Positions 1 through 34,807 of a stretch of DNA of 34,807 nt are shown here, piece after piece (positions within the stretch are counted from its first letter, which is position 1; each line of letters starts with the position of its first letter). The notes below the pieces were generated by a model. That model ran no database searches, had not been told where the DNA came from, and worked only from the letters and a program-made list of their open reading frames with translations. A program made the translations under genes and the position numbers. Source of the stretch: Hyphomicrobiales bacterium (GTDB taxonomy: Bacteria; Pseudomonadota; Alphaproteobacteria; Rhizobiales; JAJFHB01); the NCBI GenBank assembly GCA_021775615.1, contig JAJFHL010000130.1, positions 1 to 34,807 of the forward strand, read 5' to 3'.

Positions 1-872
1 GACAGGCTGAGCAGCAGACCGATCATGCAGAGAGCCGCCACCGAGAGGATTGTCGGCGAAGCCCGGCCCACCGCATGCCAGTCGATCAGGCCGAGCATGC
101 CGGGTCCCGGCAGCACGCGCCCGTCACCCTCCGGCAGCACGGGCAGGTGGCCGAGCGCCTGCGCCCCCGCAACATCCATTTCCAGCGCCATGAGCACGGC
201 ATAGAACACCGCGGCGGCGGCGATCATCACACAGGGAATGGTCGCGGGATGCGGAAAGCGCTGCAGCGCCGCCAGCATGACCGCGGCGAAGACGATCGCG
301 GGAACAAGCCGCGTCAGTATGTCGGGATCGCGCACCGCATCGATGAACTCCCAGCCGACATCGTGTCCGGTCAGCATCGCCATGGCGCCGTTCACCAGCA
401 GCCAGCCCGTGCCGGCGAGGAAGCCGGCGACCACCGGATAGGGCAGGAAGCGCACAAGCCGACCGAGGCCGAGGCGCCCGGTGGTCCAGAACAGGACCCC
501 GGTCGCCACACTCGAGACGCCAAGCATGGCAAGCGCGGTTGCCACCTTTACGTCGCCCGGTGCATCGAGCTGCGTCGCCATGACGGCGGTTGCGGTGGCG
601 AGAATGGCGATGGTGCTTTCCTGCACCAGGGCGACGGAGTTGGGCTGCGTGCTTCTCAGCGCAACGAACGCCGCCAGCACCGCCCCGCCCAGCAGCATCA
701 CCCCAACGCCCATTCCAAGCCCGGCAACAAGCGGCCCGGCGAACAGCAGCGACGCGACCGCCAGGCCCGAGCCGATATTGTCGAGCCCGGCAATGGTGCC
801 GACCATCACCGGCGCCAGCCAGCGGCTCGCGCCGGCCGGTCGATCCGGTTGTTTTGGGCTCGTAACAGACAT
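1..872 (-). CDS. SulP-family anion permease, N-terminal part (cut by window edge)
   Basis: Reading down from an ATG at 870-872 gives about 290 residues with no stop before the window edge, so the C-terminal part is missing. The sequence is strongly hydrophobic. It opens with a short polar tail and then a membrane segment containing GTIAGLDNIGSGLAVASLLF, and it has the stretch RFLPYPVVAGFLAGTGWLL near residue 135, which is typical of SulP (SLC26-like) permeases. Members move sulfate or other inorganic anions through the inner membrane. Many carry a C-terminal STAS domain, or STAS plus cyclic-nucleotide-binding domain, which would lie outside this window. No strong ribosome binding site is seen, only GGGA before the ATG. 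The substrate is not known. The family call is fairly firm; the start is less so. Confidence 0.8.
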   Translation of the reverse strand, partial: MSVTSPKQPDRPAGASRWLAPVMVGTIAGLDNIGSGLAVASLLFAGPLVAGLGMGVGVMLLGGAVLAAFVALRSTQPNSVALVQESTIAILATATAVMATQLDAPGDVKVATALAMLGVSSVATGVLFWTTGRLGLGRLVRFLPYPVVAGFLAGTGWLLVNGAMAMLTGHDVGWEFIDAVRDPDILTRLVPAIVFAAVMLAALQRFPHPATIPCVMIAAAAVFYAVLMALEMDVAGAQALGHLPVLPEGDGRVLPGPGMLGLIDWHAVGRASPTILSVAALCMIGLLLSL

Positions 873-1088
873 GGAGCATCCCAGGGCCGCAGCCACGGCA
901 CTGCCGGGCGGTTGCCGTGTCGGCAGCGTTCCAGCAGGCATCAAATTGAGCGAATCCGGGCGCGACAATAGTCGGGACGCCAAGGGATGGAAAGCCTGTT
1001 ATGCGATTGCGTGCCTTGCCGTCGTCGCGCAGCGAATTGGCGTGCATCAGGAATGCAGAATAGTTCCACAATCTGCAGAATTTGCCCT

Positions 1089-1117
1089 TTCCACCTCAGG
1101 TGCGTTGCTTCTATACT
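1089..1117 (+). promoter_or_regulatory. Possible sigma70-type promoter for the EEP pair
   Basis: TATACT at 1112-1117 is a good -10 hexamer. TTCCAC at 1089-1094 sits 17 bp upstream as a weak -35. It lies about 35 bp before the start of the first EEP gene, in the 280-bp gap after the divergent SulP gene. The rest of that gap shows no gene and no clear hairpin. The assignment is by eye only. Confidence 0.3.
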
Positions 1118-1152
1118 ACTCTTGGTTGATTGAATCATTCGGGGGCAACGAA

Positions 1153-2037
1153 ATGAGTTTTCTTCAAATCGCAAGCTGGAATATAGAACATCTTTCCGGA
1201 GCGAGCCGTAAACAAAAGTCTCAAAGCGCCTTTGCACTGGCCGAACACATAGAAATGGCTGGTATTGACATCGTCGTGTTGCAGGAAATCTACGTCACGC
1301 ATCAAGAAGATGGTGAACGACGCAACAAAGAACTCGACCGGGTTACCGAGCTGCTGCAGGAACACCTCGGAGTGCCCTGGGCCTATAAGATACTTCCCAA
1401 TCGCAAGGACGGCGACAAGTCTCAGCTCTGCTGCGTGATGTGGAACACGGCGCGGGTTGAGAAAACCGGCGAGATGAAAATTGATGTGCCGCATAAGGAC
1501 GGAGATGACCACCTCTGGGACAGGGCACCGCATGCGCTCAAATTCACCATGCTCATGGATGTCTGGCATAAGGTCGGTGGTGAATGGGAGCAACAGGAAC
1601 AGGCCAAGAGCCTGGTGGTTGTCCCGCTGCATATGAAGTCGAACTATGGTGGACCCACCAAGTCCAAACGTATTCGCCGCAAAGAAGCAGAGGCACTTTG
1701 TGGCAAGCTTGACGAGGTTCGCGCGGCCATGGATGAAAGTCTGATCTTGATCGGCGACACCAATTGCCTGAACGCGGATGAACCGGCAATCGAGGCGTTT
1801 ATCGACAACGGCCTCGTCGATCTCAACAACACCGACGCCGCCACCTACTGGAGCAAGAGCTACGGCGAATCTCCATTTGACCGGGCCTTCGTGGCGGTGG
1901 ACCGCCCTGAATTCAAGTACACGCGGCAGTATGTTTTAAGATCTTCCGACTTGGAGCGGCACGACCGGTTCCTTTCAGACCACTACATGATCAAGATCAG
2001 CGTCAAGACCTATCTGGACGATGCGGATCCACGTTAG
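1153..2037 (+). CDS. Endonuclease/exonuclease/phosphatase (EEP) family protein 1
   Basis: A 294-residue protein with the ordered catalytic motifs of the EEP (DNase I-like) fold: WN at residues 9-10, QE with E45, H160 in PLHMKSN, GDTN at 201-204 (D202, N204), and SDH at 275-277. All expected Mg2+-binding and catalytic residues are present, so it should be an active phosphodiesterase, either a nuclease or a phosphatase. The substrate cannot be told from sequence. There is no signal peptide, so it is probably cytoplasmic. The ATG at 1153 follows GGGGGC at a suitable distance. The frame stays open upstream to 481, but that part lacks family similarity and lies opposite the SulP gene. A second EEP gene starts 93 bp downstream on the same strand. 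Codon use looks more AT-rich than most neighbours, a hint of separate origin. Confidence 0.8.
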   Translation: MSFLQIASWNIEHLSGASRKQKSQSAFALAEHIEMAGIDIVVLQEIYVTHQEDGERRNKELDRVTELLQEHLGVPWAYKILPNRKDGDKSQLCCVMWNTARVEKTGEMKIDVPHKDGDDHLWDRAPHALKFTMLMDVWHKVGGEWEQQEQAKSLVVVPLHMKSNYGGPTKSKRIRRKEAEALCGKLDEVRAAMDESLILIGDTNCLNADEPAIEAFIDNGLVDLNNTDAATYWSKSYGESPFDRAFVAVDRPEFKYTRQYVLRSSDLERHDRFLSDHYMIKISVKTYLDDADPR

Positions 2038-2130
2038 CTGCTAGTTGGTTCAGCGGACGTGCGTCGGTATTGCGGCGCGCCACAACTGAAATGGCACGCG
2101 GACGGACGCACTACGAAGCGAGATTGATCG

Positions 2131-3333
2131 ATGGCGCAATACTGGAAACTCAGAACAATTCGGAATAGAAAGCATCGCGCCCACGTCTCGCGGCGACTGC
2201 GTGCACTGCGCGAACAAATGAACGAACAGGTCACGAAGAAGACGAGCGAGCACGATCTTCGGCTTGCCACCTGGAATTTAATGCACTTCGGCAATGGCGG
2301 CGGATATTGGCGCAACACAGACGCGTTGCTCTACATTTCGGAGATCATCGACCACTTCGACTTGGTTGCATTACAGGAAATCAATACAAATCCCGAGCAA
2401 ATCGAGGACCTTGTGGAGCATTATCTCGGTTCCGAGTGGGACTACATAGTGACCGACACCACAGGCGGTGACCTTGGCAATGACGAGCGTATGGCATTCG
2501 TCTATCGAAAGGGCAAAGTTCAGTTCTCAAGGCTTGCTGGTGAAATCGTTCTACCCGACGGGCAGACGATTGTCGGTGAATCCGGCGTGACGAACACCAA
2601 GGAACATGAAAGCCATCATCAGTTCGCTCGGTCTCCCTTTGTGGTCGGCTTCCAATGCGGTTGGTTTGATTTCAAGCTCTGCACGGTTCATATCTACTTC
2701 GGTAACCCGCCCAAGCGTCCTGCCGCAATGTCCAAGCAGGAATACCGGCAGCTCAAGGCGGACTATATGACAATGCGCAAGACTGAAATCCGGAAGCTCG
2801 CGGAGTATCTGGCTGACCGTCAGAAATTGGAACGGAGGCGCGAACTCGCCTGGTTGAAGGAAAAAGGGTGGGACACCGAACAGAGCAAGGCAAACTACAT
2901 TCTGCTCGGTGACTTCAACATTGTATCCCCAGAACATGAGACAATGGCCGCACTCAAGGATGCCGGCTTTGAGATCCCCGAAGGGATGGAGGAATTGCCG
3001 ACCACGCTGGGCAAGACAAAGGCCTTCTACGATCAGATCGCGCATCGGCTGGGCGATCGGCGCGTGCAGCATCGTTTAAGCGGCAGCGTCAACTTCCGTG
3101 AGTCGGTGTTTCGCGAAGTGGATGCCGCGCACTACATCGACGTTGTCCGCGATCCCTTTGTCACGGGCGCAGAGAAGAACATTTCCCGCTCGCGCGAGCA
3201 GCAGGTGGCATACTTCAACAAGTACCGCTTCAAGAACCAGATGTCCGATCACCAGTTGCTGTGGTCGGCATTCAAGGTCGATTTGGCGGAGCGTTACCTT
3301 GAAAGCATCGAGAAAGAAGCGCTGTCAGATTAA
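2131..3333 (+). CDS. Endonuclease/exonuclease/phosphatase (EEP) family protein 2
   Basis: A 400-residue protein. Residues 1-40 are basic and probably helical. The EEP domain follows, with WN at 48-49, QE with E83, H187 in CTVHIYFG, GDFN at 260-263, D301 in FYDQIA, and SDH at 372-374. Between the histidine and GDFN there is a long charged helical insert (about 200-250, rich in K, R and E). This is unlike EEP protein 1, so the two are not a simple recent duplication. All core catalytic residues are kept. The ATG at 2131 has only a weak GCGAG upstream, and M30 at 2218 is a possible later start. The gene follows EEP 1 by 93 bp and probably shares its transcript. The substrate is unknown; a nucleic-acid or phosphoester target fits the fold. 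Confidence 0.78.
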   Translation: MAQYWKLRTIRNRKHRAHVSRRLRALREQMNEQVTKKTSEHDLRLATWNLMHFGNGGGYWRNTDALLYISEIIDHFDLVALQEINTNPEQIEDLVEHYLGSEWDYIVTDTTGGDLGNDERMAFVYRKGKVQFSRLAGEIVLPDGQTIVGESGVTNTKEHESHHQFARSPFVVGFQCGWFDFKLCTVHIYFGNPPKRPAAMSKQEYRQLKADYMTMRKTEIRKLAEYLADRQKLERRRELAWLKEKGWDTEQSKANYILLGDFNIVSPEHETMAALKDAGFEIPEGMEELPTTLGKTKAFYDQIAHRLGDRRVQHRLSGSVNFRESVFREVDAAHYIDVVRDPFVTGAEKNISRSREQQVAYFNKYRFKNQMSDHQLLWSAFKVDLAERYLESIEKEALSD

Positions 3334-3421
3334 ATGCAGCCACAAATCGGTGCGAAATTGCCATATTGTAGCAAAACTTTACTGGAATACCGGTTAGGGC
3401 GAGCCCGGCGGAGGTATTTCA

Positions 3422-4072
3422 TTGAATGTGAAACTGATCAAAACCATCGCGGTTTCACCGGTCGTGAGGTCCTTGAGTATCGCGGCGACGGCGCTATGCG
3501 CCGGATTGGTCTGTGGTCACGTGCTCGATGCGGCGCGCGCCGAAACGGTGCAGATCTCGCCCATCTACAGCGCCACCGGGCCGGCCCGCGTTGGCGGCCC
3601 GTTTACGCTGATCGGCACCGGGGGCGAGATGGTCAGCAATGAGGACTTTCGCGGCAAATACATGCTGGTCTATTTCGGCTACACTTGGTGCCCGGATGTC
3701 TGTCCGGGCGAACTCCAGAAGGTGTCCGACGCGCTCGATGAGTTGGGCGATCTTGCTGTCCGGGTGCAGCCCCTGTTCATCACCATAGACCCGGAACGCG
3801 ACACTGCGGCCGTGCTGGCCGAGTACGCATCGCATTTCCATCGCTCGCTGATCGGCCTGACCGGCACCCGAGAGCAGATCAAAAGCGCCGCCAAGACCTA
3901 CCGCGTCCTCACCCGCAAGGATCCGAGGGCGGCCGGCAAGGACTATCTCATTGCCCACACCAGCAACGTGTTTCTCATGGACCAAGAGGGCCGCTACGTC
4001 GCCCACTTCCCCTATGGCTTCACGGTGGCGCAGATGGTGGCGGGACTGAAGGGGCATCTTGATGACCGGTGA
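3422..4072 (+). CDS. SCO1/SenC-family copper chaperone
   Basis: A 216-residue protein with a membrane anchor or signal segment at about residues 16-40 and then a thioredoxin-like SCO domain. The copper ligands of the family are present: C90 and C94 in WCPDVC, and H179 in LIAHTSNV. SCO proteins deliver copper to the CuA centre of cytochrome c oxidase, or act in periplasmic copper and thiol redox work; here it would face the periplasm. The start is a TTG at 3422. It has a good GGAGG (3410-3414) at 7-nt spacing, while the in-frame GTG at 3428 is too far from that site. The next gene overlaps its end, so the two are translated together. No cytochrome oxidase gene lies nearby, so the exact client is open. 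Confidence 0.88.
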   Translation: MNVKLIKTIAVSPVVRSLSIAATALCAGLVCGHVLDAARAETVQISPIYSATGPARVGGPFTLIGTGGEMVSNEDFRGKYMLVYFGYTWCPDVCPGELQKVSDALDELGDLAVRVQPLFITIDPERDTAAVLAEYASHFHRSLIGLTGTREQIKSAAKTYRVLTRKDPRAAGKDYLIAHTSNVFLMDQEGRYVAHFPYGFTVAQMVAGLKGHLDDR

Positions 4073-4622
4073 CGGGAGTGGTGGCAAGAGTATGATCGGG
4101 CTTCGCGTGATTTATCCGATGCTTGCAGCCGTTGCGCTGTCGGGCGGCCTTGATCGACCGGCTTCGGGCACCGAGTTTCGCGGCGTTCAACTGGGCATGA
4201 GCGAGAAGCAGGCCCTGGCGCAGGTCGAGGCCATTGCGCCTGGCGCATTCGTCGGGCCGCTGTGCACCGGCAACAAGGGAGTGGGATCCTATCTCGACCA
4301 TGACGGCCTCGACTGGCAGATCATGGCGCATCGGGGCGAGGGCGAGGTACGCGAGATCAAGCTGTTCCGGTTCGACCGCGCCGGCACGGGCACGACGCAG
4401 GCCTGCCAAGCGCGCTTTCGCCGGCTGCTGGACGAACAGCGCGCGAAACACCCGGCCGCGCAATGGCAAACCGCGATGGAGGAGGGCGGCCGGCATTCGA
4501 TCAAGGGCCGAGTCCACACAACCCTGCCCGACAGCACGACCGTCCAACTGTCGGTCGAACGGCTGGACTGGGACAAGGCGCGCTGCATGATCGAGCTGCT
4601 CATCTCACGCGACGGCGGCTAA
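4062..4622 (+). CDS. Small exported protein of unknown function, coupled to SCO
   Basis: About 186 residues. A hydrophobic N-terminal stretch (MIGLRVIYPMLAAVALSGG) suggests a signal peptide, and the remainder is soluble and mixed alpha/beta in character, with three cysteines. I do not recognise the family. The start at 4062 is preferred because AAGGGG (4049-4054) lies 7 nt upstream; it overlaps the SCO gene by 11 bp. An ATG at 4092 would give a cleaner signal peptide and is a real alternative. The tight overlap with the SCO gene suggests a related periplasmic job, but that is inference from position only. Confidence 0.65.
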   Translation: MTGDGSGGKSMIGLRVIYPMLAAVALSGGLDRPASGTEFRGVQLGMSEKQALAQVEAIAPGAFVGPLCTGNKGVGSYLDHDGLDWQIMAHRGEGEVREIKLFRFDRAGTGTTQACQARFRRLLDEQRAKHPAAQWQTAMEEGGRHSIKGRVHTTLPDSTTVQLSVERLDWDKARCMIELLISRDGG

Positions 4623-4661
4623 CTCTGTTCATACTTTTGCTGAGAGCCCTGCGGCAACGTG

Positions 4662-5075
4662 TCAGTGCTCACTCTCGCACAGCTCGTGATCCGCCAGAGC
4701 GCGAATGACGTTGCAGTCGCCGATCTGGTCCGCGTCGCACACTGACGCGATCCGCGTGAGTTCCTTTTCCAATCGCCGCAATTGCGCGATCCGTTTCCGG
4801 GTCGACGTCAGATGAGAGGCGGCAATTTCGTGCGCGTCCGAACAGGGCATGGCGGGGTTTTCACTCAGCCTTATCAGGTCGCGAATGGCGTCGAGCGGCA
4901 ACCCCAGGGCCCGTGCGTGACGTACGAATGACAGGCGCTCCAGCGCGCTTTTCGCGTACCGCCGCTGATTGCCCGGCGAACGCTCCGGCGCTTCGATCAA
5001 TCCGATTTGCTCGTAGTAACGGATGGTCGGGATCTTGGTTCCGGTGCGGCGCGAAAGATCGCCAATCGACAGCAT
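4662..5075 (-). CDS. MerR-family regulator, probably thiol- or metal-sensing
   Basis: A 137-residue protein with the MerR layout: winged HTH at residues 1-70 (IGDLSRRTGTKIPTIRYYEQ, then GNQRRY), a long dimerisation helix at about 80-112, and a short C-terminal tail. Cysteines at 78, 113, 121 and 133 lie where ZntR/CueR-like members bind metal (a Cys near 78 and a pair after the helix), so a metal or thiol-reactive signal is likely. The ATG at 5075 has AAGGGG at good spacing. It diverges from the membrane methyltransferase gene and should control that promoter (5086-5116), where MerR proteins twist DNA between over-spaced -35 and -10 boxes. The actual inducer is not known. Confidence 0.85.
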   Translation of the reverse strand: MLSIGDLSRRTGTKIPTIRYYEQIGLIEAPERSPGNQRRYAKSALERLSFVRHARALGLPLDAIRDLIRLSENPAMPCSDAHEIAASHLTSTRKRIAQLRRLEKELTRIASVCDADQIGDCNVIRALADHELCESEH

Positions 5076-5085
5076 GAGAAACCCC

Positions 5086-5116
5086 TTGTACCTCTAGTTA
5101 CTAGAGGATTTATGGT
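5086..5116 (+). promoter_or_regulatory. MerR-type promoter with 19-bp spacer and palindromic operator
   Basis: TTGTAC (5086-5091) and TATGGT (5111-5116) are separated by exactly 19 bp, the long spacing typical of MerR-controlled promoters. The spacer holds a perfect dyad, CCTCTAG-TTA-CTAGAGG (5091-5107). It points toward the methyltransferase gene and lies just upstream of the divergent MerR gene. The match to the MerR promoter design is very good. Confidence 0.85.
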
Positions 5117-5175
5117 GTGCGCATGATGATGTGCAACATAAAACTTTCCCCGTCCGTTCCCCGCCTTGCTCCGCA

Positions 5176-5751
5176 ATGCGCCGGACGCGCAGGGGCAGGC
5201 CCGTGCTGATCCTCGCGGCAATCATCGGTTGGGCGGCGCTGGCCGCCATGCTCGCCATGATCGCGTGGTCGCTCGTCCGGCCGGACAAAAGGCTGTGGCC
5301 GCCATTGCAGCCGTCGACGCCAAGCAAGATTGTGGTCTGGCTCCTGACCCTTGCCATCTTCGCCAGCGCGCTCTTCTTGGGCGTCGCCGACTGGAACGCG
5401 CTGTCGTTGCCCGCCGCCGTCAGATGGAGTGTCGGGCTCCCGCTCATCATGGCTGGAAACGCTGTGGTCTGGGCCGGCGTCGCGAAAATCGGCATGGCGG
5501 CGACCAGCGGAGACGCCGACCGCCTGATGACAGACGGCCTCTACCGCTACTCGAGGAACCCGCAATACACCGCCGATATGGCCATTCTTCTCGGCTGGGG
5601 CGTGCTCTCGGCCTCTCTGTGGGCTCTGCCGGTCATCCTTGGCGGCATCGCCGCCCTCCTCGCCGCCCCGTTTGCCGAGGAACCGTGGCTGGAAAATACC
5701 TATGGCGACCGCTATGCCGCCTATCGCAAGGCAACCCGGCGATATCTGTGA
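5176..5751 (+). CDS. Membrane methyltransferase of the isoprenylcysteine carboxyl methyltransferase (ICMT/PEMT) type
   Basis: About 191 residues with four or five membrane segments. The C-terminal third carries the signature of small SAM-dependent membrane methyltransferases: DGLYRYSRNPQYTA, then EEPWLENTYGDRYAAYRK. These enzymes methylate a lipid, thiol or carboxyl group at the inner membrane; the substrate here is unknown. The start is uncertain. ATG 5176 gives a compact basic N-terminus but has no clear ribosome site. GTG 5131 in the same frame would add 15 residues and would lie almost at the predicted transcript start. The gene sits under the MerR-type promoter, so it is probably induced by the signal that the MerR protein senses. 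Confidence 0.78.
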   Translation: MRRTRRGRPVLILAAIIGWAALAAMLAMIAWSLVRPDKRLWPPLQPSTPSKIVVWLLTLAIFASALFLGVADWNALSLPAAVRWSVGLPLIMAGNAVVWAGVAKIGMAATSGDADRLMTDGLYRYSRNPQYTADMAILLGWGVLSASLWALPVILGGIAALLAAPFAEEPWLENTYGDRYAAYRKATRRYL

Positions 5752-5993
5752 TCGAGTGTGGCCCTTGGCCAGATCGCGCACAATCGGAGAATACGGTGAT
5801 CGTACACAAGACGCGGACTAACGACCATCCGCCTCAGATACGACGCCGATCAAAGTGCGCCGCTAATCCAGTCCGCTGGTTTTCAGACAGTTGCTCTGGT
5901 TGAGGACATTGACCGCCCGGACATGATCTGCATCAAAACCTCTCCCGCCGATCTGCGCCTTTATGGATCTCAAGGTTCCTTTAGGAGAGAACG

Positions 5994-6443
5994 ATGGACA
6001 AGACGCTTCGCGACCAGATTACTTCCATTATCGATGATGTTGACGACATGACGCTCGCGACGATCCGCGAGGACGGGTATCCGCAAGCGACCACGGTCAG
6101 CTATATGAATGACGGGCTCACCCTCTATTTCATGACGACCGCAGACAGTCAGAAGGCGCAAAACATCGCCCGCAACAACAAGGTCTCCCTGACCATAAAC
6201 CGCGACTACGAAACATGGGACGACATCGAGGGTCTGTCCATGGGCGCCATCGCGGTGTCTATCGGTGATGCGGCGGAACGCGAAAAAATCGGCAACCTGC
6301 TTTTGGCGAAGTTCCCTCAGGCGGCGCAATATGAACCGGCCGACGATGACATCGAACTGGCTTTTTTCCGGATAGAACCGAAGGTCATTTCCATCCTTGA
6401 TTACGGGAAGGGCTTCGGCCACACCGCGCTGGTTGAAGTGTAG
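5994..6443 (+). CDS. Pyridoxamine 5'-phosphate oxidase-like FMN-binding split-barrel protein
   Basis: A 149-residue protein beginning with the segment typical of this fold (MTLATIREDGYPQATTVSYM), followed by YFMTTADSQKAQNIARNNKVSLTI, where the phosphate of the flavin usually binds. Small proteins of this type bind FMN or F420 and act in general stress or cofactor reduction; the exact reaction cannot be assigned. It is not the vitamin B6 enzyme PdxH, which is longer and has a different C-terminus. The ATG has an excellent AGGAGAG site at 5983-5989. It stands alone between gaps of 242 and 304 bp. Confidence 0.82.
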   Translation: MDKTLRDQITSIIDDVDDMTLATIREDGYPQATTVSYMNDGLTLYFMTTADSQKAQNIARNNKVSLTINRDYETWDDIEGLSMGAIAVSIGDAAEREKIGNLLLAKFPQAAQYEPADDDIELAFFRIEPKVISILDYGKGFGHTALVEV

Positions 6444-6561
6444 CCGGCAAGTTTTGAGACACGGCTAATTTGCGCATCGTGTCATGCAGCACGGGACCAC
6501 TACGTTTTCACAAACGGTGGACCGCACTCCCATCCCTAACGGTTAACCCTTCTTCTTAATC

Positions 6562-6576
6562 TTAACCTAAATTTAA
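6562..6576. promoter_or_regulatory. CtrA-like box 1 upstream of nrdJ
   Basis: TTAA-CCTAAAT-TTAA matches the TTAA-N7-TTAA layout of sites bound by the alphaproteobacterial cell-cycle regulator CtrA. It lies in the 304-bp gap 6444-6747, which holds no gene. The gap is unusually rich in TTAA half-sites (also at 6543, 6556 and 6603) for such GC-rich DNA. Confidence 0.5.
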
Positions 6577-6587
6577 GGAAGGGCTTG

Positions 6588-6608
6588 CCGTTAACCGGTA
6601 CTTAACGG
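6588..6608. promoter_or_regulatory. CtrA-like box 2 upstream of nrdJ, inside a perfect inverted repeat
   Basis: TTAA-CCGGTAC-TTAAC fits the full CtrA consensus TTAA-N7-TTAAC. It is extended to perfect 7-bp arms, CCGTTAA (6588-6594) and TTAACGG (6602-6608). It starts 29 bp downstream of box 1 and about 140 bp before the nrdJ start. No cobalamin-riboswitch core or NrdR-box pair was recognised in the gap. Confidence 0.55.
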
Positions 6609-6747
6609 TACTCTTCGCGTGCGGTAGGAGACCGGGGACAACTGATAGAGAGCGCGGAAGGGTCGCCGCGTTCGACGGTTTCTCATCATTACTGTCCATT
6701 GAGGGCGCCGTGCCGCGGGTGCTTGGTGTTTGAGTTGGGGACGGCGG

Positions 6748-9700
6748 ATGCGAGTCGAACGGCGATTCACACTCGCGGGCGTTTCACCTTATGAAGCGGT
6801 CGCGTTTAAAAAGACCACTGGCGACATCCGGAATCCGGACGGCTCGGTTGTCTTCCAGCTGGAAGGCATCACGGTTCCGAAGTCCTGGAGCAAGGTGGCA
6901 ACCGACATCCTGGCACAGAAATATTTTCGCAAGGCTGGCGTTCCGGCCGCGTTGAAGCGGCTGCCCGAGGAGGCGGTTCCCGATTGGCTCTGGCCGTCGG
7001 TCGCCGATGAGGCGGCCCTTGAGGATCTTGCCCCGGAGGCGCGCACCGGCTCGGAACTCGATGCCCGTCAGGTGTTCGACCGTATGGCCGGCGCGTGGAC
7101 CTACTGGGGCTGGAAATGCGGCTACTTCGATGCCGAGAGCGATGCAGCCGCCTTTTTCGACGAAGCCCGCTACATGCTGGCGACCCAGCGCGCCGCGCCC
7201 AACTCACCACAATGGTTCAACACCGGTCTGCACTGGGCCTATGGCATCGAGGGTGACGGCGATGGCCATTACCATGCCGAGGCCGGCACCGGACGGGTGC
7301 GCCGATCCCGGACCCAGTATCTCCATCCCCAGACCCATTCCTGCTTCATCCAGTCGGTCGACGACAACCTGGTCAATGAAGGCGGCATCATGGATCTGTG
7401 GATGCGCGAGGCCAGGCTCTTCAAGCACGGCTCGGGCACCGGCACCAATTTCTCCAAGGTGCGCGCCAAGGGCGAGGCCCTGTCCGGTGGCGGCTGCGCC
7501 CCCGGCCTCGTGGCGCTGCTCAAGGTCGGCGACTGTTCCGCCGGTGTCCTGAAGTCGGCCGGCGTCACCCGGCGCGCCGCCAAGATGGTGGTGGTCGATG
7601 TCGATCACCCGGACATCGAGGAATATATCGACTGGAAGGTCGCCGAGGAACACAAGGTCGTGTCGCTGGTGACCGGCTCGGCCGTCACCGCGCAGCACCT
7701 CGACGCCATCATGGCGGCGGCGACCGACGCCTGCCGCCGCACCGGAGAGGCGTTCGACGTCAACGCGACACCGGTGCTCAAGGCGGCCATTGCCGCGGCC
7801 ATGGCCGCAAGGGTGCCTGAAAACTACATCCACCGTGTCGTGCATCTGGCGCGCCAGGGACACGGCCAGGTCAATTTCGAAGTTTGCGACGCCAACTGGG
7901 ATTCGAGCGCCTATGCCACGGTGTCCGGCCAGAACTCGAACAATTCGGTCCGGGTGTCGAAGGATTTTCTCGACGCGGTCGAACGCGATGCGCCATGGCA
8001 CCTGATCTCGCGCACCACCGGCAAGACGGTCCGCACGGTGAAGGCGCGCGACCTGTGGCACAAGATCGCCTATGCCGCCTGGTCGTCGGCCGATCCCGGC
8101 ATTCACTTTCACACAACCATCAACGACTGGCACACCTGCCCGCAGACCGCGCCGATCGAAGCGTCGAACTCGTGCTCGGAGTTCATGTTCCTGAACGATA
8201 CCGGAAGCACGCTGGCATCGCTCAACCTGATGAAGTTCCATGACGCCGAGGACGGCTTCGACACCGACGCCTACGCCTATGCGGCAAGACTGTGGACCCT
8301 GGTTCTCGAAATCTCAGTGGCAATGGCGCAGTACCCCTCGCGCCTGATTGCGCAGCGCACCCACGACTACCGCCCGATTGGTGTGGGTTATGCCAATCTC
8401 GGCGGTGTGCTGATGGCCTCCGGCGTGCCGTATGGTTCGCGCGAAGGCCGGGCCGTATGTGGGGCGCTCACAGCGATCCTCGCCGGCGTCGCCTATGCGA
8501 CGTCGGCCGAGATCGCCGCCGAGCTGGGACCGTTCAGAGGATACAAACGCAACGCTGCTGACATGCTCCGGGTCATTCGCAATCACCGGCGCGCGGCCCA
8601 TGGCGAACGCGGCACCTACGAGGCGCTGCACTGCGAGCCGGTGCCGCTCGACACCGACGCCTGCCCGGACGCACGGATGACCGAGCGGGCCCGTGATGCC
8701 TGGGACCGGGCGCTGGAGCTCGGGCAAGCGCATGGCTACCGCAATGCCCAGGCAACGGTCATCGCGCCAACCGGCACGATCGGCCTGGTGATGGATTGCG
8801 ACACCATGGGCATCGAGCCGGATTTCGCGCTGGTCAAGTACAAGCAGCTTGCCGGCGGCGGCCATCTCAAGATCGTCAACCAGGTTGTGACCGACGGACT
8901 GCACGCACTCGGCTATGACGCGGGCGCCATCGACCGCATCGTTGCCTATGCCACGGGACGCAACACCCTGGAGAACGCGCCCGGTATCAACCACGAGGTT
9001 CTGCGCGCCAAGGGGTTTGGCAAACACGATCTCGCGCGCCTCGAGGCGGCCCTGACCGGCGCCTTCGATATTCGTGTCGCGTTCAACATCTGGACCCTGG
9101 GCGAAGCGTTCTGTGTCCAGAAACTCAGGTTCTCCGAGGATCAGCTGTTCGACCCTTCGTTCGACATGCTCGACGCTCTCGGCTTTTCGTCAAGCGACAT
9201 CGGGCGCGCCAATGCGTTTTGCTGCGGCGCCATGACACTGGAAGGCGCGCCGGATCTGGACCCGAAGCACATCGCGGTGTTCGATTGCGCTTCTCCCAAT
9301 GGCCGCTATGGCACGCGCTGCCTGTCTGTCGACAGCCATATCCGCATGATGGCGGCGGCGCAGCCCTTTGTGTCCGGCGCGATTTCCAAGACCATCAACA
9401 TGTCGAACACGGTGGCCGTCGAGGAATGTTCGCAGGCGTACATGTTGTCGTCCGAACTGGGACTGAAGGCCAATGCGCTTTACCGCGACGGCTCCAAGCT
9501 GTCGCAGCCGCTCGGCACTTTGATGTCATCGGCCCATGTCGACGCCGATGTCGACCGTATCGCCGAGATCCAGGTACCGGTGGAACTGCCGACCGTCGGG
9601 GAGGCGCTCGATCGCGTGCTGATGGATTTTGTTGATGCCGCCGACATCGAGGCGGTTTCCGGCGCGCGGCCGGCGCCGCGCGAGCGCGCCAGGTCTGCAG

Positions 9701-9756
9701 GTCGCCCCGACAAGGGCGATGACGGCGGCGGTCGCCGTGCGGCGGCGGGCAGCTGA
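6748..9756 (+). CDS. nrdJ: Class II (adenosylcobalamin-dependent) ribonucleotide reductase, C-terminally short and missing a redox Cys
   Basis: A 1002-residue protein that follows rhizobial-type NrdJ from its first residues (MRVERRFT) through to [14 protein letters not shown] (about 909-922). Active-site features seen: C199 in THSCFIQS (first redox Cys), N474/C476/E478 in NSCSE (thiyl-radical Cys with its Asn and Glu), and the APTGTIGLV loop. Two things are missing. The second redox Cys, expected 11 residues after the radical Cys as in Lactobacillus NrdJ (408/419), is S487 in DTGSTLAS. The usual C-terminal region of some 250 or more residues, with the TSCPD-type domain and zinc-ribbon cysteines that pass electrons from thioredoxin, is absent; instead a tail of about 80 residues ends R/G/A-rich. 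The next gene starts 9 bp later on the other strand, so the region is not hidden in another frame. The ATG at 6748 has GGGG 7 nt upstream; a TTG at 6730 is less likely. Confidence 0.88.
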
Positions 9757-9764
9757 ACTCAGCC

Positions 9765-11963
9765 TCAGCGCGTCGCGCTCTGCCGGAGACGCGGAAGATC
9801 GACGACCGTGGCTTGGGCATCGCCCAGCAGCTTCTGCCTGAACTCGCCGACCGGCACGGGCGGACTGAAGTAAAAGCCCTGATACTGATGGCAGCCGCGC
9901 TCCCTCAGCCATTCGAGCTGTTCGACTTCCTCAACCCCTTCGGCAACGATGTTCACATCGATCAGCTTGCACATTGAGATGATCAGTTCAGTGATCGCGC
10001 TTGTCTTGTTCAGGTCGCGGATGAACGATCGGTCGATCTTCAGGCAGCTGATCGGATAACGCTGCAAATAGGCGAGGTTCGAATAGCCGGTGCCGAAGTC
10101 GTCGACCGCCAGGTTGAACCCCATTTCATGCAGTTGCTCCAGGGCGCTGATGATCCTCTGATTGTCTCCCATCAGCATGGATTCGGTGATTTCCAGGTCG
10201 AGCATGGCCGGGTCGCACCCCTCCGCCTCGACCGCCTTCTGAATGACCGGAATGAGGGCGTCGGAGCGGAACTGGCGCGGCGACAGGTTGATCGAAACCT
10301 TGATGTTGTGGCCCTCCTGCTCCCAGCGTTTTTGCTGCGCGGCAGCCTCTGCGATCACCCAGTTGCCGATGGGCTCCACCAGGCCGGTCTCTTCGGCAAC
10401 GGTGATGAAGGCCCCCGGCGCCAGCAGGCCACGGGTCGGATGGCGCCACCTGATGAGGGCCTCGGCGCCGGTGATGGCGTTGGTCTCGAACGATACCTGC
10501 GGCTGGTAGAACAGTTCGAACTGGTCGAGCTCGACCGCACGGCGCAGGCTGGATTCAAGCTCCAGACGGGTTTCCGCCTTTTCCCGCATATCGTGCGAGA
10601 AGAAGCAGTGCCGGTTGCGGCCTGAGTCCTTGGCGACATACATGGCCAGGTCGGCATGCTTCATCAGCGTGTCGATATCCTCGCCGTCGTCGGGAAACAG
10701 GCTGATGCCCATGCTTGGCGTGATCTCCAGAACATGCTCGCCGATGTAGATCGGATCGACCAGAAGAGCGCGGATCCGCTCGACCATCTGCAGCACGCTT
10801 TCACGGCATTTGATGTCGTGCAGGAAGACGATGAACTCGTCACCGCCAAGGCGGGTCACCATGTCTTCCTCGCGGCAATGGCTGCGCAGGCGCGCCGCAA
10901 CCTCGATCAAAAGCTTGTCGCCGACCGCGTGGCCGAGCGAATCGTTGATATTCTTGAAATTGTCCAGGTCGATGAAAACGAGGCCCAGCTTCTGGGCTGC
11001 TGCGGCGGCGCCCTCCAGTCTGTCGGCCAGTTCGTTCTGCAGGTAGGTCCGGTTCGGCAGGCCGGTCAGCACATCGTGAACAGCCAGATACTGCGACTTG
11101 CGCTCGGCTTCCTTAAGGTCGGAAATGTTGACCTCGCTGATCAGGATCGCCGGTGTGCCGTTGACCGCGTCGCGGCTTTCGCGGGCATTGATTTCGTGCC
11201 ACCGCGGTCCCTCGTCGGTGTCCACCCGGGCGACCAGGTTGGCGATGCCGTTGAGTTCCAGTGCGTCCAGCAGGGTCTTGTAGTCGTGCTCATCCATGAA
11301 CCGGTCGGGCAGGGAGTGCATGCCGTCGCGGTAAGACGCCCTGGCGGCGGGGTTGTGGTAGAGCGAGTTCCCGTCCATGTCGTACAGAGAAATCATCACC
11401 GTGGTGTGCAAAAGCGCCTGCGCGCTGCGCAGCGTATCGGGCGCATCGGGCCGCTCCTCGATGCCCTGACAGAACATGGCCATGCGGCCATCGTCGAGGC
11501 GGAGGCCGGAAAAGATGCACCGCGTGGTGCTTGGCGCACCGTTTGGATAGAGTGTCCAGAGTTCGGTGAATGATGCGCCGGTTTCGAAATCACGCTGGTA
11601 CTGCTTGAGGCGCTGCGCAACCGTCGGCGACATCTCTTTGCTCATAGCCCGTGCGGTCAGCTCTTCCAGAGAGTCGGCGCGCCACAGCTTCAGAGCGGCC
11701 GGATTGGCCCAATGCACCTTGCTGTGGTCCGTATCGAACACCCATACCGGGGTCACGATCCGGTTGAAACTCTCAAGATAGTCCGCCAGCGGCATATCCG
11801 GCCGCCGTTCCGGGCATTGCAGTTCAAGCCCGGCGCCTTCGGCCAGGACAGGGTAGTTGTCAGACCCGTCATCGGTTATGAGCGATTTGGACGCCGATAG
11901 CGTCGCCCCCGGCGGTGCTGAGCCGCCGGCGTCTGGTGCAGGTGATGTCTGTCCCCCGGTCAT
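9765..11963 (-). CDS. PAS-GGDEF-EAL cyclic-di-GMP protein
   Basis: A 732-residue protein. After a flexible N-terminus (1-55) come two PAS-like sensor regions (about 58-175 and 185-285), a GGDEF domain with an intact GGDEF at 373-377, and an EAL domain with EAL at 501-503, DDFGTGYSNL, KIDRSFI and AEGVE. Both catalytic signatures are intact, so it could both make and break cyclic di-GMP; the PAS regions probably choose between the two. No membrane segment is seen, so it is likely cytoplasmic. Its ATG lies 4 bp after the stop of the glutathione transferase gene, so the two form an operon with probable translational coupling. A CtrA-like box precedes the operon. An internal start at M57 is possible but has less support. 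Confidence 0.9.
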   Translation of the reverse strand: MTGGQTSPAPDAGGSAPPGATLSASKSLITDDGSDNYPVLAEGAGLELQCPERRPDMPLADYLESFNRIVTPVWVFDTDHSKVHWANPAALKLWRADSLEELTARAMSKEMSPTVAQRLKQYQRDFETGASFTELWTLYPNGAPSTTRCIFSGLRLDDGRMAMFCQGIEERPDAPDTLRSAQALLHTTVMISLYDMDGNSLYHNPAARASYRDGMHSLPDRFMDEHDYKTLLDALELNGIANLVARVDTDEGPRWHEINARESRDAVNGTPAILISEVNISDLKEAERKSQYLAVHDVLTGLPNRTYLQNELADRLEGAAAAAQKLGLVFIDLDNFKNINDSLGHAVGDKLLIEVAARLRSHCREEDMVTRLGGDEFIVFLHDIKCRESVLQMVERIRALLVDPIYIGEHVLEITPSMGISLFPDDGEDIDTLMKHADLAMYVAKDSGRNRHCFFSHDMREKAETRLELESSLRRAVELDQFELFYQPQVSFETNAITGAEALIRWRHPTRGLLAPGAFITVAEETGLVEPIGNWVIAEAAAQQKRWEQEGHNIKVSINLSPRQFRSDALIPVIQKAVEAEGCDPAMLDLEITESMLMGDNQRIISALEQLHEMGFNLAVDDFGTGYSNLAYLQRYPISCLKIDRSFIRDLNKTSAITELIISMCKLIDVNIVAEGVEEVEQLEWLRERGCHQYQGFYFSPPVPVGEFRQKLLGDAQATVVDLPRLRQSATR

Positions 11964-11967
11964 GCGG

Positions 11968-12588
11968 TTACGCGGCCTCGGCGAAGTCCATCATCGGCAG
12001 GAAGCCGTCGCGCGCCTCAACGCGCGCAATCCAGGCGCAAACCGCCGGATATTTGGCCATGTCGAACTCGCCTTCGCCGGCCACATGGGTGTAGCCGAAC
12101 AGGCCGATATCGGCGACCGTATAGCGGTTACCCACCAAAAAGTCGTTCTTGCTCAGGTGATCATCCAGCATTTTCAATGACTTGGCACCGCGCTCATGCC
12201 ACGTGGCAATCTCGGTTTCGCGCTCAGCGCGGCCCTCCGGCATGATTGAGATCCAGAAGCGTGCGGGCGAGATGTAGGGTTCGTGGCTGGATTGCTCCCA
12301 AAACAGCCATTCATTGACGCGCATGCGCTCCTGTGCGGTCTGCGGCATCAGATGAGAACCTTCTGCCAGATGCAGCAGCATGGCATTGGATTCGCCAAGG
12401 CCCTCGCCGTTCGGCAGCACCAGATAAGGCACTTTTCCGTTCGGGTTGATCGCGAGGTATTCCGGGCTTTGCGTTTCACCCTTCAGAACATCGATCATCA
12501 CGACGCGAAACGGAATGTTCAACTGGCGCATCAGCAATTGCACCTTGTAGCAATTGCCAGAGCCAATTGTGGCGTAAAGTGTATACAT
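11968..12588 (-). CDS. Glutathione S-transferase family protein
   Basis: A 206-residue, full-length cytosolic GST. The N-terminal thioredoxin-like domain (1-80) has NCYKVQLLM at the glutathione end, the cis-proline segment NGKVPYLVLPNG, and ESNAMLLHLAE for the gamma-glutamyl contact. The C-terminal helical domain (88-200) includes the N-capping motif region YTVADIGLFGYTHVA. It may conjugate glutathione to electrophiles or have another thiol-transfer role. GGGGAGG lies just upstream of the ATG. It is the first gene of a two-gene operon with the PAS-GGDEF-EAL protein, an odd pairing whose reason is not evident from sequence. Confidence 0.88.
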   Translation of the reverse strand: MYTLYATIGSGNCYKVQLLMRQLNIPFRVVMIDVLKGETQSPEYLAINPNGKVPYLVLPNGEGLGESNAMLLHLAEGSHLMPQTAQERMRVNEWLFWEQSSHEPYISPARFWISIMPEGRAERETEIATWHERGAKSLKMLDDHLSKNDFLVGNRYTVADIGLFGYTHVAGEGEFDMAKYPAVCAWIARVEARDGFLPMMDFAEAA

Positions 12589-12675
12589 ATGAGCCTCCCC
12601 GGTAGGATGGCGTGCACGGACACGCGTTGCGCTTGAAAACGCAGTGTTGCTTGCGTCCGGTATACGGCGGGGCTC

Positions 12676-12690
12676 TTAAGGCTGGTTTAA
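12676..12690. promoter_or_regulatory. CtrA-like box upstream of the GST/GGDEF-EAL operon
   Basis: TTAA-GGCTGGT-TTAA has the TTAA-N7-TTAA spacing of CtrA sites. It is about 90 bp upstream of the GST start, in the 170-bp gap between that operon and the end of the hotdog hydratase gene. The half-sites lack the following C of the best CtrA sites on the plus strand. Confidence 0.4.
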
Positions 12691-12758
12691 GTGTACCAAC
12701 TGGTTTGATTTCTGGTGAACAATTCGTTTACGCGAAAACGTCTGCACACAGTGGAGGT

Positions 12759-13604
12759 TCAGGATCCGAACGTTCCGCCGGCTTCCATGGCGACGGCGCC
12801 TTCATGGTCCAGGGCCTTGAGCCACAAGCCCGCACCTTCATCCGTCATCCCGCCGATCGTCTCAAACGGGTGAAGATCGAAAAGGGCCCGCTTTGCCCGA
12901 AAGTAAAAGCCTGAAACGGGCCGCTCACTGGTCTCTCGGCGGACCATTTCGCAGAGCGCTGTCGCAATGAGCGGGCCATGCACCACAAGCCCGGGATAGC
13001 CTTCTTCCTGCGTCGCGTAGGTCCGGTCGTAGTGAATGCGGTGGCCATTGAACGTCAGCGCCGAATAGCGGAACAGCAGCACCGGATCGGGGATGAAGCT
13101 GTCGCGCCATTCCGCTTCGATCGGTTCGGCCGCCTGGCCCGCCGGCGACTGCGAAGGCGCGGAGACATCGCGGTACACCACGTCATGTTCCTCCTCGATG
13201 GCGAGACCGTTCTCACCGTGAATCATGTGTTTGAGCTTGACGAAGATGAGCTCTCCGGACGTGCCGTCCTTGTGTGCAATGTCGGTGATTTCGGTTTCAC
13301 GCCGCGCCGCCTCGCCTACCCGCAGCGGCTGGTGGAAACGATAGCGCGCACCGGCGAACATACGCCGGGGCAGGGTGATCGGCGGCAGGAAGCCCCCACG
13401 GGCGGGATGTCCGTCGGGCCCGAGTTCCGAGCGCCGCACAGTCGGCGCGAACAGCACCCAGTGCCACATGGGCGGCAGGGGATCGCCATCGCGAGGTGCC
13501 GGGTCGTCGCGGTCGAGCGTCGCGCTCAACCCCGCCACCGCATTGGCGGAGACGATGTCGTTGGCGGTTTGCGTGTTGCCGATCCAGGCGCTGAAGTCCG
13601 ACAT
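12759..13604 (-). CDS. MaoC/FAS1-like hotdog dehydratase (mesaconyl-C4-CoA hydratase type)
   Basis: A 281-residue double-hotdog protein. The N-terminal half (1-150) is FAS1-like dehydratase N-terminal in character. The C-terminal half has the signature FRYSALTFNGHRIHYDRTYA (178-197), then LVVHGPLIATAL, as in mesaconyl-C4-CoA / itaconyl-CoA hydratases. Such enzymes add water to 2,3-unsaturated acyl-CoAs. It lies 15 bp downstream of an acyl-CoA dehydrogenase gene on the same strand, giving a natural dehydrogenate-then-hydrate pair. The natural acyl group is not known, and nearby genes do not prove an itaconate or mesaconate route. Confidence 0.82.
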   Translation of the reverse strand: MSDFSAWIGNTQTANDIVSANAVAGLSATLDRDDPAPRDGDPLPPMWHWVLFAPTVRRSELGPDGHPARGGFLPPITLPRRMFAGARYRFHQPLRVGEAARRETEITDIAHKDGTSGELIFVKLKHMIHGENGLAIEEEHDVVYRDVSAPSQSPAGQAAEPIEAEWRDSFIPDPVLLFRYSALTFNGHRIHYDRTYATQEEGYPGLVVHGPLIATALCEMVRRETSERPVSGFYFRAKRALFDLHPFETIGGMTDEGAGLWLKALDHEGAVAMEAGGTFGS

Positions 13605-13619
13605 GGGTCCCAGCAGGCT

Positions 13620-14795
13620 CTAATAGGATCGCGGCAGGCCAAGCACATGCTCTGCGACATAGGAGAGGATGAGATTGGTCGAAATCGGCGCGATCTGGTA
13701 GAGCCGCGTCTCGCGGAATTTGCGCTCCACATCGTATTCCTCGGCAAAGGCGAAGCCGCCATGGGTCTGCATGCACATGTCGGCCGCATGCCATGATGCG
13801 TCCGCCGCCAGCAGCTTGGCCATATTGGCTTCCGGTCCGCACGGCTCGCCGCGGTCGAACATCTCCGCCGCACGATACACCATCAGGCGGGCCGCTTCGG
13901 TCTCCGCATGGGCTCTGGCAATGGGAAACTGAATGCCCTGGTTCCGTCCGATCGGACCGCCAAACACATTGCGTTCGTTGGCATAGGCCACGGCCTTGTC
14001 GATGAACCAGGTGGAATCACCCAGGCACTCGGCGGCAATCAGGGTGCGTTCCGCGTTCATGCCGTCGAGGATGTAGCGGAACCCCTTGCCCTCTTCGCCG
14101 AGGAGGTTCCCGGCCGGTACGCGGACATTTTCGAAGAACACTTCCGTGCTCGAATGATTGATCATCGCCCGGATCGGCCGGATGGTCAGGCCATTGCCGA
14201 GCGCCTCGCGCATATCCACCACAAAGACCGAAAGCCCACCGCTTTTCTTTTCCACCTGGTCCTTCGGCGTGGTGCGCGCCAACAGAAGCATCAAATCGGA
14301 ATGTTCGGCACGCGAGGTCCAGACCTTCTGGCCGTTCACCACATAGTGGTCGCCGTCACGCACCGCGGTCGTGCGCAGGGACAATGTGTCGGTGCCGCTG
14401 GTCGGCTCGGTGACGCCGAACGCCTGCAGGCGCAGGTCGCCCGACGCAATGGCCGGCAGCCATTGCGATTTCTGCGCGTCGCTGCCGTGGTTGAGAAGGG
14501 TGCCCATGGTGTACATCTGGGCATGGCAGGCCGCCGCGTTGCAGCCGTTCTTGTGAATTTCTTCGAGAATGGCGACGGCGGCGCGCAGCCCCAGCCCCGA
14601 CCCGCCATAGGCCTCCGGGATCAGAACCGAAAGAAACCCGTCCTCGGTCAGGGCACGCACGAATTCGGTCGGATAGGCGCGTTCGCGGTCCTTTTCGCGC
14701 CAGTAATCGCCCGGAAACCGGTCGCAGATGCCTTTGACCGACCGGCGGATCGCCGTGATGTCGTCATCGGGAAGGGGGTCTGCCAGTTCGGCCAT
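13620..14795 (-). CDS. Acyl-CoA dehydrogenase
   Basis: A 391-residue, standard-length acyl-CoA dehydrogenase. Helical N-terminal domain 1-122, middle beta domain with FGVTEPTSGTDT (126-137) and VWTSRAEHSD, and C-terminal helical domain with THGGFAFAEEYDVERKFRETR (345-364; cut to motif GGFAFAEEYDVERK). At the place of the usual catalytic Glu (QIYEGT in medium-chain enzymes) this protein reads QIAPIS, so the base is not there. E249 in MNAERTLIAAE occupies the alternative position used by isovaleryl-CoA and long-chain enzymes and is the likely base. FAD-linked; electrons would go to electron-transfer flavoprotein. First gene of an operon with the hotdog hydratase and divergent from the Rieske gene across a 148-bp gap. 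Confidence 0.88.
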   Translation of the reverse strand: MAELADPLPDDDITAIRRSVKGICDRFPGDYWREKDRERAYPTEFVRALTEDGFLSVLIPEAYGGSGLGLRAAVAILEEIHKNGCNAAACHAQMYTMGTLLNHGSDAQKSQWLPAIASGDLRLQAFGVTEPTSGTDTLSLRTTAVRDGDHYVVNGQKVWTSRAEHSDLMLLLARTTPKDQVEKKSGGLSVFVVDMREALGNGLTIRPIRAMINHSSTEVFFENVRVPAGNLLGEEGKGFRYILDGMNAERTLIAAECLGDSTWFIDKAVAYANERNVFGGPIGRNQGIQFPIARAHAETEAARLMVYRAAEMFDRGEPCGPEANMAKLLAADASWHAADMCMQTHGGFAFAEEYDVERKFRETRLYQIAPISTNLILSYVAEHVLGLPRSY

Positions 14796-14936
14796 GGAGA
14801 GTTTCGATCTTTTGCTTGCAATGACGACCGAGATCTTAAGAGGTGCGCCCGTGTTGTCCAGCGGCTTTTCCGAAGTGCAGCGCCATTCGCCTGAAACTTC
14901 CAGAGATCTCTCTTGCGTCGCGGATTTCTTGAGGTT

Positions 14937-14958
14937 ATATTGAATGAACGTTCAATAT
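14937..14958. promoter_or_regulatory. TetR-type palindromic operator at the start of the Rieske gene
   Basis: Perfect 8-bp arms ATATTGAA (14937-14944) and TTCAATAT (14951-14958) flank TGAACG. The inner 14 bases, TGAATGAACGTTCA, resemble the palindrome TGAACGTCCGTTCA in front of the TMADH-like gene (21393-21406). The site covers the ATG at 14944 and would block either transcription or initiation. Confidence 0.55.
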
Positions 14959-16167
14959 TATAGCCGAGCCAATCCCATGACCGCGCAGACCTCTCTCCAA
15001 ACAGCATCGCTTTCTTCGGTTCCCGAGGACTGGGACCGGAGCGGCCTGCCGCCATGGACCTACAACAACACCGAATTGCTGGAGTTGGAAAAAGAGCTGC
15101 TGTTTCGATGCCACTGGCAGCTCGCCGGCCACGCAGCGAACATTCCCAACCCGGGTGACTTCCTGACCTTCGACATCGTCGGCGAGCGTGCTCTCGTGCT
15201 GCGCGGGCGCGACGGCGTGGTGCGGGCATTCCACAATGTCTGCCGCCATCGCGGTTCGCGCGTGGTGGCCGAAGAACACGGCACCTGCAAGTCAGCCCTG
15301 TTCTGTCCGTTTCACGGCTGGTCCTTCAATCTCGACGGCACCTTCCGCTCGGCGCCGATGCCGCGCAGCCTGCCCGAGCTCGATCCGGTCGAACACGGCC
15401 TCATTCCTGTGGAAATGGAACTGTGGCACGGCTTCATCTTCATACGCTTCAAGCCCGGGCCCCAGCCCGCAATCGCCGAGATCATGGCGCGCCACGAGCA
15501 AGAGATCGCCCCCTACCGGCTGGACGACCTGGTGTGCGACGGCGGCTTCTGGCAGGACGACATCGCGGTCAACTGGAAGTGCGTCCGCGACGTCGATAAC
15601 GAGGGCTATCACGTTCCCATGGCCCATCCCGGCCTGCAGGACCTTTACGGCAAGCACTATTACGACGAGCCGATCGAGGCGGGCACGTCCCGGTCATTCG
15701 CGACATTCAATGAAAGCGATGCCAAGTTGTGGGGCGTCAGGCACTACAAGAAGGTGCTGCCGGAAATGCCGCATCTGCCGCCAAGCCACCGCGCCGCCTG
15801 GCTCTATATCGGCATTTTCCCCAACACGGTGATCGAATTTCATCCCGAAGGCATCTCCTACTATCAGGAGTTCCCGCAAGGCATTGCCGAAACCTCACAG
15901 CGCGGCGCCGGCTATACCTGGCCCGATCAGAGCCGCGAGGCCAACCTTGCCCGCTATCTCGGCAACCGCATCAACCGCGACACCCAGGACGAGGACGTCC
16001 AGCTCATCATCTGGTCGCATGAAGCCATGTCGTCGAGCGGTTACGAAGGGTTCATCCTGTCGGATCTGGAATACGGGGTTCGCAACTATCACGATGAACT
16101 GCGCCGTTTGATGCCCGTGTTCAACGAACGGACCGAGCCGCCGCCGGGAACGATTGCATTGCGGTAA
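14944..16167 (+). CDS. Rieske non-heme iron oxygenase, alpha subunit (quaternary-amine type)
   Basis: A 407-residue oxygenase component. Rieske [2Fe-2S] ligands: C100-R-H102 and C121-PF-H124. Mononuclear iron ligands: H223 and H228 in NEGYHVPMAHPG, and probably D351. The residue three before H223, which links the two metal centres and is Asp in most family members, is E220; a bridging Glu is known in carnitine- and betaine-oxidising members such as CntA and YeaW. N-demethylation or C-N cleavage of a quaternary amine is therefore a reasonable inference. No reductase partner lies in the window. The start is uncertain: ATG 14944 has GAGG 9 nt upstream but lies inside the operator; ATG 14977 would give 396 residues and leave the operator free. 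Divergent from the acyl-CoA dehydrogenase. Confidence 0.87.
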   Translation: MNVQYYSRANPMTAQTSLQTASLSSVPEDWDRSGLPPWTYNNTELLELEKELLFRCHWQLAGHAANIPNPGDFLTFDIVGERALVLRGRDGVVRAFHNVCRHRGSRVVAEEHGTCKSALFCPFHGWSFNLDGTFRSAPMPRSLPELDPVEHGLIPVEMELWHGFIFIRFKPGPQPAIAEIMARHEQEIAPYRLDDLVCDGGFWQDDIAVNWKCVRDVDNEGYHVPMAHPGLQDLYGKHYYDEPIEAGTSRSFATFNESDAKLWGVRHYKKVLPEMPHLPPSHRAAWLYIGIFPNTVIEFHPEGISYYQEFPQGIAETSQRGAGYTWPDQSREANLARYLGNRINRDTQDEDVQLIIWSHEAMSSSGYEGFILSDLEYGVRNYHDELRRLMPVFNERTEPPPGTIALR

Positions 16168-16181
16168 CCGGTGCCCCGCCG

Positions 16182-16685
16182 TCAAAGATCACTGGCGTAT
16201 CGCAGCCGCCCGAACAGGCGGCGGAGCTGCCTCGCGGCACCGCGGCCGAGCAGCACCAGCGCAAACCCGAGCACCGCATAGACAAGTCCCGCAAGCGACA
16301 GCGGAACCGCCGGCGCGAAAGCGCGGCGGGTATCGGCCAGGAGCTTGCCGTCGGGCGAAGACATCACCAGCGCGGGCCGGGACAACGCGCCGGCGTTCTC
16401 CAGTGCGTCGCGCTGGCGCACCAGCCGGTCGTAGCGGTCGAACACCTGGAGCATCGACTTGCCGCGGTCCTTGAGGAACTGCTCATGTGAGCGGCCGTAG
16501 ATCGCCAGCGCTTCTTCGCGGGTGAGGGAGGCGCGTTGCGCATCGGCATCGAAATTGGCGACGATCGGCTCAAGCTCACCGATCGCGCCGCCAAGCCGCT
16601 GGCTGTACTGCTGCTCGAACTCCGGTGCCTGCGACAGCACCAGGGCCGCCGCCACTCCGACAAGTATATGGGCCCTGAACATCAT
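16182..16685 (-). CDS. DUF2937 family membrane protein
   Basis: About 167 residues from the ATG at 16685 (the frame is open further upstream, but that part is cysteine- and arginine-rich and overlaps the gap before the gene). An N-terminal membrane segment (FRAHILVGVAAALVLS) is followed by QAPEFEQQYSQRLGGAIGEL, the recognisable start of DUF2937 proteins, then a long charged helical stretch and a second membrane segment (about 130-152), and a basic tail. The function is unknown; the layout suggests a periplasmic helical domain held by two membrane anchors. It lies 43 bp after the small membrane-protein gene and converges on the Rieske gene with a 14-bp gap. Confidence 0.78.
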   Translation of the reverse strand: MMFRAHILVGVAAALVLSQAPEFEQQYSQRLGGAIGELEPIVANFDADAQRASLTREEALAIYGRSHEQFLKDRGKSMLQVFDRYDRLVRQRDALENAGALSRPALVMSSPDGKLLADTRRAFAPAVPLSLAGLVYAVLGFALVLLGRGAARQLRRLFGRLRYASDL

Positions 16686-16728
16686 CCGCGGTGCGGTCTG
16701 ATCCCTTCGCGAGGCCGGACACAGGCGC

Positions 16729-16908
16729 TCACGCGCCCTTGACGAGCACTCCGAACAGCATAATGCCGTAGGCAATGGCAAGAAGCAGCATGGCATTGCC
16801 GGACACGACCGGGATCGATATGCCGGCCATCGTCAGCACCGCAAGTGCGGCCAGAACAACGGAAATGAGAAAAACCGCCATGGACGGCGGGGTCAGTCTT
16901 ATGTTCAC
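16729..16908 (-). CDS. Small membrane protein, 59 residues
   Basis: A short gene starting at GTG (16906-16908), with a strong GGAGG 8-9 nt upstream. The product begins MNIRLTPPSMAVFLISVVLA and has two hydrophobic segments (about 10-30 and 38-56) separated by GISIPVVSGN, ending in VLVKGA. Function unknown. The good ribosome site, the even two-segment layout, and its place just before the DUF2937 gene on the same strand support it as a real gene and a partner of that membrane protein. Confidence 0.7.
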   Translation of the reverse strand: MNIRLTPPSMAVFLISVVLAALAVLTMAGISIPVVSGNAMLLLAIAYGIMLFGVLVKGA

Positions 16909-17084
16909 AGCGGGAGCCTCCTCTGAGTGTTCGTGCAGGCTCTGGTGAGCCGAATGTCGTCAGGTTTTCGCCGCTCCGGACAAATGGAATGGCAGTGCCG
17001 CATCCTGAGTGCAGCCTGTATAACATGTGGGCATCCAAGACGCACAACATGCAAGTGGCTCCGGGCATTGCAGCCGCCGGCGCA

Positions 17085-18023
17085 TCAGATCAGTAACTCC
17101 CCCCAGCCGTTGACGGACATCCGCAGGTTTCGGTCGAGCGACCGGATTTCCCCCTTGACGGTTGCCATCATGAAACCGCCCGTATCCCAGTTCCAGAGTG
17201 GGTCCTTGGCCACCGCTGAAGCGTTAAGACGATAGCGCTCGCCACCATGCTCGAAATCGACGATCCAGGCGACAGGCCACAAAAAGTCACCCTTTGCGGG
17301 TTTTTCAGTCTGGCTGATCTGAAAATCGATGGACGAGACCGGTGCCGCCGTTCCCCAGGTGGCCAGGCCCGCGAGCCGCCCAACCCGTTGCGACATGGAC
17401 GGCGATTCCTGGCTGTGCATGTAGAAGTCCCGGTCGGTGTCGGTGCGCAGATAAAGGCCGTTGAAGTTTTTCCACATGTCGTCGTAGCTGCGGGCGAACC
17501 GGTTCCAGTGGTCGAAGAACAGGGCCTCGTAGATCACCCGGCCCTGCAATGTGCGTCCGCCATACATCATGCGGGCGGCGGCTCCGCCGACCCAGAAATA
17601 TCCATTGCCGGGTTCGATCAGCAACGTGCGCTCGAGCGGATCAATCGAGACTTCGATCGCGTTGATGGGACTGGTCACGGTGAGGCCCGAACCTGGCGAG
17701 CCATCGAATCGATAGTAGTAGGATGATGGAACTTCCTCGAGCCGCCGGGCTCTGTTCTCGAAGCGGCCATGTCCGTGCAGCTCGAGAAATCCTTCACCGT
17801 CCGCATAGGCGGCAACGAAGTGGTCCGCCTGATACTCGTCGCCGTCGCGTCCCCTGTTGGTATCGAGGGCGAAATAGACCGAACCCTCATCATCGTGGCC
17901 GACAAATGAGACATAGTCCGAATAGTACTGGAGAGTACTGTTTGCCAGGGCCGGCCGCGCGAAAGGCAGGGCGCAGGCCCCGCCGATCAGGGCGCGCCGG
18001 GACAATCTGGGCCATTGCGTCAT
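17085..18023 (-). CDS. Tat-exported protein of unknown function
   Basis: A 312-residue protein with an N-terminal twin-arginine-like signal: LSRRALIGGACALPFARPALA, cleaved probably near residue 27 (given here as SRRALIGG plus an ALA end). The mature part is rich in beta-type and aromatic residues, with few cysteines, and shows no metal motif I can name. It somewhat resembles lipocalin-like or AttH/CrtC-like beta proteins, but I cannot place it in a family. It is the third gene of an operon with a P450 and a thioesterase (12-bp gap), so it may handle the same compound in the periplasm, for example by binding it. A Tat route would imply folding or cofactor loading before export. Confidence 0.65.
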   Translation of the reverse strand: MTQWPRLSRRALIGGACALPFARPALANSTLQYYSDYVSFVGHDDEGSVYFALDTNRGRDGDEYQADHFVAAYADGEGFLELHGHGRFENRARRLEEVPSSYYYRFDGSPGSGLTVTSPINAIEVSIDPLERTLLIEPGNGYFWVGGAAARMMYGGRTLQGRVIYEALFFDHWNRFARSYDDMWKNFNGLYLRTDTDRDFYMHSQESPSMSQRVGRLAGLATWGTAAPVSSIDFQISQTEKPAKGDFLWPVAWIVDFEHGGERYRLNASAVAKDPLWNWDTGGFMMATVKGEIRSLDRNLRMSVNGWGELLI

Positions 18024-18035
18024 GCCACCGGCCCG

Positions 18036-18515
18036 TCATGTCCGCCGGATCGCGATCGCCTGCGAGGCGAAGTCCGGTGGCGGCAAGCTCGCGTGATCGG
18101 AAACCATTTTGCCGATCCTGGCCTGTACTGCCTCGCCAAAGACGGCGGACTTTGGCGCACCGTCTTGAATCACATGCAATTGCAGCGTCTCCTGCACCGC
18201 GAGCCGTTCGCCGCTCTGGCCGTGCAGCATCTCGAAGCGCACGTGCAGGCGCTTGTGGTCGGCATCGAGCAGGCGTGCGTTCACCTTGAGCGGCGCGGCC
18301 TCGTGCGCTTCCTTGAGGAAGAACTGATGCATCTCGATGACATAGAGCGTGCCCTTGACTTGGGCGCGGTAGGCCTCGTCCATGCCGAGGTCGACCATCA
18401 GGGCATCGATGGCGTAGCTGAAGACGAGGCCGTAATAGGCATCGCGCATATGCCTGTTATAGTCGACCCAGTCGGCATCGACGGAGGCTTCGTAGACGAT
18501 CGGAAGAGTGATCAT
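18036..18515 (-). CDS. Hotdog acyl-CoA thioesterase, carnitine-pathway-like
   Basis: A 159-residue 4HBT-type hotdog protein. The N-terminus VDADWVDYNRHMRDAYYGLV has the D-x-N-x-H-M pattern of acyl-CoA thioesterases (D18, N20, H22), and ARLLDADHKRLHVRFEM follows. Proteins of this shape are often found with, or fused to, carnitine dehydrogenase, where the related CdhB acts on betainyl-CoA. That similarity is from memory of the family pattern and does not prove the substrate. The gene lies 7 bp after the P450 and 12 bp before the Tat-exported protein in one operon. Confidence 0.78.
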   Translation of the reverse strand: MITLPIVYEASVDADWVDYNRHMRDAYYGLVFSYAIDALMVDLGMDEAYRAQVKGTLYVIEMHQFFLKEAHEAAPLKVNARLLDADHKRLHVRFEMLHGQSGERLAVQETLQLHVIQDGAPKSAVFGEAVQARIGKMVSDHASLPPPDFASQAIAIRRT

Positions 18516-18522
18516 TGGCCGG

Positions 18523-19713
18523 CTAGAACCTCACTGGCAAAGCCTCGAGGCCGCGCAGGATCGGCATCTGCTTCCACGGCAGCCGGTCCGAGGGTGCGGC
18601 GATGGTCATGGCCGGAAACCGCTCGAACAGCTTGCGAAACGCGATTTCGGCCTGCATCTGGGCGAAGGGTGCGCCCATGCAGTAATGGGCGCCGGAACCG
18701 AACGCCACATGGGGGTTGGGTGTCCGTGCAATGTCGAACCGGTCGGGATCCACGAAGATCTCGGCGTCCCGGTTTGCCGAGGCAATGACCGCCAGCAGGA
18801 GATCGCCGCGGGCGATATGGGCGCCGTGCATCTCGGCGTCCTCCACCGCGAAGCGTTCGGTCGCGGACTCGACGGGGGCCGAGTACCGCAGCATTTCCTC
18901 CACCGCGGAGGCCGCCAGGCCGGGATCCTGCTTGAGTTTTTCGAGTTCGTCGGGATGCTGCATCAAGGTCATGGCGCCGGAGCTGATCAGGTTCACCGCG
19001 GTCTCGTGCCCGGCAATGATCAGCGCCGTCGCGGTTGCCACCAGTTCGTCCGGGGTCAGCCGGTCGCCATCGCTTTCTGCCGCAACCAGCGCCGAGATCA
19101 GGTCGTCTTGCGGGTCTTCGCGGCGCCGTTCGGTGAGGCGCTGCAGATAGCGCAGGAATTCCGACAGGATCACCATGTCAGGCGGCCCGGACGGCGATGT
19201 CGCCTGCTCGATCCATTTCGGCATCTTGTCGTGATCTTCGCGCGGGATGCCCATCAGGTCCGAAATTGCGATCAGCGGCAGGGGATGGGCGAAGTCGTGC
19301 AACAGGTCCGCTTCGGAACGGCCTGCCATGGCGGACAGAAGTTCGTCCGTCACTGCGGCGATGCGGCCCGCCAGATGCTCGATGCCGCAGCGCTTGAGGG
19401 CCTTGGCGGTCAGCCCGCGCACCCTCCGGTGATTGGGATCGTCATATCTGAGCAGGTTGTTGCTCATGATCTTGATTTCCCATTCCTCGGGCTCGCGCAC
19501 CCGGCGCCCCGCATTGCGCGGGTCCTTTGCAAAGCGCCTGTCCTTCAGGACCGCGACGACATCGTCATAGCGGGTGATCAGCCAGACGTCGCCGATCCCG
19601 TGGATCATGGTTTTGTGAACCGGCGCCTCGGCGCGCAGTTGCGCGTAATAGGGGAACGGGTCGGCCTTGTGCTGCTGCGACATGAGGTCGACGAAGGCAA
19701 TGTTTGACGTCAA
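18523..19713 (-). CDS. Cytochrome P450
   Basis: A 396-residue soluble bacterial P450. Oxygen-binding helix AGHET at 234-238, ExxR pair E273/R276 in EEMLR, and the heme loop FGSGAHYCMG with the heme-binding C345. The sequence is that of a class I enzyme, which would need a ferredoxin and reductase; none is in the window. It would hydroxylate or demethylate a small molecule. The start is a TTG at 19713 with AGGAG at suitable spacing; M11 is a possible alternative. It heads the operon P450-thioesterase-Tat protein. A rhizobial-type palindrome lies directly upstream. Confidence 0.92.
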   Translation of the reverse strand: MTSNIAFVDLMSQQHKADPFPYYAQLRAEAPVHKTMIHGIGDVWLITRYDDVVAVLKDRRFAKDPRNAGRRVREPEEWEIKIMSNNLLRYDDPNHRRVRGLTAKALKRCGIEHLAGRIAAVTDELLSAMAGRSEADLLHDFAHPLPLIAISDLMGIPREDHDKMPKWIEQATSPSGPPDMVILSEFLRYLQRLTERRREDPQDDLISALVAAESDGDRLTPDELVATATALIIAGHETAVNLISSGAMTLMQHPDELEKLKQDPGLAASAVEEMLRYSAPVESATERFAVEDAEMHGAHIARGDLLLAVIASANRDAEIFVDPDRFDIARTPNPHVAFGSGAHYCMGAPFAQMQAEIAFRKLFERFPAMTIAAPSDRLPWKQMPILRGLEALPVRF

Positions 19714-19725
19714 GAGCTGCTCCTG

Positions 19726-19773
19726 GAGCGGGATCAGGAAAAGTGGATACCGGTTTTCCGTCCGATCCCGCTC
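19726..19773. repeat. Hyphomicrobiales-type intergenic palindrome
   Basis: Arms GAGCGGGATC (19726-19735) and GATCCCGCTC (19764-19773) enclose a core with GGAAAAGTGGATACC and GGTTTTCC. The design is that of the short hairpin scattered through many rhizobial genomes (GAGCATGATC / AAAAGTGGGAACCGGTTTTC / GATCATGCTC). It lies between the P450 start and the metallo-beta-lactamase gene end, so it may act as a terminator for the upstream TetR operon. Confidence 0.75.
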
Positions 19774-19805
19774 TAAACTATCGTGATCTTGCCTGCGGAA
19801 TCACT

Positions 19806-20648
19806 CTAGCGCCAGTCCGCGACTGCTTCCGGGCTGATTATAAGAGAGAGCCGAGGTGAAATTTCAATCCTCCACTGCGGCTCGTCGGGCCAACTCGCGG
19901 CATCGCTGCGGATCTGCTCCAGCCCTGAGCGAAGGGCTTCGACGTCGCTGCGTCCAAGCAGAGGGGCGGAATGCTCGCCCGCCTCGTCGATGTCGCCATG
20001 GGCGCAGAAGATTTCGGTTCCGTCATCAATCAGCTCCCGGATCCGTTCCGCGTGCTCCAGATAGTCGGGCAGGGACGCGCCCGGCACCTGTCCGTAAAGA
20101 TCTCCAGGATAGATGAAGTCGGCCGCGAACAGGCGGTTTTCGTCGCGCGAGAAAAGTGAAATGGAATCTGTTGAATGCCCCGGCGTATGCAGGATCTGAA
20201 ACTGCCTGTCGCCGAGATCGATCACATCTTCGATGGCGATCCAGCTGCTGACGGCGAAGCTCGGAGCGTCGTTGCCTTCGTACGCGCCGAGAAACATCTC
20301 CTCCGTCGGCGTCAGGAGACCGTCCTGGACGCAGGCGCGGAGCATCGGCAGGTCGGCCACCACGATGTTGTCGAACTTCGTTACGTTGCCGAGATGGTCA
20401 AAGTGCATATGCGAGGGCACAGTGGTCAGGGGCCCCCGGGCGCGGCGATCGACCACGCCGGTGATGTCGCGGCAGAACGACCCCGTGTCGAACAGAAGCG
20501 AACCGGTTTCTCCGACGAACAGATAGCTCCAGTTCTGCTGATGGTAGAGCGGCTCGCCGATGGCAAACGTCCGCTCATCGATCTTCTGTACGGCGTACCA
20601 GTCGTCTTCGAAAAGTATACCGGACGCAAGATTTACCGAAGCGGTCAT
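19806..20648 (-). CDS. Metallo-beta-lactamase-fold hydrolase
   Basis: About 280 residues with the MBL-fold zinc motifs: PSHMHFDHLGN (the HxHxDH set), HTPGHSTDSIS with the third-position His, AADFIYPGD with the bridging Asp, and CAHGD with the last His. All metal ligands are present, so it should be an active hydrolase, of a thioester, lactone or phosphodiester type; which one cannot be told. ATG 20648 is preferred because GGTGAG lies 8 nt upstream; a GTG at 20660 in the same frame is possible. It follows the TetR gene by under 20 bp, and both diverge from the TMADH-like gene, so it probably belongs to that regulon. Confidence 0.85.
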   Translation of the reverse strand: MTASVNLASGILFEDDWYAVQKIDERTFAIGEPLYHQQNWSYLFVGETGSLLFDTGSFCRDITGVVDRRARGPLTTVPSHMHFDHLGNVTKFDNIVVADLPMLRACVQDGLLTPTEEMFLGAYEGNDAPSFAVSSWIAIEDVIDLGDRQFQILHTPGHSTDSISLFSRDENRLFAADFIYPGDLYGQVPGASLPDYLEHAERIRELIDDGTEIFCAHGDIDEAGEHSAPLLGRSDVEALRSGLEQIRSDAASWPDEPQWRIEISPRLSLIISPEAVADWR

Positions 20649-20667
20649 GTTATCGCTCACCGGCCCG

Positions 20668-21327
20668 TCAGTTCGTGTCGAGCGGGCCCTCGTTGGAAAA
20701 ATGCCGGGGAAAGACGCAAGTCAGATATTGCGAGACGCTGGCAAGCCCTCGCCTGCGGGACATGCGGTCGGGGTCCATCAGAATCGACAGCCACATGCCT
20801 TCCAGCATGGCGTCGAGCCCGGCGGCCAGCTTCCCGGCGTCGGCGTCATAACCGCCATCGGCGATGAGGTCGCGACACAGATCGACAATTGCGCCCAGAA
20901 AAGCATCGTCCGGGCGGCGGCTGATCCGTCTGTAGGTCGGGCGCGACTGGGCTTCGACCCTGAGCGCGAACCACGCCGCGATGGTGCGTTGGTTGCAAAC
21001 GCTTCGGTCAAAGTCGGACTTTACCAGCGCCCACAGTTTTTGCGCCGGACCAGGTGCGGCAGTGCGGAGTGCCTCGCGCCAGTTGGCCTCGTAAGCCGCC
21101 GACATGAACCGCAGGGTTTCCGCCAGCAGCTTCTCCTTGCTCTCAAAATGAAAGTTGACGATGCCGCGCGACAGGCCGGCGCCGTCGGCCACATCCGCCA
21201 TGGTGGTTGCCGCAAATCCGCGCGCGGCGATGGATGTGATCGTCGCCTCGATCAACTGCCCGCGCCGAACCTCCTTGGAGGCCTTGCGTCTGGCGGGCTT
21301 GTCGGTTTTCTGGTCGATCCCGGTCAT
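20668..21327 (-). CDS. TetR-family regulator (BetI-like)
   Basis: A 219-residue repressor. The HTH region (about 22-70) includes IAARGFAATTMADVADGAGL and GIVNFHFESKEKLLAE, close in pattern to BetI-type TetR proteins, and the C-terminal ligand domain is full length. The ATG has AGGA at good spacing. It starts an operon with the MBL-fold hydrolase and diverges from the TMADH-like gene; a palindrome, TGAACGTCCGTTCA, lies in the gap. It likely represses that gene and itself, and perhaps the Rieske gene with a related palindrome. The inducer is unknown; BetI responds to choline, which would fit an N-methylated ligand but is only suggestive. Confidence 0.87.
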   Translation of the reverse strand: MTGIDQKTDKPARRKASKEVRRGQLIEATITSIAARGFAATTMADVADGAGLSRGIVNFHFESKEKLLAETLRFMSAAYEANWREALRTAAPGPAQKLWALVKSDFDRSVCNQRTIAAWFALRVEAQSRPTYRRISRRPDDAFLGAIVDLCRDLIADGGYDADAGKLAAGLDAMLEGMWLSILMDPDRMSRRRGLASVSQYLTCVFPRHFSNEGPLDTN

Positions 21328-21392
21328 GCGCTATCCTGCTTCATTCGGTGCGGGAGGGTAGACCGTTAGGCGGGGTGGCACAATCCGATTGC

Positions 21393-21406
21393 TGAACGTC
21401 CGTTCA
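21393..21406. promoter_or_regulatory. TetR-type operator between the TetR/MBL operon and the TMADH-like gene
   Basis: TGAACG-TC-CGTTCA is a perfect palindrome in the 165-bp divergent gap, 66 bp after the TetR start and about 87 bp before the flavoenzyme start. It resembles the inner part of the palindrome at 14937-14958. Confidence 0.6.
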
Positions 21407-21492
21407 AAATGGATGGACACGGATTTGCCGGCCGTGGCATGTTTCGCCGCCTCCCGTTCAGCCGTCCCCACAACCAAAAAAGGTGCGGATCC

Positions 21493-23559
21493 ATGCGTGA
21501 CCCGAGATACGACATTCTCTTCGAGCCGGTTCAGATAGGTCCCGTCACCGCGCGCAACCGGTTCTACCAGGTGCCGCATTGCTGCGGCATGGGCCATCGC
21601 TATCCCGATTCCATGGCCGAAATGCGCGGCATCAAGGCTGAAGGCGGCTGGGCGGTGGTGTGCACCGAAGAGGTCGAGATCCATCACACCAGCGACCTCG
21701 GCCCCTATATCGAAGGCCGGCTGTGGAGCGATCAGGATATTCCCATCATGGCCAAGATGGCCGACAAGGTTCACGAGCATGGCTCGCTTGCCGGCATGGA
21801 GCTCGTTCATAACGGTCACCATTCCTACAACCGCTACAGCCGCGCTGTGCCGCTGTCGCCGTCCGACATCACGCTCGACAACGAGGATCCGGTGCATGCC
21901 CGGGCCATGGACAAACAGGACATCGCCGACCTGCGCCGCTGGCACCGCAACGCCGCGTTGCGCTCGCGCGAGGCCGGGTTCGATATCGTCTATGTCTATG
22001 CCGCGCACGACATGACCATCCTGCAGCACTTTATCTCGCGCCGGCACAATACCCGCACTGACGAGTATGGCGGCAGCCTGGAGAATCGGGTGCGCCTGTT
22101 CCGCGAGGTGCTGGAAGACACCAAGGAGGCGGTGGGCGACCGCTGCGCGGTGGCGGTCCGTCTTGCGGTGGATGAACTGCTCGGGCCCGACGGAATCGAA
22201 GCCTCCGGCGAAGGCCACGACATCGTCGCCATGCTGGCCGACATTCCAGATCTCTGGGACGTCAACATCTCCGGCTGGGATAATGATTCCCAGACCGCGC
22301 GTTTCGCCGAAGAAGGCTACCAGGAGCCCTATATCAAGTTCGTCAAGTCGCTGACCTCCAAGCCGGTGGTCGGTGTTGGACGCTACACCTCGCCGGACGC
22401 CATGGTGCGTGTCGTCAAGCAGGGCGTCATGGACATGATCGGCGCGGCGCGGCCCTCGATCGCCGATCCGTTCCTGCCCAAGAAGATCGAGGAAGGCCGC
22501 ATCGACGACATCCGCGAATGTATCGGCTGCAACATCTGCGTCTCCGGCGACTTCACCATGGCGCCGATCCGCTGCACCCAGAACCCGACCATGGGCGAGG
22601 AATGGCGCAGCGGCTGGCATCCCGAAATCATTCCGCCGGCGCAATCGGAAGCGCCGGTTCTGGTTGTCGGAGGAGGTCCGGCCGGCCTTGAAGCGGCCCG
22701 CGCGCTGGGTGCCCGGGGGCTGGACGTTGCGCTGGCGGAACGGTCGGAAGACTGGGGCGGGCGGGTGCCCAAGGAGGCGGCGCTGCCGGGCCTTGCCACC
22801 TGGAAACGGGTCACCGACTGGCGCATGGGCCAGCTCCACAAACTGCCCAATGTCGGTCTTTATCTCGCAAGCGACATGACCGCGGACGAGGTGCTCGCCT
22901 TCGGCGCCTCGCAGGTGGTGCTCGCCACCGGTTCGCGCTGGCGCCGCGATGGCGTCGGCAAGTCCATGCATCACGCGTTTGACGGTGGCGATGCCGGCCC
23001 GCTGATGACCCCGGACGACATCATGGCGGGCCGCATGCCCTCGGGCGACGGTCCGGTCGTCATCTATGACGACGACGGGTACTACATGGGAGGTGTCATG
23101 GCGGAGGCGTGCGTGGCGGCGGGCCTCAAGGTCGTGATCGTGACGCCCACTTCCGTGGTCTCGCCATGGACCGCCTACACGCTGGAGCAGCCTCGCATCC
23201 AGGCGAAACTGATCGAAATGGGCGTGACCATTCATGCCAACAAGGTTGTGAGTACGCGGTCCGGAGGCGAGCTGCGGATCGCCTGTACCTTCACCGGCCG
23301 GATCGAAACCATTGCCTGCAACACTCTGGTCATGGTGGCCGCGCGGCTTCCGAACCGCGAGCTTTATGATGCCGTGATGGCGCGGGTGCCCGAATTCGAG
23401 GCGGCGGGCATCGAGAGTGTGCAGCGCATAGGCGACTGTCTGGCGCCTGCCACCATCGCCGCCGCGGTCCATTCCGGCCACCGCTGTGCCCGTGACTTCG
23501 GCCGCAATGTGGATCGCGACGAGGTGCCGTTCCGGCGCGAGACGATCATGCTGGAATGA
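21493..23559 (+). CDS. TMADH/DMADH-like flavin and iron-sulfur oxidoreductase
   Basis: A 688-residue enzyme: an N-terminal OYE-type FMN barrel (1-335), a 4Fe-4S motif, and C-terminal nucleotide-binding domains (from VLVVGGGPAGLEAARALG). C30 in QVPHCCG corresponds to the Cys that covalently binds FMN in trimethylamine dehydrogenase. Cluster cysteines are C343, C346, C349 and C361. Y169/H172-type active residues are kept in VYVYAAHD. Two of the three aromatic residues that hold trimethylamine are changed: Y60 to E60 and W355 to D353. So it is in this amine/N-methyl demethylase family, which also includes stachydrine-pathway StcD, but probably does not act on trimethylamine. The ATG has AAGGTG 8 nt upstream. 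It is divergent from the TetR/MBL operon. Confidence 0.9.
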   Translation: MRDPRYDILFEPVQIGPVTARNRFYQVPHCCGMGHRYPDSMAEMRGIKAEGGWAVVCTEEVEIHHTSDLGPYIEGRLWSDQDIPIMAKMADKVHEHGSLAGMELVHNGHHSYNRYSRAVPLSPSDITLDNEDPVHARAMDKQDIADLRRWHRNAALRSREAGFDIVYVYAAHDMTILQHFISRRHNTRTDEYGGSLENRVRLFREVLEDTKEAVGDRCAVAVRLAVDELLGPDGIEASGEGHDIVAMLADIPDLWDVNISGWDNDSQTARFAEEGYQEPYIKFVKSLTSKPVVGVGRYTSPDAMVRVVKQGVMDMIGAARPSIADPFLPKKIEEGRIDDIRECIGCNICVSGDFTMAPIRCTQNPTMGEEWRSGWHPEIIPPAQSEAPVLVVGGGPAGLEAARALGARGLDVALAERSEDWGGRVPKEAALPGLATWKRVTDWRMGQLHKLPNVGLYLASDMTADEVLAFGASQVVLATGSRWRRDGVGKSMHHAFDGGDAGPLMTPDDIMAGRMPSGDGPVVIYDDDGYYMGGVMAEACVAAGLKVVIVTPTSVVSPWTAYTLEQPRIQAKLIEMGVTIHANKVVSTRSGGELRIACTFTGRIETIACNTLVMVAARLPNRELYDAVMARVPEFEAAGIESVQRIGDCLAPATIAAAVHSGHRCARDFGRNVDRDEVPFRRETIMLE

Positions 23560-23604
23560 GACTGCCTTCCGACCCAGGTGAAATGCAAAACCAAGCCTCA
23601 CATG

Positions 23605-23682
23605 TCCCGCACTTGATGCGGGACCCGGGGCGGATGGTGCCGCATCAACGTGTTGCCCTGGGCTCCGCATCAAGTGCGGGGC
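23605..23682. repeat. Inverted pair of palindromic intergenic repeats, likely bidirectional terminator
   Basis: Unit 1 (23605-23633) has CCCGCACTTGATGCGGG followed by ACCCGGGG; unit 2 (23656-23682) is close to its reverse complement (CCTGGGCTCCGCATCAAGTG). The whole can fold as one long hairpin. It lies between convergent genes, the TMADH-like enzyme and the TetR-Rieske fusion, in a 158-bp gap. Repeats of this CCCGCACTTGATGCGGG kind are common between alphaproteobacterial genes. Confidence 0.7.
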
Positions 23683-23717
23683 GTACACAGTGCTTGTGGG
23701 AAGGGCTGCGTGATCGC

Positions 23718-25502
23718 TTACCCCATCGCCGGGCCGTCCACCTGCGGCAGGTCCTCGCGCACCCAGCTCTGGAACGCCCGCACCGCGATTTCCTTGTCGC
23801 CGAGCACGCCCGTGTCATAGGCCGATGTACCGAGCCCGCCCTGCACTGACGACACCAGGGCGCAGTCTTCCTTGTGGACCTGCCAGGTGATGCGCCCGCC
23901 GAGGAACCGGCAGGCCTTGATTTCCCGGCTCGCCCCCGGCAGTCCGTAGGTCCCGCATCTGAGCACTGAGCGCCCGGGCGCAACCGGCACGATGTGGAAG
24001 AAGTCCATCTGCTCGGGATATACATCGAGCGACACCGCCGGATAGAGGAAGAAGTAGCTCCATCGGTGCCGGGCCTCTTCGGGCAGGTGTTCCAGGTCGG
24101 GCAGAAGACTTGCGTAACGCTTCACCGACCAGTCGCCTTTCGGCTTGTCGCGCATGGCATGGCTGAGCCGCACCGCGCGGCGGGCATCGTCGGGTTCGCG
24201 GTCATAAGCCGGCGTCATCAGTCCGTAGAGACCCGGGTGGCCGGTCGGGAAATGATAGTCCTCGAGATAGTTGTCCCACACGTTCTTCCAGTCGGCAGTG
24301 ATCTCCTGCTCGTAGAACGGGGCGACCGGCTCCATGTCTTCAAAGCGGTAGGGGGCAAGTTCGTCCGCGAAGGGCGCGTAGCGTTGCGCCACGCTCGGGC
24401 CGTTGCCCGCGAACCGGATGAAGACCAGTCCCATGAAGATTTCCAGGTCCAGGGCACGCAGGCCGAACTGGCCGTCGTCGAACGGCGGAAAGGTCTTGCG
24501 TGACGCGATGGCCACCAGGTCGCCGGTAAAATCGAACGTCCATGCGTGATAGGGACACCGCACCCGGTGTTCGCACGAGCCCTTCGTGCCGCTCACCACC
24601 GCATGGGCCCGGTGCGGGCACACATTGTGGAAGGCCCGCAGTTCGCCATCCTCGCCGCGGATGACAAAGGCGCGCTCGCCAAGCCCGGTGAAGGTGAAAT
24701 AGTCGCCGGGCTCGCGCACATCGGAGACATGGCAGACGAGCTGCCATGCCGGCTTGTGGATCTGCTCGACTTCACGTTTGAAGAAGTCGTCCGAAGCATA
24801 GGTCCATGCCGGCAGCGTGCGGGGCAGGTCATCAGGCTTGGGCAATATGGCATCCGCGGGCCGCGTATCGGCAAGGTCCGGAAACAGATTGGCGAGATAA
24901 TCCCTGCAGGTCGCCATCGCCGCCGAATGGTCGAACCCTGTCGGGTCGAGCAAAAGCATCTGCCATTGGGCATCGACCACGCCGGTAAGGCCAAGGGTCG
25001 CGGCATCCACGGCGATGGATGTGCCATGCTGTTTCGCCAGCTGTTCGATGAGGCTGCGAACCGCGGCTTCGAAGGCCTGGTCCGAATGGCCGCAGATCGA
25101 CAGGTAATCGTGCCGCGCCTGGCTCTCGCCCCAGAAGGCGTACCACACCGCGACGCGGCCCGGTTCGCAGATCTGCGGATCGAAAGCCGCCGAGACCAGA
25201 GCTATCAGAGCGTCTGCCGGCTCGTCACCGGCCTTTGCAATGGCCGCCTCGCAGACATCGGCGAACTCGTCGGCGACAAACTGCAGCGTTGCGGTCAGCA
25301 GCGCCTGTTTGCTGTCGAAGTGAAAGTTGATCATTGCGGCTGTCAGGCCGACCTCGGAGCCCACCTTGCCCAAAGTGACGTGCGACAGGCCGTGTTCGGC
25401 GATGGCCGAGATGGTGGCGTGGATCAGTTGTTCGCGGCGCACGCCCTGCGGCTGCCGCGCCGGGTCGGAACCGGCGATTTTATCGAGCATGGGTCTGTCC
25501 AA
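23718..25502 (-). CDS. TetR repressor fused to Rieske non-heme iron oxygenase
   Basis: One open frame of 594 residues holds two full proteins. Residues 1-212 are a BetI-like TetR regulator (HTH about 24-70, with GLTAAMINFHFDSKQALLTA). Residues 228-594 are a Rieske oxygenase alpha subunit: C295-P-H297 and C316-PY-H319 bind the [2Fe-2S] cluster; H417 and H422, with probably D546, bind the catalytic iron. As in the other Rieske protein of this window the bridging residue is Glu (E414), as in carnitine/betaine oxygenases. A short proline-rich linker (about 213-230) joins them. No stop or frame change lies at the join, and no good internal start was seen; M196 is the nearest candidate but lacks a ribosome site. 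An AT-rich palindrome precedes the gene, so the protein may repress its own synthesis. Divergent from the cupin/MATE operon. Confidence 0.88.
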   Translation of the reverse strand: MDRPMLDKIAGSDPARQPQGVRREQLIHATISAIAEHGLSHVTLGKVGSEVGLTAAMINFHFDSKQALLTATLQFVADEFADVCEAAIAKAGDEPADALIALVSAAFDPQICEPGRVAVWYAFWGESQARHDYLSICGHSDQAFEAAVRSLIEQLAKQHGTSIAVDAATLGLTGVVDAQWQMLLLDPTGFDHSAAMATCRDYLANLFPDLADTRPADAILPKPDDLPRTLPAWTYASDDFFKREVEQIHKPAWQLVCHVSDVREPGDYFTFTGLGERAFVIRGEDGELRAFHNVCPHRAHAVVSGTKGSCEHRVRCPYHAWTFDFTGDLVAIASRKTFPPFDDGQFGLRALDLEIFMGLVFIRFAGNGPSVAQRYAPFADELAPYRFEDMEPVAPFYEQEITADWKNVWDNYLEDYHFPTGHPGLYGLMTPAYDREPDDARRAVRLSHAMRDKPKGDWSVKRYASLLPDLEHLPEEARHRWSYFFLYPAVSLDVYPEQMDFFHIVPVAPGRSVLRCGTYGLPGASREIKACRFLGGRITWQVHKEDCALVSSVQGGLGTSAYDTGVLGDKEIAVRAFQSWVREDLPQVDGPAMG

Positions 25503-25543
25503 AATGACTGTTGTGTGGTAATTAAATGCTCAAACAGTATAAC

Positions 25544-25557
25544 TAAATGATCATTTA
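25544..25557. promoter_or_regulatory. Palindromic operator between the TetR-Rieske fusion and the cupin gene
   Basis: TAAATGATCATTTA is a perfect 14-bp palindrome, 42 bp upstream of the fusion start and about 84 bp upstream of the cupin start. A related half, TTAAATGCTCA, lies at about 25522-25532. The size suits a TetR dimer, but the sequence differs from the TGAACG-type sites, fitting a different repressor, most simply the fusion protein itself. Confidence 0.5.
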
Positions 25558-25640
25558 ATTGCAAGTCGAATCGGTTTCCCGTTGCCCCGGCCTCGGCGAA
25601 GGTGTTGAACTCCGGCGCCGGTTTCCCAAAGGAAAAGCTC

Positions 25641-26012
25641 ATGAAAAAGATCCAGCCCGACGAGCGTCGCATCGCCAACATCCACTCGGCCGACTACACA
25701 CCGTGGCCGGGGGAAGACGGCGCGCCGTCCGGGTCGAGCGTCCTGCAACTGGACGACGCGCATAAGATGGGCGTCGGGTTTCACATCTACCGGATGGAGC
25801 CGGGTGTGTGGAGCGATCCGCATGAGCACACCGGCACCGAACAGTTCCTGGTGCTCGAAGGCGAACTGGTCGAGTGCGATGGAACGGTCTACCGCCAGGG
25901 CGATCTGGTGTGGCTCAAAAAGGGCACCCAGCACACCTCTCATGCTCCCAACGGCTGCCTGTTGGCGGTCCACATCGAAACTCCTGAAAAACCGATCCCC
26001 GGTGACGGCTGA
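25641..26012 (+). CDS. Cupin-domain protein
   Basis: A 123-residue single cupin. The first cupin motif is in PHEHTGTEQFLVLEGEL (H-x-H...E), and the second is GDLVWLKKGTQHTSHAPNG, with the third His. A metal site is therefore complete. It resembles small ChrR-like cupins, which may be enzymes or sensors; no function can be given. The ATG at 25641 is chosen because AAAGGAAA lies 6-7 nt upstream; the frame is open to 25602 without other support. It is followed by the MATE gene after 6 bp and is divergent from the TetR-Rieske fusion. Confidence 0.82.
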   Translation: MKKIQPDERRIANIHSADYTPWPGEDGAPSGSSVLQLDDAHKMGVGFHIYRMEPGVWSDPHEHTGTEQFLVLEGELVECDGTVYRQGDLVWLKKGTQHTSHAPNGCLLAVHIETPEKPIPGDG

Positions 26013-26018
26013 GGACCT

Positions 26019-27419
26019 ATGGACGGTGCCAGGATCGATGATCCCATCAAGACCGGTCCGATCGCCGCCGAGGTCGGCTCGCTTGCGCGCATAGCTCTGC
26101 CGCTCGTCGCGGCATATCTGGCTGAAGTCGCCATGTTCCTCACCAGCAAGATCGTGGTGGGCCGCCTTGGTTATGAAGAGCTTGCCGCCGTCGGTCTTTC
26201 CAGCGGCATCGCTATGGAGCTGCTCTTTGTTTTCATGGGCCTTCTGTCGATCATCGGCGTACTGGTTGCTCAGGCCGAAGGCGCCGGCACCAAGGCGGCC
26301 GCCGGTCACGCCACCCGTCAGGGCATCATTGTCGCATCTGTTCTTGCGGTGCCGGCAACGGCTGCAGTCTGGAACCTCGACTGGTTGATGCGTGTGACTG
26401 GACAAGACGCCCGCGTCATCGAACTGGCGGGGCCATACCTGCATGCGGCCGCCGGCTTTATGCTGCCGGCCTTGTGGTTCGCGGTCCTGCGCAGTTTCGT
26501 GTCGGCTCTGGCCCGCACCGGGGCAGTCATGGTCATAACGGTTTCAGCTGTGGGCTTGAACTATGTCCTCACCGTGGGCTTGGTGGAGGGCGCTTTCGGT
26601 CTGCCCATGCTTGGGATCGCCGGCGCCGGATGGTCGCTGACCATTGTCACATGGACAATGTTCGGTGCGCTCACACTCTACACCTATTTCAGTCCGGCAC
26701 TGCGGGGCTACGGCCTGTTCCGCGGCCGCCTGCGCTTCGATCCGGTTCTGTGCAAGGAGATCATGTTGCTGGGCACGCCAGTCGCCGGCATTGTCATCTT
26801 CGAAGGCGGTCTTTTTCTCACGGTGTCGATCCTTTCGGGCACATTTGGCGCGGTGCAGTTGGCTGCAGCCGAGATCCTGCTTGCCTGGGTCTCCATTGCG
26901 TTTGTCTTTGGTCTCGGATTTGCCGAGGCGACCATGGTGCGCGTCGCCACATGTGTCGGGCGGGCAGCCCCGATTGCAGCCCGCCGCGCCGGCATTATCG
27001 GCATGGTCATAGGGGTCGCCATTCTGGCGTTGTTGGTGGTGCCGCCCCTTGCCTTGCCCGAACTCATAGTAGAGCTGTTTCTCGAGCCGACCGATCCGGG
27101 CTTTGAGGCTGTTTCAGAACTGGCAACGGCGTTGCTTGCGGTGGTCGCGATATTTCAGGTCTTTGATGCCCTGCAGGCGATCGCGGTTCGGGCACTGCGC
27201 GCTTTCAAGGATACTTTGGTGCCCCTGTGGCTTGCCGGTCTCGGCTATTGGGTCTTCGGTATCGGCGGCGGCTGCCTGCTCGCCTACCCGATGGCGTGGG
27301 GCCCCGCCGGCCTGTGGTGGGGTATGGCGCTGGGGCTGATATTCACCGGATCCCTGCTCGCCTGGCGCTTCCTGACCCTTGCCGCTGCCAGGGCCGCTCC
27401 CATATCTGGGGCACCATGA
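26019..27419 (+). CDS. MATE-family multidrug/metabolite efflux transporter
   Basis: A 466-residue inner-membrane protein with about 12 membrane segments in two similar halves, the size and layout of MATE exporters. Typical stretches are LPLVAAYLAEVAMFLTSKIVVG near the N-terminus and VSIAFVFGLGFAEATMVRVA in the second half. MATE proteins exchange cationic or organic compounds for Na+ or H+. Its position behind the cupin gene (6 bp, with GAGG between) and opposite the TetR-Rieske fusion suggests export or exchange of the pathway's compound, but that is inference. Its stop overlaps the ATG of the ArfB-like gene (ATGA). Confidence 0.87.
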   Translation: MDGARIDDPIKTGPIAAEVGSLARIALPLVAAYLAEVAMFLTSKIVVGRLGYEELAAVGLSSGIAMELLFVFMGLLSIIGVLVAQAEGAGTKAAAGHATRQGIIVASVLAVPATAAVWNLDWLMRVTGQDARVIELAGPYLHAAAGFMLPALWFAVLRSFVSALARTGAVMVITVSAVGLNYVLTVGLVEGAFGLPMLGIAGAGWSLTIVTWTMFGALTLYTYFSPALRGYGLFRGRLRFDPVLCKEIMLLGTPVAGIVIFEGGLFLTVSILSGTFGAVQLAAAEILLAWVSIAFVFGLGFAEATMVRVATCVGRAAPIAARRAGIIGMVIGVAILALLVVPPLALPELIVELFLEPTDPGFEAVSELATALLAVVAIFQVFDALQAIAVRALRAFKDTLVPLWLAGLGYWVFGIGGGCLLAYPMAWGPAGLWWGMALGLIFTGSLLAWRFLTLAAARAAPISGAP

Positions 27420-27841
27420 TCGAGATTACAGACACCATCGCCATTGACGAGGCTGAGATCGAGGAGACTTTCATCCGGGCCGGCGGTCCGGGCGGTCAGA
27501 ACGTCAACAAGGTTGCCAGCGCCGTGCAGCTCCGCTTTGACGCGCGCCATTCGCCCTCGCTTCCCGAGCGTGTGCGCGAGCGCCTCGAAGTCATTGCCGG
27601 CTCCAAGCTCACCAAAGACGGTGTCATCGTGATTTCGGCCAGCCGCTTCCGCACCCAGGAGGCGAACCGCAGGGATGCATTGGACCGGCTGGTCGAGATG
27701 ATCCAGGAGGCGGCCAGGGAGCCGAAGCCGCGCAAACGCACCCGGCCTACGCTCGCCTCGAAGAAAAGGCGGATCGAAAGCAAGGTCAAACGCGGCCGGG
27801 TCAAACGTCGGCGCAGCGGTCCGATTGATCCGGACGGGTGA
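27416..27841 (+). CDS. arfB: ArfB-type ribosome rescue hydrolase
   Basis: A 141-residue protein with the release-factor GGQ motif in GGPGGQNVNKV (GGQ at 26-28) and a long basic C-terminal tail (KPRKRTRPTLASKKRRIESK and on), which in ArfB/YaeJ enters the empty mRNA channel of stalled ribosomes. It hydrolyses peptidyl-tRNA on ribosomes stuck without a stop codon. It lacks the codon-recognition domain of RF1/RF2. The ATG overlaps the MATE stop by 4 bp, so it is coupled to that gene. The two functions are not obviously related. Confidence 0.9.
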   Translation: MIEITDTIAIDEAEIEETFIRAGGPGGQNVNKVASAVQLRFDARHSPSLPERVRERLEVIAGSKLTKDGVIVISASRFRTQEANRRDALDRLVEMIQEAAREPKPRKRTRPTLASKKRRIESKVKRGRVKRRRSGPIDPDG

Positions 27842-27852
27842 ACGCGAGAGGC

Positions 27853-28131
<279 letters not shown>

Positions 28132-28499
28132 TTTCCCTCCAAACGAAAAATCGTTGGGTCAAACAACAGGCGAACCGGGAGGGTGGGGGGCTGACGTATG
28201 GGCCAGACAGTGAGGGCGGCGGTCCCGCGGCCTTCAAGGAACAATCACCGGTCGTGATCATCGCGCCGCCGCGCCCCGATTGGTGCGCTTAAGCGTTGCT
28301 CGACGACCATCCGGTGGTGCGTCCGTCCGGTCCAAGGTCGTTCAAAACCTCAGATTCCCGAATTCACAAGTGCCGCACTGCAAATATTGTGCGCAAATGC
28401 TGCGCGGTGCACGGCCTGGACCATAAACTGGTTAATCCGCCCCGGAACGGGCAAGGGAGCCGCCGATCACGCGTCGTCGGGCAAACCCGGCCCAGGCTT
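28132..28499. other. Intergenic region without a recognised gene
   Basis: 368 bp between the glycine-rich gene and the TrpF-like gene, both on the minus strand. It should hold the promoter of the former. The part 28136-28140 carries its ribosome site. No clear RNA gene, hairpin with T-run, or conserved coding frame was seen; short frames here lack ribosome sites or family similarity. Confidence 0.5.
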
Positions 28500-29189
28500 T
28501 CAGCAAGTGCTCATGGCGATGGTCAGAAACAGTTCCACCTTGTCGAGATCAAGATGATTGTTCGCATCGCGCACGCCGGAGGCGGCATCGATCCAGTACG
28601 GCACGGACGGATTGATCTCCTGCAGTGCCGCGAGCTTGGCGCCCAGGTTCTCCGGCGACAGGCCGCCGGCATAGCCGACGGGAACGGCGGGGCGGGCAGT
28701 GACATATGCTCGATCCGGTGCGGCGCGCCGTTCGGGAACCATGCCACGCCCGGCGCTCGCGTCGTCGAGGAACTGCAATTCGTCCATAAACGGGATTACA
28801 TCCCCGGTGTTTTGCACAATGACAACGCATCCGGTCGATTTCGCCAGGTCCTGCAGATTGACCAGGTCCTGGGTCGAATAGTCCGGTGCGTTCACCTGCA
28901 AACGCCGCACTCGTGAGAAGTCGAAGATTTGATCAAGCGGCGCGACGTCCAAACGCTTCGCCATGTTGCTGTAGTCGCCGCACAGGTGAAACGCCAGTTG
29001 ACCAGGCGCAAAATGCCGGGCGAGCTCGGCCGCAAAGGCAGGCTCGGGCACCCGGGCGCTCCGGCCTTCGCGCTCCGGATCGCACAGCATCGCGAACTCC
29101 AGCGGGTACCGGTCACACAGCGCCCTGGCGAGATCGAGATCGGTATGGACGTCGATCCCCGTGATGGTGACGAGTTGCGGTCTGTTCAT
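28500..29189 (-). CDS. TrpF-like TIM-barrel protein lacking the catalytic Cys
   Basis: A 229-residue barrel resembling phosphoribosylanthranilate isomerase: TITGI near the N-terminus (TrpF: KxCGI), FLDDASAGRGMVP near the middle (TrpF: Asp before a GG-type loop), and YAGGLSPENL with WIDAASGVRD at the end, close to the TrpF phosphate-binding pattern. The general-base Cys of TrpF is replaced by T10; the general-acid Asp seems kept. So Trp synthesis is unlikely to be its job. ATG 29189 is chosen (GAGGCGG upstream); the longer frame upstream overlaps the M20 gene and has no barrel similarity. It follows the M20 amidohydrolase by 14 bp in one operon. Confidence 0.68.
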   Translation of the reverse strand: MNRPQLVTITGIDVHTDLDLARALCDRYPLEFAMLCDPEREGRSARVPEPAFAAELARHFAPGQLAFHLCGDYSNMAKRLDVAPLDQIFDFSRVRRLQVNAPDYSTQDLVNLQDLAKSTGCVVIVQNTGDVIPFMDELQFLDDASAGRGMVPERRAAPDRAYVTARPAVPVGYAGGLSPENLGAKLAALQEINPSVPYWIDAASGVRDANNHLDLDKVELFLTIAMSTC

Positions 29190-29203
29190 AGCCGCCTCGG
29201 GAT

Positions 29204-30427
29204 CTATGTCTTCAGCAGCGTGGCCGCCGCCGAGGCATAGATCCGGGCGCCGGTGACAATGTCTTCGTCGGATGTGTTCTCCGACCAGTGATGACTGACG
29301 CCGCCAATGCTCGGCACAAACAGCATGCCGGTCGGCAGATGCGGGCGCATGACCTGCGCATCGTGGGACGCGCCGCTTGGCATGCGCGTGTGCCGCCCCG
29401 GCGCATGCGTTTCGGCGGCCTGTTCGAACGCGTCCTGTATCTCGGCCGCCATGACTGCGGGTGTGCCTTTGCTGACGGTCTCCAGCGTCACATCGCACGG
29501 TCCGCTCCCGTTGGCCTCGGCCACCAGCCGGACCAGCTCGTTTTCGAGGCGTTCAAGGGTCTCGGGCTCGGCATCGCGGAGCTGAAAATGCATCTCCGCC
29601 CGACCCGGTATGATGCTGGTTGCGCCCGGTTCCAGCGTGATGCGGCCGGTGGTCCACACGCTGCGCGGGCCGGCGATTTCCGGAAAGCGGGCTTCGATCG
29701 CCTGGGCGAGGCGCGTCAGCGCAACGCCGGCATCCTTGCGGATCGCCATACGCGTTGTGCCGGCATGGTTCTGCACGCCCTCGAAGGTGATCTTGTAAAG
29801 CCAGATGGCGACGATGCTGGTGACAATGCCGGCCTTGAGATGGTTGGTTTCGAGCCAGTCGCCCTGCTCGATATGCGCTTCGAGAAAGGCGGCATGGCGT
29901 CCGGCAGGTATTTCCAGTCGCCCGTGTCCCGAAAGGCCTGCGCCGTCGAGCATTGTGCGCATGGGTGTGCCGCGGGTGGCATCGACAGCCGTGTCGATCT
30001 CGCCGTCATCGAGCTCGCCGACATAAGATCGGCTGCCCATGAAGCTGCCGAAATGACCCTCCTCGTCGGCAAAGGCGATGACATCGACGGCGGTGCCCTG
30101 CATGTCCGGCGCTTCGGCGACCGCCCGCGCCGCCTCCAGCGCGTAGATCACTCCCAGGGCGCCATCGAGCCAGCCGGCGTGGTTCTGGCTTTCAAGGTGC
30201 GATCCGGCGAGGAGCTTGCGCCCGCCGCCGGGCGACAGGCCGACCACATTGGCAATCCCGTCAATGGTCGCTTCGTAGCCGAGATCCCGCAGGCGGTCGG
30301 CCAGCCAGTGGCGGGCCTGCATGTCCTCGGGCGACAGTGTCGGCCGGTGGACACCGGTCTCATAGGTGCCGATGGAGCGCAGATGATAGAGGTCGCCGAG
30401 CACGCGTTCGGGGTCGATGGTCACCAT
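29204..30427 (-). CDS. M20-family Zn amidohydrolase (carbamoylase/allantoate amidohydrolase type)
   Basis: A 407-residue hydrolase of the hydantoinase/carbamoylase branch. Metal ligands can be seen as H77 (GSHLES), D88 (GWLDG), E122-123 (FADEEGHFG), H185 (EAHIEQG) and a late His in VSHHWSE; GVQNHAGTTRM (217-227) and MPSGASHDAQ are the dimerisation/active-site segments. These enzymes cut N-carbamoyl amino acids, ureidoglycolate-type compounds or related amides. The exact substrate is open. The usual GSHxDT is SHLES here, a minor change. It heads a two-gene operon with the TrpF-like barrel. Confidence 0.85.
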   Translation of the reverse strand: MVTIDPERVLGDLYHLRSIGTYETGVHRPTLSPEDMQARHWLADRLRDLGYEATIDGIANVVGLSPGGGRKLLAGSHLESQNHAGWLDGALGVIYALEAARAVAEAPDMQGTAVDVIAFADEEGHFGSFMGSRSYVGELDDGEIDTAVDATRGTPMRTMLDGAGLSGHGRLEIPAGRHAAFLEAHIEQGDWLETNHLKAGIVTSIVAIWLYKITFEGVQNHAGTTRMAIRKDAGVALTRLAQAIEARFPEIAGPRSVWTTGRITLEPGATSIIPGRAEMHFQLRDAEPETLERLENELVRLVAEANGSGPCDVTLETVSKGTPAVMAAEIQDAFEQAAETHAPGRHTRMPSGASHDAQVMRPHLPTGMLFVPSIGGVSHHWSENTSDEDIVTGARIYASAAATLLKT

Positions 30428-30514
30428 TTCTCATGCCCGCCTGTGTCGAATGTGCCGCCCCCCGTTCGTCTTAGGTCATGAACTGACACGCCGTCAAATC
30501 AAGGAGAAAGCACA

Positions 30515-30919
30515 ATGACCAGCCTGACCGCGCTCCATGGTGACAAGTGGGGGGACATCATCGACCGGCCCGGTGACGGCTGTGTCGAGATCCGCTGGCA
30601 CGATACCACCGCAGATCTGACCAGGGACGGGTTCCATGCGTTTCTCGAAACCTTCGCCGGCCACGTGAAAGACTGCGGCCGGCCCGGATGCCTGATCGAC
30701 GCGGTCCGGTTCAAGATGGACATGGCCCAAATGGACGGCGCCTGGCGCGACGCCAACATCATCCCGAGATACAACGCCGCCGGCGTGCGCAAGTTCGCCT
30801 TCATCATGCCGGACGGTATGCCGGCCATCGGAGCGGAACCCGCGCCCGAGGGACCGGCAAGTTTTCCGACAGCCTATTTCGGCGCCCGCGCCGCGGCGCT
30901 CGAGTGGTTACGCAACTGA
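30515..30919 (+). CDS. Small protein, possibly STAS/SpoIIAA-like
   Basis: A 134-residue protein with an AAGGAG site just before the ATG. A core strand-helix pattern (CLIDAVRFKMDM...PRYNAAGVRKFAFIMP) and an ending FGARAAALEWLRN resemble SpoIIAA-like (STAS-related) small proteins, which end with a helix carrying ALxWL. No catalytic motif is seen. Function unknown. It stands alone, divergent from the M20 operon and convergent with the CmcJ-like gene. Confidence 0.6.
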   Translation: MTSLTALHGDKWGDIIDRPGDGCVEIRWHDTTADLTRDGFHAFLETFAGHVKDCGRPGCLIDAVRFKMDMAQMDGAWRDANIIPRYNAAGVRKFAFIMPDGMPAIGAEPAPEGPASFPTAYFGARAAALEWLRN

Positions 30920-30922
30920 ACG

Positions 30923-31786
30923 TCAGTCAAAGAACGCCAGGGCACGGATCTCGATGCTCTCGCGCGGCGCCGCGTTGTCCGGTGTTGTCGGGTCATCGAA
31001 GGCGGTGTGCAGGGTGAACCGGGCGCGGCCGTCCTCGCGCGAATCGTAACCCTTGATCAGGAGCGCCTCATCGGCCTCCATGTCGGGGAAATAGACCCAG
31101 CGGTGCAGCGGGTTCCAGTTTGCATAGTAGATCTCACCGGTGCGGTCGGCATAGGCGAGATCGGCGGCAACGAAATCCTGCGGCGCGACGCTCTGCGCAT
31201 CGGCCAGAGCCAGGGGGGCGGTCTGTACCGGACCGCGGATCGGACGCCACACATTGATCACCGCGAATTTGCCGCCGTCCAGCTCGTCCGCGCGGTCGCT
31301 CCCGAGGAGTTCGGCCAGGCGTTTCGGCCCGGATGCAGCCGTGTAATCGTTGTGAATGCGGTAGACCGGCGGGCGCACGACGACCCCTTCCCCGGACACG
31401 CCGCCGTCCTGGCGCACATTGTGGTCGAACACCAGCACGCCGGAAGCGCCTGTTTCCCGTTTCAGGAGCTCTTCCATTTCGCGGTAATATACCCGTCTGA
31501 TTTCATCATCGTCGTCAAACCGCGCCAGCGACGTCCGGTGCTGGGTGAGGGCGAAGCCTTCCCGGTCGATGGAGAAACTCTCCTGACGCCAGCGTCCGTT
31601 GGTGATTTCGACCGGTGCGGTTTCAAACAGGTCTTTTGCGCCATTGCTGCGGTCGGGAGACGTCATGTCGACGACCGGCTTGCCGATGGACGGGACCATG
31701 TAGGAGAGGGAGGTTTCGACGCTCTCAGGTGCCGACACCACGGGTTGCGGTACGGTTGCGTGAGCCAGTGCGTGGGACTGTGTCAT
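30923..31786 (-). CDS. CmcJ/NvfI-family oxidoreductase
   Basis: A 287-residue protein with the pattern of the CmcJ/AsaB/NvfI family: VYRIHNDYTAASGPKRL (141-157), INVWRPIRGPVQTAPLALAD, PLHRWVYFPDMEADEALLIK, and RFTLHTAFDDP near the end. H145/D147 and H260 could form an Fe(II)-binding triad as in the iron/2-oxoglutarate members of the family. Relatives act in cephamycin and fungal meroterpenoid pathways, but the bacterial ones mostly have unknown substrates. The ATG has AAAGGA at suitable spacing. It converges on the STAS-like gene with 3 bp between, and is transcribed apart from other genes. Confidence 0.78.
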   Translation of the reverse strand: MTQSHALAHATVPQPVVSAPESVETSLSYMVPSIGKPVVDMTSPDRSNGAKDLFETAPVEITNGRWRQESFSIDREGFALTQHRTSLARFDDDDEIRRVYYREMEELLKRETGASGVLVFDHNVRQDGGVSGEGVVVRPPVYRIHNDYTAASGPKRLAELLGSDRADELDGGKFAVINVWRPIRGPVQTAPLALADAQSVAPQDFVAADLAYADRTGEIYYANWNPLHRWVYFPDMEADEALLIKGYDSREDGRARFTLHTAFDDPTTPDNAAPRESIEIRALAFFD

Positions 31787-31842
31787 GTCAGACGATCCTT
31801 TGTTTATGTCGTTTCGTTGGATTGAGTGCGCGGTGACAGGGC

Positions 31843-32304
31843 TCAGCCGTGCGCCGCGGCGGCCGGCTCGTCGTCCGATGAGGCATCTTTTGCGCCGGTG
31901 GTGCTTGCCGCCGGCAGATGCGCCGTGGTGCGGCCGCCGTCGAGGACACCGCGCAGCCAGGAAGGCTTGCGCTCGTCGACGGCCTTTGGACCGGCGGTGC
32001 CCGTGTCGACCTGTGCGGGCGCATCGGCACCGCTCGCGCCGAACTCCTTGACGATGCGGGGAATCTCGCCGCGCGAGATCCCGATGTCCTTCAGACTGCG
32101 GTCATCGAGGGAGCTGAGTTCGCGCAACGCGGCGCGCTCGCGCACCCTGCGCTTCAGCCATGCGGCCACTTTCCCAAAGACGGAAAGGCTGCGCCAGAGC
32201 GCTCCAAATGCCTGGTAGAACGCCGCGGAGCGTTCTTCATTGGCGCGCCGCAAGTACTTTGCATATTCGGGGTCGCTGTTCAGCCAAATGTAGTGATAGG
32301 CCAT
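31843..32304 (-). CDS. DUF1127 domain protein with long C-terminal tail
   Basis: A 153-residue protein from the ATG at 32304, which has GGAAGG at good spacing (the longer start at 32343 has none). The DUF1127 core (about 55-90) shows ELSSLDDRSLKDIGISRGEI. Small DUF1127 proteins of alphaproteobacteria bind RNA and influence phosphate and carbon metabolism. Here the core is followed by an extra, disordered, alanine- and serine-rich tail of about 60 residues. Divergent from the GcvA-type LysR gene, a common arrangement in this order. Confidence 0.8.
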   Translation of the reverse strand: MAYHYIWLNSDPEYAKYLRRANEERSAAFYQAFGALWRSLSVFGKVAAWLKRRVRERAALRELSSLDDRSLKDIGISRGEIPRIVKEFGASGADAPAQVDTGTAGPKAVDERKPSWLRGVLDGGRTTAHLPAASTTGAKDASSDDEPAAAAHG

Positions 32305-32486
32305 TCCCGTGTTCCTTCCATGTGCCGGATCGCCGTCATTCATAAGTTAGTGGAATTTAGGCATTAGGATTTTTCATCCGGCGCTGTTCGTTGTCATGGA
32401 TAAGGATATGAGCGGCTTAAAGGAACTTTACAAACGAGAACTGGTGGCTATATACATTAGGGTAACTATCTTATAGCGGAGTTCGC

Positions 32487-33410
32487 ATGTCGCGCCGACT
32501 GCCACCGCTCAACGCCTTGCGCGCCTTCGAGGCGGCCGCCCGCCACCTCAGTTTCAAGAAGGCGGCGGAAGAACTTCATGTGACGCCGGCGGCTGTGTCG
32601 CAGCAGGTCAAGGCGCTGGAAGATTATTACGGTGTCCAGTTGTTCCGGCGCCTGACCCGGGCGCTGCGGCTGACCGATGCAGGTCAGGCGGCGCTGCCAG
32701 CGTTGAAGGACGGTTTCGACAAGCTGGGCGAGGCCGCCGGTGTGCTCGACAACTTCACCCAGAGCGGCGTGCTGACCGTCAGCGTGCCACCGTCCTTCGG
32801 CGCCAAATGGCTGGTGCCGCGGCTCGACCGCTTCAGCGCGGCCCATCCCGACTACGAGTTGCGCATAGACGCCACCGACACGCTGGTGGATTTTGGCGCA
32901 GGCGGCGTTGATGTGGGGCTGCGCTACGGCCGTGGCGCCTATGAGGGTCTGCGCGTCGAGCGGCTGATGTCGGAAGTGGCGTTCCCGGTTTGCTGCCCGA
33001 CCCTGGCGGACGGCGATCCACCATTGCGCCGTCCCGAAGACCTGACCCATCACACGCTGTTGCATGTGCAGTGGAAAATGGAGGGCGAATCGGCGCCTAA
33101 CTGGCGCATGTGGCTGCGTGCCGCCGGTGTCGAAGGCGTCGATCCGGAGCGCGGGCCCCGCTTCAGTGTCGAGAACCTTGCGTTGCAGGCCGCGATCGAA
33201 GGCCAGGGTGTGGCGCTGGTCTCAAGCGCGCTGGTGGCCGGCGATCTGAAGGCCGGACGGCTGGTCCGCCCGTTTGCGCCCGCAACCACCGAGGCCACCG
33301 CCTTCAGCTACTATCTGGTCTATCCGCCGGCCAGCGAAGGCAATCCAAAGGTGAAGGCCTTCCGGCAGTGGATCAAGGACGAGGTCGCGGCGGCCGACGC
33401 CCCGCAGTGA
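32487..33410 (+). CDS. LysR-family regulator, GcvA type
   Basis: A 307-residue LysR regulator. The N-terminal winged HTH (5-65) begins LPPLNALRAFEAAARHLSF, then KKAAEELHVTPAAVSQQVK, which is the GcvA-subfamily pattern. The effector domain (90-300) is of usual length. GcvA regulates the glycine-cleavage system in enterobacteria, but many members of this subfamily control other genes, so only the subfamily is claimed. GCGGAG lies before the ATG. The 182-bp gap to the DUF1127 gene has GCTATA...TATAGC arms near 32446-32476 that might be a LysR site, without further support. Confidence 0.88.
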   Translation: MSRRLPPLNALRAFEAAARHLSFKKAAEELHVTPAAVSQQVKALEDYYGVQLFRRLTRALRLTDAGQAALPALKDGFDKLGEAAGVLDNFTQSGVLTVSVPPSFGAKWLVPRLDRFSAAHPDYELRIDATDTLVDFGAGGVDVGLRYGRGAYEGLRVERLMSEVAFPVCCPTLADGDPPLRRPEDLTHHTLLHVQWKMEGESAPNWRMWLRAAGVEGVDPERGPRFSVENLALQAAIEGQGVALVSSALVAGDLKAGRLVRPFAPATTEATAFSYYLVYPPASEGNPKVKAFRQWIKDEVAAADAPQ

Positions 33411-33431
33411 AAGCTACCCAGACTACGGAAC

Positions 33432-34268
33432 CTAGAGCAGCACGGTTTCAACCCTGGCTGTTGACGTCTGGTCATAGACCGCCTGCCAGGATGGGTGGGC
33501 GGTGAGGCAATAGAGTATGTCGCCGTGGGGACCGCCGATCGTGCAGGCAACGGCGAGATGCGGGCTGACATCGACTTCATGGGTGATGCGGCCGCCGTCC
33601 TCGATCCGGATGAAGCGATCCTGATCCGCGGCAGCCACCCACACTCCGTCATCTGCGTCGATGCCGAGCCCGTCCGGACCGACCCCCGGCACTTCCGCGA
33701 ACACCTTTCGGTTGCTGAGCGAGTGGTCGTCATTGATGTCGAAAACACTGATCCGGTCGCCATGGGTTTCGGCCACAACGAGCCGATTGTCGCCGGTCAT
33801 CACGGTGCCGTTGGGGAAATGCAGGTCGCGGGCGGCGACGCTCACGTCCCGGCCGTCGGGTGAAACCAGAGCCAGATCGGCATGCTCGGTCCGCTCCGGG
33901 GTGTTCCAGAAATCGAAGCCGAAATTGCCCACATAGGCATAGCCTTCCGCATCGACCAGCATGTCGTTGATGTCGCCGCCGGCGACCCCCGACACATCGG
34001 CGTGCAGCGTGAGGCCACCGTCTTCAAGGCGATAGAGCGCGCGGTCCTGCATGGACGCGATGAGCAGAGTGCCGTCGGGCAGGAACCCGAGGCCGGAGGG
34101 GCGCTTGGGTACATCTGTGACTGCCACCACCTGTCCTTCCGGCGAGGCCCGGTAGACCGTCCCGCCCAGCATGTCGGAAAACCAGAGTTGGCTGTCGTGC
34201 CAACGCGGCCCTTCGAGAAACACATAAGAGCCCTCGATAAAAATTTCGGATGTCAGTCTTTCGGTCAT
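33432..34268 (-). CDS. SMP-30/gluconolactonase family protein
   Basis: A 278-residue beta-propeller of the SMP-30/gluconolactonase/LRE-like type. FLEGPRWHDSQLWFSDML (residue 17 on) has the first metal Glu (E19); DINDMLVDAEG and FPNGTVMTGD hold the central Asn residues, and VGPDGLGIDADDGVW holds the last Asp. These enzymes open sugar or other lactones. It overlaps the stop of glpD by 4 bp (ATGA), so the two are coupled; a role in sugar or glycerol use is plausible but not shown. The long frame upstream of 34268 overlaps glpD and is not real. Confidence 0.85.
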   Translation of the reverse strand: MTERLTSEIFIEGSYVFLEGPRWHDSQLWFSDMLGGTVYRASPEGQVVAVTDVPKRPSGLGFLPDGTLLIASMQDRALYRLEDGGLTLHADVSGVAGGDINDMLVDAEGYAYVGNFGFDFWNTPERTEHADLALVSPDGRDVSVAARDLHFPNGTVMTGDNRLVVAETHGDRISVFDINDDHSLSNRKVFAEVPGVGPDGLGIDADDGVWVAAADQDRFIRIEDGGRITHEVDVSPHLAVACTIGGPHGDILYCLTAHPSWQAVYDQTSTARVETVLL

Positions 34269-34807
34269 TGTCGCTTTTCCTTTGCTTTGGCGGGCAGGTG
34301 CTCCGCCAGCCAGACGCCGAGGTCTTCGCGTTCGGCCGCGGAGAACCTCAGTCCAAGCTTGGTGCGCCGCCACACGATGTCCTCCACCGTCATGGCCCAC
34401 TCATTCTTAACGAGATGTTCCACCTCGCGCTCAAAGAGGCCCGCGCCGAAATGCCGGCCGAGGCCGGCCTCTCCCGTGGCGCCGGCGAGAAAGCGTTTGG
34501 CGGCGGTGCCGTAGGTGCGGGCATACCGCGCGGCAACCTCCGGTGCGAGGTCCGGGCAGTCGTGCAGCAGGTCTTGCACCACCGCGTCCGCGCCGCCGGG
34601 TTCGAAGTCGCCGCCGGGCAGGGTCGCTCCACCCGTCCAGGCCGCGTGCTGCGTGGCAAGACCCGCCGCGATCATGCCGACGACCTCTTCCGCCAACCGC
34701 CGGTAGGTGGTGATCTTGCCGCCGTAAATATTGAGCAGCGCCGCGTCCGCTCCCTCGCCGTCCAGTTCCAATACGTAGTCGCGGGTCGTTTCCTGGGCCG
34801 AGGCTTC
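34265..34807 (-). CDS. glpD: Glycerol-3-phosphate dehydrogenase, C-terminal part (cut by window edge)
   Basis: The last 180 residues of an aerobic FAD-dependent glycerol-3-phosphate dehydrogenase. TRDYVLELDG near the edge and NIYGGKITTYRRLAEEVV are typical of GlpD, followed by the C-terminal helical domain ending in WLAEHLPAKAKEKRQ. The N-terminal FAD-binding part lies beyond the window. It oxidises glycerol-3-phosphate to dihydroxyacetone phosphate at the inner membrane, feeding quinones. It overlaps the start of the SMP-30 gene by 4 bp, so the two are in one operon. Confidence 0.88.
   Translation of the reverse strand, partial: EASAQETTRDYVLELDGEGADAALLNIYGGKITTYRRLAEEVVGMIAAGLATQHAAWTGGATLPGGDFEPGGADAVVQDLLHDCPDLAPEVAARYARTYGTAAKRFLAGATGEAGLGRHFGAGLFEREVEHLVKNEWAMTVEDIVWRRTKLGLRFSAAEREDLGVWLAEHLPAKAKEKRQ

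Follow-up and report, generated by a model that had tools for sequence, protein, structure and literature searches.

A short class II ribonucleotide reductase paralogue of Hyphomicrobiales with a broken redox cysteine pair, CtrA-type promoter boxes and a neighbouring PAS-GGDEF-EAL gene

A gene in this Hyphomicrobiales genome, termed nrdJ-S here, encodes a short paralogue of class II ribonucleotide reductase (RNR) that has kept the radical cysteine of its relatives and lost cysteines through which such enzymes receive electrons. Our favoured reading, to which we assign a probability of about 0.45, is that nrdJ-S is a repurposed RNR paralogue that would be radical-competent, would lack self-re-reduction, and would be controlled by CtrA and tied to a c-di-GMP/GST module. 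The loss of the electron-supplying cysteines, the c-di-GMP enzyme encoded next door and a CtrA-type promoter together indicate that its role is probably other than ordinary DNA-precursor synthesis. The main rivals to the favoured reading are that nrdJ-S performs a radical reaction without reduction or that it serves as a regulatory subunit, with formate-dependent reduction and the decay of a duplicate being less likely.

Redox residues and C-terminal tail of nrdJ-S

The window, i.e., the whole stretch of 34,807 nucleotides that was analysed, is an entire contig (C35) of a 6.26-Mb assembly that comprises 392 contigs and is 96.65% complete. nrdJ-S (6748 to 9756, plus strand) is an intact open reading frame for a protein of 1002 residues, running from an ATG at 6748 to a stop codon that ends at 9756, with an in-frame TTG at 6730. 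The only families found in the protein are PF02867 (the barrel, 382.1 bits) and PF08471 (the N-terminal domain, 140.9 bits). nrdJ-S passes the cut-offs of the broader profiles TIGR02504 and NF005122; against NCBIfam NF005736 it scores 1553.7 bits, below the curated cut-off of 1737, and the match is partial, ending at profile position 942 of 1222.

In class I and class II RNRs, a beta-A/beta-F cysteine pair supplies two electrons, and 3175 of 3347 class II sequences carry an NPCxE finger loop (PMC9669993). The first-pass annotation had listed a radical Cys476, a first redox Cys199 and a serine at the place of the second redox cysteine, and the codons, all on the plus strand, bear this out. The beta-A redox cysteine, Cys199, is kept (7342 to 7344; TGC, read directly), radical Cys476 is also encoded by TGC (8173 to 8175) within the finger-loop motif N474-S475-C476-S477-E478 (8167 to 8181; canonical NPCSE), and an AGC codon (8206 to 8208) places Ser487 where the beta-F redox cysteine would be. 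In the alignment, position 487 is Cys in 29/29 full-length, canonical relatives and Ser or Thr in 10/10 members of the group called clade A below; a sequencing error at 8206 to 8208 is excluded in practice because Ser or Thr recurs at this position in nine other loci.

The claim that the C-terminal cysteine region is absent holds as well, given that the NrdJ profile match stops early and that nrdJ-S lacks the canonical tail motif CGECGNFTMVRNGTCLKCDxCG. What is missing is a C-terminal region of about 300 residues that includes this cysteine motif; an 80-residue tail (9514 to 9753, plus strand), predicted to be disordered, is unrelated to the canonical domain. Homology to NrdJ ends near residue 924, which is also where the Rhodobacter sphaeroides 7b9p construct ends, and as 7b9p aligns over residues 1-924 of nrdJ-S, the fold is given by sequence. 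A structure prediction based on a 13-sequence alignment had a mean pLDDT of 70 with active-site loops below 50, and is therefore usable for the disordered tail only.

Compared with the alphaproteobacterial NrdJ (NF005736/PRK07562; 7b9p, 7b9q), to which it is homologous over residues 1-924 at about 60% identity, nrdJ-S shares the finger-loop radical Cys with its Asn and Glu as well as PF08471 and PF02867, but differs in having Ser487 for Cys, NSCSE for NPCSE, no C-terminal cysteine domain, CtrA-type rather than NrdR-like promoter boxes, and different neighbours. A further comparison is offered by a laboratory construct, the C-terminally deleted Stackebrandtia NrdJ (PMC5704485), which like nrdJ-S is missing the cysteine-rich tail; this construct retains both active-site redox cysteines and is active with DTT, whereas in nrdJ-S the pair is broken too, and as a natural state.

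These comparisons bear on the first-pass statement that the normal disulfide/thioredoxin route could not work as in known NrdJ. The part that concerns the internal disulfide stands, as that route cannot operate in nrdJ-S; the appeal to thioredoxin "as in known NrdJ" was too strong, since in the one zinc-finger-tailed NrdJ that has been studied neither thioredoxin nor glutaredoxin worked (PMC5704485). The same study found NrdJ without its cysteine-rich tail to be still active with the small thiol DTT (PMC5704485), which supports the favoured reading. Judged from its residues, we consider it reasonably probable that nrdJ-S is radical-competent and unable to re-reduce itself. By descent the predicted protein is a class II RNR; because of its broken redox pair, its missing re-reduction route and its score below the NF005736 cut-off, we do not count it among the functional class II RNRs, and annotating it simply as a "vitamin B12-dependent ribonucleotide reductase" would be misleading.

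Distribution, phylogeny and selection

Relatives of nrdJ-S were surveyed with degenerate DNA for N-S-C-S-E-[FY]-x-F-x-[DN]-[DN]-T, a pattern derived from early clade members, so that diverged members may escape the counts given here. Matches were found in 13 of 397 Hyphomicrobiales genomes, representing ten families, and in none of about 380 sampled alphaproteobacterial genomes outside this order; even inside one genus the short gene is patchy, being present in one of five genomes around Labrys. In a collection of 85,000 species, the pattern matched nine Hyphomicrobiales-type records, including Labrys okinawensis, Pannonibacter phragmitetus and P. indicus. The clade motif was without a match in a viral contig collection searched for phage carriage. 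Two other hits were set aside: a Dyadobacter record (L056), which the pattern also matched in the collection of 85,000 species, keeps both redox cysteines and served as an outgroup only, and L084, on plasmid pVL1_2 of Methylobacterium indicum, has all cysteines and canonical motifs, which rule it out as a clade member. The L084 gene encodes a 1122-residue NrdJ and lies amid phage-like genes (dnaQ, a YqaJ recombinase gene, thyA, and genes for MazG and TerB/TerC). In the literature covered, mostly without subscription journals, we found no description of an nrdJ-S subfamily or of an nrdJ-S/GGDEF-EAL gene pair, a weak indication that the subfamily has not been described before.

The short copies form one clade, with a support of 0.999 for the core (mosaic copy L035 left out) and of 0.98 on residues 1-540 with L035 included; the nrdJ trees disagree on the placement of the Pannonibacter and G046 copies. 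Ten copies, designated clade A, have Ser or Thr at position 487, while two Pannonibacter copies keep Cys487 and have Cys199 replaced (HGSVILSV vs HACFIQSV). The redox pair is thus broken in 12 of 13 short copies, through loss of either partner, and this supports the favoured reading, as does the retention of Asn474, Cys476 and Glu478 in all 13 despite a mean internal identity of only 57% in clade A (vs 76% for canonical NrdJ). The finger loop is NSCSE, with Ser475, in 13/13, in place of canonical NPCxE. None of the 12 copies whose 3' end is known has the C-terminal cysteine domain; L040, which runs off its contig, is outside this count. Together with the purifying selection described below, this absence also speaks for the favoured reading. 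An alignment of relatives, proposed in the first-pass annotation as a check on S487 and the short tail, finds Ser or Thr at 487 throughout clade A and the shortened C-terminus in every copy whose 3' end is known. The thirteenth copy counts against the favoured reading: L035 (7480-10869 of its locus, genome G046) retains both redox cysteines. Its N-terminal half is diverged and clade-like, and most of its C-terminal half matches the canonical NrdJ of G046 itself at 97-100% identity, a mosaic that suggests gene conversion between paralogues.

With regard to selection, Nei-Gojobori dN/dS was about 0.24 for the window copy and L034 and 0.14 for the Pannonibacter pair; the canonical nrdJ copies of the first two genomes gave 0.11, and in distant pairs the synonymous sites approach saturation. 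In addition, canonical NrdJ and the Ser/Thr copies share 214 invariant positions. Changes common to all of clade A are concentrated at about 255-273, 475-488 and 529-551, the first of which we take, by homology, to be the dimer helix and specificity loop. By these sequence measures, selection on the short gene is relaxed but purifying. The first-pass annotation had also raised a decaying copy, i.e., a duplicate of canonical nrdJ retained by chance, and the faster evolution of the short copies (57% vs 76% mean identity) and their presence in only 13 of 397 genomes of the order would fit such decay. We nevertheless regard it as very unlikely, as the frames are open over 977-1131 codons in ten families, neighbours, promoter boxes and Ser475 (13/13) are conserved across these families, and dN/dS values well below 1 disfavour a pseudogene.

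Neighbouring genes, promoter boxes and other RNRs

Tail to tail with nrdJ-S, across a gap of 8 bp in which no convincing terminator was seen between the convergent genes, lies a gene for a 732-residue PAS-GGDEF-EAL protein (9765 to 11963, minus strand) with intact GGDEF, I-site RxxD and EAL motifs. Next to it, on the same strand, is a GST-like gene for 206 residues (11968 to 12588, minus strand). A PAS-GGDEF-EAL gene, encoding about 690-730 residues, adjoins 9/9 Ser/Thr nrdJ copies that have flanking sequence on that side; most pairs lie tail to tail at a distance of 6-90 bp, which widens to about 400 bp in L082, and Labrys shows a second arrangement, in which the PAS-GGDEF-EAL gene is upstream of the short nrdJ on the same strand. 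Most linked proteins have an intact GGDEF and an intact EAL motif, the exceptions being one short motif unmatched by a simple pattern in Labrys and one sequence cut by a contig end. In Pannonibacter and G046, the ortholog lies elsewhere in the genome and not beside the short nrdJ.

An ortholog recognised by its PAS part was present in 8/8 short-copy genomes vs 5/53 others (Fisher p about 4e-7, kinship ignored), and also in five further short-copy genomes; in the five genomes with the ortholog and without a short nrdJ, neither a GST gene nor nrdJ is near it. The GGDEF-EAL tree echoes the main groupings of the nrdJ tree, with which it largely agrees, and the orphan GGDEF-EAL of G039 nests among linked ones. 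From the matching trees and this nested orphan, the module looks old, with later losses and separations in places. The Ser/Thr change and the gene linkage may reflect few evolutionary events, and the counts of neighbours and boxes ignore kinship, which weighs against the favoured reading. A functional link between nrdJ-S and the GGDEF-EAL protein appears likely from gene order and co-occurrence.

In nine genomes a GST gene lies next to the GGDEF-EAL gene, with split contigs in two of these. Two points concerning it count against the favoured reading: GST is a generic family, the best curated match of the window protein being a GSH-dependent disulfide oxidoreductase at 71.9 bits vs a cut-off of 332, and no GST gene was found next to the Labrys or Pannonibacter copies.

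TTAA-N7-TTAA is the CtrA consensus, and three such sites are present in the window vs 0.03 expected. Two precede nrdJ-S on the plus strand, TTAACCTAAATTTAA (6562 to 6576) and TTAACCGGTACTTAA (6591 to 6605), 186 and 157 bp upstream of the ATG, respectively, and the third, TTAAACCAGCCTTAA (12676 to 12690, minus strand), lies about 100 bp upstream of the GST start. Within 300 bp before the start codon, an exact CtrA-type site occurs in 8 of 12 short copies, between -101 and -189, vs 0 of 29 canonical nrdJ genes (p 5e-6, kinship ignored). NrdR-like boxes such as ACACTATATTTAGTGT show the opposite distribution, being found in 18 of 30 canonical nrdJ promoters (e.g., at loci L006, L014, L023, L026 and L031) vs none of 13 short copies, a count that also ignores kinship and whose p value depends on the threshold (1.6e-4 at 12 matches, 0.02 at 13, 0.16 at 14). 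A CtrA ortholog with 85-87% identity was found in 9/9 genomes, including the genome analysed here (87%, contig C114), where TTAAC-N6-TTAAC gave 29 matches genome-wide vs 8 for a reversed control. No Rfam family, cobalamin riboswitches included, was found in the window. On the strength of these boxes, control of nrdJ-S by CtrA is quite likely, and the GGDEF-EAL and GST neighbours, the matching trees, the CtrA-type boxes in place of NrdR-like ones and the CtrA ortholog jointly support the favoured reading.

Elsewhere in the window, a predicted 594-residue reading frame with a TTG start (23718-25502, minus strand) would combine in one chain a BetI/TetR-type repressor (residues about 18-207) and the alpha subunit of a Rieske ring-hydroxylating oxygenase (about 253-584), which would be an unusual fusion of regulator and enzyme. 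A second Rieske oxygenase (14944-16164, plus strand) resembles glycine betaine monooxygenase, and a protein encoded at 18036-18515 (minus strand) is like the C-terminal part of carnitine 3-dehydrogenase; together they suggest betaine/carnitine metabolism in this region. Two neighbouring frames on the plus strand (481-2037 and 2131-3333) both match the endonuclease/exonuclease/phosphatase family, although the score of the first falls slightly short of the Pfam cut-off.

The first-pass annotation proposed a search for a second, complete RNR in the genome, and one is present: contig C263 encodes a complete NrdJ of 1322 residues with all cysteines, 61% identical to nrdJ-S. A further class II-type RNR (L044) is cut by the contig end on contig C304 (5752-6896); it scores above the cut-off for NrdJ_Z (TIGR02504, 453.7 bits vs 399.95), which rules out a class I NrdA. 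Together, C263 and C304 rule out that nrdJ-S is the only RNR of the cell. Among the 61 relatives searched, canonical NrdJ was detected in 8/8 short-copy genomes, although as pieces only in G002.

This co-occurrence bears on the possibility that nrdJ-S is a regulatory subunit that performs no turnover and binds nucleotides, adenosylcobalamin (AdoCbl) or canonical NrdJ, thereby tuning dNTP supply or signalling in non-replicating cells. CtrA-type promoters would suit expression in such cells, raised dNTP levels prolong G1 in Caulobacter (PMC12186491), and electrons cross between subunits in one NrdJ (PMC5704485). Pseudoenzymes, however, usually lose catalytic residues, while the radical-site Asn, Cys and Glu are kept in every short copy, and the clade-specific changes at 255-273 disfavour pairing with canonical NrdJ; we thus consider a regulatory role unlikely.

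Possible reactions and significance

Under the favoured reading, CtrA would control expression of nrdJ-S, presumably in a CtrA-active cell state, adenosylcobalamin would generate a thiyl radical at Cys476, and this radical would abstract the 3'-H of a bound ribonucleotide. As the cysteine pair is lacking in nrdJ-S, a small molecule may donate the electrons after entering the cavity that the lost tail leaves exposed. We propose glutathione in view of the conserved GST gene and the best curated match of its product, even if far under the cut-off; glutathione would pair with the remaining cysteine, and the co-encoded GST would help to clear the mixed disulfide, with the GGDEF-EAL enzyme as a putative signalling partner. 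That glutathione is the electron source is doubtful. In its most extended form, which we put forward tentatively, a B12-RNR subfamily without its own electron supply would join PAS-GGDEF-EAL and GST in a module under CtrA control, through which radical chemistry on nucleotides would be coupled to c-di-GMP signalling and the cell cycle, either by an active site supplied with glutathione or by a new product of non-reductive chemistry. The first-pass suggestions that nrdJ-S might use a different reductant, make something else or act in regulation stay live options.

A non-reductive radical enzyme would abstract the 3'-H and expel the 2'-OH without any reduction, releasing a 3'-keto-2'-deoxynucleotide, base and phosphates, or another product. 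Cys-to-Ser mutants of E. coli NrdA and L. leichmannii RTPR, which we take to resemble nrdJ-S in having an intact radical cysteine and one redox cysteine changed to Ser, show such decomposition; these mutants are engineered and self-inactivating, whereas the nrdJ-S state is conserved in nature. The pattern among the short copies, where either redox cysteine is dispensable and the radical cysteine is never lost, fits a radical-only reaction, and unreduced RNR intermediates are reported to decay to base, diphosphate and 2-methylene-3(2H)-furanone (PMC7321198). A stable enzyme would, however, need protection from the inactivation seen in the known mutants, and none of the neighbouring genes was recognised as a partner for making a new product, so that we rate this reaction as rather improbable.

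Formate-dependent reduction through the single beta-A Cys199, as in class III RNR, would match the arrangement in 10 of 13 short copies, where, as in class III NrdD, only the beta-A redox cysteine is left; class III RNRs conserve this cysteine only, and formate is the reductant in the best-studied cases (PMC9669993, PMC4390871). The formate route needs a finger-loop Met (PMC9669993), yet nrdJ-S has NSCSE, not MGCR, and further differs from NrdD in its B12-type ancestry and in having no glycyl radical/NRDD domain. The Pannonibacter short copies do not even have the beta-A cysteine, and a search of ten of these genomes found no class III NrdD, which bears on formate only indirectly; a formate route is accordingly a very long shot.

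To our knowledge, all known RNRs catalyse one overall reaction and differ in radical generation and in the source of their electrons. A lineage conserved with the radical step and without the electron relay would thus point either to a new way of supplying reductant or to a new radical reaction of nucleotides, and nrdJ-S may serve as a natural variant for probing the redox pair and the poorly understood C-terminal domain of class II enzymes. If confirmed, the link with a c-di-GMP enzyme and a CtrA-type promoter would tie nucleotide chemistry to the developmental switch of alphaproteobacteria in a way not reported so far.

Follow-up and report, generated by a model that had tools for sequence, protein, structure and literature searches.

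Within the 34,807-nucleotide stretch of DNA analysed here (the window), a TetR-type repressor appears to be joined in frame to a Rieske oxygenase. This raises the question of whether the two really form one polypeptide and, if they do, whether such a protein could control its own synthesis in response to the compound that it oxidises.

One reading frame for a repressor and an oxygenase

The preliminary description of this locus had reported a BetI-like TetR repressor and a ligand-complete Rieske oxygenase in a single open frame, and this was borne out by our analysis (Table 1). The 594-codon frame encodes four Pfam domains, all of which exceed their gathering cut-offs: TetR_N, the helix-turn-helix domain, at residues 26-71 (E 1.3e-7, 31.7 bits against a cut-off of 24); TetR_C_6, the BetI-type ligand and dimer domain, at residues 95-207 (E 1.6e-12, 48.1 bits against a cut-off of 27); Rieske at residues 253-337 (E 5e-20); and Ring_hydroxyl_A at residues 399-584 (E 5e-31). 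The ligands of the Rieske cluster and of the non-haem iron are complete, as is the bridging glutamate. The TTG from which the frame was listed is probably not the true start. We prefer the ATG at 25490 (codon 5) as the likely start, because it lines up with the MLD... starts of the relatives; a protein begun there would have 590 residues. The AlphaFold monomer model (mean pLDDT 93.4) shows two well-predicted bodies, a short disordered segment at residues 215-218 and a middling pTM of 0.67, which would suit two domains linked by a flexible tether.

Table 1. Positions and strands of the fused gene, its parts, its control region and neighbouring genes in the window.
Feature	Position	Strand	Remarks
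Fused ORF, BetI-type TetR repressor and Rieske oxygenase	23718..25502	-	594 codons from TTG
TetR half, residues 16-207	24882..25457	-	Pfam; AlphaFold pLDDT mostly >90
Linker, about residues 208-226	24825..24881	-	fast-evolving; low AlphaFold confidence at 215-218
Rieske [2Fe-2S] domain region, residues 227-390	24333..24824	-	cluster ligands C295, H297, C316, H319
Catalytic non-haem iron domain, residues 391-590	23733..24332	-	Y412; bridging E414; iron ligands H417, H422, D546
Predicted operator 1, palindrome CTAAATGATCATTTAA	25543..25558	.	inside -35/-10 spacer; one mismatch
Predicted operator 2, weaker, TTAAATGCTCAAACAG	25522..25537	.	21 bp from operator 1
Sigma-70-like promoter of fused gene	25536..25564	-	-35 TTGCAA 25564-25559, 17-nt spacer, -10 TATACT 25541-25536
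Divergent cupin gene, likely ATG 25641	25641..26012	+	start inferred from AAGGAAAAG ribosome site
MATE-family efflux transporter, downstream of cupin	26019..27419	+	domain match
Histamine/trimethylamine dehydrogenase-type FMN enzyme, convergent neighbour	21409..23559	+	histamine dehydrogenase 3e-247
Second, unfused BetI-type TetR regulator	20668..21327	-	domain match

We searched 61 relatives, 397 genomes of the window's order, 385 genomes of its class and the species collection, and these searches yielded 20 distinct fused proteins, the majority of them from Alphaproteobacteria. Among the carriers are members of several families within the window's order, isolates of Inquilinus limosus and one MAG labelled Gammaproteobacteria. 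The fusion is uncommon. It was present in eight of the 397 genomes of the order, counting the decayed copy L024 (see below), and the class sample contained two further cases; no full-length copy other than that of the window was found in 398 genomes of the phylum, and no match to the full-length fusion among 72,556 plasmids. One record, L051, is named Mycobacterium sp. KBS0706 and carries a fusion near-identical to that of Inquilinus limosus; this record is probably misnamed or mixed.

These data confirm that the TetR-Rieske fusion is real. The window genome assembly is fragmented (392 contigs), and in principle an apparent fusion could stem from misassembly, from a frameshift or an overlooked stop, or from internal initiation that yields a separate oxygenase. 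We rejected such an artefact, which is now highly improbable, because the 20 distinct fused ORFs occur in independent genomes, isolates among them. Production of two separate proteins was rejected on the same ground and on a second one, i.e. that no conserved in-frame start with a ribosome site was found in the linker across the fused relatives; in two of them the linker has no start codon at all.

Both halves are also under purifying selection. In close pairs, the TetR, Rieske and catalytic parts gave a dN/dS of about 0.06-0.24, and the linker usually a higher one. Every Rieske ligand, every iron ligand and the bridging glutamate are retained in 19 of the 20 fusions.

Features of the two halves, the operator and the gene neighbourhood

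The best match of the oxygenase half, in both sequence and fold, was carnitine monooxygenase CntA, followed by the stachydrine demethylase Stc2, both of them group V (quaternary ammonium) Rieske monooxygenases. The fused protein has the CxH...CxxH cluster ligands, the His/His/Asp iron ligands and the bridging acid of a Rieske alpha subunit, and an aligned motif reads DNYLEDYHFPTGH in the fused protein and DNYMECYHAGPAH in the CntA structure entry. In this alignment the iron ligands are the same, Y412 corresponds to CntA Y203 and E414 to CntA E205. The aromatic ring of Y203 in CntA touches the quaternary ammonium group and E205 is the bridging residue (PMC7948474); an aromatic residue at the first position and a glutamate at the second are present in 19 of the 20 fusions. 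The Cys-x-x-Cys pair beside the iron, which is found only in some group V members, CntA and Stc2 included (PMC10952381), is absent from the fused protein, which has D415 and F418 at those positions. We predict from these residues that the oxygenase half is a group-V-like Rieske monooxygenase.

An oxygenase of this type would need a reductase, and the fused gene of the window has no reductase gene next to it. The window genome contains no member of the Reductase_C family and a search of it for a BphA4-type reductase found none; other FAD_binding_6 candidates are present. A BphA4-type ferredoxin reductase gene does adjoin the fused gene in L047, and in L048 a homologue of that reductase (same cluster) lies just upstream of the fused gene. 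The query also matched at least 20 other places in the window genome (6.26 Mb), a large set made up mostly of Rieske oxygenases.

The closest relative of the TetR half is BetI, the choline-responsive TetR repressor. However, the scores (90.5 against 201.3 bits, and 91 against 118 bits) fall below the NCBIfam equivalog cut-offs, and we rejected orthology with choline-sensing BetI. Because of these scores the ligand need not be choline, and no choline-betaine genes were seen beside the fused gene.

A palindrome had been noted at 25544-25557 in the preliminary description. This palindrome is real and slightly longer (25543-25558, with one mismatch), and it recurs, approximately as TTGAATGNNCATTCAA, in the promoter of almost every full-length fused gene. 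In the window genome it is the sole site at one mismatch or fewer. The predicted operator overlaps the fused gene's own promoter, and its place within the sigma-70-like spacer would be a classical position for repression. We trained an operator matrix on the fused loci and repeated the scan with each group left out; in nearly every full-length fused locus the best or near-best match was the promoter of the fused gene, and these promoter matches scored above the best in shuffled sequence. A second site is present 20-21 bp away, i.e. two helical turns, in 11 of 14 non-redundant loci. No operator was found before the fused gene in L098 and L024, and the upstream region of L053 is cut by a contig end. 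In L023, L024, L050, L052, L064, L066 and L097 the same motif precedes class III aminotransferase genes; some of these loci have a second BetI-like regulator nearby, so that not all of the sites can be assigned to the fused protein. Two further operator-like palindromes are present in the window, TTGAATGAACGTTCAA at 14940-14955, before a second Rieske oxygenase (14944-16167), and CTGAACGTCCGTTCAA at 21392-21407, in the gap that separates the unfused BetI from the histamine-dehydrogenase-like gene. The second BetI regulator perhaps binds at these two palindromes.

The operator-bearing intergenic region is shared by the fused gene and the divergent cupin gene. In relatives, genes for putrescine-type ABC transporters and class III aminotransferases lie near the fused gene, together with paired FAD amine-oxidase-like enzymes and a GcvT/TMAO-demethylase-like protein. 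An agmatinase-like gene next to L002 and a decarboxylase-like gene next to L003 were recognised by eye. The gene context points to a cationic or N-methylated amine as the putative substrate.

Proposed working of the fused protein and probable origins of the fusion

The reading that we favour, with a probability of roughly 0.58, is that repressor and enzyme in this one polypeptide make up a catabolic enzyme that regulates its own synthesis and acts on a cationic or N-methylated amine. The BetI-type TetR dimer would bind the paired palindromic operators of its own promoter and thereby repress the fused gene; in the window, binding would also cover the control region that the fused gene shares with the divergent cupin-MATE pair, and in relatives it would probably also occur ahead of aminotransferase operons. 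An incoming cationic or N-methylated amine would enter the TetR ligand pocket and cause the repressor to leave the DNA, leading to abundant production of the same polypeptide carrying an active group-V-like Rieske monooxygenase. The attached oxygenase would then oxidise the inducing amine, and repression would resume once the amine was exhausted. We infer DNA binding and repression from the protein family and the position of the operator; substrate induction, catalysis, the identity of the amine and the return of repression are likewise what we infer rather than observe.

This reading draws on the number of distinct fused proteins and their near-uniform retention of the ligands and bridging glutamate, the low dN/dS of both halves, and the predicted operator in the fused gene's own promoter, which in the window lies in the spacer. 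It draws also on the CntA-like oxygenase with its aromatic residue of the kind that binds quaternary ammonium (PMC7948474), the BetI-like repressor half, the amine-handling neighbours and the reductase genes of L047 and L048. It is weakened by the lack of a reductase neighbour and of the Reductase_C family in the window genome, by the decayed L024, in which catalysis is evidently not needed, by L098 and L024 having no operator before the fused gene, and by the sub-threshold BetI scores. Of the two suggestions made previously, that of a sensor/repressor and its enzyme in one polypeptide was well supported by the conserved fusion, the selection on both halves and the operator, whereas nothing specific spoke for an enzyme tethered to DNA.

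A further point against the favoured reading concerns assembly. TetR proteins dimerise. CntA is a head-to-tail trimer (PMC7948474), and because of these two states a mixed oligomer would be required; this suggests a hexamer built from TetR dimers and oxygenase trimers, which would be able to hold both tandem operators.

Alternatively, a neighbouring repressor and oxygenase could have been joined by loss of a stop codon and retained only for equal co-expression, with the two halves remaining uncoupled. A linker that varies from about 19 to 55 residues among the fusions, a pTM of 0.67 despite a pLDDT of 93, and the existence of unfused relatives of each half would all fit this. However, the fusion persists at 40-60% identity, and the same domain order seems to have originated twice (a single fused clade is rejected with AU p = 3e-5), and we regard uncoupled halves as quite improbable. 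The evidence on origins comes from trees. In those of the oxygenase domain most of the fusions fall in one clade with L095 and L098 outside it, and in the TetR tree L095 and L098 lie among ordinary BetI-like regulators. A single fused clade was rejected by the AU test for the oxygenase halves (p = 3.6e-6 with L024 and 2.9e-5 without it), and with it a single origin of all fusions for these halves. The fusion probably arose at least twice, as judged from these trees; one old fusion followed by repeated losses is a possible alternative.

In the decayed copy L024 (G007; 8044-9729) the TetR half is ordinary (branch 0.61), and the oxygenase half (branch 5.6) has lost all Rieske and iron ligands but two histidines. 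The oxygenase fold is still predicted, with a pLDDT of 82.5, a prediction helped by aligned relatives, and L024 would be a pseudo-oxygenase regulator. No other decayed fusion was found in the four genomes of its family that were searched. Two BetI-like regulators, L060 (7980-8882) and L061 (7950-8828), end in a short Rieske-like remnant without ligands. These tails match the start of the Rieske domain with 7.1 and 4.6 bits, compared with at most 0.8 in 1000 shuffles, a weak match but in the expected place; the L060 tail gave a Pfam Rieske E of 0.032. L061 and L064 (TetR alone) share much of a FAD-oxidase/GcvT-like gene group with L056, L057 and L024. Because the decayed L024 and the remnants in L060 and L061 keep the repressor half, the regulatory role appears to outlast catalysis: within the fusion, the repressor persists whereas the oxygenase can disappear.

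Such cases bear on a further alternative, in which the protein is a transcription regulator first, its oxygenase half acts as a sensor (of substrate, of O2 or of redox state via the Rieske cluster) that contributes hardly any catabolic flux or none, and a separate oxygenase does the work. L024, with its intact TetR half and persisting oxygenase fold, and the remnants in L060 and L061 favour it, as do the unfused homologous oxygenases found in two loci: in L095 (9140-12315) one follows the fused gene and overlaps its stop codon by 4 nt at the start, and in L055 one is divergent across the operator. On the other hand, every catalytic residue is kept in 19 of the 20 fusions, selection constrains the catalytic domain as strongly as it does the TetR half, and a ferredoxin reductase gene or its homologue accompanies the fused gene in L047 and L048, which makes a purely sensory role somewhat unlikely. 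Under the favoured reading of a self-regulating enzyme, sensing may be an additional function of the oxygenase. A bolder version, which we consider rather unlikely, is that the Rieske oxygenase is itself the switch, such that the arrival of electrons or turnover at its cluster alters DNA binding by the attached TetR and L024-type proteins are iron-free pure sensors. If this were true, the repressor would report substrate, oxygen and reducing power jointly.

Comparison with known systems

To our knowledge, few enzymes regulate their own genes, and most of those that do, PutA (trifunctional proline utilisation A) among them, are isolated cases. The logic proposed here resembles that of PutA, an autogenous repressor-enzyme (PMC5293562), but PutA has a ribbon-helix-helix domain and a flavin/membrane switch, whereas the present fusion would combine unrelated parts, i.e. 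a full TetR with its own ligand domain and a Rieske oxygenase. BzdR-type regulators offer a second analogy, in which one protein combines a DNA-binding domain with an enzyme fold serving as sensor of a pathway compound; BzdR itself is a helix-turn-helix domain fused to a shikimate-kinase-like domain that has lost catalysis (PMC3602430). L024 resembles such a state, but the enzyme domain of BzdR is non-catalytic whereas 19 of the 20 fusions here keep all catalytic residues. CntA and Stc2 have no DNA-binding domain and carry the cysteine pair missing from the fused protein. BetI matches over its full length, with TetR_N and the BetI-type C-terminal domain, but the fused protein falls below the equivalog cut-offs and bears a 370-residue oxygenase.

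Autogenous repressor-enzymes and regulators derived from dead enzymes are already known. The preliminary description knew of no described system of this kind, and we likewise found no TetR-Rieske or other TetR-enzyme fusion in the open-access literature searched. A count of 70 companion domains for TetR/AcrR proteins does not mention Rieske in its main text (PMC5882156). If the favoured reading is true, this would be the first TetR regulator, in the literature searched, with an oxygenase that keeps its catalytic residues, and a one-gene inducible enzyme. With about 20 members, in forms that range from active through decayed to remnant, and with a probable origin on more than one occasion, this family would make the path from enzyme to regulator readable in living sequences. 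A related TetR with a different C-terminal extension, of about 110 residues, is present at L063:7920-8924.
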